From assembly GCF_013317235.1 (NCBI RefSeq), contig NZ_WLCM01000011.1:1-64000 (forward strand): a stretch of DNA of 64,000 bases. The letters run 5' to 3'. Made by a program: the position numbers and the translations under genes. Of the stretch, positions 1 through 64,000 are shown one piece after another. Every line of letters starts with the position of its first letter. The stretch's first letter is position 1. Source of the stretch: Leisingera sp. ANG59. GTDB lineage: Bacteria; Pseudomonadota; Alphaproteobacteria; Rhodobacterales; Rhodobacteraceae. Under the pieces are notes generated by a model that was not told the origin of the DNA, made no database searches, and worked only from the letters and a program-made list of their open reading frames with translations.

Positions 1-584
1 TGCCGATGCAGGGCATGGGCGCCCCGGCGCTTGGCGGCGGCGGGCCAGCTGGCACTGCCCCCCAGGGCAGCCCCGCTAGCGGCGCGCCGGTGGCCCATAG
101 CGGCGGCGGCACGGTGGCAGCGCTGGCGCCGCAGGTCAGCTCCGCGCTGGCCCGCTACCCCAGCTTCGAACATGTGGTCGAACTGATCCGCACCAACCGC
201 GACGTGAAACTGCTGGTCGAGGTCGAAACCGGCGTGCGCCTGGTCTCCTACCAGCCCGGGCGGATTGAATTCACCCCCTCGGCCCAGGCGCCGCGTGATC
301 TGGCCGCACGGCTTGGCTCAGCACTGCAGAACTGGACCGGCGCCCGCTGGGTGGTCTCCATCGCGCCGGACGGTGAGGTGCCCACCATTGCCGAGATCCG
401 CGACGCGGCTGAGAACGCTTTGCGTGAAAAAGCCACCGCGCATCCTCTGGTGCAGGCGGTTCTGGAAAGCTTCCCCAAGGCCAAGATCACCCGCATCCGC
501 ACGCCCGAGGAACTGGCCGCCGAAGTCGCCGCCGAAGCCCTGCCCGAGGTGGAAGACGAATGGGATCCGTTCGAGGACGGGTGA
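1..584 (+). CDS. dnaX: DNA polymerase III subunit gamma/tau, C-terminal part (5' end outside window)
   Basis: This is the 3' end of the clamp-loader subunit gene; the frame is open from base 3 and the start lies upstream of the window. The visible 190 or so residues are a Gly/Ala/Pro-rich linker followed by a compact domain (from about residue 50) that ends in an acidic tail, EWDPFEDG, typical of alphaproteobacterial tau. The C-terminal part of tau contacts the polymerase alpha subunit in the replisome. The order dnaX, ybaB, recR supports the call, since these genes are neighbours in many bacteria. A small membrane-protein gene overlaps the end of this one. The identification rests on context and the C-terminal tail, because the ATPase domain is not in the window. 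Confidence 0.85.
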   Translation, partial: PMQGMGAPALGGGGPAGTAPQGSPASGAPVAHSGGGTVAALAPQVSSALARYPSFEHVVELIRTNRDVKLLVEVETGVRLVSYQPGRIEFTPSAQAPRDLAARLGSALQNWTGARWVVSIAPDGEVPTIAEIRDAAENALREKATAHPLVQAVLESFPKAKITRIRTPEELAAEVAAEALPEVEDEWDPFEDG

Positions 585-958
585 CGGCGGGCCTGACGGC
601 GCTCTTGCTCGCCTTGCCGGCAACCGCCTACGCCACCACTTGCTTTGCCACAGGTGAAGCACATGAAAGCGCTTGGGATGTGCTTTTGCGGCTGTCGTCC
701 AAACCTGTTGCACTGGCCCTCTTCGCCCTTGCCGGATTCGCGCTCTACAAAAGAGAGCGCGTGCCGTTTGCAATCGCCGGCGTGCTTTGGGGCGTTCTGG
801 CGCTCCTGATTGCCGTGGATAATCATGAGCTTTTCTTTGATGATAAGAGGGCCTTGGGCATAATCGAAGACTGCGCAGCCTCCCCCCACTTGTTCATCGG
901 CCTCGCAATTGCGATATGTGCCGGGATGACTTACGGCGCCCTGCGCCCCCGCAATTAG
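560..958 (+). CDS. small membrane protein with signal peptide, unknown function
   Basis: The protein has 132 residues. An N-terminal hydrophobic segment with an Ala-rich cleavage-like site (ATAYA, about residue 24) is followed by two further hydrophobic stretches near residues 50-85 and 105-125, so it probably sits in the inner membrane with periplasmic loops. Cysteines occur after the signal (TTCFATG) and in the IIEDCAAS loop. The ATG overlaps the end of dnaX by 25 bases. An in-frame GTG at 581 would give a 4-base GTGA-type overlap with the dnaX stop and is an equally good start. It precedes ybaB by 10 bases and is probably co-transcribed. I do not recognise the family. Confidence 0.6.
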   Translation: MGSVRGRVTAGLTALLLALPATAYATTCFATGEAHESAWDVLLRLSSKPVALALFALAGFALYKRERVPFAIAGVLWGVLALLIAVDNHELFFDDKRALGIIEDCAASPHLFIGLAIAICAGMTYGALRPRN

Positions 959-968
959 GAGAAGACAG

Positions 969-1313
969 ATGCTCAAAGGCCTCGGCGGTCTTGGCGACAT
1001 GGCCAAGATGATGAAATCGGCACAGGAACTGCAGACTAAGATGGCGCAGATGCAGGAAGACCTGCACAACGTCATGGTGACCGGCGAGGCCGGCGCAGGC
1101 CTGGTCAAGGCAACCGCGTCTGCCAAGGGCGACCTGAAAGCCTTGGACATCGACCCGTCGATCTTCAACGGCGACGACAAGGAAGTGGTCGAGGACCTGA
1201 TCCTGGCGGCGATCAAGGACGCCCAGGCCAAAGCAGCTGAAAAAGCGCAGGACGAGATGGCCAAGCTGACCGAAAGCATGGGTCTGCCCAAGGACATCAA
1301 GCTGCCGTTCTAA
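969..1313 (+). CDS. ybaB: YbaB/EbfC family nucleoid-associated protein
   Basis: This 114-residue protein matches the YbaB/EbfC family in length and sequence: Met/Gln-rich helical N-terminus (MAKMMKSAQELQTKMAQMQ), a central beta-sheet (KATASAKGDLKALDIDPS) and a C-terminal helix ending in KDIKLPF. Family members are dimeric DNA-binding proteins that coat the nucleoid. The start has an AGGAGA site about 6 bases upstream. It lies between dnaX and recR, the usual arrangement for this family, and a hairpin with a T-tract follows at 1334-1363. Confidence 0.95.
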   Translation: MLKGLGGLGDMAKMMKSAQELQTKMAQMQEDLHNVMVTGEAGAGLVKATASAKGDLKALDIDPSIFNGDDKEVVEDLILAAIKDAQAKAAEKAQDEMAKLTESMGLPKDIKLPF

Positions 1314-1333
1314 GAGCCGGCAAGCTGAATGCG

Positions 1334-1363
1334 AAAAGGCGGCCCGTCTGGTGCCGCCTTTTT
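1334..1363. terminator. bidirectional terminator between ybaB and the GNAT gene
   Basis: A 10-base stem (AAAAGGCGGC at 1334-1343 with GCCGCCTTTT at 1353-1362) carries A-rich and T-rich arms, so it can terminate both converging genes. Confidence 0.8.
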
Positions 1364-1374
1364 CTTTGCCCGCC

Positions 1375-1878
1375 TCAGCCCGCCTCCAGCCGGAACTTCA
1401 GGAACCGCCGCCCGTCGTATTCCACCTCCCCGATCTGTACTGCCCCCAGCCGTTCCAGCGGCCTCAGATGCCGCCGTGTCGGCGGCAGCAGAAAGGTGAC
1501 AATGGGGATGCGCGCATCCCGCCGGGCAAATTCCAGCGCCTTGCGGGCGATGGCGAGGCCAAGGCCGAAGCAGTCCGGGCGCAGCACCAGCCCGAAATCC
1601 CACTCCGCGCCTTCTTTCTGGAACCCGCCCCAGCCGAGGTAATCCTCACCGCGCAAAAACGCCCAATGGCCCAGCCCGTCGCGCTGCCAGCAGGCCTCCT
1701 TGGCCGCCACAAAATCCTTGGCCGCCGCCTCATCCCAAGCCCCTGTCAGCAGCGGCATATGCTCGGCCATCCGCGGGTCTGACATGTGGCGGGCGATCTC
1801 CTGCGGCGGAACCTCCGTCAGCCGGGCAAAGCGCAGCGGTGAGGAATTGCTTTCTTCCCGTGCCGTGCTGCCTTCCAT
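1375..1878 (-). CDS. GNAT family N-acetyltransferase
   Basis: About 167 residues with a GNAT fold of the RimJ/RimL type: an N-terminal RFARL strand, the central GHWAF..YLGWGGF core, the [10 protein letters not shown] strand, and [15 protein letters not shown] in the place of the acetyl-CoA binding loop and helix. The expected Q/R-x-x-G-x-G/A signature is weak here (CFGLGLA). The start at 1878 (MEGSTAR) is preceded by GGAGGG at a good distance; the frame stays open further upstream but without such a site. It converges on ybaB and is divergent from recR. The substrate cannot be predicted. Confidence 0.8.
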
Positions 1879-2013
1879 TCCGAACCCTCCGCCATTCCAG
1901 GCAAGGCATACCCCCGGGCGCCAGAAAAACAAACCCCGAACATTTTGCCGCCCTGCCCTTGCGCTCACCTGTCCCGATCAGCCTATATGGCTGCGAAGCA
2001 AAGGGCCCAAGGC

Positions 2014-2613
2014 ATGATCAAGAACTCCACCACCGGCATCGAAGACCTGATTGACCTGATGGCCAAGCTGCCGGGGCTGGGGCCGCGCTCGGCCCGGCGC
2101 GCGGTGCTGCATCTGATCCGCAAGCGGGCGCTGCTGCTGACGCCCTTGGCCGACGTGATGGGCGATGTGGCTGCGACAGCGCGCGAATGCCTCAACTGCG
2201 GCAATGTCGGCACCAGCGAGATCTGCCCGATCTGCACCGACGAGGTGCGCGGCAACGGCGAGCTGTGCGTGGTCGAGGATGTGGCCGACCTCTGGGCGAT
2301 GGAACGCTCGGGCGTGTTCAAGGGCCGTTACCATGTGCTGGGCGGCACCCTGTCGGCGCTGGACGCGGTGGGGCCGGAGGATCTGCGCATCCCGCGGCTG
2401 GTGGACCGGGTCGCCACCGAAGGCATCAGCGAAGTCATCCTGGCGCTCAATGCCACCATCGACGGCCAGACCACCGCCCATTACATCGCCGACCAGCTGC
2501 AGGGGCAAGTGAAGCTCACCTCGCTGGCGCAGGGCGTGCCGATCGGCGGCGAGCTGGATTACCTGGACGACGGCACCATTTCCGCAGCGATGCAGGCCCG
2601 AAAGGAGATCTGA
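2014..2613 (+). CDS. recR: recombination protein RecR
   Basis: RecR works with RecF and RecO to load RecA on gapped DNA. The product has 199 residues from this ATG, the normal length. An N-terminal helix-hairpin-helix ([20 protein letters not shown]) is followed by the four-cysteine zinc finger (CLNCGNV...CPICTDE, residues about 57-75) and a Toprim domain ([28 protein letters not shown]) with the conserved C-terminal [12 protein letters not shown]. Upstream in-frame ATGs at 1945 and 1987 would make it atypically long. Confidence 0.97.
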
Positions 2614-2631
2614 CGCCGCGGCCGGGCGCAG

Positions 2632-2677
2632 AAAATTCTTGATAAGAATTTTGGCCGGAAAACTTAAATTTTCCGGC
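2632..2677. terminator. two tandem hairpins between convergent recR and aldolase genes
   Basis: The first hairpin has a perfect 9-base A/T-rich stem (AAAATTCTT 2632-2640 with AAGAATTTT 2644-2652). The second has a 9-base stem (GCCGGAAAA 2654-2662 with TTTTCCGGC 2669-2677). Both have A- or T-rich outer arms and lie between two convergent stop codons, as expected for a bidirectional terminator. Confidence 0.75.
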
Positions 2678-2685
2678 TTCCGCCG

Positions 2686-3735
2686 CTAGCCAAAGAAACT
2701 CCGAAGCCCCTGCACCGCCCGGGACAACGCTCCATCATCCACATCCTTATGCAGCACCATGCGGATGGCACCGGAACTGCCGCCACCGATCACCACGCCA
2801 TCAGCCGCCAGCTGCGCCCGCAGATCATCGTTGCGTCCGTCACCCGGAGTGAAGAACACCATGTTGGTGGCCTGCGCCACCTCGCCCGCGCCTAGGCCCC
2901 GCAGCGCCCCGGCCAGTTCCGCCGCGCGCGCGTGATCCTCTGCCAGCCGTCCCGCGTTGTGCTCCAGCGCGTAAAGCCCGGCCGCCGCCAGCACGCCCGC
3001 CTGCCGCATGCCGCCGCCCAGCATCTTGCGCCAGCGCCGCGCCTTGGCGATCAGATCCGCTGGCCCGACCAGAACTGACCCCGCCGGCGTGCCCAATCCC
3101 TTGGACAGGCAGACCGACACCGTGTCGGTCAGCCCGGCCAGATCCGTTTCCGCGCACCCCAGCGCGGTGATCGCGTTGAAGAACCGCGCCCCGTCCAGAT
3201 GCACGGACAGCCCTGCGGCCCGCCCGGCCTCTGCCGCTGCGGCCATATCCGCCAGCGGAACCGCCAGCCCGTTGTGGGTGTTTTCCAGCGACACCAAGCG
3301 GCTGACGGGGAAATGCGGATCATCCTCCTTTACCGCGGCCCTTATCTCAGCCGGGTCCAGCGCCCCGTCCGCGCGCACGAGCAGAGGGCACAGCGCAACG
3401 CCGCCCAGAACCGAGGCGCCGGCCGCCTCATAGGCGTTCACATGGTAGCCCTTGCCGCAGATCACTTCCTCGCCGCGCTGGCAATGCGCCAGCATGGCGG
3501 CAAAATTGCTCATCGTGCCGGTGGGCACGAACAGCGCAGCCTCCTTGCCCAGACGCTCGGCCAGCACGGCCTCCAGATGGTTCACCGAACGGTCTTCGCC
3601 ATAGACATCATCGCCCAGTTCAGCCGCGGCCATTGCCTGCAGCATGCCCGCATCGGGCTGCGTCACCGTATCGCTGCGCAGATCGCAATGGGCCGCATTG
3701 CCCCCTGCCCGCGCCATGCCGGCGTATTGGTTCAT
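2686..3735 (-). CDS. ltaE: low-specificity L-threonine aldolase-like PLP enzyme
   Basis: The protein (349 residues) belongs to the beta-eliminating lyase/threonine aldolase family, fold-type I PLP enzymes that split L-threonine or other beta-hydroxy amino acids into glycine and an aldehyde. Visible landmarks are DLRSDTVTQP (residues 18-27), GDDVYGED (41-48), LFVPTGTMSN (69-77), HLDGARFFNA (179-188, PLP-binding Asp) and SVCLSKGLGTPAG (about 207-219, with Lys212 as the Schiff-base lysine). The start codon overlaps the stop of the upstream dioxygenase by 4 bases (ATGA), so the two are translationally coupled. That coupling suggests the physiological substrate is a hydroxylated amino acid made by the partner, not necessarily threonine. 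The symbol ltaE is by family only. Confidence 0.88.
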   Translation of the reverse strand: MNQYAGMARAGGNAAHCDLRSDTVTQPDAGMLQAMAAAELGDDVYGEDRSVNHLEAVLAERLGKEAALFVPTGTMSNFAAMLAHCQRGEEVICGKGYHVNAYEAAGASVLGGVALCPLLVRADGALDPAEIRAAVKEDDPHFPVSRLVSLENTHNGLAVPLADMAAAAEAGRAAGLSVHLDGARFFNAITALGCAETDLAGLTDTVSVCLSKGLGTPAGSVLVGPADLIAKARRWRKMLGGGMRQAGVLAAAGLYALEHNAGRLAEDHARAAELAGALRGLGAGEVAQATNMVFFTPGDGRNDDLRAQLAADGVVIGGGSSGAIRMVLHKDVDDGALSRAVQGLRSFFG

Positions 3736-4409
3736 TCCGTCACCTGTTCATAGGCCAGCGCCGCCACGATGTGGACGCGCCGGGTTTCGCCTCCGTTCAA
3801 TGCGGTGTGATAGCCGCGGGTGTCAGTGAAATAGACAGAGCCGTCCGCTGGCAAGTGGGTGACGTGATGATTCACGATAAACAATGATCCGGGATTGGAA
3901 AGCACCGGGATATGCAGCCGTGGCTCCGGGTCGCGGTGCCAAGAGTTACAGTTGTAAAGCCCCTTGGAAAGAACCCGCGTGCGCCCGATCGGGAAGCGCT
4001 TGGCCAGCTCTGAATGCACATGCTCGAAATAGGTGCCCGCAAATTTCGGATTGAACTCGCTGAAGTCCACCTCTGGCACCAGATCCTCGCGCGGCTCCTC
4101 GACATAGCGGTCGTCGGCGCGCAGCCAGTAGCGGCCCGACAGATCATTGGCGGTCCATTCCGTCTGCCCCGGGCGCCGGGTCAGCGGCAGCGCGGCAAAC
4201 CCCTGGTCCTGCATGCCGCCCATGAAATCCTCGCGGCGCAAACACTCCTCCAGCGCCTCCTGCAGCAGCTGGATGTCAAACTTCAGTTCCAGCCGCTGGA
4301 TGCCCGGCCCCGGCACAAACTCCGCTACCGAGGCGGAATCGGGCATGGCTTGCATGGCCCGGGTGACGGCCTGCACATCGGCGTCCTTGATCTGCGGTAC
4401 AAATGTCAT
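3732..4409 (-). CDS. aspartyl/asparaginyl beta-hydroxylase-type 2-oxoglutarate/Fe(II) dioxygenase
   Basis: The C-terminal half resembles the Asp/Asn hydroxylase family (PF05118-like cupin). NSWHRDPEPRLHIPVL supplies the H-x-D iron ligands (His158, Asp160 counted from this start), GYHTALNGG supplies the distal histidine (His201), and ETRRVHIV supplies the arginine that usually binds 2-oxoglutarate. The N-terminal 90 or so residues are not recognised. The start at 4409 is preceded by GGAG with 8 bases spacing; an ATG at 4424 lacks such a site. It is coupled by ATGA overlap to the aldolase gene and divergent from a LysR gene. A free amino-acid beta-hydroxylase feeding the aldolase is inferred; the substrate is unknown. 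Confidence 0.75.
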   Translation of the reverse strand: MTFVPQIKDADVQAVTRAMQAMPDSASVAEFVPGPGIQRLELKFDIQLLQEALEECLRREDFMGGMQDQGFAALPLTRRPGQTEWTANDLSGRYWLRADDRYVEEPREDLVPEVDFSEFNPKFAGTYFEHVHSELAKRFPIGRTRVLSKGLYNCNSWHRDPEPRLHIPVLSNPGSLFIVNHHVTHLPADGSVYFTDTRGYHTALNGGETRRVHIVAALAYEQVTE

Positions 4410-4443
4410 GCTGCGTGCTCCCATGTTTGGCTCTGTTCACGTC

Positions 4444-4538
4444 GCCAGGTGTTGCATCTGAAGCCAGCATTGCAGACCGCTTCCCGCCCCAAAAGCGGCG
4501 TTTCCGCAATCCTTATTGCAAAAACTGCAACACCTGGC
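4444..4538. promoter_or_regulatory. divergent promoter with 13-bp inverted repeat and LysR-type site
   Basis: GCCAGGTGTTGCA (4444-4456) and its exact complement TGCAACACCTGGC (4526-4538) flank 69 bases between the dioxygenase and LysR start codons. Within it, TTGCAAAAACTGCAA (4516-4530) is a perfect 5-5-5 dyad that contains the T-N11-A pattern of LysR boxes. Operator function is inferred. Confidence 0.6.
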
Positions 4539-4549
4539 AGGGTGAACCC

Positions 4550-5437
4550 ATGCGCCGCAAGATCCCGCCCATCTCCGCCCTCTTGTGTTTCGAGGCCGCC
4601 GCCCGCTCTGGCAGCTTTGCCCAGGGCGCCCGCGCCATGAACCTGTCGCAAAGCGCCTTCAGCCGCCAGATCCAGGGGCTGGAGGCGCAAACCGGCCAGA
4701 CCCTCTTCAAACGTGAACGCCAGCGGGTGCAGCTGACCGGCGCCGGCGAAATGCTGCTGCAGGAGCTGGCACCGAAGCTGGAGGCGCTGGAAGCCACATT
4801 CTACCGGCTGCGCACCCGCGACAATCCCTACGGCGCGCTCAACATCGGCACCTATCCGACGCTGGGCAGCCGCTGGCTGATGCCGCGGCTTGCGGAACTT
4901 GCTCAGGCGCAGCCGCGGCTGACGGTCAACACCATCACCTACCTGGACAATGCCCAGGTGGATGCCAGCCTGGTGGATCTGGCCATCGTGCAGGGCGATC
5001 CGCCCTGGCCCGGTTTCCGTGCCGATCTCCTGATGCCGGAAACCCTGGTGGCTGTAGCGGCACCCGGCCTGCTGGAGGCACCGCTGCAGGAAGCAGTCCG
5101 CTTGCTGGACCACCCGGCACTGCAGCACACCACCCGGCCGCTCAGCTGGCAGATCTGGTTCGGCGATCTGGGTGAAACGCTGCCCGCGCAGCCCACCGGC
5201 CCGCTGTTCAGCCAGTTCGAGATGCTGATCGACGCGGTGAAATACGGCCACGGCGTGGCGATCCTGCCAGAGCTGCTGGTGCGCCGCGAACTGGACGAGG
5301 GCACCCTGATCCAGGCCCATCCGCACCGCTGCACCCCTGCCAGCGCCTATTACCTGCTGACCCCGCAGGCCAAGACGGGCACCAGCCGGATCGAACGGGT
5401 CCGGGCCTGGCTGCTGGAACAGACACCCGCCCCATAG
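4550..5437 (+). CDS. LysR family transcriptional regulator
   Basis: This 295-residue protein has the N-terminal winged helix-turn-helix (ISALLCFEAAARSGSFAQGARAMNLSQSAFSRQIQGLE, residues about 8-46) followed by the periplasmic-binding-like effector domain, including GALNIGTYPTLGSRWLMPRL. The HTH and FKRERQRVQLTGAG resemble GcvA-type LysR proteins. It is divergent from the dioxygenase/aldolase pair, so it most likely controls that operon in response to its substrate amino acid. The ATG at 4550 gives the standard family length; an earlier in-frame start at 4403 would extend through the promoter dyad. Confidence 0.93.
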   Translation: MRRKIPPISALLCFEAAARSGSFAQGARAMNLSQSAFSRQIQGLEAQTGQTLFKRERQRVQLTGAGEMLLQELAPKLEALEATFYRLRTRDNPYGALNIGTYPTLGSRWLMPRLAELAQAQPRLTVNTITYLDNAQVDASLVDLAIVQGDPPWPGFRADLLMPETLVAVAAPGLLEAPLQEAVRLLDHPALQHTTRPLSWQIWFGDLGETLPAQPTGPLFSQFEMLIDAVKYGHGVAILPELLVRRELDEGTLIQAHPHRCTPASAYYLLTPQAKTGTSRIERVRAWLLEQTPAP

Positions 5438-5537
5438 GCACTGCCGCGCCGCGCGCCGGCGCGATGCCGGGCCCAAGGCTGCCAAGGGGCCCGCAGGGGC
5501 ACCTGCAGGCGCGGGAGCCCCTGCCTGCGGGCAGCCT

Positions 5538-7685
5538 CTACCGGAACAGCGCCTTGTAGAGCTTTTCCTTGGTGAACGGCTTGTCCAGCACCTGCACCCC
5601 GTCCAGTTCCGGATAACCCGCTTGCGCGGCGCTGAAGGCAAAGCCGCTCATCATCACCGCGTTCAGCCCGGGCTGGACCTGCCGCAGCCGGGACAGTGTT
5701 TCCCAGCCGCCGCGCCCCGGCATGCTCATGTCGATCACCGCGCCGTCAAAAGGCCCCTGGGCCTGCAGCAGCGCCAGCGCCGCGTCATAGCCATCGGCCT
5801 TTGCGACCTCGCAGCCGCGCAGCCGCAGCAAGCCTGCGACGGCGCGGCGCACGGTGTCCTCATCATCCACCACCAGAATGCGGTGCGCCTGCCCTTTGCG
5901 CGGCGGCGCCTCAGCCGGTCCGGCGGCCTGCACTGCCGCCGCCTCGCAAACCGGAAAATAGAAGCGGAACGTGCTTCCGGCGCCCTCCCGGCTGTCAACG
6001 GCCAGCCCGCCCCGGTGGCTGCTGATGATGCCCATCACCGCCGCCAGCCCCAGGCCGCGGCCGCCGGGCTTGGTGGTGAAGAACGGATCGAAAATCCGCG
6101 CCACCGTGTCCCGCCCCATGCCGCTGCCGGTGTCGCGCACCTCCAGCATGACGCAGGGCCCCGCAGGCATCCTGCGCCCGGCCAGCAGCCGCCGCCGCGC
6201 CGCCGTGCCCAGGCTGCTGCGCCGGGTGGCCACCGTCACAGTGCCGGCTCCCGGCCCGATCGCCTCCACCGCATTCAGCACCGCCTGCATCAGCAGCTGC
6301 CCCGCCTGGGCCGGATCCATCCGCGCGGTCAACTCCCCCGTCTCCAGGTCCAGCACCACCGCCTTGCCCAGCTTGCACTCTGGTGGCACCAGCGCCAGCG
6401 TCTCGCGGACGATCCGGTTCAGATTGCAGGCCTCCGGCTGCGGCGGGACGCCGCCCCTTGCATAGCCCAGCAGCTGCCGCATCAGCCGGGCCGAATCCTG
6501 CAGCCCCGCCTTCACCGCCTGCACATCCGCCGCGGCCGGATGCGCCGCCTCCAGATGCGCCAGCGCCAGCTCGCTCTGGCCTTGCATCCCGGCCAGCAGG
6601 TTGTTGAACTCATGCGCGATGGTACCCGCCAGCAGCCCCAGGCTTTCGGCCTTGCGCCGCAGCAGCAGCGCCTGTTCCGCCTGCCGCCGCCGCCGCTCCG
6701 CCCTGCGGCGGCACAGCTCCTGCGCGGCCCGCGCGGCGCACACGCCGATCAAGCTGTTGTCCGGAAACCCCGCTGTCATCTCCCCGTCGTGCAGCAGCGC
6801 GAAATGGCCAATCATCTGCCCGTTCGCATCCTGCAGCGGCATCCCGAAATAGGAGACCAGCCCCTGCGCCCGGAACAGCTCCTGCGCCGGAAACCTCTCC
6901 TGCAACCCCTTCGGCACAAGGAACGGCTCGCCCTCGCACAGGAAGGCGCAAGGCGCGCCCACATAAGGCATCAGCCTGTCCTCGCCCGCCGCGGCATCCT
7001 GCCCGCCGTCGCAGCAGGCCAGAACCCGGAAGCGGGCGGGGCGGTCAGCCGTGCACTCGGCGATGAAGGCTTTGCGCACCCGGAAGACGCTTTGCAACTG
7101 CGCCGCCAGCTGCCGCAGGGCCGCCAGCGGCGACTGGCTGGCTGCCTCCGGTCCCCGGGCCAGCGCCGCGAGGGCCGCGGCCTCCTGCAACCGGGCAAGC
7201 TCCGCCCCCAGCCGCGGCGCAAACCGCTGCATGGCAGCGGCGGCCTCTGCCGTCAGCGCGGCCCCCGGCGGCTGCCGCCAGGCCGCCTGCACCAGTCCGG
7301 CAACCCCGCCCGCGGCATCTGTCAGGGGCACCCCCGCGTAGCCGTTGATGTTTTCTTCGATGAACATCGCGTCCTCCGGGTACAGCTGCTGCACCCGGTC
7401 CGGGAACACCTGCGGCGCGGCGCCCAGCACCACGTCCCGGCACGGCGCGCCGCGCGCGTCATATTCGAAATCCCCCAGCTGCATCCCGTCGAACCGGCTG
7501 GCCACCACCTTCAGGTGTTCCCCCTGCCTGATCCGCAATGCGCTGACGGTCACCAGATCAGCGCCGAAACCCTGCGCCAGCTGATCTGCAAATGCCTGGC
7601 AGAACCCGGCGCCGCTTGCGCCCGCCAGCTCCTCCAGATCCAAACGGCAGCTTTCCCCAAGCGCCGCGTCCCCGGATGCGTCCAT
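5538..7685 (-). CDS. hybrid sensor histidine kinase/response regulator with two GAF-like domains
   Basis: A cytoplasmic hybrid kinase of about 715 residues with no membrane segment. Two GAF-like sensor regions (about residues 15-160 and 190-320, each with the FxxxxxxxxYxGVPL or VSYFGMPLQD motif) are followed by a coiled linker and a HisKA domain with GTIAHEFNNLL (phospho-acceptor His358). A HATPase domain (NAVEAI, DTGSGM, GGRGLGLAAVMGI) and a C-terminal receiver domain follow (ILVVDDE, phospho-acceptor Asp652 in VIDMSMPG, LDKPFT lysine). The start at 7685 has GGAG 8 bases upstream; the ATG at 7703 has none at a usable distance. No cognate DNA-binding regulator lies next to it, so output may go through another phosphorelay partner. 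The signal is unknown. Confidence 0.93.
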   Translation of the reverse strand: MDASGDAALGESCRLDLEELAGASGAGFCQAFADQLAQGFGADLVTVSALRIRQGEHLKVVASRFDGMQLGDFEYDARGAPCRDVVLGAAPQVFPDRVQQLYPEDAMFIEENINGYAGVPLTDAAGGVAGLVQAAWRQPPGAALTAEAAAAMQRFAPRLGAELARLQEAAALAALARGPEAASQSPLAALRQLAAQLQSVFRVRKAFIAECTADRPARFRVLACCDGGQDAAAGEDRLMPYVGAPCAFLCEGEPFLVPKGLQERFPAQELFRAQGLVSYFGMPLQDANGQMIGHFALLHDGEMTAGFPDNSLIGVCAARAAQELCRRRAERRRRQAEQALLLRRKAESLGLLAGTIAHEFNNLLAGMQGQSELALAHLEAAHPAAADVQAVKAGLQDSARLMRQLLGYARGGVPPQPEACNLNRIVRETLALVPPECKLGKAVVLDLETGELTARMDPAQAGQLLMQAVLNAVEAIGPGAGTVTVATRRSSLGTAARRRLLAGRRMPAGPCVMLEVRDTGSGMGRDTVARIFDPFFTTKPGGRGLGLAAVMGIISSHRGGLAVDSREGAGSTFRFYFPVCEAAAVQAAGPAEAPPRKGQAHRILVVDDEDTVRRAVAGLLRLRGCEVAKADGYDAALALLQAQGPFDGAVIDMSMPGRGGWETLSRLRQVQPGLNAVMMSGFAFSAAQAGYPELDGVQVLDKPFTKEKLYKALFR

Positions 7686-8007
7686 AACCAATACTCCTGC
7701 CATCCCTGCACGGACCGGCCGTCCGGAGCCGGACCCCTGGCAAACTCACAAAAAACTGTCCCTCCGCGTCGCGGAGCCGCCCCTTCCCAGAGCTTTCCCC
7801 GCATCAGCCCAATTCTGCAGGCAGCCTGGAACATGGCCGCACCGCAACATCATGCTGCGCGAACCACCGGCGCGCAGTCAACATCTTGTGTGATTGAGAC
7901 TCAATTCTAACAGAAAAAGCCGCAAACCCGGAGCATCGGATCTGCGGCTTTTTAGGGATTTTCCGCTTGCCGGACGGGCCGGCTGGCCTAGGCCGGACAG
8001 GCCCGGA
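7686..8007. other. intergenic region upstream of the hybrid kinase
   Basis: I see no gene here. It contains a 13-base palindrome ATTGAGACTCAAT (7893-7905) of unknown role and the trcR terminator described separately. The bases next to the kinase start are GC-rich without an obvious promoter. Confidence 0.5.
7914..7953 (-). terminator. terminator of trcR
   Basis: AAAAAGCCGCA (7914-7924) pairs with TGCGGCTTTTT (7943-7953), giving a strong 11-base stem with a T-tract on the minus strand just downstream of trcR. Confidence 0.85.
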
Positions 8008-8775
8008 TCAGAAGCGGCTGTCCTCGTCGTCGTCCTCGTCATCGCCGCCCGCGGGCAGGTTGAAGAAGCTGTCGGCGTCCAGAACGTCCTCTTCCTTCTT
8101 CTCTTCGTCGTCATTCAGGCCGCCGCCCAGGGTGAAGGTCTCCAGGCCCTCGATCGCGGTCGGGATCTTCGGCTCCGCTTCCATCTCCAGCGACTGCTCG
8201 GTGGAGACCAGCTTGCGGCGCTCGTCGTCGCTCATCACGCCGCCTTCGGCCGCCTTCTTGGCCGCTGCCTTCTGCACTGCGGCGTCCAGCTCGGACTGTT
8301 TGCACAGGCCCAGCGCCACCGGGTCGATCGGCTGCATGTTGGCGATGTTCCAGTGGGTGCGCTCGCGGATCGACTGGATGGTCGGCTTGGTGGTGCCCAC
8401 CAGCTTGGCGATCTGGCCGTCCGACAGTTCCGGGTGGAACTTGACCAGCCACAGGATCGAGTTCGGACGGTCCTGACGCTTGCTGAGCGGGGTGTAGCGC
8501 GGGCCGCGGCGCTTTTCCTCGCCGGCCGCAGCCGGGTTGAACTTGAGCTTCAGCTTGTGCAGCGGGTTGCTCTGCGCCTTGTCGATCTCGTCCTGGGTCA
8601 GCTGGTTGTTGGCGACCGGGTCAAAGCCCTTGACGCCCACTGCCACCTCGCCGTCGGCGATGCCCTGGATCTCCAGCTCGTGCATGCCCACGAAATCGGC
8701 GATCTGCTTGAAGCTGATCGTGGTATTGTCCACCAGCCACACGGCGGTTGCCTTGGCCATCAACGGTTTTGCCAT
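8008..8775 (-). CDS. trcR: cell cycle transcriptional regulator TrcR (DUF1013)
   Basis: The 255-residue protein matches the DUF1013/TrcR family conserved in Alphaproteobacteria. It has an N-terminal region MAKATAVWLVDNTTISFKQIADF with a HTH-like arrangement, a second HTH in HPELSDGQIAKLVGTTKPTIQSIRERTHWN, then IDPVALGLC and a strongly acidic C-terminal tail (DDEDDDED). Family members act in transcriptional control of the cell cycle and associate with RNA polymerase. AAGGAGATGAGCAC gives a clear ribosome-binding site. Confidence 0.93.
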   Translation of the reverse strand: MAKPLMAKATAVWLVDNTTISFKQIADFVGMHELEIQGIADGEVAVGVKGFDPVANNQLTQDEIDKAQSNPLHKLKLKFNPAAAGEEKRRGPRYTPLSKRQDRPNSILWLVKFHPELSDGQIAKLVGTTKPTIQSIRERTHWNIANMQPIDPVALGLCKQSELDAAVQKAAAKKAAEGGVMSDDERRKLVSTEQSLEMEAEPKIPTAIEGLETFTLGGGLNDDEEKKEEDVLDADSFFNLPAGGDDEDDDEDSRF

Positions 8776-8921
8776 GTGCTCATCTCCTTAAAACACCTTT
8801 GATCCCCGGATACATCTCTCCCGCCGCCTGAAATGGCGTCCCCGGCGATCCGGGGCAGGTTTCCGTTGTCGGGGAACTTCCGCCCTATATAGTCGGCATC
8901 GCTGCATAAGGAAAGAGGCCA

Positions 8922-9569
8922 ATGCGCAAGTTGTTCACAGGTGTTTTTGCCGCTGTTCTGACCCTGCTGCCGGTGCTTGCCGCGGCGGACGGCGAACCTG
9001 CCGGCGACTTCGACTATTACGTGCTGTCGCTCAGCTGGTCGCCGAACTGGTGCGCGCAGGAGGGCGACGCCCGGGGCGCGGACCAATGCGACGCGCGCCA
9101 TGACCACGGCTGGACACTGCATGGCCTCTGGCCCCAGTACCACCGCGGCTGGCCCAGCTACTGCCGCACCGCGGAGGCCCCGCCGAGCCGCGCCATGAGC
9201 CGGGACATGGCCGACATCATGGGCAGCGCTGGTCTCGCCTGGCACCAGTGGAAGAAACACGGCACCTGTTCCGGCCTCAGCGCCCGGGACTATTACGCCG
9301 CCATGCGCGCGGCCTACACTCGCGTCACCCGCCCCGCCGCCTTCCGCAGGCTGGACAAGCCAGTGACCCTGCCCGCCTCAGTCGTCGAACAGGCGTTTCT
9401 GCAGGAGAACCCCGACCTCACGCGTGACAGCCTGACCATCACCTGCCGCGACGGCGCCATCCAGGAGGCCCGCATCTGCCTGTCCAAGGCACTGGAGCCG
9501 GTGCCCTGCGGGCGGGACGTGATCAGGGACTGCACACTGAAGAACGCTCGTTTTGCTCCGATACGTTAA
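8922..9569 (+). CDS. ribonuclease T2 family protein (secreted/periplasmic)
   Basis: The protein (215 residues) carries an N-terminal signal peptide (cleavage near ALA/AADG, about residue 22) and both catalytic signatures of RNase T2: CAS1 WTLHGLWPQY (64-73, catalytic His67) and CAS2 WHQWKKHGTC (107-116). Six or more cysteines fit disulphide bonding outside the cytoplasm. Enzymes of this family cleave RNA without base specificity through a 2',3'-cyclic intermediate, probably for nutrient scavenging. AGGAAAGAGG lies just upstream of the start. The last 17 bases overlap a small downstream gene. Confidence 0.95.
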   Translation: MRKLFTGVFAAVLTLLPVLAAADGEPAGDFDYYVLSLSWSPNWCAQEGDARGADQCDARHDHGWTLHGLWPQYHRGWPSYCRTAEAPPSRAMSRDMADIMGSAGLAWHQWKKHGTCSGLSARDYYAAMRAAYTRVTRPAAFRRLDKPVTLPASVVEQAFLQENPDLTRDSLTITCRDGAIQEARICLSKALEPVPCGRDVIRDCTLKNARFAPIR

Positions 9570-9873
9570 CAGGCTGAACCCGGCCGCAATAACCTGCGTG
9601 GCGGTAAACGGCGTGCTGCCATGGCTGCTGAGCGCGGGTACCACATCGTTTTCACACTCTCCGCAGCGGCAGGTGGCCTATTGGCTTTCCGTTATCCTGC
9701 TTTTCACACTGAATGAAGGTGCGGCCCGCTATTGGCCGCAAATGCGCCGGGCGTTCTGGACATGCTCGGCTCTGAACCTCGCCGCAATACCTTTTGGCGC
9801 AATTGCCTTGGTCACGTTTCTCCCCAACCTTCCCAGAACCATCCGCTACCTGGCATATCTGCTCAGCAGCTAG
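9553..9873 (+). CDS. small predicted membrane protein, unknown function
   Basis: This 106-residue product has three hydrophobic stretches (about residues 10-30, 43-55 and 70-100), with arginines between them that would give a positive-inside orientation. It overlaps the 3' end of the RNase T2 gene by 17 bases, so it could be translated by coupling. I see no recognisable family. It is supported by its membrane-like composition and by position only. Confidence 0.45.
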   Translation: MLRYVNRLNPAAITCVAVNGVLPWLLSAGTTSFSHSPQRQVAYWLSVILLFTLNEGAARYWPQMRRAFWTCSALNLAAIPFGAIALVTFLPNLPRTIRYLAYLLSS

Positions 9874-10091
9874 CGCCCTCTTCATCTGGCAAAAAATATC
9901 CCCGCGCAGATGCCCGGCACGCGGCGGGCGCCTGCGCTTGCGGGCCTGGAAACCGCCTCTTCCCCGTCGCCCGGCGGTAAATAGCCTGTGAAGCAGACTT
10001 TTCCGCGTTTCGTGCTACACTAATACCACGTGCCGCGCCCGGCCCTGCCTGAACGGCACTTCCGTTTTGGTCAGCGAGAAGGAGGAAGCGC

Positions 10092-10949
10092 ATGGCAAAA
10101 ACAATCGGTAACCCGCTCAGCTGGCTTCTGCAGGGTGCAGAGACCACCGGGCACCATATCAGCGAAACAGTCAGTGAAATGGGCAGCGACGGCGTCAAGG
10201 AACTGCCCAAGGCGCGCAAGCTGAACATGGACGACATCATCCATTCTTTGGCCGCGGGCCTGGAGGATTTCGCCGCCTGCCGCAGCGACGCCATGTTCCT
10301 GGTGCTGTTCTATCCGATCATCGGCATCGCACTTGTGGTGATGAGCCTGTCGATGAACCTGCTGCCCCTGATCGTGCCGATGATCATGGGCTTTGCCATC
10401 CTCGGCCCCGTCGCCGCAGTCGGGCTTTATGAGATGTCCAAGCGCCGCGAGGCCGGGATGGAGCCCCGCTGGGTGGATGCCTTCGGGGTCATCCGCTCGC
10501 CGTCCTTTGGCGCCATTCTGGTGCTGGGGCTGTATCTGGCGGCGCTGTTCATCGTCTGGCTGGTGGCGGCCGACATGATCTACAGCCGCACGCTGGGGCC
10601 GGAACCGCCTGAATCGATCATCAGCTTCGCAACAGCCGTGGTGACCACCCGCGAAGGATGGATCATGGCAATTGCCGGCGGCGCAGTGGGGGCAGTCTTC
10701 GCCTTTGCCGCCCTGGCGATGAGCCTGGTGTCCTTCCCGCTGCTGCTGCACCGCCATGTGGGCCTGCCGGTGGCGGTGGCCACCTCGATCAAAGTGCTGC
10801 GCAAGAACCCGGTCATCTGCATGACCTGGGGCGTGATTGTCGGCGTGTCGCTGGTGGTCGGATCAATCCCCTTCCTGGCCGGGCTGATTATCGTGGTGCC
10901 GGTGCTGGGGCATGCGACCTGGCACCTTTACCGGCGCGCAGTGGACTAG
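10092..10949 (+). CDS. DUF2189 family integral membrane protein
   Basis: The 285-residue protein has a soluble N-terminus of about 60 residues, then about six hydrophobic segments in three pairs, including MFLVLFYPIIGIALVV, GFAILGPVAAVGLYEMSKRREAG and a C-terminal ATSIKVLRKNPVICMTWG followed by two helices. The FAILGPVAAVGLYE and MSLVSFPLLL elements are typical of DUF2189, membrane proteins of unknown function in Alphaproteobacteria. GAGAAGGAGGAAGCGC provides the ribosome-binding site. It is followed by a hairpin at 10968. Confidence 0.85.
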   Translation: MAKTIGNPLSWLLQGAETTGHHISETVSEMGSDGVKELPKARKLNMDDIIHSLAAGLEDFAACRSDAMFLVLFYPIIGIALVVMSLSMNLLPLIVPMIMGFAILGPVAAVGLYEMSKRREAGMEPRWVDAFGVIRSPSFGAILVLGLYLAALFIVWLVAADMIYSRTLGPEPPESIISFATAVVTTREGWIMAIAGGAVGAVFAFAALAMSLVSFPLLLHRHVGLPVAVATSIKVLRKNPVICMTWGVIVGVSLVVGSIPFLAGLIIVVPVLGHATWHLYRRAVD

Positions 10950-10967
10950 ACCAGTCCTCCGAACCTT

Positions 10968-10997
10968 CGAAGGGCCGGCAGGCATGCCGGCCCTTCG
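10968..10997 (+). terminator. hairpin after the DUF2189 gene
   Basis: CGAAGGGCCGGCA (10968-10980) and TGCCGGCCCTTCG (10985-10997) form a perfect 13-base stem with a 4-base loop. It sits between two convergent genes, with no clear T-tract. Confidence 0.65.
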
Positions 10998-11016
10998 ACG
11001 TGAGGCTATACTGCTG

Positions 11017-12000
11017 TCAGCCCACCTTGAGAACGATCTTGCCGATATGGCCGGAGCTTTCCATCCGGGCGTGCGCCGCGGCTGCCTCCTCCAGCGCAAA
11101 CTCGCTGTCCATCACCGGCCCTACCTTGCCCGCCTCGATCAAGGGCCAGACCGCCTCGCGCAGGTCCCGGGCGATCTGCGCCTTGGCCAGATCGCTCTGC
11201 GGACGCAGGGTCGACCCGGTCAGCGTCAGCCGCTTGACCATCATCAGGGCAAAGTTCAGCTCCACCTTCGGCCCTTGCAGAAAGGCGATCTGCACCAGCC
11301 GCCCGTCCTCGGCCATCGCTTTGACGTTGCGCGGGATGTAATCGCCGCCGACCATGTCCAGCACCAGATCGGCGCCGCCCTCGTCCCGCAGCACCTTGAC
11401 GAAATCCTCGTCGCGGTAGTTGATCGCCCGCTCCGCGCCCAGGTCCTGGCAGGCCTGGCATTTGTCATCCGATCCGGCGGTCGCAAACACCCGCGCCCCG
11501 AACGCCTTGGCCAGCTGGATCGCGGTGGTGCCGATGCCCGACGAGCCGCCGTGCACCAGGAACCGCTCCCCGGCCTTCAAGCCCCCGCGGGTGAAAACGT
11601 TGGACCAGACAGTAAAGAAGGTCTCCGGCAGGCAGGCCGCCTGTTTCAGGTCCAGCCCGGCAGGCACCGGCAGGCAATGCGCCGCCGGGGTCGCCACGTA
11701 CTCCGCATAGCCGCCGCCCGGCAGCAGCGCGCAGACCTGGTCGCCCGCCGCAATACCGCTGACGCCTGCGCCCACGGCCACCACCTCGCCCGAGGCTTCC
11801 AGCCCCGGCAGGTCGCTGGCGCCCTTGGGCGGATCATAGGCACCGGCGCGCTGCAGCGCATCGGGGCGGTTCACACCGGCATAGGCCACCTTGATCACCA
11901 CCTCGCCGTGGCCCGGCTGCGGCACCGGGCGCTGCGTCAGCTGCAGCACCTCCGGCCCGCCGGGTTTGCTGATCTCCACCGCGCGCATCATCTCTGTCAT
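11017..12000 (-). CDS. NAD(P)H:quinone oxidoreductase, zinc-free MDR family (PIG3-like)
   Basis: From this start the protein has 327 residues, the usual size for the PIG3/quinone oxidoreductase branch of medium-chain dehydrogenases. The GroES-like N-terminal domain includes VKVAYAGVNRPDALQRAG and PGLEASGEVVAVG. The Rossmann domain carries LVHGGSSGIGTTAIQLAKAFGA and the end of the family, ARMESSGHIGKIVL. No zinc-binding cysteines are seen. It probably reduces quinones or enones with NADPH. AGGAGG lies 10 bases before the ATG at 12000, and the frame is open further upstream without a better site. Confidence 0.92.
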   Translation of the reverse strand: MTEMMRAVEISKPGGPEVLQLTQRPVPQPGHGEVVIKVAYAGVNRPDALQRAGAYDPPKGASDLPGLEASGEVVAVGAGVSGIAAGDQVCALLPGGGYAEYVATPAAHCLPVPAGLDLKQAACLPETFFTVWSNVFTRGGLKAGERFLVHGGSSGIGTTAIQLAKAFGARVFATAGSDDKCQACQDLGAERAINYRDEDFVKVLRDEGGADLVLDMVGGDYIPRNVKAMAEDGRLVQIAFLQGPKVELNFALMMVKRLTLTGSTLRPQSDLAKAQIARDLREAVWPLIEAGKVGPVMDSEFALEEAAAAHARMESSGHIGKIVLKVG

Positions 12001-12189
12001 CGGAATATGTCCTCCTGATCCTTGCCACCTGCCTAGCATCCGGAAAGGGGGGCGCAAACAGCAAAGGCGCCGCAGTTGGCGCAGTTTGCGGACCTTCAAG
12101 ATTACCCGCAAACAAAAGTTGGCGAATTGGCTCGCAGACAACTTTCATTGTCATTAGCCTGGAACGTGACAAGCCAGACAGGTTTTCTT

Positions 12190-12825
12190 ATGCGCCTTTT
12201 CACTTACTTGATTTCCACTGTTTTCATCGCGCTAAGTCTTGCAACATCTGCCAAGAGCGACACCAGTGAGCCGACGCTTCCAAGTGTTGAGCAAATACGG
12301 AAGTACTATCAGGAAAATGCACGCCAGTGGCCCAGGATCCCAGATCCCATTTTGCAGGCTTTTGTGGCAGCGGAGGATCGCAATTTCTTTGAAAAGCAGC
12401 CCCAATTTTCGACCATAACCCGGCAAATTGGAAACTGGCATCTGCCGCCACGGTCAGGAAAACTGCAAAAAATAGCCCTATCTTTTGTGATTAGCGACAC
12501 TCTCTCGCATGAAGAAATCCTGAACTGGTACGTGAACAAGATTTTTCTCGGGCAATCTTGCTTTGGCGTTGCAGATGCCGCCACGGCGTACTTCGGCAAA
12601 TCTGTTGGCGAACTGAAACTTGAAGAGGCCGCCTATCTCGCGGGCTTACCCAAGGCTCCCGTAGCATTTCATCCAGTTAGATCGCGTGACCGTGCAATTG
12701 AGCGCAGAAATTTCGTGCTTTCAGAAATGTTCAAAGCAAAATTCATTTCCGAGGATGAAGCCGGCCGGGCTATCCAGACAAACTTGAGAGTAAGCGAACC
12801 ACTAATACGGTGCGAACTTGAGTAG
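12190..12825 (+). CDS. secreted degenerate GT51 (peptidoglycan transglycosylase-like) protein
   Basis: The 211-residue product begins with a signal peptide (MRLFTYLISTVFIALSLATSAKS). It continues with sequence of the GT51 family, which polymerises lipid II: AFVAAEDRNFFEKQ carries motif 1 with its Glu-Asp-Arg, FSTITRQ corresponds to motif 2, and HEEILNWYVNKIFLGQSCFGVADAATAYFGKSVGELKLEEAAYLAGLPKAP covers motifs 4-5. About 30 residues normally lying between motifs 1 and 2 are missing, and the motif 3 region KLQKIALSFVISD lacks the usual glutamate. Catalysis is therefore doubtful. There is no transpeptidase domain. The gene is visibly richer in A/T than its neighbours, which suggests transfer or relaxed selection. 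Confidence 0.75.
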   Translation: MRLFTYLISTVFIALSLATSAKSDTSEPTLPSVEQIRKYYQENARQWPRIPDPILQAFVAAEDRNFFEKQPQFSTITRQIGNWHLPPRSGKLQKIALSFVISDTLSHEEILNWYVNKIFLGQSCFGVADAATAYFGKSVGELKLEEAAYLAGLPKAPVAFHPVRSRDRAIERRNFVLSEMFKAKFISEDEAGRAIQTNLRVSEPLIRCELE

Positions 12826-12915
12826 TAGCAGGCATTCGTCCCTGGAGCAGCGTTACGCACCTTAGCACACTGTTTCTACGTAAGCGGCATAGGCAACTGC
12901 TTTGGCCTGGCCCCC

Positions 12916-13617
12916 TCAGCGCCGCGGATCAACTGACCCCGGCAGATCATCGCGCCCTTTCGGCGGCTTGATCTGCTCGGCCAGCCAGTTCGGCCCCACC
13001 AGCAGAGGTTTCAGCAGCGGGTTCTTCTGCAATCCGGCTTTCAGCTTCTCGAAGTCCATCACATTATCGATGCGCCGGTCCAGGAAATCCCAAGTCGCCT
13101 GATGCTCCAGGCTGTCGTCGCCCAGCCAGTACAGAACGGTGGCAGAATAGACGCCGGCCAGCGACGCGCGCTTGGTGTACCAGTTCAGATCGTCGGAGCC
13201 GTCGCCCAGCGTGTCCCAGATCAGGTCGCAGGTGTTCCAGATCGCCTTGACGCCGTCGCCGGCATATTGCGGCAGCGCCAGCAGCGTGGTGCCGCGGCGC
13301 ACCGCTTCCTTGTCCTCGACCGCTTGCAGCCGGAACCGCACCGCCGCCGCCACCTTGTCGCGGAACCGCATGCCTGACAGATCCTCCGCCTGCAGCCGCT
13401 CCAGCATCAGCGAATCGCCGCGGGCGTGAAATGCCAGCGCCAGATCGACGCCGCCGCGCGGGCAGACCGCATGGGCCAGCACCTCCGGCACATCCGCGTC
13501 ATGGCAGGCGGCGCGGAACGTCACCTCCGACCAGCCGTCAAACGGCACATGCATCAAGGCCGCATCCAGCAGCTTTTCCTTGATGTCCTCCTGCGCGTGA
13601 TCGTGGCTTTCACTCAT
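12916..13617 (-). CDS. COQ9 family ubiquinone biosynthesis protein
   Basis: A 233-residue COQ9-type protein: a TetR-like N-terminal helical part (KEKLLDAALMHVPFDGWSEVTFRAACHDADV) and the COQ9 core LALFHARGD, RFRLQAVEDKEAVRRGTTLLALP, NWYTKRASLAGVYSATVLYWLGDDS and WDFLDRRIDNVMDFEKLK. COQ9 binds lipids and presents substrate to COQ7 in ubiquinone synthesis. Its position next to rpsU, divergently transcribed, is often seen in Rhodobacteraceae. GGGAGGGTGAG precedes the ATG. Confidence 0.94.
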   Translation of the reverse strand: MSESHDHAQEDIKEKLLDAALMHVPFDGWSEVTFRAACHDADVPEVLAHAVCPRGGVDLALAFHARGDSLMLERLQAEDLSGMRFRDKVAAAVRFRLQAVEDKEAVRRGTTLLALPQYAGDGVKAIWNTCDLIWDTLGDGSDDLNWYTKRASLAGVYSATVLYWLGDDSLEHQATWDFLDRRIDNVMDFEKLKAGLQKNPLLKPLLVGPNWLAEQIKPPKGRDDLPGSVDPRR

Positions 13618-13652
13618 CTCACCCTCCCGCTTTCAGCGTGCTGACACACTAC

Positions 13653-13681
13653 TAGACAAAATTTGCGTGCTTTGCTATACG
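13653..13681 (+). promoter_or_regulatory. candidate promoter of rpsU
   Basis: TAGACA (13653-13658) and TATACG (13676-13681) are separated by exactly 17 bases, 55 bases before the rpsU start. It is assigned by similarity to the -35/-10 consensus only. Confidence 0.5.
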
Positions 13682-13736
13682 GCCACCTCCTGCAACTTCC
13701 TTGCAACTCAAAACTTAGAAAGGTGGTGAATACCAC

Positions 13737-13943
13737 ATGCAGGTTAGTGTTCGCGACAACAACGTCGATCAGGCGCTTCGTGCCCTGAAGAAAAAGCTGC
13801 AGCGTGAAGGCGTCTTCCGCGAAATGAAGCTCAAGCAACATTTCGAAAAGCCGTCCGAGAAAAAAGCGCGCGAGAAAGCTGAAGCGATCCGCCGTGCCCG
13901 TAAACTGGCACGCAAGAAAGCCCAGCGCGAAGGTCTGCTCTAA
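13737..13943 (+). CDS. rpsU: 30S ribosomal protein S21
   Basis: This 68-residue basic protein is S21: [32 protein letters not shown] followed by a lysine/arginine-rich tail. S21 binds the 30S platform near the anti-Shine-Dalgarno region and helps initiation. A purine-rich GAAAGGTGGTG precedes the start. A terminator follows at 14016. Confidence 0.98.
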
Positions 13944-14015
13944 GCACACCTTGCTCTCCAGCTTTGGACAGCACTACGGCCGGTCCCCGGACTTGCCGGA
14001 ACAAACGATCAGACG

Positions 14016-14045
14016 ACCCCCGCGGCCCCGCCCGGGGGTTTGTCA
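14016..14045 (+). terminator. terminator of rpsU
   Basis: ACCCCCG (14016-14022) pairs with CGGGGGT (14033-14039), followed by a short T-rich run. Confidence 0.7.
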
Positions 14046-14348
14046 TTTGAGGGCCCGTTCGGCTGATCCGGCAGCACAGCAGTCTGTCTACCCCTTAAGG
14101 CTTAAGGCGCACACGTAAAAATATCAAATTGATCACAAATTCATCTTTAGGGTGTATTTCCCTGCCACCTTCTGCTACAAGGGGCACACGGCAGGGCAGA
14201 TCAGTTGCGTTTCCCTAACCATTGCCCCGCCGGCCGGGCCTGGAACACCCGGTTCTCCGAAACCCTGAGCAGGCGGCGCTTCCCCCCATTACCGGCGCCG
14301 GTCTTGGTCCCTGCAAACAAGGCTCGTCTTTCAGGGTTTCCAATTATT

Positions 14349-14383
14349 CCGGACGCTGCCAGTTTCCCCCCGGCAGCGTCCGG
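14349..14383. other. strong 12-bp-stem hairpin in the leader of the CAP-RTX gene
   Basis: CCGGACGCTGCC (14349-14360) and GGCAGCGTCCGG (14372-14383) are perfectly complementary with an 11-base C-rich loop. There is no T-tract on either side, so it is not a typical terminator. It could be a structured leader element or small RNA. Confidence 0.5.
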
Positions 14384-14669
14384 TCCGTTTCCCGCCCCCT
14401 TCTCCGCGCGGCCGCTGCCCGCACCGCCCGAACCCGGCCAGCCGCCCGGGCCGGCGGCAGGCGGCAGAAATCAGCCGCGGCGGCCAAAGCGGCACGGCCT
14501 GGCAGGCGCAGGGCTCAAACACGCGAAAATCCGCGTACCCGCGGCCCGGTCCCGGGCAGAGCTTTGCCGGTAACCGCACCGGCGCGCGGCTGCCCTTTTT
14601 GCGCCGTTGAAATTCGTTAACCGATCGGGGCACCGCCGCACAGCCGGCTCACTCACGGAGCAGTTTACG

Positions 14670-15698
14670 ATGTCACAGGCAAGCGATCTCGAGCGGCAGA
14701 TGCTCGAGCTGATCAACGCAGAGCGCACGTCGCGCGGGCTCAATCCGGTGCAGCTGGAGCTGCGCCTCAACGATTCCGCCGAGGATCACAGCGAATGGAT
14801 GCTGCAGCAGGATGTGTTTTCCCACACCGGCGCCGGCGGCTCCAGCGCAGGCGACCGGATGGAGGACGCAGGCTTTGTCTTTTCCGGCAGCTGGACCTGG
14901 GCAGAGAACATCGGCTGGCAAAGCGAACGCGGCGCCCCCGGCCTGGCTGACGACGTCATCGACCTTCACAACGCGCTGATGAACAGCCCCGGCCACCGCG
15001 CCAACATCCTGAACGCCAATGTCGAGGTGATCGGCATCGGCATCGAGCAGGGCAACTTCAACGGCTGGGACGCGGTGATGGTAACCCAGAACTTCGCCCG
15101 CACCAGCGCGCCGCTGCAGCTCGACACCGACGGCTCAGACGGCTCCGGCAATGGCGCCACAGCCGGCGATGACACCCTGATCCTGAGCAGCGCAGGCAGC
15201 CTGGACGGGCTGGCGGGCAATGACACTCTGACCGGCAGCAGCGGCGGTGACCGCCTCAGCGGCGATGACGGCCGCGACAAGCTGCTGGGCAAGGCCGGCA
15301 AGGACGGGCTGAACGGCGGATCGGGCAACGACATCCTGCGCGGCAACGGCGGCGCGGACGACCTGAACGGCGGCAGCGGCAATGACAAGCTGTTCGGCGG
15401 CTATGGCAAAGACACCCTGGACGGCGGCAGCGGCAACGACAGGCTGGCCGGCAAGGCCGGCGGCGATATCTTCGTGTTCAGCAGCGGCGGCGACACCGTC
15501 ACCGACTTCAATCCGAATGCCAGCGGCGAGCGCATCGACCTGAGCGCAGCCACCGGCATCAGCAGTTACAGCGACCTGATGAGCAATCACTCCCGCGAGA
15601 CCGCAAACGGCCTGCTGATCACCGACGACGACGGCGACAGCATGCTGCTGGCAGGCATTACCGAACAGCAGCTTCAGTCAGCCGATTTCCTGTTCTGA
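14670..15698 (+). CDS. CAP (SCP/PR-1) domain protein with RTX calcium-binding repeats, type I secretion substrate
   Basis: The 342-residue protein joins two parts. Residues about 8-145 form a CAP/SCP domain with LELINAERTSRGLNPVQL, SEWMLQQDVFSHTG, WAENIGWQ, MNSPGHRANILN and the terminal VMVTQNFA strand. Residues about 165-285 contain repeated GGxGxDxLxG nonapeptides (GLAGNDTLTGS, LNGGSGNDILRGN, LDGGSGNDRLAGK). The last segment (DIFVFSSGGDTVTDFNP...SADFLF) is typical of RTX C-termini recognised by type I secretion. No Sec signal peptide is present, which agrees with that route. No secretion genes are adjacent. The start has GGAG about 9 bases upstream. Confidence 0.92.
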   Translation: MSQASDLERQMLELINAERTSRGLNPVQLELRLNDSAEDHSEWMLQQDVFSHTGAGGSSAGDRMEDAGFVFSGSWTWAENIGWQSERGAPGLADDVIDLHNALMNSPGHRANILNANVEVIGIGIEQGNFNGWDAVMVTQNFARTSAPLQLDTDGSDGSGNGATAGDDTLILSSAGSLDGLAGNDTLTGSSGGDRLSGDDGRDKLLGKAGKDGLNGGSGNDILRGNGGADDLNGGSGNDKLFGGYGKDTLDGGSGNDRLAGKAGGDIFVFSSGGDTVTDFNPNASGERIDLSAATGISSYSDLMSNHSRETANGLLITDDDGDSMLLAGITEQQLQSADFLF

Positions 15699-15765
15699 CT
15701 TCCCCACCGGGCAAACAGCAAAGGGGTGTGCCGCGGCGCGCCCATTTCTGCATTTCCGTCAGCCC

Positions 15766-16683
15766 TCAGTAGATCTTCGGCACATACAGCTCATCCGGCA
15801 GCACCTGGCGCTCGTAGTCCGGATTGTACTTGCGGTCCGGCAGCTCGACCTTTTCCTGCGGCACCTCCTCATAGGGGATCTTGGTCAGCAGGTGCTCGAT
15901 GCAGTTCAGCCGCTCGCGCTTCTTGTCGTTGCCCTCGACGATGTACCAGGGCGCCTCGGGGATGTTGGTGCGCTTGAACATCGCTTCCTTGGCCTTGGTG
16001 TATTGCTCCCAGCGGATCCGGCTCTCCAGATCCATCGGTGACAGCTTCCACTGCTTCATCGGATCATGGATCCGCATCATGAACCGCAGCTGCTGCTCCT
16101 CGTCGGTGATCGAGAACCAGTATTTCAGCAGGATGATTCCCGACCGCACCAGCATGCGCTCGAATTCGGGAACGTCCTGAAAGAACTGTTCCACCTGCTC
16201 GTCGCTGGCAAAGCCCATCACCCGCTCGACACCGGCCCGGTTGTACCAGGAGCGGTCGAACAGCACGATCTCGCCGCCCGCGGGCAGATGCGGCACGTAG
16301 CGCTGGAAGTACCACTGGCTCTGCTCGCGGCGGTTCGGCGCCGGCAGCGCCACAACCCGCGCCACCCGCGGGTCCAGCCGTTGGGTGATCCGCTTGATCA
16401 CTCCGCCCTTGCCCGCCGCGTCGCGGCCCTCGAACAGGATACAGACCTTGGCGCCGGTGTGCTGCACCCAGTCCTGCACCTTGATCAGCTCTGCCTGCAG
16501 CCGCAGCAGATTGCGGAAATAAACCTGCCGGTCCAGCATTTCCGGGTGCTGCTCGCGGTAGATTTTGCGGATCTCCTGGCTCAGCATCGGCTCGGAGAAC
16601 TCGATCTCGATGTCCTCGTCCAGCGTGTCCTGCAGCTCCGCTTCCAGCCAGTCCAGCGAGGCGGTTTCAAATTCGCGGGTCAC
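15766..16683 (-). CDS. ppk2: polyphosphate kinase 2 (PPK2 family)
   Basis: This 305-residue protein has the PPK2 Walker A motif FEGRDAAGKGG (84-94), the NRREQSQWYFQRY segment and the Walker B/lid DRSWYNRAG (143-151), ending with APWYIVEGNDKKRERLN. Such enzymes use polyphosphate to phosphorylate nucleoside diphosphates, or run in reverse. Length and the single domain fit class I PPK2. The start codon is GTG, with AAGGAAGGA upstream. It stands alone between the CAP-RTX gene and a divergent CPBP protease gene. Confidence 0.94.
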   Translation of the reverse strand: MTREFETASLDWLEAELQDTLDEDIEIEFSEPMLSQEIRKIYREQHPEMLDRQVYFRNLLRLQAELIKVQDWVQHTGAKVCILFEGRDAAGKGGVIKRITQRLDPRVARVVALPAPNRREQSQWYFQRYVPHLPAGGEIVLFDRSWYNRAGVERVMGFASDEQVEQFFQDVPEFERMLVRSGIILLKYWFSITDEEQQLRFMMRIHDPMKQWKLSPMDLESRIRWEQYTKAKEAMFKRTNIPEAPWYIVEGNDKKRERLNCIEHLLTKIPYEEVPQEKVELPDRKYNPDYERQVLPDELYVPKIY

Positions 16684-16876
16684 GGGCGGGTTCCTTCCTT
16701 GTCAGGTGGCGCAAAGGCTGGCTTGTAAGGGCGGCATATAACGGCTTGATGTCACCCGCCCGCTTGCAGCTCCCTTTAAGGCAAACGGAAATCCCGGGCA
16801 GGTTCAAGCGCAAAAGCCGCAAAGCCCCTGCGCAACCGGCTGGAAAACAGGCGGATGAGCGGATTATGTGCAAGCC

Positions 16877-17716
16877 ATGAGCTTTGTTCTGTCCACCCTG
16901 CCCCAGACCTGGCCCTGGCTGATCCTGATGGCGGCGCTTGCTGCGGGCTGGGCCGGGAACCGCGGGCTGGCCTTTGCCATGCTTGCAGCTTTTGCCGGGG
17001 CCGCGGTTGCGCTCGGGCATCTGACGCCGCTGGCGCTGACGGCGCTGGCCGCCGGCCTGCTGTTTGCCGCCTTTATCCCCCGCACCCGCGGCCCGGCCGC
17101 GCTCATCGCCCACGCGGTGCTGGTGCTGTGGTCGCTGGCGCTTGGCGCGCATCTGCTGCCAGGGGTGCAGAACCTGCTGATCCTCGATCAGGTGCAGGCA
17201 GGCCCCGCCAGCGCGCCCTACTCGCTGCACCTGAACCTCGACAAGCCGCTGGTGTTCTTCTCCCTGCTGCTCGCCTGGCCCGTCCTGCTGCAGCGCAACG
17301 CCCCGGCTGGCAAGCACGCACTGGCAGCCGGCCTGCTGCTCCTCGCTGCGCTTCTGCCGCTGGCCCTGCTGACCGGCGCGCTGCGGCTGGAACCCGGCTT
17401 GCCGGAATGGGCGCTCCTGTGGATGGCGTCGAACCTGCTGCTCACTTGCCTGGCAGAGGAAGCCTTCTTCCGCGGCTACCTGCAGCAGGGTCTCAGCCGC
17501 CGCTTCGGGCCTGCCGCGGGCATCGCCGCCGCCAGCCTGCTGTTCGGCCTCGCCCACATCGGCGCCGGCCCCGCGGTGGCCGCATTTGCGGCGCTGCTGG
17601 GGCTGGCCTGCGGGCTGGGCTATTGGGGAACAGGCCGGTTTTACGTGCCGGTGCTGATGCACTTTGCCTTCAACCTCATCCACCTCCTGCTGTTCACTTA
17701 CCCCGGCCCGGCCTGA
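16877..17716 (+). CDS. CPBP family intramembrane glutamic endopeptidase
   Basis: A 279-residue polytopic membrane protein with the CPBP (ABI/Rce1-like) motifs in its last third: LAEEAFFRGYLQ (catalytic Glu194-Glu195), LFGLAHIG, and HFAFNLIHLLLF with the metal/catalytic histidines and asparagine. About eight hydrophobic segments are visible. Substrates of bacterial CPBP proteases are rarely known. The ATG at 16877 is chosen over a GTG three codons upstream; neither has a strong ribosome-binding site. Confidence 0.87.
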   Translation: MSFVLSTLPQTWPWLILMAALAAGWAGNRGLAFAMLAAFAGAAVALGHLTPLALTALAAGLLFAAFIPRTRGPAALIAHAVLVLWSLALGAHLLPGVQNLLILDQVQAGPASAPYSLHLNLDKPLVFFSLLLAWPVLLQRNAPAGKHALAAGLLLLAALLPLALLTGALRLEPGLPEWALLWMASNLLLTCLAEEAFFRGYLQQGLSRRFGPAAGIAAASLLFGLAHIGAGPAVAAFAALLGLACGLGYWGTGRFYVPVLMHFAFNLIHLLLFTYPGPA

Positions 17717-17781
17717 AATCTGCCGCACCGGTGCACAGGGGGTGTACAGGGGGTGCAAGCATGTCACCCCCCTGCCGGGCT

Positions 17782-18240
17782 TCAGACCGGTAGCGCCGTG
17801 GTCTTGAACACGGTGCGCAGGGCAAAGCTCGACTGCATCTGCGCCACCCCCGGCAGGCGTGCCAGATGCTGGCGGTGGATGCGGGCGAAATCCTCGGTGT
17901 TCTCCGCCACCACCTTGAGGATGTAATCCGCCGTGCCCGCCATCAGATGGCACTCCAGCACGTCCGGAATCCGCGACACCGCTTTCTCGAACGCGTCCAG
18001 CACCTCATCCGCCTGGCCGGACAGGGTGATCTCCACAAACACCGTCGACGGCACGTTCATCTTGCGCGCGTCCAGCAGCGCGACATAATCGCGGATATAC
18101 CCCTCCGCCTCCAGCCGCTGAACGCGGCGGTGGCAGGCCGAGGCCGACAGGTTCACCCGCTCCGACAGGTCGGCGTTGGAGATGCGGCCCTGCTTTTGCA
18201 GCACCGAGAGAATGCGACGATCTGTTTCGTCCAGCGACAT
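17782..18240 (-). CDS. Lrp/AsnC family regulator, likely regulator of ald
   Basis: From this start the protein has 152 residues, the standard Lrp/AsnC size. The N-terminal HTH (LDETDRRILSVLQKQGRISNADLSERVNLSASACHRRVQRLE) is followed by the RAM ligand-binding domain (VFVEITLSG, VLECHLMAGTADYILKVVAE). It is divergent from alanine dehydrogenase, an arrangement in which the regulator usually activates ald in response to alanine. In-frame ATGs at 18297 and 18327 would add an unusual N-terminal extension. Confidence 0.93.
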   Translation of the reverse strand: MSLDETDRRILSVLQKQGRISNADLSERVNLSASACHRRVQRLEAEGYIRDYVALLDARKMNVPSTVFVEITLSGQADEVLDAFEKAVSRIPDVLECHLMAGTADYILKVVAENTEDFARIHRQHLARLPGVAQMQSSFALRTVFKTTALPV

Positions 18241-18276
18241 TTTGCGAAGATCCTTGCTGTGTTTTGCCGTTATACG

Positions 18277-18289
18277 CGAAGAATCTTCG
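18277..18289. promoter_or_regulatory. palindrome in the lrp-ald divergent promoter
   Basis: CGAAGAATCTTCG is a perfect 13-base palindrome 37-49 bases upstream of the Lrp-type start and about 90 bases upstream of ald. It is a candidate Lrp operator by position only. Confidence 0.45.
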
Positions 18290-18379
18290 AAAGCCATGTT
18301 TTTATTCCGCCCAAAAAAGAAGCACATTTCGGGCTGCCTGCGTCAAAATGACCGCAGAGAGTTTTGAGGAGATACTCAC

Positions 18380-19498
18380 ATGAAAATCGGCTGCCCCACC
18401 GAAATCAAACCGCAGGAATTCCGCGTCGGCATGACCCCGGACGCCGCCCGCGAAGCCGTGCTGCGCGGCCATGAGGTTGTCATCCAGCAAGGCGCCGGCC
18501 TGGGCGCAGGCTTCACCGACGAGGACTATGCCGCCGCCGGTGCCGTGATCCTGGACACCGCCGAGGAAATCTTTGCCACCGCCGACATGATCGTCAAGGT
18601 GAAGGAGCCGCAGGCGGTTGAGCGCAAGATGCTGCGCGAAAACCAGCTGCTGTTCACCTACCTGCACCTGGCGCCCGATCCGGAGCAGACCAAGGACCTG
18701 CTGGAATCCGGTTGCACCGCAATTGCTTACGAGACCGTCACCGACGACCGCGGCGGCCTGCCGCTGCTGGCGCCGATGTCGGAAGTGGCCGGCCGTCTGG
18801 CCCCGCAGGTCGGCAGCTGGACACTGCAGAAGGCCAACGGCGGCCGCGGCGTGCTGATGGGCGGCGTGCCCGGCGTGGCCCCGGCCAAGGTGGTGGTGAT
18901 CGGCGGCGGCGTCGTCGGCACCCACGCAGCCAAGATCGCGGCCGGCATGGGCGCGGATGTCACCATCCTCGACCGCTCGCTGACCCGCCTGAAGTATCTG
19001 GACGACGTCTTCGGCCGCACCTTCAAGAACCAGTATTCCACCGCCGGCGCCACCGCTGAGCTGGTGCGCGAGGCCGACATGGTGATCGGCGCGGTACTGG
19101 TCCCCGGTGCGGCAGCCCCAAAACTGGTGTCCCGCGCGCAGCTCAGCGAGATGAAGCCTGGCGCAGTGCTGGTGGACGTCGCCATCGACCAGGGCGGCTG
19201 CTTCGAGACCTCGAAGGCAACCACCCACGCCGACCCGATCTATGAGGTCGACGGCATCATGCACTACTGCGTGGCCAACATGCCGGGCGCCGTGGCGCGC
19301 ACCTCGACCCAGGCCCTGGGCAACGCCACCATGCCGTTCATGCTGAACCTGGCCAACAAAGGCTGGCGCCAGGCCTGCGAGGACGACCCGCACCTGCTGA
19401 ACGGCCTGAACGTGCACGCAGGCCAGCTGACCTACTACGCGGTTGGCGAGGCCCTGGGCATCGACGTGCTGTCGCCGAAACTGGCGCTCAAGCAGTAA
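18380..19498 (+). CDS. ald: alanine dehydrogenase
   Basis: The enzyme (372 residues) oxidatively deaminates L-alanine to pyruvate and ammonia with NAD. Family landmarks are MKIGCPTEIKPQEFRVGMTP (substrate Arg15), KVKEPQ (Lys75), TYLHLAPD (His96), the Rossmann motif VVVIGGGVVGTHAAKIA (about 172-187) and DVAIDQGGCFET. Ribosome-binding site GAGGAGAT lies upstream. The neighbouring divergent Lrp-type regulator supports control by alanine. Confidence 0.98.
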   Translation: MKIGCPTEIKPQEFRVGMTPDAAREAVLRGHEVVIQQGAGLGAGFTDEDYAAAGAVILDTAEEIFATADMIVKVKEPQAVERKMLRENQLLFTYLHLAPDPEQTKDLLESGCTAIAYETVTDDRGGLPLLAPMSEVAGRLAPQVGSWTLQKANGGRGVLMGGVPGVAPAKVVVIGGGVVGTHAAKIAAGMGADVTILDRSLTRLKYLDDVFGRTFKNQYSTAGATAELVREADMVIGAVLVPGAAAPKLVSRAQLSEMKPGAVLVDVAIDQGGCFETSKATTHADPIYEVDGIMHYCVANMPGAVARTSTQALGNATMPFMLNLANKGWRQACEDDPHLLNGLNVHAGQLTYYAVGEALGIDVLSPKLALKQ

Positions 19499-19531
19499 CC
19501 CCGCACACGCGGACAGCGGAACAAACAGTAA

Positions 19532-19558
19532 GCCCCGCCGGACCGGCGGGGCCTTTTT
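19532..19558 (+). terminator. terminator of ald
   Basis: GCCCCGCCG (19532-19540) and CGGCGGGGC (19544-19552) form a GC-rich stem followed by a run of five or six T residues. Confidence 0.9.
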
Positions 19559-19574
19559 CATTGTGCGGCAGCGG

Positions 19575-20057
19575 TCAGCGCACCCCGTAGCGGGCCAGCA
19601 ATGCCGCCCGTGCGGCCCAGTCCGGCCCGCAGAGAATTTCGACGAACCCCTCTTCATAAGCCTCGCGCGGCAGATCGTCATGAATACTGAACCATGCGAT
19701 CCGGCTCTCGGTGCCATAGTGGCGCTGCGGCGGAATGTCTTCGGGGTGATCCAGGCTCGCCAGCGTGACGACCATCCAATCCGACCATTCCGGAATCCGC
19801 GGCCGGTAGAACAGGTAGGTGCCGCAGCTGCCGCAGAAGCCGCGTTCCGCAATCGGCGATGACTGATAGAGCTTCGGCGCCCCCGACGTGATCCGGAACG
19901 CCTCCCTCGCCACAAAGGCCCCGGCAATTACGGGGGCGCCGCTTGCCTTCTGGCAGGTCCGGCAATGGCAGTAATGCGGATCGTACAGCGGTTCACTCAC
20001 CGCAAAGCGCAGATCTCCGCATAGGCAACCGCCTGCGATTTCCTCAAACCTTCCCAT
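19575..20057 (-). CDS. GFA family (CENP-V/GFA domain) zinc protein
   Basis: The 160-residue protein carries the full cysteine pattern of the GFA/CENP-V fold: GGCLCGDLRF (Cys11, Cys13), YCHCRTCQKASG (Cys30, Cys32, Cys35) and GFCGSCGTYLFYR (Cys75, Cys78). The family was named for glutathione-dependent formaldehyde-activating enzyme, but most members have unproven activity. GGGAGA precedes the ATG. Confidence 0.9.
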   Translation of the reverse strand: MGRFEEIAGGCLCGDLRFAVSEPLYDPHYCHCRTCQKASGAPVIAGAFVAREAFRITSGAPKLYQSSPIAERGFCGSCGTYLFYRPRIPEWSDWMVVTLASLDHPEDIPPQRHYGTESRIAWFSIHDDLPREAYEEGFVEILCGPDWAARAALLARYGVR

Positions 20058-20358
20058 GGCAAATGTCTCCCAAGGATTTTCTGTCCTGCAAGACTACAGC
20101 AATTCCCCAGAACTCAAGCATCCAGAAGCATCCCGATGGCTCCCGTTGGGCTGACACGACCCTGCGGTCATCCGGGAGCATCCACCGTTCTCCCCTTGGA
20201 GACAATCGGCCTGCATTGTTCCCGTGCAGATGATTTTTGCCCGCCCGAGATTTTGTTAAAAATAAGGCAAATTTATGAAATTGCGGCATGTCCGGACAGC
20301 AGCGGCCGGCAGGACAGGCCTGTGCAACCATTTCCGGTCATGAGTGAAAGCACTTCTT
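20058..20358. other. divergent intergenic region
   Basis: No gene is seen. A 7-base stem GCTCCCG/CGGGAGC (20139-20145 and 20173-20179) and three AGCATCC/GCATCC copies occur near 20117-20183. The A/T-rich stretch at about 20255-20282 may hold a promoter for the downstream acidic protein. Confidence 0.4.
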
Positions 20359-21252
20359 ATGTCTGAAAGTTCCAAGATCTTTACCTACGCGGTGGACGGC
20401 CTTGCCTACACCGTCACCGTTTATGAGGAAAACGGCGAATTCTTTGCTGATATCACTGTCGAAGAAGGCGCCATGGACGTGAACGCCATCTATTTCGGCG
20501 ATGATGACTTCTCCGGCTCCAGCGAATCCCTAAATGGCCCGCTGAACATGAATGGCGCCAGCCTGGACGGCGAGAAGGTGCAGTGGGACGAGGCCACAGA
20601 GCTGAGCCGCCCCGGCCTGGGGCCGGCGGGCGAGGACAAGGAAACCTACCTGCAGACCGGCGATACGATGACGGTCTCGCTGGATATCGAAAGCTTGGAC
20701 GAGATCGGTATCTTCGGTATCCGCGCCACCTCCACCACGACGGACGCAGGTTCCATCAAGGCCGTAAGCGATGATCCAGAGGCGCCGGAAGAACCGGAGG
20801 ATCCCGAAGAGCCCACCTACGAGAAGGTCTTTTTCGGTGAGGTGTTCTCGGATAGCGGCGATCCGCTGGGCGGCACCTTCATTCTGGATGAGGAACCGGA
20901 CCCGAACCCCTACAGCATTCCCGCCCTGCCCGAAGGCACCGAGCCGACATTTGACAATTACCTGTCCCATTTCCTGTCGGAGGACATCGGCGGCGATCTG
21001 GCAGCCGTTCAATCCGTGGTGTTCTACAGCACCGGTGAAGATGGCGCGCAGGAAGAGCTGTTCCGCATCGACGCTCCGCAAGGCGGTTTCCAAAGCGCGG
21101 ATGAGCTGCTCGCGGCCTATGACGATGTGCTTGACGGCACAGGCGATCTCTCCTGCATGGACCTGATGGCGTCGTTGAGCCTGGAAGCGAACGCCGATGC
21201 GCTGCCGGAGGCCGGAGAGGATCTGGATGCGGACGATTTCGAACTGGTCTGA
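20359..21252 (+). CDS. acidic hypothetical protein, possible type I secretion substrate without RTX repeats
   Basis: This 297-residue protein is very rich in Asp and Glu, with an acidic Pro-rich hinge (DDPEAPEEPEDPEEP, about 140-154) separating two parts. The N-terminal part (FTYAVDGLAYTVTVYEENGEF...FGIRATSTTTDAGSIKAVS) looks like a beta-rich domain. The second part has no recognised motif. No signal peptide is present. The C-terminus LDADDFELV resembles the short Asp-rich, hydrophobic-ending tails of type I secretion substrates, such as SADFLF of the CAP-RTX protein in this window. Secretion is an inference. Function is unknown. The ATG is preferred over a GTG five codons upstream; no strong ribosome-binding site is seen. 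Confidence 0.7.
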   Translation: MSESSKIFTYAVDGLAYTVTVYEENGEFFADITVEEGAMDVNAIYFGDDDFSGSSESLNGPLNMNGASLDGEKVQWDEATELSRPGLGPAGEDKETYLQTGDTMTVSLDIESLDEIGIFGIRATSTTTDAGSIKAVSDDPEAPEEPEDPEEPTYEKVFFGEVFSDSGDPLGGTFILDEEPDPNPYSIPALPEGTEPTFDNYLSHFLSEDIGGDLAAVQSVVFYSTGEDGAQEELFRIDAPQGGFQSADELLAAYDDVLDGTGDLSCMDLMASLSLEANADALPEAGEDLDADDFELV

Positions 21253-21397
21253 TGTGACCGGGGCAGCCCGGCCGCCGCCCCTATTGCCCGCCCTGCGGTT
21301 GAGGCGTTACCTGCCGGACATTCCCCGTTTACAGCCTGAAACGCCGCTCCTAGCCTGTAGCGCATAACAATGCGACAGGGATGGAAAGGAAACGGGC

Positions 21398-21829
21398 ATG
21401 CTGGACGAGTTCAAGGCCTTCATTGCAAAGGGCAATGTGATGGACATGGCGGTGGGGATCATCATCGGTGCCGCCTTCACCGCGATCGTGAAATCCATGG
21501 TCGATGATCTGATCAACCCGATCATCGGCCTGTTCACCGGCGGGGTGGACTTCACCAACAATTTTGTGGTTCTGGGCGGCGACGGCGCCGACTACAGCTC
21601 GCTGGAGGCCGCCCGCGAGGCCGGGGCTTCGGTCTTTGCCTATGGTTCCTTCCTGATGGCAGTGCTGAACTTCCTGATCATCGCCTGGGTGGTGTTCCTG
21701 CTGGTCAAATCCGTGAACCGCGCCCGCGTCGCGATGCAACGGCAGGAGGACGCGCCGGCCGAGGAAGCCCCCGCCGGGCCGACAGAACTTGACGTGCTGC
21801 TGGAAATCCGCGACTCGCTGAAAAAATAA
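21398..21829 (+). CDS. mscL: large-conductance mechanosensitive channel
   Basis: A 143-residue Msc[45 protein letters not shown] (N-terminal helix and pore-lining TM1) and [24 protein letters not shown] (TM2), followed by a charged C-terminal helix. The channel opens under hypo-osmotic membrane tension. GGAAAGGAAACGGGC precedes the ATG. An MscS-type channel gene follows 78 bases downstream. Confidence 0.98.
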
Positions 21830-21907
21830 CGCCGGGGCTCCGGCACCAAGGAATTGCTGAGGGGCGGGTTTCCGCTCCTCAGCGCGTTTGCAAGGGATAA
21901 CAACGCA

Positions 21908-22714
21908 ATGGAACAATTGATCGAACAGGCCGGCGCGCTGTGGCCGCTGCTGGTGGCGGGCGTCAAGGCGCTGGCGGTGCTGGTTCTCGGCTGGATTGCC
22001 ACCGGCTGGATCAGCGGCGCGGTGCGCAGCCGCATCAACAAGACGCCGCAGATCGACCCGACTCTGGGCAACTTCGCCGCCAGCTTGATCCGCTGGGTGC
22101 TCTTGGCGGTGGTGCTGGTCGCGATCCTCGGCATCTTCGGCATTCAGGCGACCAGCCTGGTCGCGATGCTGGGCGCCGCTACCCTGGCGATCGGGCTGGC
22201 GCTGCAGGGCACGCTGAGCGATCTGGCGGCGGGTTTCATGCTGATCCTGTTCCGCCCCTACAAAATCGGTCAGTATGTCGATATCGGCGGCACCAAGGGC
22301 ACCGTGAAGGACGTGAACCTGTTCGTGACCGAACTGGCAACGCCGGACAATGTGCAGATCATCGTTCCGAACGGTCAGGCCTGGGGTTCGGTCATTACCA
22401 ACTTCTCTCACCACCCGACCCGCCGTGTCGACATGGTGTTCGGCATTGACTACGGCGACAGCGCAGAAGCCGCGAAGGCGATTATCCTGGCAGAGGCCAA
22501 TGCGGATGCGCGGGTTCTGCAGGATCCCGAACCCTGGGTGCGGGTCACCAACCTAGGCGACAGCTCTGTCGATCTGACCGCGCGGGTCTGGTGCAAGGCA
22601 GAGGATTACTGGGAAGTGAAGTTTGCCCTCACCCAGGGCGTGAAGGAGGCCTTTGACGCCAAGGGCATCTCCATCCCCTATCCGCATTCGGTGGAAATCC
22701 AAAAAGCGGGCTGA
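21908..22714 (+). CDS. small-conductance mechanosensitive channel (MscS family)
   Basis: The 268-residue protein has an MscS layout: three hydrophobic segments, with the third being the Gly/Ala-rich pore helix (SLVAMLGAATLAIGLALQGTLSDLAAG), then the beta domain (FRPYKIGQYVDIGGTKGTVKDVNLF..TPDNVQIIVPNGQAWGSVITNFS) and the alpha/beta vestibule domain ending ISIPYPHSVEI. It follows mscL, so the two osmotic safety valves are probably co-expressed. An AGGGA site lies upstream of the ATG at 21908. Confidence 0.96.
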   Translation: MEQLIEQAGALWPLLVAGVKALAVLVLGWIATGWISGAVRSRINKTPQIDPTLGNFAASLIRWVLLAVVLVAILGIFGIQATSLVAMLGAATLAIGLALQGTLSDLAAGFMLILFRPYKIGQYVDIGGTKGTVKDVNLFVTELATPDNVQIIVPNGQAWGSVITNFSHHPTRRVDMVFGIDYGDSAEAAKAIILAEANADARVLQDPEPWVRVTNLGDSSVDLTARVWCKAEDYWEVKFALTQGVKEAFDAKGISIPYPHSVEIQKAG

Positions 22715-22769
22715 GGCCCTGCCGCCCGCCGCTGGCACCGTGCCGGGGCCGCATCCCGCCTGTGCCCGG

Positions 22770-22795
22770 CGCCCCGCCTTTGGCGGGGCGTTTGC
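22770..22795 (+). terminator. terminator after the MscS-type gene
   Basis: CGCCCCGCC (22770-22778) and GGCGGGGCG (22782-22790) form a 9-base stem with a TTT loop, followed by TTTG. Confidence 0.75.
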
Positions 22796-22814
22796 GTAAT
22801 GCCGTCTCCGGCCC

Positions 22815-23351
22815 CTATTGCTGCCGTGCCGCCCGCACGGCACGGAGAGCTGCGTTCCGGGCTCTTACCGCGCGCCCCCGCTCCTGCACTCTGTTTTCCT
22901 GCTTGGCCGGCGGCCAGCCTGCCAGCACAGTAACGCCTTCCTCATCCGCAAACGCCCATTGCGCCGCAATCAGCTGGTAATTCTTGACCTCCCAGCCGGA
23001 AGGATCGGGCTGAAACCGGAACCGCCAGGTGCCGCGCACCTGCACCGGCAGCCGCAGCTGGCTGATCTGATTCATTGCCTCATGCCCGTTCAGCGCTGCC
23101 CGCGCGCCCTGCATCCGCAGTTTCCGCATCCGCTCCACCAGGCTGGCGGCCTCGCGCAGGCGGCGGCCGGCAAAAATGACCTCGATCTCGGCGGCGGGGC
23201 GGACGATTCCCTTCACGACCAGATCGCCGCGGTTGTTGCGGCTGAACACCGGCACCAGATCCACCGGCACATCACGCACCTCGCGCTTGAACAGGCCCGC
23301 GTCCTCGATCAGCGGGGTGACTTGCACTGGCGGGCGGCGGCGGTTCGTCAT
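22815..23351 (-). CDS. conserved hypothetical protein
   Basis: The protein has 178 residues and an even mix of polar and hydrophobic residues without membrane segments. The first half is beta-rich (VPVDLVPVFSRNNRGDLVVKGIVRPAAEIEVIFAGRRL). The rest includes RGTWRFRFQPDPSGWEVKNYQLIAAQWAFAD and an Arg/Ala-rich basic C-terminal helix. I do not recognise a family. Codon usage and the regular composition argue for a real gene. It stands alone, convergent with the MscS-type gene. Confidence 0.65.
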   Translation of the reverse strand: MTNRRRPPVQVTPLIEDAGLFKREVRDVPVDLVPVFSRNNRGDLVVKGIVRPAAEIEVIFAGRRLREAASLVERMRKLRMQGARAALNGHEAMNQISQLRLPVQVRGTWRFRFQPDPSGWEVKNYQLIAAQWAFADEEGVTVLAGWPPAKQENRVQERGRAVRARNAALRAVRAARQQ

Positions 23352-23524
23352 TCGGCTGTCCCAAACACCGCCCTCAGGAGAGAACGGTGCCTATGTTGTG
23401 GTCCTGTGTCGCCTTGAACCTAGACCAGGTGCGTTAAAGAAGCGTTGCACGGCGCTGCGAGCCGCAGATGCCTCAGCCCCCATCAGATCGCTGCAAAACA
23501 TTGAAACAATGGGATGTTTATACC

Positions 23525-24052
23525 TTACCGGCCGACAGGCCGCTTCATGACCAGCGTGGGATTGCCCCGGTAAAGGGCCTCGCCGGCGGGTGCATAGCCC
23601 AGCTTGCGGGCCACTTTGTGCGACACATTGTGGGCCGGATCAAAGATGCAGGCGGTTTCCGCCCAGTCCGTCGCCTCCGCCGCCCATTGGTGGACCCGGC
23701 TCACCGCTTCGGTGGCGATCCCCTGCCCGTGCACTTCCGGCGCCAGCACCCAGCCCGCTTCCGGCACACCTGCCAGCGGCGGGTCAATGCCGCGCCGGTA
23801 GTCGGCAAAGCCCACCTCGCCGATGAACCGGCCGCTGTCGCGCAGGGTGACCGCCCAATAGCCGTAGCCCAGCGCCTGCCAATGGCCGATGTAGCGCAGC
23901 AGCCGGGTCCAGCTTTCCTCTGGCGTGGAGGGCGTGCCGGAGATGAAACGCACCACCTCCGGCTCTGCCCAGAGCGCCGCCACGGCCTCGAAGTCCTGCG
24001 CCCGGTGCGGGCGCAGGGTCAGCCGCTCTGTCTCAAGCGTTGGAGGCGTCAT
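23525..24052 (-). CDS. GNAT family N-acetyltransferase (RimJ/RimL type)
   Basis: A 175-residue acetyltransferase: LETERLTLRPHRAQDFEAVAALW (N-terminal strand/helix), GYWAVTLRDSGRFIGEVGF (core strands) and PEVHGQGIATEAVSRV (acetyl-CoA loop Q/R-x-x-G-x-G/A), then ETACIFDPAHNVSHKVARKLGY. Its ATG overlaps the YtoQ-family stop by 4 bases, so it is the last gene of a coupled three-gene operon. The substrate is unknown. Confidence 0.88.
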   Translation of the reverse strand: MTPPTLETERLTLRPHRAQDFEAVAALWAEPEVVRFISGTPSTPEESWTRLLRYIGHWQALGYGYWAVTLRDSGRFIGEVGFADYRRGIDPPLAGVPEAGWVLAPEVHGQGIATEAVSRVHQWAAEATDWAETACIFDPAHNVSHKVARKLGYAPAGEALYRGNPTLVMKRPVGR

Positions 24053-24498
24053 GCTGGCAGCTTGCCGGTCAGAACATAGGTGAGGATCTCGACCACTTGG
24101 CGCGGCTCCTCCGCCACCGCCAGCGCGGCGGCGTGGACCTCTTTCAGCGCGTGCTGATGCTCAGGCGAGCTAAGCACGATGATCGACTTGCCCAGCGCCG
24201 CTGCATAGCCCGCGTCAAAGGCCGCGTTCCACTGTTTGTACTTGTCGCCGAAGCGCACCACCACAACATCGGCATCCGCAATCCCCTTGCGGGTGCGGAT
24301 CGCGTTGACCATCGCGCCCTTGTGGTCATGCCAGTATTTGTTTTCCTCGGCGCCCAGCACCGCCACGCCGCAATCGTCGCTGGCGTCGTGATCCGTCACC
24401 GGCGCGCTGAAACTTACCTCCAGCCCCTTTGCGCCTTCGATGATCTGCTCCCGCCAGTCGGTGTGGATCTCGCCCGAGAGATAAACATTCAATGCCAC
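24049..24498 (-). CDS. YtoQ family protein
   Basis: This 149-residue protein matches the YtoQ family throughout: VYLSGEIHTDWR near the start, GLEVSFSAPVTDHDASDDCG, a central ADVVVVRFGDKYKQWNAAFDAGYAAALGK and the C-terminal VVEILTYVLTG. The nucleoside 2-deoxyribosyltransferase-like fold suggests nucleotide or sugar binding, but the reaction is unknown. The start is GTG and overlaps the end of the phosphoribosyltransferase gene by 10 bases. Confidence 0.88.
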   Translation of the reverse strand: MALNVYLSGEIHTDWREQIIEGAKGLEVSFSAPVTDHDASDDCGVAVLGAEENKYWHDHKGAMVNAIRTRKGIADADVVVVRFGDKYKQWNAAFDAGYAAALGKSIIVLSSPEHQHALKEVHAAALAVAEEPRQVVEILTYVLTGKLPA

Positions 24499-25151
24499 GT
24501 CTTGTCCTTTCCTGCGCCAGCCTCCGGGGCCGCGGCCAGAGCGGCCATGACCTCATCATCGCTGGTTTGCGTAAAATCCCTGTAATGCGCGCCGACCGCC
24601 CAGAACTCCCTGGGGCTCAGCAAACAGACCAGAGTATCCACCAAGGGGCGCAATTCGTCCACCGCTTCCGGCGGCGCTACCGGCACCGCCAGGATCACGC
24701 CAGCGGGCTGACGCTCCCGCAGCCAGAAATGTGCGGCCATGAAGGTGGCGCCAGTGGCAATCCCGTCGTCCACCACGATCACTGTGCGCCCTTCCAGCAC
24801 AATCGGGGCGCGCCCTTGCAGATAGCGGGCGCGGCGGGCGGCGTTCTCTTCTCGCGCCTGGGCCACCTGAGGAGCAAAATCCTCCGGCCTCATGCCGGTG
24901 GCCTTCAGCAGAGCGCCGTTGAAAATGGGATTGCTGCCCTCAGCCAAAGCCCCTGCGGCCAGCTCCGGATTGGAGGGCATACCGATCTTGCGGATCAGGA
25001 TCAGGTCCATGGGCGCGTGCAAGGCTTGCGCAATCGGCAGGGCAACAGGTGCCCCGCCCCGCGGCAGCGCCAAAACCACGGGGTCAGTCATCGGCAATTC
25101 AGCCAGTTCCTTGGCCAGCTGAAGTCCGGCAGAAATCCGGTCTTCAAACAT
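24489..25151 (-). CDS. phosphoribosyltransferase family protein
   Basis: About 220 residues with a PRTase fold. ALPRGGAPVALPIAQAL forms the N-terminal core, LILIRKIGMPSNPELAAGA the flexible region, and VIVVDDGIATGATFMAA the 13-residue PRPP-binding motif. Such stand-alone proteins often lie in stress or salvage operons and have no assigned substrate. The ATG at 25151 has GGAGG 5 bases upstream, better than the GTG at 25163. It leads the PRTase-YtoQ-GNAT operon with overlapping genes. Confidence 0.9.
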   Translation of the reverse strand: MFEDRISAGLQLAKELAELPMTDPVVLALPRGGAPVALPIAQALHAPMDLILIRKIGMPSNPELAAGALAEGSNPIFNGALLKATGMRPEDFAPQVAQAREENAARRARYLQGRAPIVLEGRTVIVVDDGIATGATFMAAHFWLRERQPAGVILAVPVAPPEAVDELRPLVDTLVCLLSPREFWAVGAHYRDFTQTSDDEVMAALAAAPEAGAGKDKTWH

Positions 25152-25198
25152 CTCAGCCTCCACCCCGTTACCTAGCGCGGAAGCCGCAAAGGCAAAAT

Positions 25199-25834
25199 TC
25201 AGCGCCGCCGCGCCACCAGGTAGCGCCCGGGCGTATCGGCCGGGTAGTTGCCGGTCTCGTTGATCTCGAACCCCGCCTTCTGCACTGCCGTCTCCAGCCT
25301 GCGGATGTTGATGAAATCCACATAGCTGGGCGCCTTGCCTGCCAGCCGCATCAGCGGGATGGCCGCCGAAAACAGCCAGTATTTCCAGCTGCCCCGCATC
25401 TCGCCCAAACAGGGGGTCTTGGAGATGAACAGCCCGCCGGGCTTCACCCGTTCTGCGACGCCGTCCAAAACCTCCGCCAGATCCGGCAGCAGATGCAGCA
25501 GGTTATGCGCCAGGACCGCATCAAACGGGCCCTCCGGCGCCTGCCCGGCGCTGCAGCATTGAAACTCGACGTTACCGGCGCCAGCATCCCAGGCCCGCTC
25601 GCGGCCAACCTCCAGCATAGCCTCCGACAGATCAGTTGCGACAATCCTGGAAACCCCGCCCGCCAGCTCAATGGCGGTGGAGCCGGTGCCGCAGCCCAGT
25701 TCCAGCACGGTGTGATCCGCCTTGAGATAGGACCGTGTCCGCTCCAGCGCATGGCGGTAGGCATCCATGTCGCGGATCTTGGACTTTGCGTATTTCGGGG
25801 CGATCCTGTTCCAAAAACGGGCGTCGGCGGTCAT
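25199..25834 (-). CDS. class I SAM-dependent methyltransferase
   Basis: The protein (211 residues from this ATG) carries the SAM-binding motif I LELGCGTGSTAIELA, motif post-I VATDLSEAML and motif IV FDAVLAHNLLHLLPD, with VKPGGLFISKTPCLG following. AAGGAGAT gives an ideal ribosome-binding site. It is divergent from a LysR gene 90 bases away, which is its likely regulator. The substrate, probably a small molecule, is unknown. Confidence 0.9.
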   Translation of the reverse strand: MTADARFWNRIAPKYAKSKIRDMDAYRHALERTRSYLKADHTVLELGCGTGSTAIELAGGVSRIVATDLSEAMLEVGRERAWDAGAGNVEFQCCSAGQAPEGPFDAVLAHNLLHLLPDLAEVLDGVAERVKPGGLFISKTPCLGEMRGSWKYWLFSAAIPLMRLAGKAPSYVDFINIRRLETAVQKAGFEINETGNYPADTPGRYLVARRR

Positions 25835-25924
25835 GGCACATCTCCTTGGATGCGCAAATCCTACCCATGCAGGAACCACGGATAAATTGCCGAAATGCGC
25901 AGGGTCGTTATACGTATTTGCATA

Positions 25925-26815
25925 ATGAGCCCCGATTGGAACCATATCCGCGCCTTTCTCGCCACCGCTGAAGCCGGCTCTCTGTCAGCAGCGGCACGCA
26001 AGCTTGGCCTCACCCAGCCAACGCTGTCTCGCCAGGTCGCGGCGCTGGAGGCCGAGCTGGGCGTGCTGCTGTTCGAACGCCTTGGCCGAGCCTTGGCACT
26101 GACCGAGGCGGGACGGGAGCTGCTGGCGCACAGCCGCAGGATGGGCGAAGCGGCTGACGGGCTGGCCCTTGCGGCAACAGGACAAGCGCAAACCATCGAA
26201 GGGCTGGTCCGCATCACCGCCAGCGACGGCATCTCGGCCCATATCCTGCCCGGGGTGCTGCCGCGGCTGCGCCAGCAGGCGCCGCGGCTGCGGATTGAGA
26301 TCGTCGCGGCGGACGACATCCGCGACCTGCAGCGGCGCGAAGCCGATATCGCGGTCCGCCATGTCCGCCCGGAACAGCCGGAGCTGATCGCCCGCAAGAT
26401 GCAGGACACCACTGCCCGCTTCTATGCCTCCCGCAGCTACCTGGAACGCCGGGGAACGCCCCGCTGCCGCGCCGACCTCAGCACCCATGACTTTGTTTCC
26501 TTCGGCGACATTCCCCAGTTCCTGGGCTACATGGAACCGCTCGGCATCCGGCTGAGCGCAGAGAACTTCCCCGTCGGCTCCACCAGCGGCCTGGCGGCCT
26601 GGGAACTGATGCGGCAGGGCTTCGGCATCGTGCCGATGCTGGACGCCATCGCCCGCAAAAACCCGGATGTGGAACCCTTGGACCTTGAGGATCTGCCGCC
26701 GTTGGAGTTCCCGCTGTGGCTGGCCACCCACCGCGAGTTGCACACCAGCCGCCGCATCCGCCTGGTGTTCGACGTTCTGGCCGACTACCTGACCGGGCTG
26801 AAGATGCGGTTCTGA
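25925..26815 (+). CDS. LysR family transcriptional regulator
   Basis: The 296-residue protein has a LysR HTH (WNHIRAFLATAEAGSLSAAARKLGLTQPTLSRQVAALEAELG) and an effector domain with GLVRITASDGISAHILPGVLPRLRQQAP and DIAVRHVRPEQPEL. The VRITAS/ILP and DIAVR elements are typical of the family. It is divergent from the methyltransferase gene. The ATG at 25925 gives the family-standard N-terminus. Confidence 0.94.
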   Translation: MSPDWNHIRAFLATAEAGSLSAAARKLGLTQPTLSRQVAALEAELGVLLFERLGRALALTEAGRELLAHSRRMGEAADGLALAATGQAQTIEGLVRITASDGISAHILPGVLPRLRQQAPRLRIEIVAADDIRDLQRREADIAVRHVRPEQPELIARKMQDTTARFYASRSYLERRGTPRCRADLSTHDFVSFGDIPQFLGYMEPLGIRLSAENFPVGSTSGLAAWELMRQGFGIVPMLDAIARKNPDVEPLDLEDLPPLEFPLWLATHRELHTSRRIRLVFDVLADYLTGLKMRF

Positions 26816-26860
26816 ACCGCCGCCGCAAGGAAAAGGGCAGCCCCGGAACCGGGAGCCGCC

Positions 26861-26905
26861 CAAAAGTTTTCCTCAAAACTTTTGCCAAGGCTTTTCAGAA
26901 AAGCC
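26861..26905. terminator. two tandem hairpins between convergent LysR and pheT genes
   Basis: CAAAAGTTTT (26861-26870) pairs with AAAACTTTTG (26875-26884) around a CCTC loop, and GGCTTTT (26889-26895) pairs with AAAAGCC (26899-26905). The A/T-rich arms allow termination in both directions. Confidence 0.75.
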
Positions 26906-26917
26906 GTGGACCAAATT

Positions 26918-29314
26918 TTACCCGCGCAGGGTGCCGCCGGTCGCCTTGGTCACCTTGGCAATGATCTTCTCGCTCACTGCCTCGATGTCCTTTTCCTTCA
27001 GCGTCTTATCGCTGGGCTGCAGCCGCACGGTGATCGCCAGCGACTTCTTGCCCTCGCCCAGGGAGCCGCCGATGAACTCGTCAAAGACGCGCACATCCTC
27101 AATCAGCGCCTTGTCGGCACCGGCGGCAGCGTTGACCAGGGTCAGTGCCTCGATGCTATCATCGACGACAAAGGCAAAGTCGCGCTCCACCGCCTGCAGG
27201 TCGCTGATCGCCAGCGCCGGGCGGGTGGCACCGGATTTGCGCGGCAGCGGCACCTCATCCGGGAAAATGGTGAAGGCGACAGCCGCACCCTTGATGCCCA
27301 TCGCTTTCAGAACCTTCGGGTGCAGCTCGCCGAAGACGCCCAGGGTCTTCTTCGGCCCCAGGCAGATGCGGCCATGACGGCCCGGGTGCCACCAGGCGGC
27401 GCCTTCGCGCAGGATCTGCACCTTGGTCGGCGCGCCGATGGCGGCCAGCACCGCTTCGATGTCGGCCTTGGCATCATAGAGATCCACCGCGCGCGATGCG
27501 CCATGCACGTCCTTCGGCCCGGTGCGCCCCACCAAAAGGCCCGCGATCTGATTGACCTGCTCGCCCGGCTCGCCGCCGGTGAAGGCAGGGCCGGCCTCAA
27601 ACAGCGCCAGGTCCATGTAGCCGCGCGCCTGGTTGCGGGCCGCGGCCTGCAGCAGGCCCGCCAGCAGATCGGGGCGCATGTGCGACATCTCGGACGAGAT
27701 CGGGTTGGCCAGCATGGTGGCATCGTCACCGCCGCCGAACAGCGCCGCCGAGGCCTTGTCGATGAAGCTGTAGCTGACGACCTCATTATAGCCGAGGCTG
27801 GCGCAGGTGCGGCGCGCCATCTGCTGGCGGCGCTGCTGCGGGGTCATCACCGGCTTCGGGATGCCGTCGGTCAGCCGCGGCAGCGGCTTGCCCACCAGCT
27901 TGGTCAGCGAGGCAATCCGCGCCACCTCTTCCACCAGGTCGGCCTCGCCCTGCACGTCCGGGCGCCAGCTGGGCACATGCGCCATATTGCCTTCCAGGCG
28001 GAAGCCCAGGCGGGTCAGGGTCTGGCGCTGATCGCTTTCCGGGATCTCCATCCCCACCAGCGATTGTACCCGGTCCGCGTCCAGCTTGTAAGCGCGCGAA
28101 TGATCCGGCACGTCGCCCGCGATCACCACCTCGGACGGCTCGCCGCCGCACAGGTCCAGGATCATCTGGGTCGCCCGGTGCAGGCCCTCGATGGTGTATT
28201 CCGGGTCCACCCCGCGCTCGAAGCGGTAGCGCGCATCCGAATTGATCTTGAGCGCCCGGCCCGCCATCGCGATCTGCACGTGATCCCAGAAGGCGCTCTC
28301 CAGGAACACATCCACGGTTTCCCCGGTACAGCCAGTCTCCTCGCCGCCCATGATGCCGCCGATGCTCTCCACACCCTTTTCGTCGGAGATCACCATGTGG
28401 CCCGCGCCAAGGGTGTATTCCTTCTCATCCAGCGCCACCAGCGTCTCGCCGCCTTGGGCGCGGTGGACCCGCAGGCTGCCCTGCACCTTGGCCGCATCGA
28501 ACACATGCAGCGGGCGGTTCTGGTCGAAGGTGAAAAAGTTGGTCACATCCACCAGCGCCGAGATCGGGCGCAGGCCGATCGCCGTCAGCCGGTCCTGCAG
28601 CCACTGCGGGCTGGGGCCGTTTTTCACACCTTTGATCAGGCGGCCGGCAAACAGCGGGCAGCCGTCGAGGGTGTCCTCGTCGATGGTGACCTTGATCGGG
28701 CTTGCGAAGTCGCCCGGGATCGCCTCAAACGCACGGGTCTTCAGGGTGCCCAGGCCGCGCGCCGCCAGGTCGCGGGCAATGCCGTAGACGCCCAGCGCAT
28801 CGGGGCGGTTCGGGGTGATCGCGATCTCGATGACCGGATCGACCTTGGCCGGATCGTTCTCCGCCAGCCAGTCCACAAACTTGTCGCCAACCGCGCCGGA
28901 GGGCAGCTCGATGATGCCGTCATGCTCTTCCGACAGCTCCAGCTCGCGCTCGGAGGCCATCATGCCGAAGCTCTCGATGCCGCGGATCTTGCCGACGCCG
29001 ATGGTGATGTCGAGGCCGGGGATATACATGCCCGGCTTGCAGACCACCACGGTGATGCCTTCACGCGCGTTCGGCGCGCCGCAGATGATCTGCAACTCGC
29101 CCTCGTCGGTGTCCACCTTGCAGACCCGCAGCTTGTCGGCATCCGGGTGCTTCTCGGCGTGCTTCACATAGCCGAGGGTAAAGTCCTTCAGCGCGTCCGC
29201 CGGATTGACGACCCCTTCGACCTCAAGGCCCAGATCGGTCAGGGCGTCAGTGATCTCTTCCACCGAAGCGTCGGTGTCGAGGTGGTCTTTCAGCCAGGAA
29301 AGCGTGAATTTCAT
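26918..29314 (-). CDS. pheT: phenylalanine--tRNA ligase subunit beta
   Basis: The 798-residue protein is a full-length PheT. It begins MKFTLSWLKDHLDTDASVEEI, then an EMAP/tRNA-binding domain (about 40-150), the B3/B4 editing region (PNRPDALGVYGIARDLAA, LVDVTNFFTFD with ALDEKEYTLG), the B5 domain and a catalytic-like core (YSFIDKASAALFGG), and ends with a C-terminal FDX-ACB domain (LQAVERDFAFVVDD...SLAITVRLQPSDKTL). It pairs with PheS as an alpha2-beta2 enzyme charging tRNA-Phe. pheT is normally adjacent to pheS; here two genes lie in between. Confidence 0.98.
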   Translation of the reverse strand: MKFTLSWLKDHLDTDASVEEITDALTDLGLEVEGVVNPADALKDFTLGYVKHAEKHPDADKLRVCKVDTDEGELQIICGAPNAREGITVVVCKPGMYIPGLDITIGVGKIRGIESFGMMASERELELSEEHDGIIELPSGAVGDKFVDWLAENDPAKVDPVIEIAITPNRPDALGVYGIARDLAARGLGTLKTRAFEAIPGDFASPIKVTIDEDTLDGCPLFAGRLIKGVKNGPSPQWLQDRLTAIGLRPISALVDVTNFFTFDQNRPLHVFDAAKVQGSLRVHRAQGGETLVALDEKEYTLGAGHMVISDEKGVESIGGIMGGEETGCTGETVDVFLESAFWDHVQIAMAGRALKINSDARYRFERGVDPEYTIEGLHRATQMILDLCGGEPSEVVIAGDVPDHSRAYKLDADRVQSLVGMEIPESDQRQTLTRLGFRLEGNMAHVPSWRPDVQGEADLVEEVARIASLTKLVGKPLPRLTDGIPKPVMTPQQRRQQMARRTCASLGYNEVVSYSFIDKASAALFGGGDDATMLANPISSEMSHMRPDLLAGLLQAAARNQARGYMDLALFEAGPAFTGGEPGEQVNQIAGLLVGRTGPKDVHGASRAVDLYDAKADIEAVLAAIGAPTKVQILREGAAWWHPGRHGRICLGPKKTLGVFGELHPKVLKAMGIKGAAVAFTIFPDEVPLPRKSGATRPALAISDLQAVERDFAFVVDDSIEALTLVNAAAGADKALIEDVRVFDEFIGGSLGEGKKSLAITVRLQPSDKTLKEKDIEAVSEKIIAKVTKATGGTLRG

Positions 29315-29403
29315 CGGTCGGGGACCCCTTGGCAGACATGCGTGTTTGACCCGAGGCAATGGCAAAGAATGCGCCAAGGTTCAAGGGTTCAGCACACCGT
29401 CGC

Positions 29404-30219
29404 CTAAGGATAGCTGGGAGTGAGGTTCAAAAGCTCATCCAATTGCCGCCCGATCCAGCCGTGCGGGATGAAATGGCCGCCGGGATGGGTGTCCAGCACC
29501 ACCTGCCCTCCGGCGCAGCCCGCCCAGACCGTGCGCTCCAGTTTCAGGAACTCCACCACCTGCCACTGCCCCAGCGCCCGCGCCGCACCGCAGCCCAGCC
29601 GCGCCCGCCACAGCGCCACCGGATAGGTCCGCTCGCCGCCGGGGCCGTAGGGGAAATCCATTACCGTGTCCTTCAGCCCATGCACATGGCGCACCTCGCG
29701 CGGGGCTTCGGGACAGTTTTCACTCTGCTGGATGGTGCCCGCCACCGCCAGGAGCGCCGCCACATCATTGCCGCTGCGGCAGACATAGCGCCAGGCCATG
29801 GCCGCGCCATAGGAATAGCCGGAAACATAAATGCGTTCGCGATCAACGGGGTAACGCTTGGCGACGTCCGCCAGAACCGCGTCGGCAAAGGCAACGTCCT
29901 CGGTCTCCGCCGACCAGAAATCCCAGGTCTTGCGCCGCCCGTTAGGCGTCACCAGCAGCACGCCGCGGCGCTTGGCCGAGGTCCCCACCCGGTTGCTTTT
30001 CTGGGCATGGCGCCCGGTGCGGGACCAGCCGTGGAAATGCAAGAGCACCGGCAGCGGCGAGACTCCGTCCCAGCCCTCCGGCTCCATCACGTGATAAGAG
30101 CGGTCCCCCAGTTCGCAGGGTGTTGCGTCCTGGCACCCGGCGGGTTTCGGCGGCCCCATGGCAGCAGCGGCTGAGGCCCACAGCAGGACGGCGGAAAGGG
30201 AAAGAACAGCTCGGATCAT
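29404..30219 (-). CDS. secreted alpha/beta hydrolase, PHB-depolymerase/LpqC-like
   Basis: About 271 residues with a signal peptide (VLSLSAVLLWASAAAAMG). The LHFHGWSRTG oxyanion region, the nucleophile elbow VSGYSYGAAMAW (GxSxG) and a late THPGGHFIP with the catalytic histidine match esterases of the polyhydroxybutyrate-depolymerase/feruloyl-esterase group. Cysteine pairs suggest a periplasmic or extracellular location. A paralogue lies at 44818-45654. It is inserted between pheS and pheT. The ATG at 30219 is chosen over a GTG six codons upstream. Confidence 0.82.
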   Translation of the reverse strand: MIRAVLSLSAVLLWASAAAAMGPPKPAGCQDATPCELGDRSYHVMEPEGWDGVSPLPVLLHFHGWSRTGRHAQKSNRVGTSAKRRGVLLVTPNGRRKTWDFWSAETEDVAFADAVLADVAKRYPVDRERIYVSGYSYGAAMAWRYVCRSGNDVAALLAVAGTIQQSENCPEAPREVRHVHGLKDTVMDFPYGPGGERTYPVALWRARLGCGAARALGQWQVVEFLKLERTVWAGCAGGQVVLDTHPGGHFIPHGWIGRQLDELLNLTPSYP

Positions 30220-30607
30220 TCGCCTTAGGGTAGCCACAACACGGCAGCTGTCACGTCACAAGTTTGTGGGCGGCAGCGACTGAGCCGCGTCATCGCCTGA
30301 CCTCGGGGAGGCGAACCAGCGATGGTGTTTGGCAGTTAATTCCGGCCAAGTCCGTACGGCGTCTGGCTGGTGCGCTGGTGGCACCAAATCGCCTGCCCGT
30401 GCGGGCGATCAGGCGATGGCGCGGCGGCCTCTCGGCCTTGATTCCGCGCTAGGGACAATACTGGAAGACTGCACGTATCCCATTTTGGCGCGACCGTTGT
30501 GTTCAATCACGGAGCATCGCGCCGGACCCGAGGGTGGGCGTATCGCGCCCGCCCTGGGGGCGGGTCGGGCGCGATGCGGGGCTGCGCCCCCGCGAAAACT
30601 CACAGTT
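30220..30607. other. GC-rich intergenic region between pheS and pheT
   Basis: I see no gene. It contains several short stems, the clearest being ATCGCGCCCG (30542-30551) with CGGGCGCGAT (30566-30575), a perfect 10-base stem, plus a partial direct repeat of ATCGCGCC just before it (about 30514). It may be a REP-like element. The + strand shows no T-tract. Confidence 0.45.
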
Positions 30608-30907
30608 TTAACGCTTGAGGCCTTTAAGCAGCTTCTTTGTCTTAAATGCACCCGCGCGCTGATCTGCTTTGATCTGGTCCCGCCGCTGCCAAACATTCGA
30701 ATGCGCATGCCAAAAAGCTGCAGCTGCTGGGCCCACTGTGATCATGTAGACCAGCGCCAGCAGCACCGGAGCTTTAACGAACATCAGCAGCCAGACCGGC
30801 ACAACGGCCAGGAACAGAATTGGCAGCAGTACCCATCTCGGCTTTCTTTCGCAAAACGCAGTACACCAGTCGATGTAGCCCGCGAATATTACGCCGATCA
30901 GATACAC
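30608..30907 (-). CDS. small membrane protein downstream of pheS
   Basis: The 99-residue product starts with a GTG immediately after the pheS stop codon, so it is probably co-transcribed and coupled. It has a hydrophobic N-terminus, two clear membrane segments (VLLPILFLAVVPVWLLMFV and PVLLALVYMITVGPAAAAFW) and a basic C-terminal tail (KTKKLLKGLKR) that would face the cytoplasm. I do not recognise a family. It is supported by composition and tight spacing. Confidence 0.55.
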   Translation of the reverse strand: MYLIGVIFAGYIDWCTAFCERKPRWVLLPILFLAVVPVWLLMFVKAPVLLALVYMITVGPAAAAFWHAHSNVWQRRDQIKADQRAGAFKTKKLLKGLKR

Positions 30908-31981
30908 CTACCGGCTCAACCCGCCATGCAGCGCCGGCATGTCGAGGCTCTGGAAGCCGTAGTGGCGCAGCCAGCGCAGGTCGCTGTCGAAGAAGGCGCG
31001 CAGATCGGGGATGCCGTATTTCAGCATCGCCAGACGGTCGATGCCGATGCCGAAGGCAAAGCCCTGGTAGATCTCCGGGTCGATGCCGCCCGCCGCGATC
31101 ACCTTGGGGTGCACCATGCCGGAGCCGAGGATCTCCATCCAGTCGTCGCCCTCGCCGATCTTCAGCGCACCACCCTCCCAGGAGCAGCGGATGTCCACTT
31201 CAGCCGACGGCTCGGTGAAGGGGAAATGCGAGGCGCGGAAGCGCAGCTCCACATCATCCACCTCAAAGAAGGATTTGACAAACTCCTCCAGCACCCACTT
31301 GAGGTTCGCCATCGAGATGTCCTTGTCGAGCGCCAGGCCTTCGACCTGGTGGAACATCGGCGTGTGGGTCTGGTCATAGTCGGCGCGGTAGACGCCGCCC
31401 GGGCAGATGATGCGCAGCGGCGCGCCCATCTTCTCCATCGAGCGGATCTGCACCGGCGAGGTATGGGTGCGCAGCACATGCGGCGGGCGGTTGTCGCCCT
31501 CGGCACGGTGCATATAGAACGTGTCCATCTCAGCGCGTGCCGGATGGTGGCCGGGGATGTTCAGCGCATCGAAGTTGTACCAGTCGGTGTCGATCCGCGG
31601 CCCTTCGGCAACGGAAAAGCCCAGTTCGGCAAAGATCGCGGTGATCTCTTCCTGCACCTGGCTGATAGGATGCAGGCTGCCCTGACGGGTAGGGCGCGAC
31701 GGCAGGGTCACGTCCAGCCATTCGGTGCGCAGGCGCTCATCCAGAGCGGCATCTTCCAGACCGGCCTTCTTGGCCGCCAGGGCCGAGTTGATCTCATCCT
31801 TCAACGCGTTCAGCGCCGGGCCCGCCGCCTGGCGCTCTTCCGGGGTCATCTTGCCCAGCTCGCGCATCTTCAGCGCCACTTCGCCCTTCTTGCCGACGGC
31901 GGCAAGGCGGATCGCCTCCAGCGCCGCCTCGTCGGCGGCCTCTGCAATCTGACCCAGGTATTTGGCTTTAAGATCGTCCAT
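30908..31981 (-). CDS. pheS: phenylalanine--tRNA ligase subunit alpha
   Basis: A 357-residue PheS: an N-terminal coiled-coil tRNA-binding part (to about residue 90), then the class II core with motif 1 near [19 protein letters not shown], motif 2 [12 protein letters not shown]...[23 protein letters not shown] and motif 3 [22 protein letters not shown]. It catalyses charging of tRNA-Phe with PheT. GAGGGG lies before the ATG at 31981. The order on this strand remains rpmI, rplT, pheS, pheT, with insertions. Confidence 0.98.
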
Positions 31982-32105
31982 CACGGCCCCTCGAATTCTG
32001 CTTGTGCCCTGCTACCACAAGGGCCGCTGAAAGCAAGAGGGCTAGGGCCGATGCCCTGACGGTGTGTCACCACGGCGTGCGGCGACGGGCCGGCGACGGC
32101 AACCC

Positions 32106-33002
32106 TCAGCACCGCCAGGCCTCCTGCGGCAGCTTCAGCAGATGCTGCTGCAGCCATTGCCCGGCCTGCCCCAGCACCCGCTGCGACGTCCAGACCACGT
32201 CGATGCCGGCCAGCGCATCGCTCTGCTGAAAGCCATAGCACAGCCGTACCAGCGCGCCGCTGTCCAGATGCGGCTGCACCGCCGGCAGCGGCAGCTCGGC
32301 CCAGCCCAGCCTCTGCCGCAGCAATTCGATAATCACGCCCGGGCTTTCCGCACACCACACCATGGCGCTGTGGGGTTCGCCGATCTGCCATTTCGCGTCC
32401 CGGGCGCGGCTGCGCAGCACCAACTGGCGGTGCGCCCGCAGGTCGCGGTGGGCCAGCGGGCCAAGGGCGGCCAGCGGGTGACCCCGCCCGCAAACCGGCA
32501 CCACCGCCATGTGGCCGACGCCGCGGAACTGAAACCCCTCGGGGTAAAACTCCTGCTCGGTCATCAACCCCAGATCGGCGCGGCCTTCTTTCAGCAGCGC
32601 CGCGGTGTCATTGGGGCCAGCCGACAGGATCTCCAGCGCCACGTGCGGATAGGCTTCGGCAAAACCGCCCAGCGCCTCCAGCAGCGGCGCCATGTTCAGC
32701 CCCTGCTCGACCGCCAGGCACAGGCTGTCCTCCACACCTTCAGCCATCGACGCCGCCTTGGCCGCAAACTCCCGCTGGCCCAGGAGGATCCCGCGCGCGT
32801 GGGGCAGCATCTCCTGCCCCGCCCTTGTCAGCACCGGCGAGCGCCCGCTGCGGTCGAACAGCTGCAGCCCGCAGTCAATCTCCAAATTGGCAATCGCGGT
32901 GGAAATTGCCGACTGCGCCTTGCCCATCCGCCGCGCCGCGGCCGAGAACGAGCCCAGTTCGGCGGCCAGCACAAAGGCCTGCAGGGTTTCTGGAGACATC
33001 AT
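32106..33002 (-). CDS. LysR family transcriptional regulator, likely controls the PACE efflux gene
   Basis: The 298-residue protein has the LysR HTH (ETLQAFVLAAELGSFSAAARRMGKAQSAISTAIANLE) and an effector-binding domain (LCLAVEQGLNMAPLLEALGGFAEAYP, ADLGLMTEQEFYP). It is divergent from the PACE transporter gene with 97 bases between them, the usual LysR/target arrangement. A dyad just before its start (33011-33027) may be its autoregulatory site. Confidence 0.93.
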   Translation of the reverse strand: MMSPETLQAFVLAAELGSFSAAARRMGKAQSAISTAIANLEIDCGLQLFDRSGRSPVLTRAGQEMLPHARGILLGQREFAAKAASMAEGVEDSLCLAVEQGLNMAPLLEALGGFAEAYPHVALEILSAGPNDTAALLKEGRADLGLMTEQEFYPEGFQFRGVGHMAVVPVCGRGHPLAALGPLAHRDLRAHRQLVLRSRARDAKWQIGEPHSAMVWCAESPGVIIELLRQRLGWAELPLPAVQPHLDSGALVRLCYGFQQSDALAGIDVVWTSQRVLGQAGQWLQQHLLKLPQEAWRC

Positions 33003-33010
33003 GGCCCACC

Positions 33011-33027
33011 TATCTGTCTTTCAGATA
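33011..33027. promoter_or_regulatory. dyad in the LysR/PACE divergent promoter
   Basis: TATCTG-TCTTT-CAGATA is a perfect 6-5-6 inverted repeat located 9 bases upstream of the LysR start codon. It is a candidate operator or promoter-overlapping autoregulation site. Confidence 0.5.
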
Positions 33028-33099
33028 CATACTGACTGGATGCATCATGAAATACCGATAGAACCAAGGCAACGCCCAGACTGCAAAAGGAGGCTCAGG

Positions 33100-33552
33100 A
33101 TGGCAGGCAACGTTGCAATGCGGACAGCCAAGGACCGGCTGCGCTACACGATCAGTTTCGAGATCCTGCTGATGGCAGTGCTGGTGCCGGTCGGCGCCGC
33201 CTTCTTTGACAAACCGCTCAGCGATATCGGCCTCCTGGGCGTCATCCTGTCGCTGAAGGCAATGCTGCTGAACCTCCTCTACAACTGGATCTTCGACCAG
33301 GCCGACGCCAGGGCGGGACGGGTTTCCAGCGACCGCTCGCCGGTGGGCCGTATCCTGCACGCCATCGGGTTTGAGGCAACGCTGCTGATCACCTCGCTGC
33401 CCATCTACATCTGGTGGCTGAACCTCGGTCTCTGGCAGGCCCTGGCCACCGACCTGACGGTGACCTCCTTCGTGGTGGTCTACACCTACGGCTTCACTCT
33501 CGCCTACGACCGCCTGTTCCCGGTCGCCGCGGCGGAGGCTGGCTGCTCCTGA
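33100..33552 (+). CDS. PACE family efflux transporter
   Basis: This 150-residue protein has four membrane segments in two tandem bacterial transmembrane pairs, the layout of PACE (proteobacterial antimicrobial compound efflux, AceI-like) proteins. The second repeat has RILHAIGFEATLL with the conserved R-x-x-H-x-x-x-FE, and the first has the related RLRYTISFEILLM with Glu in the membrane. Family members export chlorhexidine, biguanides or short diamines by proton exchange. AAAAGGAGG precedes the ATG. Confidence 0.93.
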   Translation: MAGNVAMRTAKDRLRYTISFEILLMAVLVPVGAAFFDKPLSDIGLLGVILSLKAMLLNLLYNWIFDQADARAGRVSSDRSPVGRILHAIGFEATLLITSLPIYIWWLNLGLWQALATDLTVTSFVVVYTYGFTLAYDRLFPVAAAEAGCS

Positions 33553-33642
33553 CCCGCCGCCCGGCTTGGGCACCGTTTATGTGCTATACTTGCGGTGCGC
33601 GGGACAGCGCATCCCATTCAGCAGAACAACCGGAGGACAGCC

Positions 33643-34278
33643 ATGGCAAATGTGGATTGGTATATCGAAGGCCCCAGCTTCGGGAACTGCAACTGCAACT
33701 ACGGCTGCCCCTGCCAGTTCGAGGACCTGCCCACCCATGGGCATTGCACCGGATTCGAGGTGTTCCAAATCGACAAGGGCCACTTTGGCGAAACCGACCT
33801 GGCGGGCGCCCGCGCCGCCCTGCTCTATGCCTGGCCCGGCCCGGTATTCGAAGGCAAGGGCGCGATGCAGGCGATCATCGACGACCGCGCCACGGAGGCA
33901 CAGCGCGCGGCGCTGGAAACCGTGCTCACGGGCGGAGAAACGGATGAAGAAGCCACCCACTGGTGGGTTTACCACGCCATGTGCGACACCGTGCATGAGA
34001 CACTGACCAAGCGGATCGACTACGAGGTCGACATAGAAAACCGCACCGCCAAGCTGGACATCGAAGGGCTGGTCACTTCCAGCGGCCGCCCGATTCAGGC
34101 CCCGCATGGCGGCGGCGAGCACCGGGTCCGCATCGACATTCCCGGCGGCATCGAATTCACCCTGGCCGAGATCGGCAGCGCCTCTACCAGGTCCGATGCT
34201 GCGATCAAGCTGGACCTGAACGACAGCTATGGCCAGTGGGCCATCATCCGCCACGGCCCCCACGGGGTGGCGGCCTGA
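33643..34278 (+). CDS. DUF1326 domain-containing protein
   Basis: A 211-residue protein of the DUF1326 family. The Cys-rich start YIEGPSFGNCNCNYGCPCQF (residues about 7-26) is the family hallmark, followed by LEVQ-type beta strands and KLDIEGLVTSSGRPIQAPHGG. The CxC...CPC cluster could bind a metal or undergo redox change. Function is unknown. GGAGGACAGCC lies before the ATG. Confidence 0.92.
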   Translation: MANVDWYIEGPSFGNCNCNYGCPCQFEDLPTHGHCTGFEVFQIDKGHFGETDLAGARAALLYAWPGPVFEGKGAMQAIIDDRATEAQRAALETVLTGGETDEEATHWWVYHAMCDTVHETLTKRIDYEVDIENRTAKLDIEGLVTSSGRPIQAPHGGGEHRVRIDIPGGIEFTLAEIGSASTRSDAAIKLDLNDSYGQWAIIRHGPHGVAA

Positions 34279-34286
34279 GGTTCAGC

Positions 34287-34550
34287 TCAGGCGCTCAGGC
34301 AAGCGGTAAATACTGCGTGTTTTTCCTTGGTAAAGACTCCGCCCGGCTGCACACCTGCGGCCTCTTCCGGCGTCATAAACTTGTAAAGATCGCCCTGGAT
34401 GCCCGCTTTCTTCCAGCAGCTCTCAATCTGTGCCTTGGTAATGCTGGCGGACGCGGCCTGCGGCCTGGCGGTGAACGTTTCAGTGTTCGTGCTGCTTTGA
34501 CAGCCAGCCAGCAACACAGCACCGGCAGCGCACATAATGTTAAATTTCAT
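34287..34550 (-). CDS. small lipoprotein, unknown function
   Basis: From this ATG the protein has 87 residues with a lipoprotein signal: MKFNIMCAAGAVLLAGCQSS, lipobox LAGC with the modified cysteine at residue 17. The mature part contains ITKAQIESCWKKAGIQGDLYKFMTPEEAAGVQPGG and a second pair of cysteines. It is convergent with the DUF1326 gene. The ribosome-binding site is weak. It is likely anchored in the outer or inner membrane. Confidence 0.72.
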   Translation of the reverse strand: MKFNIMCAAGAVLLAGCQSSTNTETFTARPQAASASITKAQIESCWKKAGIQGDLYKFMTPEEAAGVQPGGVFTKEKHAVFTACLSA

Positions 34551-34731
34551 AAGTCCAAACCGGCTCTTCTCTTGCGAACGAAGGCGCAACTTAGACTAAA
34601 GTGCAGGCGCGTCAACACTATTGCAGCCCGATCCCGCCCCCGGAGCTGCCTGTGGAAAATTCCTGGCCAGAATAACAAGAAATACTCCGTTCAGCCCGTG
34701 CAACGCGCTTGAACGCCAAGGGAGATACACC

Positions 34732-35085
34732 ATGAAAACCTATTCAGGCAGCTGCCATTGCGGCGCTGTCCGCTGTTCCTTCCGCGCACCGGAAATCACC
34801 AGCGCGATTCAATGCGACCGCTCGATCTGCATCCGCAAGACCGCCTGTCTGACCCCGTTCAAGGTACCAAAGGAGGCCATGACGATCGCCGCAGCCGATG
34901 GCGCGCTGAAGACCTGCAGGTTCGGCTCCATGGCTGCGAGGCATCATTTCTGCGGCACCTGCGGCATCCGCACTTTTGTGGAGCCGCGCTTGTCGCCCGG
35001 CACCTACCGCGTCAACCTGGGTTGCGTCGAAGGAGTGAATGCCCTGCTTCTGCCGTCAGAGATTTTTGATGGCAAACGGCTCTGA
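34732..35085 (+). CDS. GFA family protein with incomplete cysteine set
   Basis: This 117-residue protein shows the GFA fold: GSCHCGAVRCSF (Cys8, Cys10), QCDRSICIRKTA (Cys28, Cys33) and HFCGTCGIRTFVEPR (Cys74, Cys77). The middle cysteine of the usual CxCxxC is replaced by Arg30, so one zinc site is altered compared with the other GFA protein at 19575-20057. GGGAGATACACC gives a clear ribosome-binding site. The enzymatic role is not established. Confidence 0.87.
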   Translation: MKTYSGSCHCGAVRCSFRAPEITSAIQCDRSICIRKTACLTPFKVPKEAMTIAAADGALKTCRFGSMAARHHFCGTCGIRTFVEPRLSPGTYRVNLGCVEGVNALLLPSEIFDGKRL

Positions 35086-35087
35086 CC

Positions 35088-36254
35088 TCAATCCCGGCGG
35101 TCCTCATCCGGCTGCTTCTTCCAGCGCTTCTGGTTGAACGGGTACAGGAACTGCCGCCAATAGCCGTTTGGCACCGTATCACCGGCCACCCCGTACTTTG
35201 ACGGCCAGGCCTGCTCCGGCAGGTGGTGGGTGCCGAACAGCCAGTCATAGAGCGGAAAATGCGAGGCATAGTTGATGTCGATCGCCGCCCGCTCGCTGCC
35301 GTGATGCCAATGGTGATAGCGCGGGGTGACCAGGAACCGCTCCAGGAAGCCCAGCTTCCAGCCGATGTTGGCGTGGATGAAGCTTGAATAGAAGTAGACG
35401 ATCAGCAGGTATCCTTGGATCGCCTCCGGCTTGAAGCCCAGCGTGAACATCGGCACCGCCGTCAGCCCGCGCAGCACCGCAATTTCGATGAAATGCATCC
35501 GCGCGCCGGCCAGCCAGTCCATCTTCTTGGCTGAATGGTGGATCGCATGGAAGTGCCACAGCGCCGGGAAACTGTGAAAGGCACGGTGCACCCAGTACTG
35601 CACGAAATCCGTCGCGGCCATGATGATCAGCACCTGCACCGCAAAGGGCAGATTGGTGATGTGGGCGCGGATCCCCTCCAGATCAAACTCGGTGTTCACA
35701 TAGTACGCGGGTGCCATGGTCAGGAAAGTCAGCACCTGCACCAGCATGGAACTGACCAGATAATAGAACATGTCCTCGCGCCATTCGGTGCGGAACACGG
35801 TCTGCTCGCGCCGCGCCGGAAAGAACCGCTCCAGCGGCACAAACAGGAACCCGACCAGCAGCACGTTCACCACGAAATAGTCGAGCCCGAAATACAGGCT
35901 CTGCGGCGCCTCGCCTGCATGCTGCGGCTGCGCCGTGGCCATCAGCGAGGCCGCAACGGATAGCCCCAGCGCCGCCCAGCCCAGGCTTTTCTGGCGGCTC
36001 AGGATCAGGCTCAGCAGCGACAGCGCATAGCCCGCCAGCAGCACAAACCGCAGAAAGGCGGTGACATAGCCGCTGGAATGCACGAAGGCGATCTGCGGAT
36101 AGGAGAACGTCTCAGGGTACCAGCGCAGCAGCACCAGCAGCAGCCCGGTGATGGCCGCCAGCAGCGCCATGGAGCCCGACAGCCAGCCGCTGCCCAGCGG
36201 CCGCGCCTCGCGCGGGGCTTCCAGTTGCGCGATCACATCCCGGATGAATTTCAT
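35088..36254 (-). CDS. sterol desaturase/fatty acid hydroxylase family membrane protein
   Basis: The 388-residue polytopic protein carries the histidine boxes of the membrane di-iron hydroxylase family: YWVHRAFHSFPALWHFHAIHHS (about residues 218-239) and YHHWHHGSERAAID with THHLPEQAW later. At least six hydrophobic segments precede and surround them. Members hydroxylate or desaturate lipids using O2. The lipid substrate cannot be predicted. Its stop lies 2 bases past the convergent GFA gene, and a divergent regulator is absent. Confidence 0.93.
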   Translation of the reverse strand: MKFIRDVIAQLEAPREARPLGSGWLSGSMALLAAITGLLLVLLRWYPETFSYPQIAFVHSSGYVTAFLRFVLLAGYALSLLSLILSRQKSLGWAALGLSVAASLMATAQPQHAGEAPQSLYFGLDYFVVNVLLVGFLFVPLERFFPARREQTVFRTEWREDMFYYLVSSMLVQVLTFLTMAPAYYVNTEFDLEGIRAHITNLPFAVQVLIIMAATDFVQYWVHRAFHSFPALWHFHAIHHSAKKMDWLAGARMHFIEIAVLRGLTAVPMFTLGFKPEAIQGYLLIVYFYSSFIHANIGWKLGFLERFLVTPRYHHWHHGSERAAIDINYASHFPLYDWLFGTHHLPEQAWPSKYGVAGDTVPNGYWRQFLYPFNQKRWKKQPDEDRRD

Positions 36255-36346
36255 GCTGGCCTCACTCCGTCAAAGTCCGGCGCAACCTGCCATATCGCGG
36301 CGCATTCCGCGATTCCGGAAATCACTACGATGCGGCACGGACCCGG

Positions 36347-37135
36347 TCAAACCACCCGCCGCATCATCGCCAGCAGCGACTGGCGGCTGGCGTAGCCCAG
36401 CTTTTGCGCAACCAGCTCCATCCGCGCGCCGCGCGCTTCGGCCCGCAGCGCGATCTGGCAGCGCAGCCGGTCGCGCCAGCGCCCGAAGCTGAGACCGGTC
36501 TGCTGCTGGAACCGGCGGGTGAAACTGCGGCGGCTCATCCCCGCCAGCGCCGCCCAATGATCAATGGTCTGCATGCTCCCGGGGCTGTCCATCAGCGCAT
36601 CGCAGACCCGCTGCAGCCGGGCGTCACACGGATAAGGCAGCGACAGCGGCGACTTCGCGGCCGCGCCCAGCTCGATCAGGATCAGCCGGCTCAGATGGTG
36701 CGCCCGCGGCGGCAGCGGCCAAGGGTTGTTCATTTCGCACAGCGCCGCGATCAGACCCGCCAGCAGCGGCGCCACCGTCACCGCCCGGCACTCCGCCATC
36801 GCATCCGCCCCCGGCTCCGCCGGGTCGATATACAGCGATTGCAGCTGCACCTCCCCCGCCATCCGGATCTCATGCAGCACACCTGCCGGCACGATCAGCC
36901 CTGACCCCGCAGGCACCGCCCAGCTGGTGCCGCCGGCCTCAGCCATCATCAGCCCGGCCACGGCATAGACCAGCTGATGGCGCGGGTGGTCATGCCAGGC
37001 GGAAACATAGCCGTCCGGATAGCTGCGCGCGTAGGATACCACCCCATGCGGCAGCAACTGCACCGCATCGGACGAGGACGATCCCCACCGCCGGATGTCC
37101 GCATTCTGGCCCATTTGCGCGAAACCTGGCCCCAT
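36347..37135 (-). CDS. AraC family transcriptional regulator with cupin N-terminus
   Basis: About 262 residues. The N-terminal cupin domain has YVSAWHDHPRHQLVYAVAGLMMAEAGG and LIVPAGVLHEI. The C-terminal AraC DNA-binding domain has TIDHWAALAGMSRRSFTRRFQQQTGLSFGRWRDRLR followed by a second HTH (VAQKLGYASRQSLLAMMRRV). The start is uncertain (37135 or 37114); neither has a strong site. It is divergent from the FMN-binding oxidoreductase gene, its likely target. Confidence 0.88.
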   Translation of the reverse strand: MGPGFAQMGQNADIRRWGSSSSDAVQLLPHGVVSYARSYPDGYVSAWHDHPRHQLVYAVAGLMMAEAGGTSWAVPAGSGLIVPAGVLHEIRMAGEVQLQSLYIDPAEPGADAMAECRAVTVAPLLAGLIAALCEMNNPWPLPPRAHHLSRLILIELGAAAKSPLSLPYPCDARLQRVCDALMDSPGSMQTIDHWAALAGMSRRSFTRRFQQQTGLSFGRWRDRLRCQIALRAEARGARMELVAQKLGYASRQSLLAMMRRVV

Positions 37136-37182
37136 CGCCACGAAAGGGCAAGCTAAAACGCAACCAAGAGGAGGCCGGACCC

Positions 37183-37785
37183 ATGCAGACACTCACCAGC
37201 ACTGATGAGCTAGAGGCTATCTACGGCCCCCCGGTGCCGCAGTCTCTGACCAAGGTCGCCACCTGCTTGACACCGCTTTACCGCGACTGGATCGGCGCCT
37301 CGAAGTTCGTGATCCTGTCCTCCATCGGACCTGAAGGCACCGACGCCAGCCCGCGCGGCGATGACGGCCCGGTGGTGCATATGGCGGACGACCGCACCCT
37401 CTGGCTGCCCGACTGGCGCGGCAACAACCGAATCGACAGCTTGCGCAACATCGTCCGCGACCCGCGTGTCAGCCTGATGTTCATGGTGCCGGGCTGCAAC
37501 AACGTGGTGCGGGTGAACGGCACCGCCGTGCTGACCGCGGACGAGAGCCTGCGCAGCCACTTCGCCCGCAAGTCCCTGCTGCCTGCCACCGTCGCGGTGA
37601 TCACCATCCAAGAGCTCTATTTCCAGTGCGCCAAGGCGCTGATGCGTTCCCGCCTGTGGGACCCGGACGCAGACCGTCCGGCGGTCCCCACGGCCGGCCA
37701 GTTCCTGAAGGAGCAGCAAGGGGGATTCGAAGCCGAGGCTTATGACGCCGGCTATGCGGAGTATGCCAAATCCCGGATGTGGTAG
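37183..37785 (+). CDS. pyridoxamine 5'-phosphate oxidase family (FMN-binding split barrel) protein
   Basis: A 200-residue flavin-binding split-barrel protein similar to the MSMEG_1061 type. It shows FVILSSIGPEGTDASPRGD, LWLPDWRGNNRIDSLRNIVRDPRVSLMFMVPGCNNVVRVNGTA and ELYFQCAKALMRSRLW. The substrate is unknown; it is probably an FMN- or F420-type redox enzyme and not the vitamin B6 enzyme itself. AAGAGGAGGCC precedes the ATG. It is divergent from the AraC gene. Confidence 0.9.
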   Translation: MQTLTSTDELEAIYGPPVPQSLTKVATCLTPLYRDWIGASKFVILSSIGPEGTDASPRGDDGPVVHMADDRTLWLPDWRGNNRIDSLRNIVRDPRVSLMFMVPGCNNVVRVNGTAVLTADESLRSHFARKSLLPATVAVITIQELYFQCAKALMRSRLWDPDADRPAVPTAGQFLKEQQGGFEAEAYDAGYAEYAKSRMW

Positions 37786-37924
37786 GGACAGAGTCGGCCA
37801 AGAGCGCCCTGGACACCGTGAAGCAGGGAAACAGGGGGTGACAGCCAGCGGCACAGCCATGATACTGCCGTGCAATTGCACTGTCTGGTGCGCAGTTGGA
37901 AACATGACCCCAGGGGCACACTTA

Positions 37925-38266
37925 ATGAAAAAACTTGCCGTGGCCGCCTTCGCAGCGGCCCTCGCCACAGGCTCGGCGGCGCATTCGCCGGTGGAGAGCA
38001 CAACACCAGCAAACGGTGCTGCGGTAACAGAGGTTCCCGCAGAAATCAGCCTCAGCTTCGCAAACGACATCCGGCTGACGCGGGTGGAAATGGCGCATCA
38101 GGACCACGGGCCCGTTCCACTGGACCTGGACGGTCCGGCACGGTTCGACCGGACCTTCGTCCTGCCCCTCCAGGGGATGGGCGCAGGCACGTACCGTATC
38201 GAATGGCGCGGACTGGGGGCTGACGGCCACGCCATGCGGGGTGAGTTTTCGTTCCAGGTCGAGTGA
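37925..38266 (+). CDS. copC: CopC-type periplasmic copper-binding protein
   Basis: The 113-residue protein has a signal peptide (MKKLAVAAFAAALATGSAA) whose cleavage would expose HSPVESTTPANGA. That leaves an N-terminal histidine as in CopC Cu(II) sites. The late GADGHAMRGEFSFQV supplies the Asp/His pair. The fold is a single beta-barrel. It is followed at once by copD, and the pair would bind copper in the periplasm and take it up across the inner membrane. Confidence 0.9.
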   Translation: MKKLAVAAFAAALATGSAAHSPVESTTPANGAAVTEVPAEISLSFANDIRLTRVEMAHQDHGPVPLDLDGPARFDRTFVLPLQGMGAGTYRIEWRGLGADGHAMRGEFSFQVE

Positions 38267-38268
38267 AC

Positions 38269-39135
38269 ATGCCGGATCTTTGGGGACTGGCCGCGATCCT
38301 TGCGAAACTGGCGCTTTATGCCGGTTTTCTAGGGGCCGCCGGACTGGTGATTATACGTGCGGCGTTTCCTGCGCCTCTGTCACTGCTTGGCGGCCGGACC
38401 AGGAAACAAGCCATGCGCCTTGCCGTCATTGCACTGGCTGCGGCAGTCATGAGCTTTACCCTGCGCGGGGCGGCTTTAACGGGCAGCGCCCAAGGAATGG
38501 CCGACCCGGAAATTCTGGCCCTGCTGTGGCAAACCCAGGCAGGTGGAGCGCTGATCTTACGGATCGCAGCGGGTGGCCTGCTGCTAGCAGGGCTTTGCAT
38601 CCCGGGTCCTGGCCAGTGGATCGCACTGGCCGGCGCAGGAGCCGGCTTGTGGTCCCTGACTCAAATCGGGCATATCTCCGGGCTGGAGCAAACCGGCGTG
38701 CGCCTGCTTCTTATGCTTCACCTTGCGGGCGCAGCTTTCTGGATCGGCATACTCAGTCCGCTTCGCAGCCTGTCGCGGCAGCCGAAGCATCTGGCAGGCG
38801 CCGCTCACTTGGGCCACCGGTTCGGGCAGGCTGCGGCAGTGATTGTGCCCGTGCTGATCCTGGCAGGTCTGCTTATGGCCTGGCTGCTGGCAGGCGGGCC
38901 TGCGGAATTGTTCAACACGGGATACGGGCAAACCCTGCTTGTCAAACTGGGTCTCGTGGGGGGGCTTCTTGGTCTGGCAGCAGTGAATAAGACTCGCTTT
39001 GTGCCCGCCATGCAGGCCGGTGATGCCCTAGCAGGCCGCCGCCTGGCGCGGTCCATCGAGGCGGAAAAGCTGATCCTCCTCGCAATTCTGGCCGCTACCG
39101 CGACCCTCACCAGCGTTCTGCCCCTGCCGCACTGA
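38269..39135 (+). CDS. copD: CopD family copper import membrane protein
   Basis: About 288 residues with eight hydrophobic segments. The CopD domain is recognisable in the second half: IGHISG, MLHLAGAAFWIGILSPLRSL, LGHRFGQAAAVIVPVLILAGLLMAWLL and YGQTLLVKLGLVGGLLGLAAVNK. It starts 2 bases after the copC stop (a GTG overlapping that stop is an alternative), so the two genes are coupled. No other copper-resistance genes are nearby. Confidence 0.9.
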   Translation: MPDLWGLAAILAKLALYAGFLGAAGLVIIRAAFPAPLSLLGGRTRKQAMRLAVIALAAAVMSFTLRGAALTGSAQGMADPEILALLWQTQAGGALILRIAAGGLLLAGLCIPGPGQWIALAGAGAGLWSLTQIGHISGLEQTGVRLLLMLHLAGAAFWIGILSPLRSLSRQPKHLAGAAHLGHRFGQAAAVIVPVLILAGLLMAWLLAGGPAELFNTGYGQTLLVKLGLVGGLLGLAAVNKTRFVPAMQAGDALAGRRLARSIEAEKLILLAILAATATLTSVLPLPH

Positions 39136-39198
39136 GTTCCCCCGGTCCTTTCCCATCTCCAGCCGGAAACAACCGGCTCAGACCCGCGCCCCAAATGC

Positions 39199-39227
39199 AA
39201 AAAGGCCGCCCCGATGGGCGGCCTTTT
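39199..39227. terminator. bidirectional terminator between copD and rplT
   Basis: AAAAGGCCGCCC (39200-39211) pairs with GGGCGGCCTTTT (39216-39227). T-tracts exist on both strands, serving convergent copD and rplT. Confidence 0.9.
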
Positions 39228-39252
39228 CTGAATTCTGATTGCGACCGGAGCC

Positions 39253-39618
39253 TTAGGCGGCCAGCGCGTCCTGTGCCTGACGAACGATCGCGCCGAAGGC
39301 TTCGGGCTCGTGCACGGCCAGATCGGCCAGAACCTTACGGTCCACTTCGATGCCGGCCAGGGTCAGGCCGTTAATGAAGCGGGAGTAGGTCAGCGCTTCG
39401 TCGTGCGAACGGACAGCAGCGTTGATCCGCTGGATCCACAGCGCGCGGAAGTTGCGCTTGCGGTTCTTGCGGTCGCGGGTTGCGTACTGGTTCGCCTTGT
39501 CGACGGCCTGACGGGCAACCTTGAAGGTGTTCTTGCGGCGGCCGTAGTAACCTTTGGCTGCCTTGATGACCTTCTTGTGACGGGCGTGAGTCGTGGTACC
39601 ACCTTTAACGCGGGACAT
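39253..39618 (-). CDS. rplT: 50S ribosomal protein L20
   Basis: A 121-residue L20: [30 protein letters not shown] followed by [20 protein letters not shown] and the C-terminal [17 protein letters not shown]20 is essential for early 50S assembly. GAGGAGATCTGAGAT precedes the ATG. It follows rpmI by 15 bases. pheS, its usual downstream neighbour, is about 7.3 kb away. Confidence 0.99.
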
Positions 39619-39633
39619 ATCTCAGATCTCCTC

Positions 39634-39834
39634 TTAGCGGTCGTAGGGCATGAAGCCCTTGACGATCTTGGCGTCGGGTGCCGACAGGGTGGTGGTGCCG
39701 CGGGCGTCGCGGATGAACTTGGTGGTGCGCTTGATCATGCCGTGGCGCTTGCCGGCCTGACCCGCTTTCACCTTTCCGGTCGCGGTAATCTTGAAGCGCT
39801 TCTTGGCGCTCGACTTTGTCTTCATCTTGGGCAT
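39634..39834 (-). CDS. rpmI: 50S ribosomal protein L35
   Basis: A 66-residue L35: [37 protein letters not shown] and the end [13 protein letters not shown]. It is basic and short as expected. The ATG at 39834 follows GGAGACGGAA. It starts the rpmI-rplT operon. infC, often upstream, is not present here; a small membrane-protein gene and pyk lie upstream instead. Confidence 0.99.
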
Positions 39835-39952
39835 TTCCGTCTCCTTCAATGCGGGTTCGCTAGACGCGCGACTCGGCATGCCTAAGAAAGGCCGGCCGCG
39901 CGGAACAGAGCTGCCCTTTACGCAATGCTTGCACCGGGGGCAAGCGGATTCT

Positions 39953-40174
39953 CTAAAGAAACCGGCCGACAACCCGGAAAAACACGTCCGGAATCTCCTC
40001 GACGCTGTAGCCGCCGGGTTTCATCAACACCGCATAGGTAACCAGCCCGATGGCAATCAGGATGGTCAAAACCGATGCCCGCGGCGGGCGGCGTTCGCTG
40101 AGCGCGGACATGACCGACGGCACCGTGAAACCCGCAATGATCAGCCCCAGGATCAGCGCCAGATCCGTATCCAT
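39953..40174 (-). CDS. small membrane protein between pyk and rpmI, unknown function
   Basis: The 73-residue product has two membrane segments ([21 protein letters not shown] and [17 protein letters not shown]) separated by a basic loop (SERRPPRAS), and a C-terminal amphipathic end. A purine-rich GGGGGACG lies upstream of the ATG. It is 91 bases downstream of pyk on the same strand. The compact, well-formed membrane topology supports a real gene of unknown role. Confidence 0.65.
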
Positions 40175-40265
40175 GAACCACGTCCCCCGTCAACACAGCA
40201 ACACGGGAAATGGTAGGCGCAGGCAGCGGCATTTCAATCGCCGCCCCCCTGCCCCGGCTGGCCGC

Positions 40266-41711
40266 TTACTCCGGGTCGGTGCTGTAGATCAGCCGCTCGT
40301 CGCAGGGGGCAATGCGCAGGATGTTGGTGGTGCCCGGCACGTTGAAGGGCACGCCCGCGGTCACCACGATCTGGTCGCCCTCGCCGGCATAGCCGCCTGC
40401 GCGTGCGGCGCGCGCGGCACTGACCACTGCGCCCTTGAAGCGGTCCAGCTCCGGCGTCATCACGCAGGTGCAGCCCCAGCTGAGGCACAGCCGCCGCGCG
40501 GTGGCGCTGACCGGGGTCATCGCGATGATCGGCACGCCGGGGCGTTCCCGCGCCGTCAGCAGCGCAGTGGTGCCGGACTGGGTGAAGCAGCAGATCGCCT
40601 TGATCTCGGTCTTCTCCGCAATCTCCCGCGCCGCCGCGACGATGCCATCGGCCACGGTGGTGCCCTTGGCCGAGCGCGAGGCGGCGATGATCTGGGTATA
40701 GGTCGGGTCCGCCTCGACCTCGACCGCGACCTTGTCCATGGTCTGCACCGCCTGCACCGGGTACTGGCCCGCCGCGCTTTCGGCGCTCAGCATCACCGCA
40801 TCCGCGCCCTCATAGATGGCGGTTGCCACGTCCGAGACCTCGGCGCGGGTCGGCATCGGGCTTTCGATCATGCTCTCGAGCATCTGGGTTGCCACGATCA
40901 CCGGCTTGGCGGCAGCCCGGCACTTGCGCACCAGCCGCTTCTGGATCGGCGGCACCGCCGCCACCGGTAGCTCGACGCCCAGATCGCCCCGCGCAACCAT
41001 GATGCCGTCGGAGGCATCCAGAATGGCCTCGAAATCCTCCACCGCCTGCGGCTTCTCGATCTTCGACAGCACCGCGGCGCGGCCGTCGGCCAGCGCGCGC
41101 GCCTCATAAACATCCTTGGCCCGCTGCACAAACGACAGCGCCAGCCAGTCAACGCCCAAGCTACAGACAAATTCCAGGTCCGCCCGGTCCTTCTCCGACA
41201 GCGCCGCCAGCGGCAGCACCACGTCGGGCACATTCACGCCCTTGCGGTTGGAAATCGTGCCGCCGGTCTCCACCGTGCAATCAGCAAAGTCCGCGCCGCA
41301 GTCATCCACCACCAGGCGGATCTTGCCGTCATTCACCAGCAGATGCGCCCCCGGCTCCAGCGCTTGGAAAATCTCCGGATGCGGCAGGCACACGCGCGCG
41401 GCGTCCCCCTCCGCTTCATCCAGGTCGAGGCGGAACTTGGCGCCTTCCTCCAGCTCCTCGGCACCGTTGGCAAATACGCCGACGCGCAGCTTCGGCCCCT
41501 GCAGGTCGGCCAGGATCGCGATCGGGCTGTCCAGATCCTGCTCCACCTGGCGGATGATCTTGTGCTTCTCGGCGATCTCCGGGTGGCTGCCGTGCGACAT
41601 GTTCAGGCGGAACACATCAGCCCCCGCCTCATGCAGCGCGCGGATGGTGTCATAGGTCTCAGAGGCCGGCCCCAAAGTGGCGACAATCTTCACATTGCGC
41701 GATCGTTTCAT
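40266..41711 (-). CDS. pyk: pyruvate kinase
   Basis: The 481-residue enzyme converts phosphoenolpyruvate and ADP to pyruvate and ATP. Landmarks are KIVATLGPAS (8-17), FRLNMSHGS, ILADLQGPKLRVG, the active-site signature VLSKIEKPQAVEDFEAI, GIMVARGDLGVELP and KPVIVATQMLESMIESPMPTRAEVSDVA. A C-terminal allosteric-type domain (about 350-481) is complete. The gene is alone, followed by a small membrane protein gene. Confidence 0.98.
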   Translation of the reverse strand: MKRSRNVKIVATLGPASETYDTIRALHEAGADVFRLNMSHGSHPEIAEKHKIIRQVEQDLDSPIAILADLQGPKLRVGVFANGAEELEEGAKFRLDLDEAEGDAARVCLPHPEIFQALEPGAHLLVNDGKIRLVVDDCGADFADCTVETGGTISNRKGVNVPDVVLPLAALSEKDRADLEFVCSLGVDWLALSFVQRAKDVYEARALADGRAAVLSKIEKPQAVEDFEAILDASDGIMVARGDLGVELPVAAVPPIQKRLVRKCRAAAKPVIVATQMLESMIESPMPTRAEVSDVATAIYEGADAVMLSAESAAGQYPVQAVQTMDKVAVEVEADPTYTQIIAASRSAKGTTVADGIVAAAREIAEKTEIKAICCFTQSGTTALLTARERPGVPIIAMTPVSATARRLCLSWGCTCVMTPELDRFKGAVVSAARAARAGGYAGEGDQIVVTAGVPFNVPGTTNILRIAPCDERLIYSTDPE

Positions 41712-41829
41712 AGGGGTCTTCTCCTCCGGACCTGAATAATGTTACCGCAAACAGCTTGGGGTGCTTATCCCCCAATTCCCATTTCCGCGCAACTCCCGTA
41801 AAGAGAATGCGGCAAAACATATCAGGCTC

Positions 41830-42567
41830 ATGACATACACTCCCTTTTTTGTTCACGGTGCAGACCGCCCCGCCCGCTGGCTGATCACATGCGACCACGC
41901 AACCAACCATGTGCCGGAGTTTGCCGGCGGCGGCGACCTTGGCCTCCCGCGCGAGGATATGGAGCGCCACATCGCCTATGACGTCGGCGCCTACGAGGTG
42001 TCCAAGCTGCTGGGCGAGATGCTGGACGCGCCGGTGGTGGCGTCGAATTTCTCCCGCCTGGTGATCGACCCCAACCGCGGCGAAGACGACCCGACCCTGC
42101 TGATGAAGCTCTATGACGGTACCATCATCCCCGCCAACCGCCACGCGGGCGAGGCAGAGCTGAAGGAGCGGCTGGAAGGCTGCTACCGCCCCTACCACCG
42201 GGCCTTGGCGCGGCTGGCGGAACGGCCCCGCACGGTGATCGTCTCGGTGCACAGCTTCACCCGCCAGCTGCGCGGGCGGCCGCCGCGGCCCTGGGAGATC
42301 GGCATCCTGTTCCCCGCGGGTGAACGGTTCTCTCCCTTTGTCATTGACGAACTCAACCGCGAGGATGGCTTCTGCGTAGGCGTCAACGAGCCCTACACCG
42401 GCTATCTGCCCGGCGACGCGATCGAAACCCACGCCACCAAGCCGGGCCGCCCCAACACGCTGGTCGAGCTGAGGAACGATCTGATCGCCGAGCACAAGGG
42501 CCAGCACGCCTGGGCCGAACGCCTCGCCAGCATCCTGCCCAAGGCGCTGGAAGCCTCCGGTCTCTGA
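41830..42567 (+). CDS. N-formylglutamate amidohydrolase family protein
   Basis: A 245-residue protein of the N-formylglutamate amidohydrolase/HutG-like family: LITCDHATNHVPEFA (zinc His), HIAYDVGAYEVSKLLGEMLDAPVVASNFSRLVIDPNR, VIVSVHSFTRQLRG and the EIGILFPAGER segment. HutG-type enzymes release formate from N-formyl-L-glutamate in histidine breakdown. No other hut genes are in the window, so the actual substrate is open. It is divergent from pyk. Confidence 0.92.
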   Translation: MTYTPFFVHGADRPARWLITCDHATNHVPEFAGGGDLGLPREDMERHIAYDVGAYEVSKLLGEMLDAPVVASNFSRLVIDPNRGEDDPTLLMKLYDGTIIPANRHAGEAELKERLEGCYRPYHRALARLAERPRTVIVSVHSFTRQLRGRPPRPWEIGILFPAGERFSPFVIDELNREDGFCVGVNEPYTGYLPGDAIETHATKPGRPNTLVELRNDLIAEHKGQHAWAERLASILPKALEASGL

Positions 42568-42663
42568 TTCCCGCGGCACGGGAAACAGCCCCATGTTGCA
42601 GAACAGGCCGCGAATCCCCATATCTGTAACGGAAACGCGGGATTTTCCGGGAAAGGAGCAGTC

Positions 42664-42903
42664 ATGACCCAGGAAAGCCTCTCTGCCTTTTTCGGCTGGC
42701 TGACCGTTTTGCATATCGGCCTGTTCACCCTCTCCGTTGTGCTTCTGATGCTGACGCGGGACTGGACCGCCCAACTGCACGCCCGCATGTTCGGTCTGGC
42801 GCCTGCGGATGTCAGCCTGACGGTCTACCGCTGGCTCGGCACCTACAAGATCGTTATTTTTGCCACCGCACTGGGGCCGTGGCTGGCGCTGCAGCTGGTC
42901 TGA
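42664..42903 (+). CDS. small membrane protein (DUF6868-like), unknown function
   Basis: This 79-residue protein has two membrane segments (AFFGWLTVLHIGLFTLSVVLLML and TYKIVIFATALGPWLALQLV), with TRDWTAQLHARMFGLAPADVS between them. The arrangement recalls the DUF6868 group of small membrane proteins, but I assign this tentatively. GGAAAGGAGC precedes the ATG. It may be co-transcribed with the DUF1244 gene. Confidence 0.72.
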   Translation: MTQESLSAFFGWLTVLHIGLFTLSVVLLMLTRDWTAQLHARMFGLAPADVSLTVYRWLGTYKIVIFATALGPWLALQLV

Positions 42904-42983
42904 CCAGCCGCCCGCGCCCATTGCCCGCCCCCGCTGCGGCTGCTAGGCCTGCCGGGACGCAAGACAACTCCGGAGCCACCGCC

Positions 42984-43298
42984 ATGGACAAGCAAACCGA
43001 GATCGAAATCCAGGCCGCCGCCTTCCGCCGCCTGCAACAGCACCTGATGGAAGACCGCACCGATGTGCAGAACATCGACCTGATGAACATGGCCGGCTTC
43101 TGCCGCAACTGCCTGGCCCGCTGGTACCAGGAAGCCGCCAACGAGCGCGGTATCGAGATGGACAAGACCGAGGCCCGCGAAATCTACTACGGCATGACAA
43201 TGGATGAGTGGAAAGCCAACTACCAGACCGAGGCCAGCGCCGAGAAACAGGCGGCCTTCGAGGTGGCGTTCAAGGAAAACGTGACCGACAAGCAGTAA
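42984..43298 (+). CDS. DUF1244 domain-containing protein
   Basis: A 104-residue protein matching the DUF1244 family: EIEIQAAAFRRLQQHLMEDRTDVQNIDLMNMAGFCRNCLARWYQEAANERG and MTDEW-like KTEAREIYYGMTMDEWKANYQ. The CRNCL pair could bind metal. Members are small helical proteins of unknown function conserved in Proteobacteria. The ATG at 42984 is preceded by GGAG; an earlier in-frame start would add low-complexity sequence. Confidence 0.92.
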   Translation: MDKQTEIEIQAAAFRRLQQHLMEDRTDVQNIDLMNMAGFCRNCLARWYQEAANERGIEMDKTEAREIYYGMTMDEWKANYQTEASAEKQAAFEVAFKENVTDKQ

Positions 43299-43307
43299 GC
43301 AGGCGGA

Positions 43308-43322
43308 AGGGGCGCTGCCCCT
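43308..43322 (+). terminator. short hairpin after the DUF1244 gene
   Basis: AGGGGC (43308-43313) pairs with GCCCCT (43317-43322) 10 bases after the stop, with a weak following T content. Confidence 0.45.
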
Positions 43323-43348
43323 CTTGGCCGTGCGGCCAATTCACCCCG

Positions 43349-43370
43349 GAGTATTTGCCCAAAGGTGAAG
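43349..43370 (+). repeat. dispersed GAGTATTT repeat, copy 1
   Basis: This copy has GAGTATTT followed by GCCCAAAGGTGAAG. Similar elements occur at 49223-49245 (minus strand) and as an inverted pair at 53900-53957, all downstream of genes. Confidence 0.5.
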
Positions 43371-43389
43371 AGCCGGGCTGGCCGCCACC

Positions 43390-43878
43390 TCAGCCCCTCA
43401 GCCGCAGGGAGGCGCGCGCTGGATCAACCGGCGCGCCATCCGCGTCCACCAGTGCGACCTGAAGCGGTGCGCCGGTCTCCCGGTCCACAACCCAGACCGG
43501 CGCCGCGCCACCAGTCACATGCGCCTCTCCCCATTGCGCCAGTGCCAGGAACGTCAGCGCCAATCCGCGCCCGGCTTCGGTCAGCACATAGGCCTGACGC
43601 ACCCGGTCGCCCGCCTCCTGATAGGGCTGTTTCTCCAGCACCCCCCGCGCCACCAGACTGTTCAGCCGGTCCGTCAGCGTTGATCGCGGCGCCTTCAGGT
43701 CTTCGCGCATATCGTCATAGCGGCAGACGCCATAGAAAGCCTCCCGCAGGATCAGCAGCGTCCAGCGGTCGCCGAGGATTTCTGCGGCCAGCGCCATCGG
43801 GCACTGCTCCTTGGGCACCAGGGCGCGGCGGCGGACGGCGGGCAGGGTTTCACGGGAATCAGAAGCTGGGTTTGACAT
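43390..43878 (-). CDS. HxlR family transcriptional regulator
   Basis: The 162-residue protein has the HxlR winged-helix domain: CPMALAAEILGDRWTLLILREAFYGVCRYDDMREDLKAPRSTLTDRLNSLVARGVLEKQPYQ, followed by YVLTEAGRGLALTFLALAQWGE. The leading cysteine (Cys26 in KEQCPM) is the position used for thiol or aldehyde sensing in HypR/YodB-type members. It is divergent from a dienelactone hydrolase gene with a clear dyad between them. Confidence 0.92.
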   Translation of the reverse strand: MSNPASDSRETLPAVRRRALVPKEQCPMALAAEILGDRWTLLILREAFYGVCRYDDMREDLKAPRSTLTDRLNSLVARGVLEKQPYQEAGDRVRQAYVLTEAGRGLALTFLALAQWGEAHVTGGAAPVWVVDRETGAPLQVALVDADGAPVDPARASLRLRG

Positions 43879-43901
43879 ACGGACCCAGATAGGGGATTTC
43901 T

Positions 43902-43928
43902 ATCTGAGTTCAAAATTGAGACTCAGAT
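43902..43928. promoter_or_regulatory. HxlR-type operator candidate
   Basis: ATCTGAGT (43902-43909) and ACTCAGAT (43921-43928) are exact complements separated by 11 bases, lying between the HxlR start (43878) and the hydrolase start (43953). Confidence 0.6.
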
Positions 43929-43952
43929 TCGCAAGCAGGAAGGACATCCCCC

Positions 43953-44780
43953 ATGACCCAGCAGCGCCCGATGGACCAGGATGACGCGCTCGAAGATTTC
44001 GAGCCGCGCCGGATCACCCTCAACGATGCGGAGAAAATCGTGCATGTGTCCGGCCGGGGCCCGGCGGTGATCGTGATGGCGGAAATGCCGGGGATCAGCC
44101 CGCATGTGGCACGCTTTGCCCGCTGGGTGCGGGATGCCGGCTTCACCGTCTACATGCCGTCGCTGTTCGGCCGCGACGGTGCCGTGGCCACGGCAGAGGA
44201 TGGTGCAGACGTGTTCCGCCGCGCCTGCGTCAGCGCCGAGTTCCGCGCCTTTGCATTCAATGGCGCCAGTCCGGTCACCCAGTGGCTGCGGGCGCTGGCG
44301 CGGCTGGCGCATCAGGAATGCGGCGGCCCCGGCACCGGTGCCATCGGCATGTGCTTCACCGGCAACTTTGCGCTGTCGATGATGCTGGAGCCTTCCATGC
44401 TTGCCCCGGTTCTGGCCCAGCCCTCGCTGCCGCTGGACAATCCTGCGGGGGTCCAAAGCCCGCCCGAGGAACTGGCCGCTGTGCGCGCTCGGCTGGAGCA
44501 CGAGGACCTCACCGTCCTGGCCTACCGCTTCCAGGGCGACGCGTTCTGCCAGGCGCAGCGCTTTGCCGCCTATGCCGAGGCGCTGGGAGAGCGTTTCGAC
44601 GCCCGCACCCTGCCGGACAGCGCCGCCGCCGCGGAGGTGCCACCGTTCTTTGCCAAACACGTTCCCACCCCGCACAGCGTGGTCACCGCGCATCTGGTGG
44701 ATGAGGCAGGCAGCGCGACCCTGGCCGCGCGGGATGAGATCCTGGGGTTCTTCAGGCAGCGGCTGGCAGCGGGCCGCTGA
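43953..44780 (+). CDS. dienelactone hydrolase family protein
   Basis: A 275-residue alpha/beta hydrolase of the dienelactone hydrolase type. PAVIVMAEMPGISPHVARFARWVRDAGFTVYMPSLFGRDG covers the N-terminal core and oxyanion region. GAIGMCFTGNFALSMM has the nucleophile Cys134 in the G-x-C-x-G elbow, and HSVVTAHLVD carries the likely catalytic histidine near the end. Its regulation by the divergent HxlR protein suggests response to an electrophile or aromatic breakdown product. Confidence 0.92.
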   Translation: MTQQRPMDQDDALEDFEPRRITLNDAEKIVHVSGRGPAVIVMAEMPGISPHVARFARWVRDAGFTVYMPSLFGRDGAVATAEDGADVFRRACVSAEFRAFAFNGASPVTQWLRALARLAHQECGGPGTGAIGMCFTGNFALSMMLEPSMLAPVLAQPSLPLDNPAGVQSPPEELAAVRARLEHEDLTVLAYRFQGDAFCQAQRFAAYAEALGERFDARTLPDSAAAAEVPPFFAKHVPTPHSVVTAHLVDEAGSATLAARDEILGFFRQRLAAGR

Positions 44781-44817
44781 TCACAGGGCGGCGGCACGGC
44801 AGCTCTGGCCTGCCGCC

Positions 44818-45654
44818 TCAATTCTCCGGGCTTTCAAACCAGTCCAGCGCCATTTTGCTCCAGCCCTTGGGCAGGCCATGGCCGCCCTTGTGCAGGATCA
44901 GCTCCAGCCCGCCGGCTTCGCAGTCCCAGCGCTTGCGCCAGATACCATCTTCGGTCCCATGCTCTGCAGCATTTCTGCGGCAGCTGTTCTCGCGCCGCCA
45001 CAGCTGCAGCCCCTCCCAGATATCTGCCTGCACGATCTCCGCCACCGAGCCCTGGATCACCCGCCCCTCCAGCGGCACGACCTTGTCGGAAAATCCGTGG
45101 ATGTGCAGCAGCCGAACCGGCCCCTTGCAACCCTGCGCCATCGGCAGCCAGAACCCCCCGGCAACCGGGGCATAGGCAGCGGCGAACCCAGGCGCCTGAC
45201 AGGCCACATCCCAGACCATCGATCCGCCGCGGGAAAAGCCGCTCAGCAGCAGTTGATCCGGCTCTACCCCGGCCCGGGCCGCGGCATCTGCCAGCACTTC
45301 ATGCAGGAACACCAGGTCACGGCGCGGATAGGTGTTCCAGCCGTCGCGCACCGACCAGTCTGCGGGTTTGCCTTCTGCCCAGGGCAGGCCGCTGGGGGCA
45401 ATCACCGCATAACCGCGCTGCGTAAAAGCCGCCACCAGCCCAGTGTTGGCGATCACCTTAGCGCCGCTGCCGCCATAGCCATGCAGGAACATCACCGCCG
45501 GCCCGCCCTGCCAGCCGTCCGGCAAGGCCAGGTGGTATGCGCCGCCGTCAACCCGGCACGGCACTTCCCCGCCGCACCGCGCGTCCTGCGCCGCCGCGGC
45601 TGCCGGCACGCCCAGCAACACTGCGGCCAGCGGCATCAAAATCCGTTTCAGCAT
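44818..45654 (-). CDS. secreted PHB-depolymerase/LpqC-like esterase
   Basis: From this ATG the protein has 278 residues. It starts with a signal peptide (MLKRILMPLAAVLLGVPAAAAA), then CRVDGGAYHLALPDGW, VMFLHGYGGSGAK, the nucleophile elbow LLLSGFSRGGSMVWD and a C-terminal LHKGGHGLPKGW with the catalytic histidine. It resembles polyhydroxyalkanoate depolymerase/feruloyl-esterase-like secreted hydrolases and is a paralogue of the enzyme at 29404-30219. GAGGGGACAG precedes the ATG. Confidence 0.86.
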   Translation of the reverse strand: MLKRILMPLAAVLLGVPAAAAAQDARCGGEVPCRVDGGAYHLALPDGWQGGPAVMFLHGYGGSGAKVIANTGLVAAFTQRGYAVIAPSGLPWAEGKPADWSVRDGWNTYPRRDLVFLHEVLADAAARAGVEPDQLLLSGFSRGGSMVWDVACQAPGFAAAYAPVAGGFWLPMAQGCKGPVRLLHIHGFSDKVVPLEGRVIQGSVAEIVQADIWEGLQLWRRENSCRRNAAEHGTEDGIWRKRWDCEAGGLELILHKGGHGLPKGWSKMALDWFESPEN

Positions 45655-45718
45655 CTGTCCCCTCTCTGTCCAGCTTGCACGCCAGCCTAGCACAACCCGC
45701 CGGCACTGCTGCCGCCAA

Positions 45719-45745
45719 GAAAAAGGCCGCCCGTTCTGGGCGGCC
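45719..45745 (-). terminator. terminator after the small gene at 45818
   Basis: GGCCGCCC (45725-45732) pairs with GGGCGGCC (45738-45745), and the A-run before it gives a T-tract on the minus strand. Confidence 0.8.
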
Positions 45746-45817
45746 GCTCCAAAATGTCTTTCTGAAATTAACCGGACCGCAAGTCCGCGGCTGGGCGCGC
45801 CCCCCCGAAGGCGCGCC

Positions 45818-46054
45818 CTAACCGCGCCAGCGGCCCAGAAAACGCGCTGCCAGCGCGCCAGAGGCCGGACGCTCCCGCGCCAGGAGCTTGCCAGCCAGCC
45901 ACCCCTGGCTGGCAGGCGCCTTGGCATAATCGGGGTGCTCCACCTCTTCCGCGATCAGTACCTGACGCACAGCAGCCAGGATCTCCGCGTCGCTCGGCTC
46001 TGCGGCCTCGCTGTTCACGGCTTCCCCAATCTCCGGCTGATAACACTGTTGCAT
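45818..46054 (-). CDS. small acidic hypothetical protein
   Basis: This 78-residue product starts MQQCYQPEIGEAVNSEAAEPSDAEILAAVRQVLIAEEVEHPDYAKAP. It has one amphipathic helix and a basic end (LGRWRG) and no membrane segment. GTGGAGGTGCC gives a strong ribosome-binding site and a good terminator follows. I do not recognise a family. Confidence 0.6.
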   Translation of the reverse strand: MQQCYQPEIGEAVNSEAAEPSDAEILAAVRQVLIAEEVEHPDYAKAPASQGWLAGKLLARERPASGALAARFLGRWRG

Positions 46055-46378
46055 ACTGGCACCTCCACGGTTTGCGGCTCTGGCTGGCGGCCCCCCTGGC
46101 CGGCTTCCATCGCCTGAATTCAGAATACCGCAAGGCGCTGCTTAAGAGCGCGTTTTGTGTAAAATTAGTTAAAATCCTGAGCCGTAAGACGGGTTTCGGG
46201 AACAGTCGCCCAGCCCGGCGCCCATTGTTGCCAGAGACTGGAAAATACGCTGTTTCATCCGCTTTGAATCCAGGCTTTTGCGCTCTGCCGCACAGCCCGG
46301 AACAGCGGAATTGATTCTCTTTTGAACAAAAAAACCGCCCCGAAGGGCGGCCTTTCCGGTCTTCACAAACTGGCGCCC
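46055..46378. other. intergenic region
   Basis: No gene is supported. It holds the promoter side of the small gene at 45818-46054, including an A/T-rich stretch around 46150-46190, and the terminator of the outer-membrane protein gene. Confidence 0.5.
46328..46350 (-). terminator. terminator of the outer-membrane protein gene
   Basis: CCGCCC (46335-46340) pairs with GGGCGG (46345-46350); the A-run at 46328-46334 gives seven T residues on the minus strand. Confidence 0.85.
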
Positions 46379-47125
46379 TCAGTGCCGGCGGAAAACCCGC
46401 TCTGCATTGGCGCCAAAGGATTTGACCAAAGACAGGCTGAACCGGGTGCTGTTGCCACCGGTACTGAAGTAGCTCCGGGCTGCAGACGCATAAAGATTGT
46501 AGCCTTTCGGCATCTTGGCACGCAGCCCCAAGGAAAACCCTTTGTTATCCTCATACACTGACCCGTATGCAGACCCCGTGGTAAAAAACTTCGTTTGACC
46601 GCCCAGGCCGGGCAGTTCGTATTCACCGTTCGCCCTGACGATCGGGTCAGACCCGCTGCCAAGGATTTCAGTCACACCGATACCCGCCTGTCCCCAATCC
46701 GCAAAATGGGAATAGTCCAGATTCACCGACTCACTTTCGCCGACTGCCGGGCCGGAATTCCAGAATTCATGCCGGTATTTGAAATAGCCAAGGCTGATTT
46801 CATGAGAGCTGCCGATATCCCAGGCCGCGCTGAGGCTGTAGCTTGTAGAGCGATCAGTCCCATCCCTCAGTTCCTTGTCCTCGACAAGCCGCTCGAAATC
46901 CCGGGATACCCCCGCCATCAGCCGGAAGCTGTCTCCCAGGAGCACACCGGCCCGGATGCCTGCGCCAGCGCTGGCAGTGTCCAAATACTGGTCACCGGTC
47001 CTTTGGTTCAGGGTGACAGATGCCTCCACCGCTGTCCGCTCCGGCAAAGATTGCGCTCCGGCGGTGGTTCCAGCAGCAAAGGTGAAGGCTCCGCAGAAAA
47101 CTGCGGTTAGAAAAAGCTGTTTCAA
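46379..47125 (-). CDS. predicted outer-membrane beta-barrel protein
   Basis: The 248-residue protein has a signal peptide (LFLTAVFCGAFTFAAGTTAGAQS). The rest is a series of alternating beta strands with aromatic girdle residues (YSLSAAWDIGSSHEISLGYFKYRHEF, NLYASAARSYFSTGGNSTRFSLSLVKSF), as in eight- to ten-stranded outer-membrane barrels. The start codon appears to be TTG, since no ATG/GTG in frame would keep the signal peptide. Function is unknown. It lies beside the D-glutamate module, but on a separate transcript after an intervening gap of about 180 bases. Confidence 0.75.
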   Translation of the reverse strand: MKQLFLTAVFCGAFTFAAGTTAGAQSLPERTAVEASVTLNQRTGDQYLDTASAGAGIRAGVLLGDSFRLMAGVSRDFERLVEDKELRDGTDRSTSYSLSAAWDIGSSHEISLGYFKYRHEFWNSGPAVGESESVNLDYSHFADWGQAGIGVTEILGSGSDPIVRANGEYELPGLGGQTKFFTTGSAYGSVYEDNKGFSLGLRAKMPKGYNLYASAARSYFSTGGNSTRFSLSLVKSFGANAERVFRRH

Positions 47126-47309
47126 AATCCGGCTCTTAAACTATGTGTCTTGCTGCAAGCCACATCCCGAAAGACACCATGAATTGCAAGACGATCCCGC
47201 CGCACACGCAATCAGGTTCCGCAACTAATACAAACCGGCAACAAGGTGCCAAGAAAAACGGGCTGGAAAATCCAGCCCGTTCCGCAGCTTCCAGATCCGG
47301 GGCCGAGCC

Positions 47310-48170
47310 TCAGACCGCTTTCTTGCGGCTTTCTTCCAGGTAGATCTCGCGCAGGCGCTTGGCGATGGGTCCGGGGGTGCCGTCGCCCAGGGTGACGCCG
47401 TCGATTTCCACCACCGGCATCACAAAGGCGCTGGCGGAGGTGGTGAAAGCCTCGTCGGCTTCCTTGGCTTCCTCGATGGTGAACAGGCGCTCCTCGATCT
47501 CCATCTGCGCTTCCGCCGCCAGACGCAGCACCGCGGCACGGGTGATGCCGTGCAGGATGTCATTGGACAGCGGCCGGGTCACGATCTTGCCGTTCTTGAC
47601 GTAATAAGCGTTGTTGGAGGTGCCCTCGGTCACATAGCCGTCTTCGATCAGCCAGGCATCATCGCAGCCGGCCTTCTTGGCCATCATCTTGCCCATCGAC
47701 GGGTACAGCAGCTGAACGGTCTTGATGTCGCGGCGGCCCCAGCGAATGTCCTCGATCGAGATGATCTTGGCGCCCTTCTGCGCCGCCGGGCTGTCGGCCA
47801 GGCCCGGCTTGTTCTGAGTGAACAGAACCAGCGACGGCGGAGTGTCTTCGGACGGGAACACAAAATCCCGGTCGCCGTCGGAGCCGCGGGAGACCTGCAG
47901 GTAGACCAGGCCTTCCTCGATGCCGTTCAGCTCCACCAGCTTGCGGTGGATTTCCAAGAGCTCCTCCTTGGAGCACGGGCTGGCCATGTCCAGCTCCTTC
48001 AGCGAGCGGTCCAGGCGCACCGCGTGGCCTTCGAAGTCGATCAGTTTGCCGTCGAGGACAGAAGTCACCTCATAAACCGCATCGGCAAACAGGAAGCCGC
48101 GGTCAAAGATCGAAACCTTGGCCTCACCCTCGGGCAGGTATTCGCCATTCACATAAACAGTACGGGTCAT
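47310..48170 (-). CDS. D-amino-acid transaminase (class IV aminotransferase)
   Basis: The 286-residue protein belongs to fold-type IV PLP enzymes: YLPEGEAKVSIFDRGFLFADAVYEV, VYLQVSRGSDGDRDFVFP, RWGRRDIKTVQLL (Lys150 as the PLP lysine) and EGTSNNAYYVKNGKIVTRPLSNDILHGITRAAV. D-alanine transaminase and branched-chain enzymes share this fold. RGFLFADAVYEV and the context favour a D-amino-acid enzyme. It is 10 bases downstream of dgcA. GGAGACAACA precedes the ATG. It would move the amino group of D-glutamate or D-alanine between keto acids. Confidence 0.9.
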   Translation of the reverse strand: MTRTVYVNGEYLPEGEAKVSIFDRGFLFADAVYEVTSVLDGKLIDFEGHAVRLDRSLKELDMASPCSKEELLEIHRKLVELNGIEEGLVYLQVSRGSDGDRDFVFPSEDTPPSLVLFTQNKPGLADSPAAQKGAKIISIEDIRWGRRDIKTVQLLYPSMGKMMAKKAGCDDAWLIEDGYVTEGTSNNAYYVKNGKIVTRPLSNDILHGITRAAVLRLAAEAQMEIEERLFTIEEAKEADEAFTTSASAFVMPVVEIDGVTLGDGTPGPIAKRLREIYLEESRKKAV

Positions 48171-48180
48171 TGTTGTCTCC

Positions 48181-49146
48181 TCAACCCCACAGGGCAGCCT
48201 TGGGCGGGTGCACGCCCTCGGCATCAAATGTCAAAGGTTCCTCGCGGTCTTCGGCCAGAAGCAGCGGCCCGTCAAGATCCGTAACCGCCGCACCCTGCGC
48301 CACAAGCGTCGCGGGCGCCATCGCCAGCGATGAGCCGACCATGCAGCCGACCATCACCTGGTAGCCCTCGGCCAGCGCCTGCTCGCGCAGCTTCAGCGCC
48401 TCGGTCAACCCGCCGGTCTTGTCCAGCTTGATGTTGACCACGTCGTATTTGCCCTTGAGCTTGGGCAGGCTCTCGCGGTCATGGCAGCTCTCATCCGCGC
48501 AGACCGGCACTGGGCGCTCCATGCCGGTCAGGGCCTCATCCTCGCCCGCGGGCAAGGGCTGCTCCACCAGCTCGACGCCGAGGCGCACCAGATGCGGCGC
48601 CAGTTCGGCGTAAACCTCTGCCGACCAGCCCTCGTTGGCGTCGATGATGATCTTGGCATCGGGCGCGCCGGCGCGCACCGCTTCCAGGCGGGGCATGTCG
48701 TCGGGGGTGCCGAGCTTGATCTTCAACAGCGGACGGAAAGCATTCTCCGCCGCCTGCTGCTGCATCTTCTCGGGCGTGTCCAGCGACAGGGTATAGGCGG
48801 TGATTTCCGGCCCCGGCGCCGGCAGGCCTGCCAGCTCCCAAACCCGCTTGCCGGCCTGTTTCGCTTCCAGATCCCACAGCGCGCAGTCAACCGCATTGCG
48901 GGCAGCACCTGCAGGCAGCAGCGATTGCAGTTCCTCGCGGGTGAAATCGGCGGGCAGGCCCTTGATCTCTGCGGTCACGCTCTCCAGCGTCTCGTTATAG
49001 CGGGCATAGGGCACGCATTCGCCCAAACCGGTGATGCCGTCCTTTTCCACCCGCACGGTCAGCACCTTGGCCTCGGTGCGCGAGCCGCGCGAGATGGTGA
49101 AGACCTGCGCCAGTTTAAAGACGTCCGGGGTGACGGTGATGTTCAT
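48181..49146 (-). CDS. dgcA: N-acetyl-D-glutamate racemase DgcA / dipeptide-epimerase family
   Basis: A 321-residue enolase-superfamily enzyme (mandelate racemase/muconate lactonizing group). The catalytic K-x-K (LKIKLG, Lys142 and Lys144), metal ligands Asp169 (IIDANEGW), Glu195 (VELVEQPL) and Asp218 (CADES), and the opposite lysine Lys240 (VVNIKLDKTGG) are all present. Most such sequences are labelled L-Ala-D/L-Glu epimerase. Next to dgcN, the role fits DgcA, which converts N-acetyl-D-glutamate to the L form. It is followed by the transaminase gene. Confidence 0.9.
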   Translation of the reverse strand: MNITVTPDVFKLAQVFTISRGSRTEAKVLTVRVEKDGITGLGECVPYARYNETLESVTAEIKGLPADFTREELQSLLPAGAARNAVDCALWDLEAKQAGKRVWELAGLPAPGPEITAYTLSLDTPEKMQQQAAENAFRPLLKIKLGTPDDMPRLEAVRAGAPDAKIIIDANEGWSAEVYAELAPHLVRLGVELVEQPLPAGEDEALTGMERPVPVCADESCHDRESLPKLKGKYDVVNIKLDKTGGLTEALKLREQALAEGYQVMVGCMVGSSLAMAPATLVAQGAAVTDLDGPLLLAEDREEPLTFDAEGVHPPKAALWG

Positions 49147-49222
49147 GAAACTGCCCTTTCCTGCGGCCCTGCGCGCGCCGCGGCGGGCCTTAGCACGATG
49201 CCCTTCATCCGGGGCACCTGCT

Positions 49223-49288
49223 CTTTCATCTTGCTAAAAATACTCCCGCCGGAGGCATCCCAGGCTGCGCCTGAACACCTCCGGCGGG
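49223..49288 (-). terminator. hairpin with T-tract and repeat element between dgcN and dgcA
   Basis: CCCGCCGGAGG (49245-49255) pairs with CCTCCGGCGGG (49278-49288). On the minus strand the stem is followed by GAGTATTTTTAGC. This copy of the dispersed GAGTATTT repeat (49223-49245) supplies the tail. It may cause partial termination inside the operon. Confidence 0.7.
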
Positions 49289-49297
49289 GCTGTTAGA

Positions 49298-50299
49298 TCA
49301 GACCGCGGCCAGCGCGTCCACCAGGCGTCCGGCGCCGTGGCGGTAGGGGTCAACGGCGGGCAGGCCCATGCGCTCTTCGACCTCGGCCAGGTACTTGACC
49401 GCTTCGTCTTCGGACAGGTGCTGGGTGTTCACCGAGATGCCAACGATCTGGCAGGCCGGGTTGGCGCGCTGTGCCAACGGCAGGGCGACGTCGCGCAGTT
49501 CTTCCAGGGTCGGCACGTCGTATTCCGGCAGGCCGCGCATATGGGTGCGGGTCGGCTCGTGGCACAGGATCAGCGCATCCGGCTGACCGCCGTGCACCAG
49601 CGCCATGGTGACGCCCGAGTAGGAGATGTGGAACAGCGAGCCCTGACCCTCGATCAGATCCCAGTGGTCGTCGTCATTGTCCGGGGTCAGATACTCGATC
49701 GAGCCCGCCATGAAGTCGGCGATGACCGCGTCCAGCGGCACGCCGTGGCCGGTGATCAGGATGCCGGTCTGGCCGGTGGCGCGGAAGGTCGACTTCATGC
49801 TGCGCTTCTGCATCTCGGCGTCCATCGCCAGGGCGGTGTACATCTTGCCGACCGAGCAGTCGGTGCCAACTGCCAGGCAGCGCTTGCCGGTACGGTTCTT
49901 GCCGTTGGCAATCGGGTAGCCGACGGTGGGGACGCGCACATCGTGCAGGGTGCCGCCGTGGGTCTGGGCCGCAGCCACCAGGTCGCCCTCGTCGCGCAGC
50001 AGGTTGTGCAGGCCGGACGCCAAGTCATAGCCCATTTCCAGCGCCGCGATCAGCACCTCTTTCCACGCGGGCGAGATTACGCCGCCGCGGTTGGCGACGC
50101 CGATCACCAGGGTCTTGGCGCCGGCTTCCTTGGCCTCGGCCAGTGTCATCTCTTTCAGGCCCAGGTCGGCGCCGCAGCCCGGCAGGGAGATCTGGCCGAC
50201 GGCATGGTCGGGGCGCCAGTCGCGGATACCGATGGCAACTTTGGCGGCCAGCATGTCAGGCGCATCGCCCAGGAACAGCAGATAAGGGGTTTCGATCAT
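49298..50299 (-). CDS. dgcN: D-glutamate N-acetyltransferase DgcN (DUF1611 family)
   Basis: The 333-residue protein matches DUF1611: an N-terminal domain with KTLVIGVANRGGVISPAWKEVLIAALEMGYDLASGLHN, then a P-loop GTDCSVGKMYTALAM (145-159), TGQTGILITGHGVPLDAVIADFMAGS, HWDLIEGQGSLFHISYSGV and RTHMRGLPEYDVP. DgcN acetylates D-glutamate using acetyl-CoA, the first step of the DgcN/DgcA pathway known in marine Proteobacteria. It starts 14 bases after the MFS gene, with GAGGAAACC as ribosome-binding site. Confidence 0.92.
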   Translation of the reverse strand: MIETPYLLFLGDAPDMLAAKVAIGIRDWRPDHAVGQISLPGCGADLGLKEMTLAEAKEAGAKTLVIGVANRGGVISPAWKEVLIAALEMGYDLASGLHNLLRDEGDLVAAAQTHGGTLHDVRVPTVGYPIANGKNRTGKRCLAVGTDCSVGKMYTALAMDAEMQKRSMKSTFRATGQTGILITGHGVPLDAVIADFMAGSIEYLTPDNDDDHWDLIEGQGSLFHISYSGVTMALVHGGQPDALILCHEPTRTHMRGLPEYDVPTLEELRDVALPLAQRANPACQIVGISVNTQHLSEDEAVKYLAEVEERMGLPAVDPYRHGAGRLVDALAAV

Positions 50300-50313
50300 G
50301 GCGGGTTTCCTCT

Positions 50314-51681
50314 TCACTCTTGCCGGTGAGTTTGCGGAGATTCCCGCACAAGTTCATGCCTATTCCGCTGCTCGTCGCGGCTGACGCGCAAGAACCTCCT
50401 GCATTTTCGCCACTTTGCAGGAGATTTCTTCGTTATGTCACTATTGCTGACATTATTTTCCTCTTCCAGCCAGGTTTCGGCCTGAAGCACCCCGGTTTGG
50501 GGTGCGCCAAGCACCGCAATCGCCTGCTGGGAGCCGGTTTCCTCCGGCGCATCGGCCTGCGTGCGCCGCAGCGCGGCAACGCCCGCAACCATAAAACACA
50601 GGGCTGCAAGCAGGATCAGCAACCCATTTCCGTCAGCAATGCTGACCATATTCGGGGCCGCCAGCGTGCCCCCGAACTGGCCAACGTTCAACAGGAACAC
50701 CATCGCCCCGCTGGCAGGCACGATCTGCGCCGGTTTCAGATGGTCGTTGGCATGGGCAGAGCAGACCGCGTACATCGGCAGGCTGGCGCCCGCGAGCACC
50801 GCAAATCCGATCACCAGCGCCTGCGGCGTGGGGGTCGCCAGCATCCACAGGCAGGCCGCGGCGCCGATCACGCCCAACCCCATCAGCACCAGCCGCCGGT
50901 CGGTCTTGTCGCTGATCCAGCCGACCGGGTATTGCACCACGGCGCCGACAACCATCGCCACCACCAGCGCGCCGGAGGCCTCTGCCGGGCTCATTCCGCG
51001 CGACAGCGCATAAAGCGGCAGCGCGATGAACCAGCCGGCCACGGCGGTTGCACTCACCAGATTGCCCAGCACTGCCATCGGCGACTCCCGGTAGAGCTTG
51101 CGCACGGGCATCCGGTCCGGCACCTCATACTCCGGCGCCTTGTTGCCGGACAGCAAGAGCGGCACAATCGACAGCGAGATCAGGATCGACACCGCCCCGA
51201 ACAGCAAATTGCCGCTGGGATCGGGCAAGGCCACCAGTGCGGTGCCGATGGCCGGGCCTGCCATCCAGATCATGAAATAGATCGACAGGATCTGCGCCCG
51301 GTTTGTGTTTTCCGACTTCGCCTGCAGCCAGCTTTCGGTGATCACATACATGCCGGGATAACAGACCCCGGCCAGGAACCGCATCGCCGACCAGGAATAG
51401 GGATCGGAGGTCAGCAGGTGCAGGATCGCAGAGATCGACACCAGCGATGCCAGCGCCGAAAACGCCCGGATATGGCCGACCTTGGCCACCATTCCCGGCG
51501 CCATCACGGTGCCCAGCAGGGCGCCGGCGGGATAGGCCGCCTGCATGATCGAAATGGTAAGGTCGGAGAAGCCAAGCCCCGCACCCCGGATTGTCAGCAG
51601 GGTGACCAGAAGCCCGTTGGCCACCATCAGCATCAGCATGCCCAGAAACAGGGCCCAGTTTTCAATGAATGCACGTTTCAT
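50314..51681 (-). CDS. MFS transporter upstream of dgcN
   Basis: A 455-residue major-facilitator transporter with 12 hydrophobic segments and a long charged C-terminal tail. The segment GWISDKTDRRLVLMGLGVIGAAACLW is the MFS A-motif region of the second half. The first half has MQAAYPAGALLGTVMAPGMVAKVGHIR. It resembles YcaD-type transporters. Being first in the MFS-dgcN-dgcA-transaminase series, it probably imports the amino acid or a related peptide; direction and substrate are inferred. The ATG at 51681 is divergent from mcl1. Confidence 0.88.
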   Translation of the reverse strand: MKRAFIENWALFLGMLMLMVANGLLVTLLTIRGAGLGFSDLTISIMQAAYPAGALLGTVMAPGMVAKVGHIRAFSALASLVSISAILHLLTSDPYSWSAMRFLAGVCYPGMYVITESWLQAKSENTNRAQILSIYFMIWMAGPAIGTALVALPDPSGNLLFGAVSILISLSIVPLLLSGNKAPEYEVPDRMPVRKLYRESPMAVLGNLVSATAVAGWFIALPLYALSRGMSPAEASGALVVAMVVGAVVQYPVGWISDKTDRRLVLMGLGVIGAAACLWMLATPTPQALVIGFAVLAGASLPMYAVCSAHANDHLKPAQIVPASGAMVFLLNVGQFGGTLAAPNMVSIADGNGLLILLAALCFMVAGVAALRRTQADAPEETGSQQAIAVLGAPQTGVLQAETWLEEENNVSNSDITKKSPAKWRKCRRFLRVSRDEQRNRHELVRESPQTHRQE

Positions 51682-51769
51682 GCCCGGTTGCTCGCACGGG
51701 TGCCCGTCGGGTGCGCGTCTGTTTGCGGCAATGTTTCCGGCGCCGCAGCGCAGCAGCACTTTCTGCGCC

Positions 51770-51786
51770 TGCAAAATTTCCTTGCA
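51770..51786. promoter_or_regulatory. inverted repeat upstream of mcl1
   Basis: TGCAA (51770-51774) and TTGCA (51782-51786) form a dyad with a 7-base spacer, 71 bases before mcl1 and 89 bases before the divergent MFS gene. Confidence 0.4.
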
Positions 51787-51856
51787 TGAGGCCGCGCAAC
51801 TTTCTAACACTTCACCCCAGCAGAATTGAAACGTCATTACCCGAAGGATTGCCCCC

Positions 51857-52816
51857 ATGAGCTTCCGCATCCAGCCCGCCGCCCCGGCGCGCCCCAACCG
51901 CTGCCAGCTGTTCGGCCCCGGCTCCAAGGTCAAGCTGTTCGAAAAGATGGCGGCCTCGGCGGCGGATGTCATCAACCTCGACCTGGAGGATTCGGTGGCG
52001 CCGGATGACAAGGACCAGGCCCGCGCCAATGTGATCGAGGCGATCAACACTGTGGACTGGGGCAATAAATACCTGTCGGTGCGGATCAACGGACTCGACA
52101 CCCCCTACTGGTACCGCGATGTGGTGGACATTCTGGAGCAGGCGGGCGAGCGGCTGGATCAGATCATGATCCCCAAGGTGGGCTGCGCCGAGGATGTCTA
52201 TGCGGTGGACGCGCTGGTCACTGCGATTGAGCGCGCCAAGGGCCGCACCAAGCCGGTCTCCTTTGAGGTGATCATCGAATCCGCGGCAGGCATCGCCCAT
52301 GTGGAGGAGATCGCCAAATCCTCTCCCCGGCTGCAGGCGATGTCGCTGGGTGCTGCGGATTTCGCCGCCTCGATGGGAATGCAGACCACCGGCATCGGCG
52401 GCACCCAGGAGAACTACTACATGATCCGCGAGGGCCAGAAGCACTGGTCCGACCCCTGGCACTGGGCGCAGGCGGCAATTGTCGCGGCCTGCCGCACTCA
52501 CGGCATCCTGCCGGTCGACGGCCCGTTCGGCGACTTCTCCGACGAGGACGGCTATATCGCACAGGCGAAACGCTCCGCGACGCTGGGCATGGTCGGCAAA
52601 TGGGCGATCCACCCCAGCCAGATCGCGCTGGCCAACCAGGTCTTCACCCCGTCGGATGAGGCCGTGGCAGAAGCCCGCGAGATCCTGGCGGCGATGGAAG
52701 AGGCCAAGGCCTCCGGCGCCGGCGCAACCGTGTACAAGGGGCGCCTTGTTGACATCGCCTCGATCAAGCAGGCGGAAGTAATTGTGGCACAGGCCGAGCT
52801 GATCGCGGGCAGCTGA
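51857..52816 (+). CDS. mcl1: L-malyl-CoA/beta-methylmalyl-CoA lyase
   Basis: This 319-residue CitE/HpcH-family enzyme has the size of Mcl1. It cleaves beta-methylmalyl-CoA to glyoxylate and propionyl-CoA and reversibly cleaves malyl-CoA in the ethylmalonyl-CoA pathway for acetate assimilation. Landmarks are NLDLEDSVAPDDK (metal/CoA loop), VRINGLDTPYWYRD, FEVIIESAAGI (Glu141), LGAADFAASMGM (Asp168) and GKWAIHPSQIALAN. The start follows an AAGGA at 8 bases. A terminator follows at 52841. Confidence 0.95.
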   Translation: MSFRIQPAAPARPNRCQLFGPGSKVKLFEKMAASAADVINLDLEDSVAPDDKDQARANVIEAINTVDWGNKYLSVRINGLDTPYWYRDVVDILEQAGERLDQIMIPKVGCAEDVYAVDALVTAIERAKGRTKPVSFEVIIESAAGIAHVEEIAKSSPRLQAMSLGAADFAASMGMQTTGIGGTQENYYMIREGQKHWSDPWHWAQAAIVAACRTHGILPVDGPFGDFSDEDGYIAQAKRSATLGMVGKWAIHPSQIALANQVFTPSDEAVAEAREILAAMEEAKASGAGATVYKGRLVDIASIKQAEVIVAQAELIAGS

Positions 52817-52840
52817 CGCCGGTCCGCGACGAGAGGTTCC

Positions 52841-52868
52841 AAGGGCGTCCCCAGGGGGCGCCCTTTTT
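52841..52868 (+). terminator. terminator of mcl1
   Basis: AAGGGCG (52841-52847) pairs with CGCCCTT (52859-52865), followed by TTT. Confidence 0.8.
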
Positions 52869-52882
52869 GATTGGAGGAAGAG

Positions 52883-53497
52883 ATGCCGGATTTGACCTTG
52901 CTGCATACGGCTGAGGTGCATGTGGAGACCTTCCGGGCGCTGGCGCCGGAGGCTGATCTGGACCAGCAGGTGCGCGCCGACTGGCTGGAACGGGCACAAA
53001 GCGGGATTGATGCCGCGCTTAAGGCCGAGATTGCCGAGGCAGTTGAGGCCGCGGACGGGCCGGTCTTGTGCACCTGTACCACCCTTGGCCCGGCGGCGGA
53101 GGAAGCGGGCGCCATCCGCATCGACTGGCCGATGATGCAGGAAGCGGCGCGCACCGGCGGGCCGGTTCTGATGGCCTATTGCCTAGAGAGCACCGCCGCG
53201 CCCTCGGAAGCGCTGCTGCGCCGCGCCTTCGGGGCGCGTGATCCGCAGCTCATCTGCCTGAAGCTGGGTCTGCACTGGCCGCTATTTGAGGCCGGGGACA
53301 GCGCCGGCTTTGCCGCGGGTATCGCCGGGAATGTCGCCGAAGCAATGGAGTCGACAGATTTTGCCTGCGTGGTGCTGGCACAGGCCTCGATGGCCGGGGC
53401 GGCTGAGCGGTTGCGCGGTCAGACAGAGGTCCCGGTACTGGCCTCGCCGGAGATTGCCATACAAGTCTTGCTCAAGGAACAAAAGGGCGGCGCCTGA
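52883..53497 (+). CDS. Asp/Glu racemase superfamily-like protein, unknown function
   Basis: The 204-residue protein has an Asp/Glu-racemase-like layout: LTLLHTAEVHVETFRAL at the start, then VLCTCTTLGPAAEEAG with a CT/T motif similar to the first catalytic cysteine loop (Cys60 or Cys62), and ACVVLAQASMAGAAERLRGQTEVPVLASPEIAI in the place of the second. A second catalytic cysteine is not visible there (AQASMAG in the place of GCT), so racemase activity is doubtful. GGAGGAAGAG precedes the ATG. It lies just beyond the mcl1 terminator. Confidence 0.65.
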   Translation: MPDLTLLHTAEVHVETFRALAPEADLDQQVRADWLERAQSGIDAALKAEIAEAVEAADGPVLCTCTTLGPAAEEAGAIRIDWPMMQEAARTGGPVLMAYCLESTAAPSEALLRRAFGARDPQLICLKLGLHWPLFEAGDSAGFAAGIAGNVAEAMESTDFACVVLAQASMAGAAERLRGQTEVPVLASPEIAIQVLLKEQKGGA

Positions 53498-53978
53498 CCT
53501 TGGGGAGGCGAGCAGTGCCTTCCCGGCGGAAGGTCAGGCGCTGCCCGTGCCGCAAGCGGCACGGCATGTGTTTTTCCCGGCCAAGGCCCCTGCCCTGCCG
53601 GTGTATACGCTCCGTTTCTGCCTGTTTCCATATTCCGCTTCAGCGGAGGCATTAGGGACTGGCGGCGCCGCCAGAATGGCGGAGATGGACGGGCATATCC
53701 GCCCGCGTGCTGAACGTTGTCTCTGCACGGCCCCGCTGCCAGGCGGGAGTCCGGTTCCAGGGGGGCCGGGGAGCCAAGCCCCGGCGGGTGATCGCGACCG
53801 GGGCCAAGACTGCCACCGGCAGCTTAAGATCCGGTGAGGCCAGCGTACGCAGGATGCGCAACACCCTCAGCCGCGCGCCGGTGGATACCCTGGTGCAGTG
53901 AGTATTTTGACAAAGAAGAAGGGGCGGAACCTGTGCTTCTTCTTTGCCCAAATACTCAAATTCCAACCGGGCCGGGGA
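53498..53978. other. intergenic region between convergent genes
   Basis: I see no supported gene in this 481-base stretch; short open frames here have irregular composition. It contains an inverted pair of the dispersed repeat (53900-53957). Confidence 0.5.
53900..53957. repeat. inverted pair of GAGTATTT repeats forming a long hairpin
   Basis: Arms 53900-53920 and 53937-53957 match in 19 of 21 positions (GAGTATTTTGACAAAGAAGAA against GAGTATTTGGGCAAAGAAGAA read on the other strand). It lies 21 bases after the convergent Lrp stop codon and could terminate in both directions. Confidence 0.65.
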
Positions 53979-54431
53979 TCACGCCCGCAGATCCTTGGGC
54001 GAGCCCATCACCACATAGGTGGTGATCGCCGTGACATAAGGCGAAGTGCCGAGGATATCGGTGTGGAACTTCTTGTAGCTTGGCAGATCGGCGCATTCGA
54101 CTCGCAGCAGGTATTCGATTGTGCCGGTGATATTGTGGCATTCCACCACCTCCGGCGCCGCCTGCATGGCGCGCTCAAACGCCTCCTGCGCCTCCTTGGT
54201 GTGCTCGCCCAGGCCGACGCCGATATAGGTGGCAAAACCCACCCCCAGCTTCTGCCGGTCCAGAACCGCGCGGTAGCCGGTGATGACGCCTGCGCGCTCC
54301 AGCTCCTGCACCCGGCGCAGGCAGGCGGAGGGCGAGAGGCCCACGCGCTCCGCCAGTTCCAGATTGCTGATGCGGCCGTCGCGGGAAAGTTCCTGCAATA
54401 TCTGCTGATTTATTTTGTCATTTTTCGCCAT
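53979..54431 (-). CDS. Lrp/AsnC family regulator, divergent from a LysE exporter
   Basis: A 150-residue Lrp-type protein: HTH (NDKINQQILQELSRDGRISNLELAERVGLSPSACLRRVQELE) and RAM domain (VGFATYIGVGLGEHTKEAQEAFERAMQAAPEVVECHNITGTIEYLLRVECADL). It is divergent from a LysE-type exporter, the classic arrangement for sensing and expelling an amino acid. The ATG at 54431 gives standard length, though its ribosome-binding site is poor. Confidence 0.92.
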   Translation of the reverse strand: MAKNDKINQQILQELSRDGRISNLELAERVGLSPSACLRRVQELERAGVITGYRAVLDRQKLGVGFATYIGVGLGEHTKEAQEAFERAMQAAPEVVECHNITGTIEYLLRVECADLPSYKKFHTDILGTSPYVTAITTYVVMGSPKDLRA

Positions 54432-54487
54432 TAGTTGCGAAACTAAAGGCATCTGCTGGCAAAACGCAATTTCATTTGGCCGGTTTG

Positions 54488-54504
54488 GCGCAATGATTTT
54501 GCGC
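54488..54504. promoter_or_regulatory. 17-bp inverted repeat abutting the LysE start
   Basis: GCGCAA-TGATT-TTGCGC is a perfect 6-5-6 dyad that ends at the base before the LysE ATG. It is a candidate Lrp-type operator that would also block initiation. Confidence 0.5.
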
Positions 54505-55101
54505 ATGACCTATGAACTCCTCACCGCGCTGGCGCTTTTTGCCTTTGTCTCCTCGATCACCCCGGGGCCGAACAACCTGATGCTGATGGCCTCGGGCGCC
54601 AATTTCGGCTTCCGCCGCACTATCCCGCATATGCTGGGGGTGGCGCTGGGGTTCGTGTTCATGGTGCTGCTGGTCGGCGCCGGGCTGGTGCAGGTGTTTG
54701 ATGCCTTCCCGGTCAGCTACACGGTGCTGAAGGCGGTCTCGGTTCTCTACCTGCTGTGGCTGGCCTGGAAGATCGCCAATGCGGCGCCGGTGCAGGCCAA
54801 GGGGGCTGAGGGGCGTCCTATGACCTTCTTGCAGGCGGCGGCATTTCAATGGGTGAACCCCAAGGCCTGGGCGATGGCCCTCACGGCGATCAGCGCCTAC
54901 ACGCCGGATCAGACCCTGACGGCAATCCTGCTGGTGGGGGTGATTTTCGGCGCCATCAACCTGCCCTCGGTCGGTTCCTGGACGGTGCTGGGCCAGCAGA
55001 TGGCGCGGTTCCTGACCAGCCCGCGCCGCCTGGTGTTGTTCAACTGGACCATGGCGGTACTGCTGGTGGCCTCCCTCTACCCAGTGATCTGGCCGCAGTA
55101 A
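54505..55101 (+). CDS. LysE family amino-acid/homoserine-lactone exporter
   Basis: The 198-residue protein has the LysE/RhtB signature near the N-terminus (FAFVSSITPGPNNLMLMASGANFGFRRTIPHMLGVALGF) and six membrane segments. PMTFLQAAAFQWVNPKAWAMALTAISAY is the conserved central loop and helix. Such proteins export amino acids. It is probably controlled by the divergent Lrp-type protein. An upstream in-frame ATG at 54493 lies inside the operator dyad. Confidence 0.93.
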   Translation: MTYELLTALALFAFVSSITPGPNNLMLMASGANFGFRRTIPHMLGVALGFVFMVLLVGAGLVQVFDAFPVSYTVLKAVSVLYLLWLAWKIANAAPVQAKGAEGRPMTFLQAAAFQWVNPKAWAMALTAISAYTPDQTLTAILLVGVIFGAINLPSVGSWTVLGQQMARFLTSPRRLVLFNWTMAVLLVASLYPVIWPQ

Positions 55102-55131
55102 TGCCGGGCATTCCCGCGGTGCGGAGGGGCG

Positions 55132-55965
55132 CTATTTCAGCGGCAAGCAGATCTCTGTCAGCAGGTCCTCCGGTGCCGTTTCGCGCGGGTTGTTGAGGTA
55201 AATCTCGTAGCAAGGCTGGTCGGCGGGCTCTTCGCCCGACTGCGGCAGCCAGTTGCCGAACAGACTGTGGTAGGCGGCGTGGATGCCGGAATACGGCCCC
55301 TTGTAGGTGAGGACCGCGGCGCGGCCGCCGGGCAGGCTTACTTCCTCCATTCCTTCCGGCAGCGCTTCACCCGCAAACTCCCCCCCGGCAAAGCTGCGCA
55401 GATCGGCCTCGGCCACCTCGTCGGGGCTGTCGAAATAGACCCCCAGCACCGCGCCCAGCTGCGGCCTCAGCTGGCGGGTTTCGCAGAGGGCGCCGAAGGC
55501 CTCGAAGCTTTTGCCGATTTCATGGTAGGCGCCCTTGTGCGGCAGGCCGGCCAGGCGGCGGGCGGGGTCGGTGCGGGTGATCACGTCATACATGGGATAG
55601 CTTCCTGTTCTGAGGGCTGGGTTGGGCAGCCGCACCTGGCCGTCGCGGCGGAAGGCCGCCGGGCTGCTGCCGTAAGCATCCGAGAACGCGCGGGAGAAGC
55701 TGTTCTGGTTCGGGTAGCCTGCGCGGGCGGCCACCTGAGCGATGGGCATGTCCGCCATCACCAGCCAGACCGCGGCGCGGTGCAGCCGGATCCGGCGCAC
55801 GGCTTGCGCGCAGGTTTCACCGGTCAGAGCGCGGAACACCCGGTGCCAGTGGAACCGCGACATCGCCGCCACGTCCGCCAGCCTGTCCAGCGACAGGTCG
55901 CCATCCGTATTATCATGGATATAGGCCAGAACCCGCAGGATTCGGTCTTCGTAGCTGGCGGCCAT
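55132..55965 (-). CDS. AraC family regulator with GyrI-like effector domain
   Basis: A 277-residue protein with the AraC HTH at the N-terminus (LSLDRLADVAAMSRFHWHRVFRALTGETCAQAVRRIRLHRAAVWL and IAQVAARAGYPNQNSFSRAFSDAYGSSPAAFR). A GyrI-like small-molecule binding domain follows from about residue 125 (MYDVITRTDPARRLAGLPHKGAY...YKGPYSGIHAAYHSLFGNWLPQSG...CYEIYLNNP). This is the Rob/MarA-GyrI arrangement, often sensing xenobiotics. No target gene is adjacent apart from accA, which is divergent. Confidence 0.92.
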   Translation of the reverse strand: MAASYEDRILRVLAYIHDNTDGDLSLDRLADVAAMSRFHWHRVFRALTGETCAQAVRRIRLHRAAVWLVMADMPIAQVAARAGYPNQNSFSRAFSDAYGSSPAAFRRDGQVRLPNPALRTGSYPMYDVITRTDPARRLAGLPHKGAYHEIGKSFEAFGALCETRQLRPQLGAVLGVYFDSPDEVAEADLRSFAGGEFAGEALPEGMEEVSLPGGRAAVLTYKGPYSGIHAAYHSLFGNWLPQSGEEPADQPCYEIYLNNPRETAPEDLLTEICLPLK

Positions 55966-56091
55966 TTGCGGCGTCTTCTTCGTGTCTCTCTGCTCTCAGG
56001 TGATGGCATAAGCCTAGATCACAAATCTTGCTGAGTTGCATCTTGGCGCAGCTAAGGCCATATAGCTGCAAACCTGCAGAGCAGAGGCAAC

Positions 56092-57054
56092 ATGACCCAG
56101 TATCTGGAATTCGAAAAACCGCTGGCCGAAATCGAGGGCAAGGCGGAGGAGCTGCGGGCGCTGGCGCGCGCGAATGAGGAAATGGATGTGGCGGATGAGG
56201 CCAAGGCGCTGGACGCCAAGGCCGCCCAGCTGCTGCAGGACCTCTACAAGAATCTGACGCCCTGGCGCAAATGCCAGGTGGCGCGCCATCCGGAGCGCCC
56301 GCATTGCAAGGATTACATCGAGGCGCTGTTCACTGAGTACACGCCGCTGGCCGGCGACCGGAACTTTGCCGATGATCTGGCGGTGATGGGAGGCCTTGCG
56401 CGCTTCAACGACCAGCCGGTGGTGGTGATCGGCCATGAGAAGGGCTCGGACACCAAGTCCCGGATCGAGCGCAACTTCGGCATGGCCCGCCCCGAGGGCT
56501 ACCGCAAGGCGGTGCGGCTGATGGAGATGGCGGGCCGCTTCAAGCTGCCGGTGATCACCCTCGTCGATACCGCCGGCGCCTACCCCGGCAAGGGCGCCGA
56601 GGAGCGCGGCCAGTCCGAGGCGATCGCGCGCTCGACCGAGATGTGCCTGAAGATCGGCGTGCCGCTGATCTCGGTCATCATCGGCGAAGGCGGCTCCGGC
56701 GGCGCGGTGGCCTTCGCCACTGCCAACCGCGTGGCGATGCTGGAGCATTCGATCTACTCGGTGATCAGCCCTGAGGGCTGCGCCTCGATCCTGTGGAAGG
56801 ACGCCGAGAAGATGCGCGAAGCGGCAGAAGCGCTGCGCCTGACCGCGCAGGACCTGAACAAGCTGGGAGTCAACGACCGGATCATCCCGGAGCCGCTGGG
56901 CGGCGCCCACCGCGACCCGAAGGCGGCGATCAAATCCGTCAGCGGCGCGATCCAGGAGATGCTCGACGAGCTGAAGGGCATGGACGCCGCCGCGCTGGTC
57001 CAGGACCGGCGCCAGAAGTTCCTGGATATCGGTTCCAAGGGGCTGGCGGCCTGA
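56092..57054 (+). CDS. accA: acetyl-CoA carboxylase carboxyltransferase subunit alpha
   Basis: The 320-residue AccA forms, with AccD, the carboxyltransferase of acetyl-CoA carboxylase, the first step of fatty acid synthesis. Landmarks are [38 protein letters not shown], the crotonase-like core [32 protein letters not shown] and [55 protein letters not shown] precedes the ATG. A terminator follows. Confidence 0.98.
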
Positions 57055-57078
57055 GCCTCAGCTTGCTCGAAAACAGGC

Positions 57079-57106
57079 AAACCCGGCTGCGAGGCCGGGT
57101 TTTTTG
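57079..57106 (+). terminator. terminator of accA
   Basis: AACCCGGC (57080-57087) pairs with GCCGGGTT (57094-57101), followed by a run of T residues. Confidence 0.9.
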
Positions 57107-57302
57107 CATCTCTGCTTTTACATAGCTGATTTCAGAGGTTGTATCGGCGGAGACACTTCCGGGAGAAAGGGCTGCAAATTTCGCAGGATTGCGCCACCGC
57201 GCGTCACGGGCCGGGTGCCAAAGCAGATCGCCCAACCGTTGCCGAACAGCTTGGCAAGCAAGCCTTCCGTTGGCCAGCATCGCGGAAGAATTCAATGCAT
57301 GA

Positions 57303-57392
57303 TGGCGGAGACGATGGGATTCGAACCCACGAGACGGTTTCCCGCCTACTCCCTTAGCAGGGGAGCGCCTTCGACCACTCGGCCACGTCTCC
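57303..57392 (-). tRNA. tRNA-Ser (anticodon GCT)
   Basis: Read on the minus strand, the gene starts GGAGACGTGGCCGAG. It has a D-loop, the anticodon loop CTGCTAA (anticodon GCT, reads AGC/AGU), a long variable arm (GGCGGGAAACC) and the T-loop GGTTCGAATCC, and it ends CGTCTCC-G-CCA. The 7-base acceptor stem pairs perfectly and CCA is encoded. The 90-base length with a long variable arm is right for serine. Confidence 0.97.
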
Positions 57393-58226
57393 GCTGACCC
57401 GTATATGTGCCGCAACCCAGAGAAACAAGGCGTTTTTTCAATTTTTTTCCGCGCCAGCAAAACAGGGAGTTTCCCCGGTTTTCCGAGAACTTTTGCGGAA
57501 CTGCACGTTATGCACGTGCAGCCGTGTTCGCTTAATGTTCACAGTAACCGGCCTGAACTTGATTCCCCCTGCTCCGGCCGCAATGAGCGCCGCCGAATTA
57601 CCATGCCGCATTCTAACGGCCGCACGTGAAGGCGAAAAACTATTCCCTCGCGGTATTGGAAATCGCATGCCGTCACTGCGCTTCGGCAGGAATCTGGAGC
57701 GCACCGGCACCGGTGAAGGCAAGCATGCCGACTGCGCGATTGCTGGCGGCCGACACGTGGAAATTTTGGAAGCTGGCCCGATTGGAGCCATGGCTTTATT
57801 GAAGCTCCCGGAGCGAGAGCCGGCGCTCGCCTGTGTCAACGACCCGGAACCGGCCGAGGTTCGTGACTCGCGAAACAAGGCATCAATATCAACGACGATG
57901 CTGTTGCCTGCTCTATGATCAGACAGAGGGGGGCCGAATTTCAGGGCCACACGCGGCAATTGCCGAGCGGAAAACCAAATATGTGATGCAAAAGTCTTTC
58001 CGGCTTCCTCATTGGCGGGAACTTTGCAAGCCGTTAGAAAACCTCTTTGACTGAGGGAAGCCCAGAAATGGGCTCGACAGCCAACGGCTGTTTGCAGAAG
58101 GCATTCCTGTTGCAGTGGGAACCCGAGGCAACCTGGCGTGGAGGACGGTTGTTCCGTCAATGCAGCTTTATCAGCGGAAATACCGGCCGCACCTTCCGGT
58201 GCGGCCGCAGTGATGCGCTTGGAGTG
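57393..58226. other. long gene-poor region next to tRNA-Ser
   Basis: This 834-base stretch is less GC-rich than its surroundings by eye and holds no gene I can support. Open frames on both strands, such as about 57438-58160 on the minus strand, have Ser/Arg-rich, motif-free products without good ribosome-binding sites. A TGCACGTGCA palindrome (57510-57519) and the transporter terminator occur in it. It may be a decayed remnant beside the tRNA. Confidence 0.45.
58184..58207 (-). terminator. hairpin after the dicarboxylate/amino-acid symporter gene
   Basis: CGGCCGCACC (58184-58193) and GGTGCGGCCG (58198-58207) form a perfect 10-base stem with a TTCC loop, 20 bases after the stop. Only a weak T content follows on the minus strand. 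Confidence 0.7.
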
Positions 58227-59525
58227 TTACGCCCGCGAAACGTCGGGAGTTTTCAGCACATGGGGAGTATCATAGGCCTCCAGATCAATTTGATTTTCTG
58301 ACTTCGCAATAAGCACAGTGCAGGCTGCGTCTCCCGTCACATTGAGCGACGTGCGCGCCATGTCGAGAATGCGATCGATGCCTGCAATGATGGCAACACC
58401 TTCCAGAGGCAAGCCGACGGAGGTCAGAACCAGCGACAGCATCACGAGCCCGGCACCAGGAACGCCGGCGGTGCCGATAGAGGCAAGAGTCGATGTCAGA
58501 ATAATTGTGACATACTCAGACATGCCCAGCTCTACCCCGAAGGCCTGCGCCACAAAGAGAGCGGCAACACCCTGATACATGGCGGTTCCGTCCATGTTGA
58601 TCGTCGCGCCAAGGGGCAGAGTGAAACTCGCAACTGACCGGTTCACACCCAGGTTCTGCTGCACAGCAGTCATCGTGACCGGAAGTGTCCCGGAAGAGGA
58701 CGTGCTGGTGAAAGCCACGATCTGCGGTTCAATGATGCCCTGGAAAAAGCGGACCGGGTTCAGGCGGGCGAAGACCGAAACTAGACCGCCATACACAATC
58801 AACGCATGCAGGACGCAGCCGATATAAAGCGCGGCAATGACGGTTCCCAACGGCAACAGAAGATCAAGCCCGTAGGTTCCGGCGACCCAGGCCATCAGCG
58901 CAAACACGCCATAAGGGGCAAAACTGATCACAATCTCCGTCAGCTTCAGGATAACTGAATTCAGGGCTTCAAAGAACTCCCGCACCGGCTTGCCTGCTTC
59001 GCCAACCAGGTTGATGGCCAGGCCGAACATGATTGCGAAAAAGATGATCTGCAGAACGTTTCCGTCTGCGGCGGCGGCAACCGGATTCTTCGGGACGATC
59101 CCGATGAGCTGCTGAATGAAGGGCGGAGCGGTCTTGGGTTCCATTGCGGCGGCGGTGCTCAGGTCGATGCCCGCGCCAGGTTGCATCAGCAATCCCAAAA
59201 CCAGGCCGATCGTGATCGCAAATGCGGTGGTGCCCAGATAGAAAACGATCGACTTCAGGCCAATTCGCCCCATGCGCGCCATGTCGCTGACGGATGTCAT
59301 GCCGCACACGAGCGACACGAAGATCAGCGGGACAATCAGCATTTTGATGAGCGACAGGAACAAGGTCCCGATGTTCTTGATCATGCCGGCAATTGCCTGG
59401 TTGCCGGTTGCGTTCAGCAGAACGCCTGTAATCACCCCAAGGACAAGTGCGATCACGATTTGCTTCCACAAAAGCATGTTTCTCCAAGGTGCCAAAAACC
59501 CTGTTTTTTGACTGGTATTCGCCAT
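58227..59525 (-). CDS. dicarboxylate/amino acid:cation symporter (DAACS, GltP/DctA-like)
   Basis: The 432-residue membrane protein belongs to the DAACS family, which takes up glutamate, aspartate or C4-dicarboxylates with H+ or Na+. Landmarks are MIKNIGTLFLSLIKMLIVPLIFVSLVCGM, the serine-rich re-entrant loop AFTSTSSSGTLPVTM, LPLGATINMDGTAMYQGVAALFVAQ, and the substrate-binding end AGIDRILDMARTSLNVTGDAACTVLIAKSE. GGGAGG lies 6 bases before the ATG at 59525. The gene belongs to the aspartate module and is preceded by the 33-base palindrome at 59620-59652. Confidence 0.94.
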   Translation of the reverse strand: MANTSQKTGFLAPWRNMLLWKQIVIALVLGVITGVLLNATGNQAIAGMIKNIGTLFLSLIKMLIVPLIFVSLVCGMTSVSDMARMGRIGLKSIVFYLGTTAFAITIGLVLGLLMQPGAGIDLSTAAAMEPKTAPPFIQQLIGIVPKNPVAAAADGNVLQIIFFAIMFGLAINLVGEAGKPVREFFEALNSVILKLTEIVISFAPYGVFALMAWVAGTYGLDLLLPLGTVIAALYIGCVLHALIVYGGLVSVFARLNPVRFFQGIIEPQIVAFTSTSSSGTLPVTMTAVQQNLGVNRSVASFTLPLGATINMDGTAMYQGVAALFVAQAFGVELGMSEYVTIILTSTLASIGTAGVPGAGLVMLSLVLTSVGLPLEGVAIIAGIDRILDMARTSLNVTGDAACTVLIAKSENQIDLEAYDTPHVLKTPDVSRA

Positions 59526-59619
59526 AAGGACCTCCCTTTCCAAGGCAGCCAACCGGATCGGGCTGCCGGCAGTCGCAGCATGGTACCAGTTCGATGACAG
59601 GCAGCGTCGCGCAAACATG

Positions 59620-59652
59620 GAAAGGGCGTTGCAAACTTTGCAACGCCCTTTC
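59620..59652. promoter_or_regulatory. 33-bp perfect palindrome upstream of the symporter
   Basis: The sequence is symmetric about base 59636 over 16 bases on each side. Its core GTTGCAAACTTTGCAAC (59628-59644) is identical to the site at 62647-62663. It lies 95 bases upstream of the symporter start and 41 bases after the racemase stop, so it could be an operator, a terminator stem, or both. Confidence 0.7.
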
Positions 59653-59692
59653 GGCTTCCAGGAAGAAACCGCTTTCAGCCAGGGTCAGGACC

Positions 59693-61126
59693 CTAGGCCT
59701 TTGCCAGGTGCACGCATTTACGGGCCAGCACATCGGTTGGGTCAACGGCCAGCACCCCCAGATCGCCGGCGCCCGCTGTCACAAGGATAGGGAGTTCCGT
59801 GCAGCCGAGAATGACCGCCTCGGCGCCGCGCCCAACCAGATGGGAAAAGGCCCTTGTTATCTGCTCCTTGCAAAGACCCTCGGTGTGCCCAGCCTTGACG
59901 CCGGCCGGGCCGTATATGCACTCCATGACCAAGTTTTGATGCTGCTCATCGGGAACGATATGGCAAAGGCCAGCCTCCTCAAGCGCCTGCTGATACAGGC
60001 CGCTTCGGATTGTTCCATCGGTGCCGAGAATCCCGACCGTGCGCGTCCCGGGAGAGTTTTCCCTGATGTGGTCAGTAGCCGCTGACAGAATACTAATGAT
60101 CGGTATGCCTAGATGGCGCTGGATACGATCGACATAGGCGTGAGCAGTGTTGCAGGGGATGACCAGAATATCGGCCCCGCCGCGTTCCAGCTTCTTGCAG
60201 GTGGAATAGAGGGCGACCGTCGGATCGGTTCCTGATCCCACCAGGTTTTCAGTCCGGTCAGGGATTTGCGGATTTTGTTCGACCAGCACCTTGATGTGAT
60301 CCTGATCGCAGGCGGCCTCTGTTCCCTTGACCAGTTTGGAAAGGAAATCCACCGTCGCGGCAGGTCCGACACCGCCAACCACCCCGACCTTGAACCGGCG
60401 GCGGCGGCCTGGATGCGTCTCCTTCAGCGCATGTTCTGCATAAACCGCCGCCGTGTCGATGGCTGTCATCCCGTCCGGCAGGTCAAGCTGATCAAGCAGC
60501 AGGGGCAATTCGGAAAGCCCGGGCACAAAAACCGCCGCCCCCTGCTCCGAAAGGCTGGCAAGGGCTGCGTTGATAGGTTGCAGCACCTCCTGCCTGCGGT
60601 TGCCTGTTTTGAAGCCGTTGCCGCCATAGACCGCCTCCATCACTGCGCTTTCCAAATCCGCGGCGGGATAGACAACCTGTACATCCTCGCCGAACAGGTT
60701 CTCGAACAGGCCGTTTTCCCTGACAAAAGGCGTTGCGATGACGCCAATTTTCTCCGGTTGGGGACTCAGTTTCGCGACGGCAGCTGTGATTGCCCCGGTC
60801 ATGCTGATCAGCTTCAGCTCCAGCTCATCTTCCAGCTCATGCAGGAAACTATGCGTGACAAAACAAGGGAGCAGTGCCGCATCGCATCCATCCCGCTCCA
60901 TACGTGACAGCGTATCAAATACGTAAAGCTTCCGGTGGGTGGGGATGTAGGCCGGCTCCTGGGGGGAGACAGGTTCGCGCAGCGGTTTCTGGTGGAATAT
61001 CAGCTCCCGGTGATCCTCCTCCGACCTGACTGGGGTCATCTGCACAATTCTGTTCAGCAGGTCGGCCCCGGCGAGGGCGCCCAGGCCTCCGACAATTCCC
61101 AGGCGGAGAGACTGGTTTCTGTTCAT
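59693..61126 (-). CDS. tandem (duplicated) Asp/Glu racemase family protein
   Basis: The 477-residue protein is two Asp/Glu racemase domains in one chain (about 1-240 and 245-477), each starting with a strand plus Gly-rich loop (LGIVGGLGALAGADLL and VGVVGGVGPAATVDFL). The C-terminal domain has both catalytic cysteines: PCNTAHAY (Cys325) and ILGCTELPIL (Cys442). The N-terminal domain keeps Cys88 (PCFVTHSF), but the second motif is VPGLSELPLL, with leucine in the place of cysteine. Single-domain relatives of about 230 residues interconvert L- and D-aspartate. The start overlaps the aspA stop by one base (TGATG), so the two are translationally coupled. Confidence 0.9.
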   Translation of the reverse strand: MNRNQSLRLGIVGGLGALAGADLLNRIVQMTPVRSEEDHRELIFHQKPLREPVSPQEPAYIPTHRKLYVFDTLSRMERDGCDAALLPCFVTHSFLHELEDELELKLISMTGAITAAVAKLSPQPEKIGVIATPFVRENGLFENLFGEDVQVVYPAADLESAVMEAVYGGNGFKTGNRRQEVLQPINAALASLSEQGAAVFVPGLSELPLLLDQLDLPDGMTAIDTAAVYAEHALKETHPGRRRRFKVGVVGGVGPAATVDFLSKLVKGTEAACDQDHIKVLVEQNPQIPDRTENLVGSGTDPTVALYSTCKKLERGGADILVIPCNTAHAYVDRIQRHLGIPIISILSAATDHIRENSPGTRTVGILGTDGTIRSGLYQQALEEAGLCHIVPDEQHQNLVMECIYGPAGVKAGHTEGLCKEQITRAFSHLVGRGAEAVILGCTELPILVTAGAGDLGVLAVDPTDVLARKCVHLAKA

Positions 61127-62523
61127 CAGGCGTTCTCCGGTATCCTGCCCTGAAGATGTTTCAGGGCTGTCTCGGCCAATTCTTCCGGCAATGCCGGCAG
61201 TGCAGCGGATTGCAGACTCAGACCGTTTGCCTGCGCATATTTTGCAAGTTTGGTCGCCGCTTCATAGCCGATTACGGGGGCGAGCGCAGTTACTTGCACA
61301 AGACTATTACTCAGCAGAAACTGGCATCTTTCCTCATCTGCGACGATACCATCCACGCACCGGGTCCGCAGCACGTTCATTGCGCTGGTCAGAGATCCCA
61401 TTGTTTCCAGCACCTTATGGATAATGACAGGTTCCATCGCGTTGAGCTGAAACTGGCCTGCCTCGGCGGCCATCGTGACAGTCAGATCATTGCCGATCGC
61501 CTGGTAGCAAACTTGATTGACCACTTCCGGAATGACCGGGTTCACCTTTCCAGGCATAATCGAAGACCCCGCCTGGACCGCCGGCAGAATGATTTCGCCA
61601 ATCCCCGCCCGTGGCCCCGAGGACATGAGGCGCAAATCGTTGCAAATCTTGGACAGTTTGATGCCAACCCGCTTGAGCGTGCTGGAAAACATCACAAAGG
61701 CGCCCAGATCAGAGGAGGCCTCGATCAGGTCCGGGGCCAGTTGAAGCGGCTCCCCCGTTATTTCGCGCAGGTGCGCAACAGCTGCTTCGCCAAAGTGCGC
61801 AGGGGCATTGATGCCGGTGCCAATTGCCGTGCCGCCAAGGTTCACTTCTGTCAGAAGGCGGGAAAGGTCGCAGAGCCGGTCTGCGTCCTCGTTTATCGTC
61901 GTGGCATACCCCCGGAACTCGGCGCCAAGCGGCATCGGCACAGCATCCTGAAGCTGCGTGCGCCCGACTTTCGTGATATGTTGAAACTCGGATGCCTTGA
62001 TGCCGAATGAGTTGGTCAGCCCATGCATTGCCTCAATGAGAGGGGTGATCCGCGAGAGGACGGCAAGCCGGATTGCGGTGGGATAAACATCGTTTGTGGA
62101 TTGCGAGCGGTTCACGTCATCATTCGGGTGAAGCCGGCCGTAGGCGCCAAAATCCGCACCGAGCATCTTCAGCCCGAGATTCGCAATGACCTCGTTGACA
62201 TTCATATTTGTCGATGTGCCAGCTCCGCCTTGCATGACATCGATAACAAACTGATCGTGATGGCGGCCGCCGATGATCTCATCGCAGATACCGGCAATGG
62301 CTGCCGCCTTCTCGGCGGGCAAGGCGCCGAGATCCCGGTTCGCCAGCGCACAGGCCTTTTTGACGGAGGCCAGGCCAGTGATCAATTCCGGATAATGGCT
62401 GATTGACACTCCGGTAATCGGGAAATTCTCCAGCGCCCGCTGGGTCTGACTGCCCCAAGCGGCTGCCAGCGGGATCTTCACCGGGCCAAGACTGTCGGAC
62501 TCTGTTCGGAATTTGCTCATCAT
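61126..62523 (-). CDS. aspA: aspartate ammonia-lyase
   Basis: The 465-residue enzyme of the fumarase/aspartase superfamily deaminates L-aspartate to fumarate and ammonia. It has the signature GSSIMPGKVNP (319-329), QGGAGTSTNMNVNEVIANLG, HPNDDVNRSQSTNDVYPTA and GRTQLQDAVPMPLG. Aspartase and class II fumarase are similar; GGAGTSTNMNVNE and the operon with an aspartate-type racemase and transporter favour aspartase. Two adjacent ATGs occur at the start; the first is used. It is divergent from a LysR gene. Confidence 0.9.
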   Translation of the reverse strand: MMSKFRTESDSLGPVKIPLAAAWGSQTQRALENFPITGVSISHYPELITGLASVKKACALANRDLGALPAEKAAAIAGICDEIIGGRHHDQFVIDVMQGGAGTSTNMNVNEVIANLGLKMLGADFGAYGRLHPNDDVNRSQSTNDVYPTAIRLAVLSRITPLIEAMHGLTNSFGIKASEFQHITKVGRTQLQDAVPMPLGAEFRGYATTINEDADRLCDLSRLLTEVNLGGTAIGTGINAPAHFGEAAVAHLREITGEPLQLAPDLIEASSDLGAFVMFSSTLKRVGIKLSKICNDLRLMSSGPRAGIGEIILPAVQAGSSIMPGKVNPVIPEVVNQVCYQAIGNDLTVTMAAEAGQFQLNAMEPVIIHKVLETMGSLTSAMNVLRTRCVDGIVADEERCQFLLSNSLVQVTALAPVIGYEAATKLAKYAQANGLSLQSAALPALPEELAETALKHLQGRIPENA

Positions 62524-62646
62524 CTGGGACCTTTTTCTGCGGTCTTGCAGCCAGCAACTGGAAACGCGGAGCCGGGAGACCGTTATAGTGCAGGCCGGAA
62601 CTTACTGCTGCCCATCCCATGCAGCCATGACAACTGGCGCAAGGAT

Positions 62647-62663
62647 GTTGCAAACTTTGCAAC
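62647..62663. promoter_or_regulatory. LysR operator candidate between aspA and its regulator
   Basis: GTTGCAAACTTTGCAAC is a perfect 17-base palindrome with a T-N11-A pattern, 44 bases before the LysR start and 124 bases before aspA. It is identical to the core of the 59620-59652 palindrome. Confidence 0.75.
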
Positions 62664-62706
62664 CAATTCCTACCATTCAGGGACCCCTTTCAGATGGAGA
62701 AGACAG

Positions 62707-63600
62707 GTGGAAATCGACTGGCTGGAAGACTTCTTGGCCCTTTCGGCCGCGGGTGTGTTTGCCCGCGCCGCGGATGCGCGGAACATAAGCCAGTCAGCTT
62801 TTACGCGACGGATCAAAAACCTGGAAAACTGGACGGGGACACCATTGTTTGACAGGAGCGTGCACCCTGTCGAATTGACCGCGGCAGGCAAGGCTTTCAA
62901 GCAAACCGCCATCGACACAGTTGCGGCGCTGAAGCAATCCAAAAGCGATATCCGCAGCCTGTCCCGCCAGGAAGCTTCCGTGCTGGACTTCGTCGCGCTT
63001 CACACCCTGGCCATTTCCTTCTTTCCGGCGTGGCTCACGCGCATGTCCAGTCACCTTGGACCCATCAAATCCAGGCTGGTTGCGGAAAACTTCTCAGGCT
63101 GCGCGGAGGCCATACTGTGCGGAAGCGCAGACTTCATGCTGTGCTACTACCATCCCGCTGTCCCCACGATTTCTGATGAGAGCCGGTACCCGTCCTCGAC
63201 GATTGCCAAAGACCGGATCATAGCTGTCAGCAGTGCCGATGCTGACGGGCGCGCCAAGTTCAGCTTGGAGGGCGATGACCCGGTGCCGCTACTATCCTAT
63301 TCCCCCGACACCTTTTTGGGCCGGGTGTCCCAGGTTTGCCTGGAACGGGGACACTTAAGCGGCAAAGTGGAGCCCATCTACGAGAACTCGGTTGCTGAAG
63401 CGCTCAAATCCGCCTGTCTCGCCGGGCTGGGAATTGCTTTCCTGCCCGAAGGGGCCGCGGAGCGGGAGCTGAAAGACGGAACACTGCACAAAATCAGCCG
63501 GCCGGAATTCGAACTCGTCATTGACATAAAGCTTTACCGTTCAATCGAACGTTCCAGAGCAGAACTGGAACGCTTCTGGATGCTGGCCCAAAACCTTTGA
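62707..63600 (+). CDS. LysR family transcriptional regulator of the aspartate module
   Basis: The 297-residue protein starts with GTG, preceded by GGAGAAGACAG. The HTH is WLEDFLALSAAGVFARAADARNISQSAFTRRIKNLENWTG. The effector domain includes LLSYSPDTFLGRVSQVC and YENSVAEALKSACLAGLGIAFLPEGA, and the chain ends LYRSIERSRAELERFWMLAQ. It is divergent from aspA, with a palindromic site between them, and is similar to the LysR fragment convergent with it at 63616. Confidence 0.92.
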   Translation: MEIDWLEDFLALSAAGVFARAADARNISQSAFTRRIKNLENWTGTPLFDRSVHPVELTAAGKAFKQTAIDTVAALKQSKSDIRSLSRQEASVLDFVALHTLAISFFPAWLTRMSSHLGPIKSRLVAENFSGCAEAILCGSADFMLCYYHPAVPTISDESRYPSSTIAKDRIIAVSSADADGRAKFSLEGDDPVPLLSYSPDTFLGRVSQVCLERGHLSGKVEPIYENSVAEALKSACLAGLGIAFLPEGAAERELKDGTLHKISRPEFELVIDIKLYRSIERSRAELERFWMLAQNL

Positions 63601-63615
63601 AAACCGCAGCAGAGT

Positions 63616-64000
63616 TTACCGCGCTGCTGAGGCTGCGCTTTCTGCCAGCGTCCAAAACCGCTCCACGGACGGGCGGCTTCTTTCAATCGATCGGTACAGC
63701 TTGATGGTCATGCGGCGTTCAGAAGCGTCGTCGCTGATGCGCGCAAGCTTACCCTCATTAAGCATTGGCAGGATTGTCATCCTTGGCAGCCAGGCAATTC
63801 CCAGCCCTTCCGCACAGGCTGCTTTCTGAGCCTCAGCCACCGAGTTTTCGCAGCGGATCTCCAGTTTTTCTGCCACCCCCGCCCGCTTTATGGAAATCTC
63901 GCTCAGCCGCCCCAGAAAGCTCTCCGGGGAATACGCCAGAAACGGCAGTTTGCCTTCCTGATCGAAACGGTAGAGCGCGTTGCCGGAATTGTCGGTGCCG
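63616..64000 (-). CDS. LysR family regulator, C-terminal part (start outside window)
   Basis: About 127 residues of the effector domain are visible, open to the window edge. FLAYSPESFLGRL, IRCENSVAEAQKAACAEGLGIAWLPRM and KLYRSIERSRPSVERFWTLAE align with the same segments of the LysR at 62707-63600, so the two are paralogues lying tail to tail, 15 bases apart. No DNA-binding part is in the window. Confidence 0.88.
   Translation of the reverse strand, partial: GTDNSGNALYRFDQEGKLPFLAYSPESFLGRLSEISIKRAGVAEKLEIRCENSVAEAQKAACAEGLGIAWLPRMTILPMLNEGKLARISDDASERRMTIKLYRSIERSRPSVERFWTLAESAASAAR

Follow-up and report, generated by a model that had tools for sequence, protein, structure and literature searches.

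A Putative Aspartate Utilization Module in Leisingera

The genome of Leisingera sp. ANG59 carries a compact gene cluster that is, taken as a whole, probably an inducible module for the utilization of D- and L-aspartate, with two LysR-type regulators acting at three promoters. The cluster lies in the window, i.e., the stretch of 64,000 nucleotides analysed here (C12:1-64000, from an assembly of 5.33 Mb in 108 contigs), and extends past its end:

58227..59525, minus strand: DAACS (SDF family) amino acid symporter, 432 aa, Pfam SDF 446.5 bits
59620..59652, no strand: perfect 33-bp palindrome between the racemase stop (59693) and the symporter start, holding operator copy 2
59628..59644, no strand: putative operator copy 2, GTTGCAAACTTTGCAAC, exact 17-mer upstream of the symporter
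59693..61126, minus strand: two-domain Asp/Glu-family racemase, 477 aa, Pfam Asp_Glu_race in two stretches
59693..60403, minus strand: racemase C-half, Cys325 and Cys442 both present
60404..61126, minus strand: racemase N-half, Cys88 present, Gly203 at the position of the second cysteine
61124..61128, minus strand: TGATG stop/start overlap of the aspA and racemase genes
61126..62523, minus strand: aspartate ammonia-lyase (aspA), 465 aa, NCBIfam PRK12273
62647..62663, no strand: putative operator copy 1, exact 17-mer between aspA and the divergent lysR1
62707..63600, plus strand: LysR1, LysR-type regulator with a GTG start, starting GTGGAAATCGAC, Pfam HTH_1 and LysR_substrate
63616..64000, minus strand: 3' part of the gene for LysR2, a paralogous LysR-type regulator, cut by the window end and continuing to C12:64524
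C12:64578-64594, outside the window: putative operator copy 3, upstream of lysR2, one mismatch

A first-pass annotation made from the sequence alone had proposed uptake, racemization and deamination to fumarate, and this is still what the family matches of the genes most readily suggest. The symporter would import aspartate of either hand, the racemase would convert D- to L-aspartate by means of the complete cysteine pair in its C-half, and AspA would cleave L-aspartate into fumarate and ammonium. The paralogous regulators LysR1 and LysR2, with their similar DNA-binding domains, are predicted to bind a single dyad, TTGC-N7-GCAA, and to activate the three promoters that carry it (aspA-racemase/lysR1, symporter, and lysR2). 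Their ligands presumably differ, and may be L- and D-aspartate.

Acinetobacter baylyi ADP1 reportedly controls its use of D- and L-aspartate with two LysR regulators, DarR and AalR, the parts of the system being DarR, AalR, AspA, RacD, and AspT/AspY, and the DarR/AalR consensus is said to be ATGC-N7-GCAT. The Leisingera cluster is alike in its aspartate ammonia-lyase, racemase, aspartate transport and two LysR-type regulators, and in a TGC-N7-GCA dyad common to several promoters. It differs in forming one compact cluster in an alphaproteobacterium, with a two-domain racemase, a convergent regulator pair, and one operator placed within a 33-bp palindrome. Its dyad also has the form TTGC-N7-GCAA and not ATGC-N7-GCAT, which counts against the module reading, and we liken LysR1 and LysR2 to DarR and AalR by arrangement and dyad, not by sequence. 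This kind of system is known from another bacterium, and what is new here is the layout and the lopsided double racemase.

Symporter, Lyase and Racemase

Pfam gathering scores were exceeded by LysR1, the symporter, the racemase and AspA, and NCBIfam cut-offs were passed by racemase and AspA models only, no LysR or symporter model being shown as passed. The symporter thus reaches no NCBIfam transporter cut-off; by sequence, the PDB entry that it matches best is 9bgz, named "Aspartate transporter" (467 bits). Its ILDMARTSLNVTGD stretch retains the Asp and Arg present in ILDMGRTMVNVTGD of 6bat, a homologue of glutamate transporters, two residues that we take to have a role in aspartate binding. 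As an SDF symporter it would be the counterpart of the aspartate transporter of A. baylyi, and it likely starts at the ATG at 59525, which is preceded by GGGAGG and conserved in relatives, rather than with the longer ORF from 59618. No enantiomer preference was readable from the sequences, a point against the module reading.

AspA scores 659.8 bits on the aspartate ammonia-lyase model PRK12273 (cut-off 510), while its fumC score of 466.8 stays below the cut-off, and the PDB aspartases 6wng and 1jsw are within its four best matches. Its assignment through PRK12273 points to the aspartate ammonia-lyase of an A. baylyi-type module; that it falls short of the strict aspA model TIGR00839 (582.2 versus 681.2) counts against the module reading. 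The TGATG overlap of aspA and the racemase gene, from which the first-pass annotation had deduced translational coupling, is present at 61124-61128.

The racemase had been described as a tandem protein, which holds for its sequence, but its halves are not equivalent, since a single complete cysteine pair is found, in the C-half. Cys325 and Cys442, the probable two catalytic cysteines, are invariant in all 14 aligned racemases (7 Leisingera-type, 1 from Pseudomonas, and 6 from Paraburkholderia/Burkholderia), and so are Cys88 and Gly203 of the N-half. Scored by halves, the C-half passes the aspartate racemase model TIGR00035 (195 bits, cut-off 93.1), and the N-half remains under both NCBIfam cut-offs (117.6 versus 190 for CuyB, NF052483, and 75.3 versus 93.1 for TIGR00035). 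An AlphaFold2 model of the protein (pLDDT 83.1) has the aspartate racemase 1jfl as its best PDB fold match, and its pTM of 0.52 leaves the arrangement of the domains unsure. Racemases of the 1jfl type resemble the C-half in fold and in both cysteines, but consist of a single domain of 228 residues, whereas in the window's racemase the C-half is joined to a half with one cysteine. Among the matches listed in broad literature searches, which cannot demonstrate absence, there was no fused two-domain aspartate racemase. A two-domain racemase with 43% identity is encoded in Paraburkholderia xenovorans LB400, next to acyl-CoA dehydrogenase, CoA-transferase and MFS-type genes (read from ORFs); none of the module's other genes was detected by tblastn (E ≤ 1e-8) at this or the five further loci of the set (L013-L018), so that the racemase fusion is not tied to aspartate modules.

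The C-half also scores 246.7 bits on the CuyB model (cut-off 190), and the whole protein 359.6 bits in two stretches. This counts against the D-/L-aspartate reading and would fit a racemase that acts on cysteate, or on acidic amino acids broadly, within a module serving these rather than D-aspartate in particular. We consider this unlikely: the model does not discriminate, since stretches of PDB entries labelled as (putative) aspartate racemases pass it as well (1jfl with 251.0, 3s7z with 225.9, and 5b19 with 190.1 bits). Moreover, a separate CuyA is encoded on contig C35 of the same genome (557.7 bits, cut-off 450) alongside TRAP-type genes and a single-domain racemase of its own (259.1 bits), while the window operon contains aspA, and no cuyA was seen among the module ORFs as judged by reading. 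We therefore rejected a cysteate module as the main reading. An equally doubtful alternative is that the module serves L-aspartate only, with the racemase working in the biosynthetic direction and supplying D-aspartate for another use. Racemases are reversible, and genome G303, in which the racemase had no match at E ≤ 1e-10, has a version of the locus composed of lysR and symporter-aspA, both of which speak for such a role; the overlap of the racemase gene with that of a catabolic lyase and the common promoter site favour a catabolic one.

Two Paralogous Regulators

The first-pass annotation had deduced one LysR regulon from the shared site. The shared site stands, being conserved in relatives, but the single regulator does not, as a paralogous lysR2 with its own upstream site follows convergently to lysR1. 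The two proteins are 55% identical, with agreement at 53 of 65 N-terminal residues and at 98 of 200 in the effector domain; they do not differ at residues 24-39, where the recognition helix is expected. The next-best LysR homologue in the genome, on C35, reaches 185.6 bits versus 614-624 for LysR1 and LysR2, and the pair would correspond to the two LysR regulators of an A. baylyi-type module. The best NCBIfam match of LysR1 is the model of HypT-type regulators (NF007488, 119.2 bits), far under the cut-off of 301, which places LysR1 outside that family; its PDB relatives include chains that we take to be HypT or HypT-like.

Palindromic Sites at Three Promoters

The palindrome had been reported to occur exactly twice. 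In the assembly (108 contigs), the exact 17-mer indeed occurs at 59628-59644 and 62647-62663 only, its backwards control not at all, and the genome search that had been suggested thus yielded no further exact copy in 5.33 Mb. A total of two sites, however, no longer holds: a one-mismatch copy begins 578 bases beyond the window end (C12:64578-64594), its centre preceding the lysR2 start by about 60 bases. Allowing up to three mismatches on both strands, the window contains four matches to the 17-mer, a number reached in none of 100 shuffles. The looser motif TTGCAA-N3-TTGCAA is found exactly at four places in the assembly, three of them within the module, and the fourth (C98:45193) had no tblastn match to module proteins in the 8 kb around it. 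With up to one mismatch it occurs 19 times per strand, versus once per strand in the backwards control. When each of the three intergenic stretches was shuffled 5000 times with dinucleotides preserved, TTGCAA-N3-TTGCAA turned up once per stretch, and the looser WTGC-N7-GCAW in 146, 88, and 372 shuffles. A promoter scan did no better than shuffles (3 found versus a mean of 2.2).

Copies of the 17-mer with two mismatches include ones on C13, C32, and C54. A wider regulon was considered and rejected, the sites on C13 and C32 (L004, L005) lying inside stop-to-stop frames of 174 and 722 residues. Of the 15 one-mismatch places of TTGCAA-N3-TTGCAA, the scan for open frames covered four, namely C13, C32:152427 and two on C1 (L076, L077).

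The 33-bp palindrome upstream of the symporter is present and perfect, as had been claimed, and on the racemase strand its RNA could form a hairpin of 15 pairs with a 3-nt loop (-50 kcal/mol over 111 nt versus a shuffle mean of -35.2; z -4.06). An intrinsic terminator at 59620 was rejected, as no T-run follows and the palindrome is absent from the terminator-like sites listed. Its GC-rich arms are found at this site alone among the three and are kept in all six syntenic loci presented below, with one changed base each in L009 (the end base) and L033 (C to T, a G-U pair remaining). The sequence downstream of the 59628 site is likewise well conserved, so that selection on the arms is not proven. 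That this palindrome is mainly an RNA hairpin, i.e., a signal for the 3' end or the processing of the aspA-racemase transcript, and not an operator, is improbable despite the 15 pairs, the z-score and the confinement of the arms to this site, given the missing T-run and terminator listing, a core identical to the aspA/lysR1 site, and the dyad still found upstream of an inverted symporter without these arms (L034, see below). Hairpin and operator roles can coexist.

Conservation of the Sites in Related Loci

The three sites recur at the three promoters in all six syntenic loci (L006, which is the window's own, L008, L009, L010, L011, and L033), i.e., 18 of 18 sites, which counts for the module reading. 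All 18 keep TGC-N7-GCA with a varying centre, the most divergent being those of L009 (ATGCAATGTTTGCAA, TTGCAAAAGATGCAA). Genome G313 (L034) has a racemase with 66% identity and an inverted symporter; one dyad lies upstream of the symporter in its new position and another between lysR and aspA, which indicates that the site goes with the symporter promoter. Instead of the GC-rich arms, L034 has a short imperfect extension of different sequence, and no close LysR2 was found within the 15 kb fetched. Two adjacent dyads occupy the lysR-symporter gap of G303 (L083), and in Pseudomonas taeanensis (L012), where lysR, symporter and racemase lie together, the corresponding gap contains ATGCACAAAAAGCAT, of the form ATGC-N7-GCAT. 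Mixed dyads (ATGC...GCAA or TTGC...GCAT) occur in L009, L034, and L083. Across nine module loci (135,111 bases), WTGC-N7-GCAW was found 30 times, 23 of them in promoter gaps; the 7 elsewhere show that the loose dyad also occurs outside promoters, which counts against the module reading. Overall, conservation in relatives supports the shared site well, as a sequence feature predicted to be an operator.

We also compared a profile of eight LysR rows with 398 genomes of the phylum, obtaining 56 matches at E ≤ 1e-60 including the window's own, and examined the loci of the 29 best besides the latter. Seven of these have a divergent aspA, and all seven carry ATGC-N7-GCAT between aspA and lysR; in an eighth (L069), aspA lies downstream of lysR with ATGC-N7-GCAT in front of it. 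For the remaining 21, the 3.9 kb fetched contained no match to aspA, and three of them have TGC-N7-GCA within 260 bp upstream of lysR. Taken together, the 29 loci (112,452 bases) contain 16 copies of ATGC-N7-GCAT, 8 of which are at these aspA promoters. Two observations count against the module reading. Five of the seven divergent-aspA loci belong to one genus, and therefore represent few independent events. In a tree of the LysR proteins, whose deep joins are unsafe given long branches, the Leisingera-type proteins cluster together with P. taeanensis (99/93), whereas seven of the eight aspA-linked proteins of other families fall in a separate group (100/100), and L069 in a third. The shared dyad is thus a likeness of the wider subfamily and no proof of orthology.

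Distribution and Genome Context

A full-length racemase is encoded in 7 of 21 genomes of the genus, and among 295 genomes sampled across the family in the window's own only (E ≤ 1e-60). The window's racemase is 95-97% identical to those of Leisingera sp. JC1, ANG-M7, and SS27 and of a Rhodobacteraceae MAG (HF-Dia18). An AspA of the window type (78-100% identical) occurs in the same seven genomes of the genus, and 7 of the other 14 have an aspA with 61-65% identity (E ≤ 1e-150). The window's genome retains a broken aspA fragment (C43:113424-113894) at a place where G296 has an intact aspA between the same neighbours. This suggests that an older aspA was replaced, with the reservation that the genomes are not independent and that the remnant was sought in the window's genome only.

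The module is flanked by accA and an MCE-type gene (both read from ORFs), found in five and three of five genomes of the genus, respectively. The MCE-type gene lies about 17 kb from accA in G310 and about 360 kb from it in G299, while in G313 both are on C1 and the module is on C2. No clean empty insertion site was shown among these five genomes.

Relation to Published Systems

The work on the D-/L-aspartate system of strain ADP1 (Bedore et al., 2022, AEM 88:e00883-22) is cited in PMC12455638 and PMC10269061; according to the latter, D-aspartate and D-asparagine can both be used by A. baylyi. In the Shigella SRL pathogenicity island, orf8-orf9 encode an aspartate racemase and a transporter, which, as in our reading of the module, together permit D-aspartate use; the abstract mentions neither aspA nor a LysR pair, and the setting in a pathogenicity island is different (PMC6980539, in part). 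The Arctic isolate SM1926 is comparable as a marine bacterium with a D-aspartate-linked racemase, whose gene is up-regulated on D-aspartate and whose product is active on it in vitro, but the accessible text gives neither module nor operator, with 0 occurrences of Leisingera in the main text (PMC6965332, in part). Our searches of the literature, mostly without subscription papers, retrieved none joining Leisingera and D-aspartate, and none combining aspartate racemase, LysR and aspartate ammonia-lyase.

Implications for Leisingera

A bolder version of the mechanism, which we put forward as a rather unlikely whole, would have the LysR pair, one per enantiomer, share or compete for the three operators, so that the D/L ratio is computed at a single DNA site. 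One operator would also act as an RNA hairpin that sets the symporter apart from the aspA-racemase transcript, and the racemase would be a built-in pseudo-dimer in which the one-cysteine half is structural or allosteric. As to the source of D-aspartate, peptidoglycan or marine dissolved organic matter are conjectures. D-aspartate is also reported from cephalopod tissue, and Leisingera sp. JC1 and ANG-M7 are presumably bobtail-squid isolates; a link to the squid host via D-aspartate is thus possible, and the related MAG HF-Dia18 is of other origin.

The racemase, in which one half is a conserved one-cysteine copy of the other, offers a tractable enzyme question, and three sites with two paralogous regulators a clear, testable regulon. 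If the probable reading as an aspartate module is correct, regulated D-aspartate use, familiar from Acinetobacter, would also exist in Leisingera, encoded in a single compact cluster.

Half-sites near the putative operators

Additional half-sites lie close to the dyads proposed as LysR operators. A TTGCAA half-site adjoins the lysR2 dyad in all six syntenic loci (in L006, the window's own locus, at 7600-7606). Downstream of the dyads of aspA and of the symporter lie TTGCG and TTTGC, respectively, each in seven of seven loci. These three motifs are possible secondary LysR contacts.

Module components elsewhere

In G303, another genome of the genus, a racemase-less version is found (L083, contig C116), consisting of symporter and aspA with a divergent lysR, and carrying two dyads spaced 16 bp apart. 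The strain's own assembly contains a decayed aspA remnant (C43:113424-113894; L081:5431-5892), ∼52% identical and with one stop; at the equivalent position another genome, G296, has an intact aspA, flanked by a peptidase-like gene and ABC-transporter-like genes (neighbors as read from ORFs). Elsewhere in the same assembly, C35:1-6800 (L040) encodes CuyA (D-cysteate sulfo-lyase), a single-domain racemase, two LysR proteins and TRAP-transporter components, and is probably a cysteate locus; its lysR genes are convergent, mirroring the lysR1/lysR2 layout. Two-domain racemases without other module genes occur in Paraburkholderia/Burkholderia (L013-L018), the one in P. xenovorans LB400 (L013) adjoining acyl-CoA dehydrogenase, CoA-transferase and MFS-type genes (likewise as read from ORFs).

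Flanking context

A tRNA gene borders the module:

57303-57392, tRNA-Ser (GCT), between accA (as read from its ORF) and the module

This position, taken with the module's patchy distribution, hints that it occupies a variable site.
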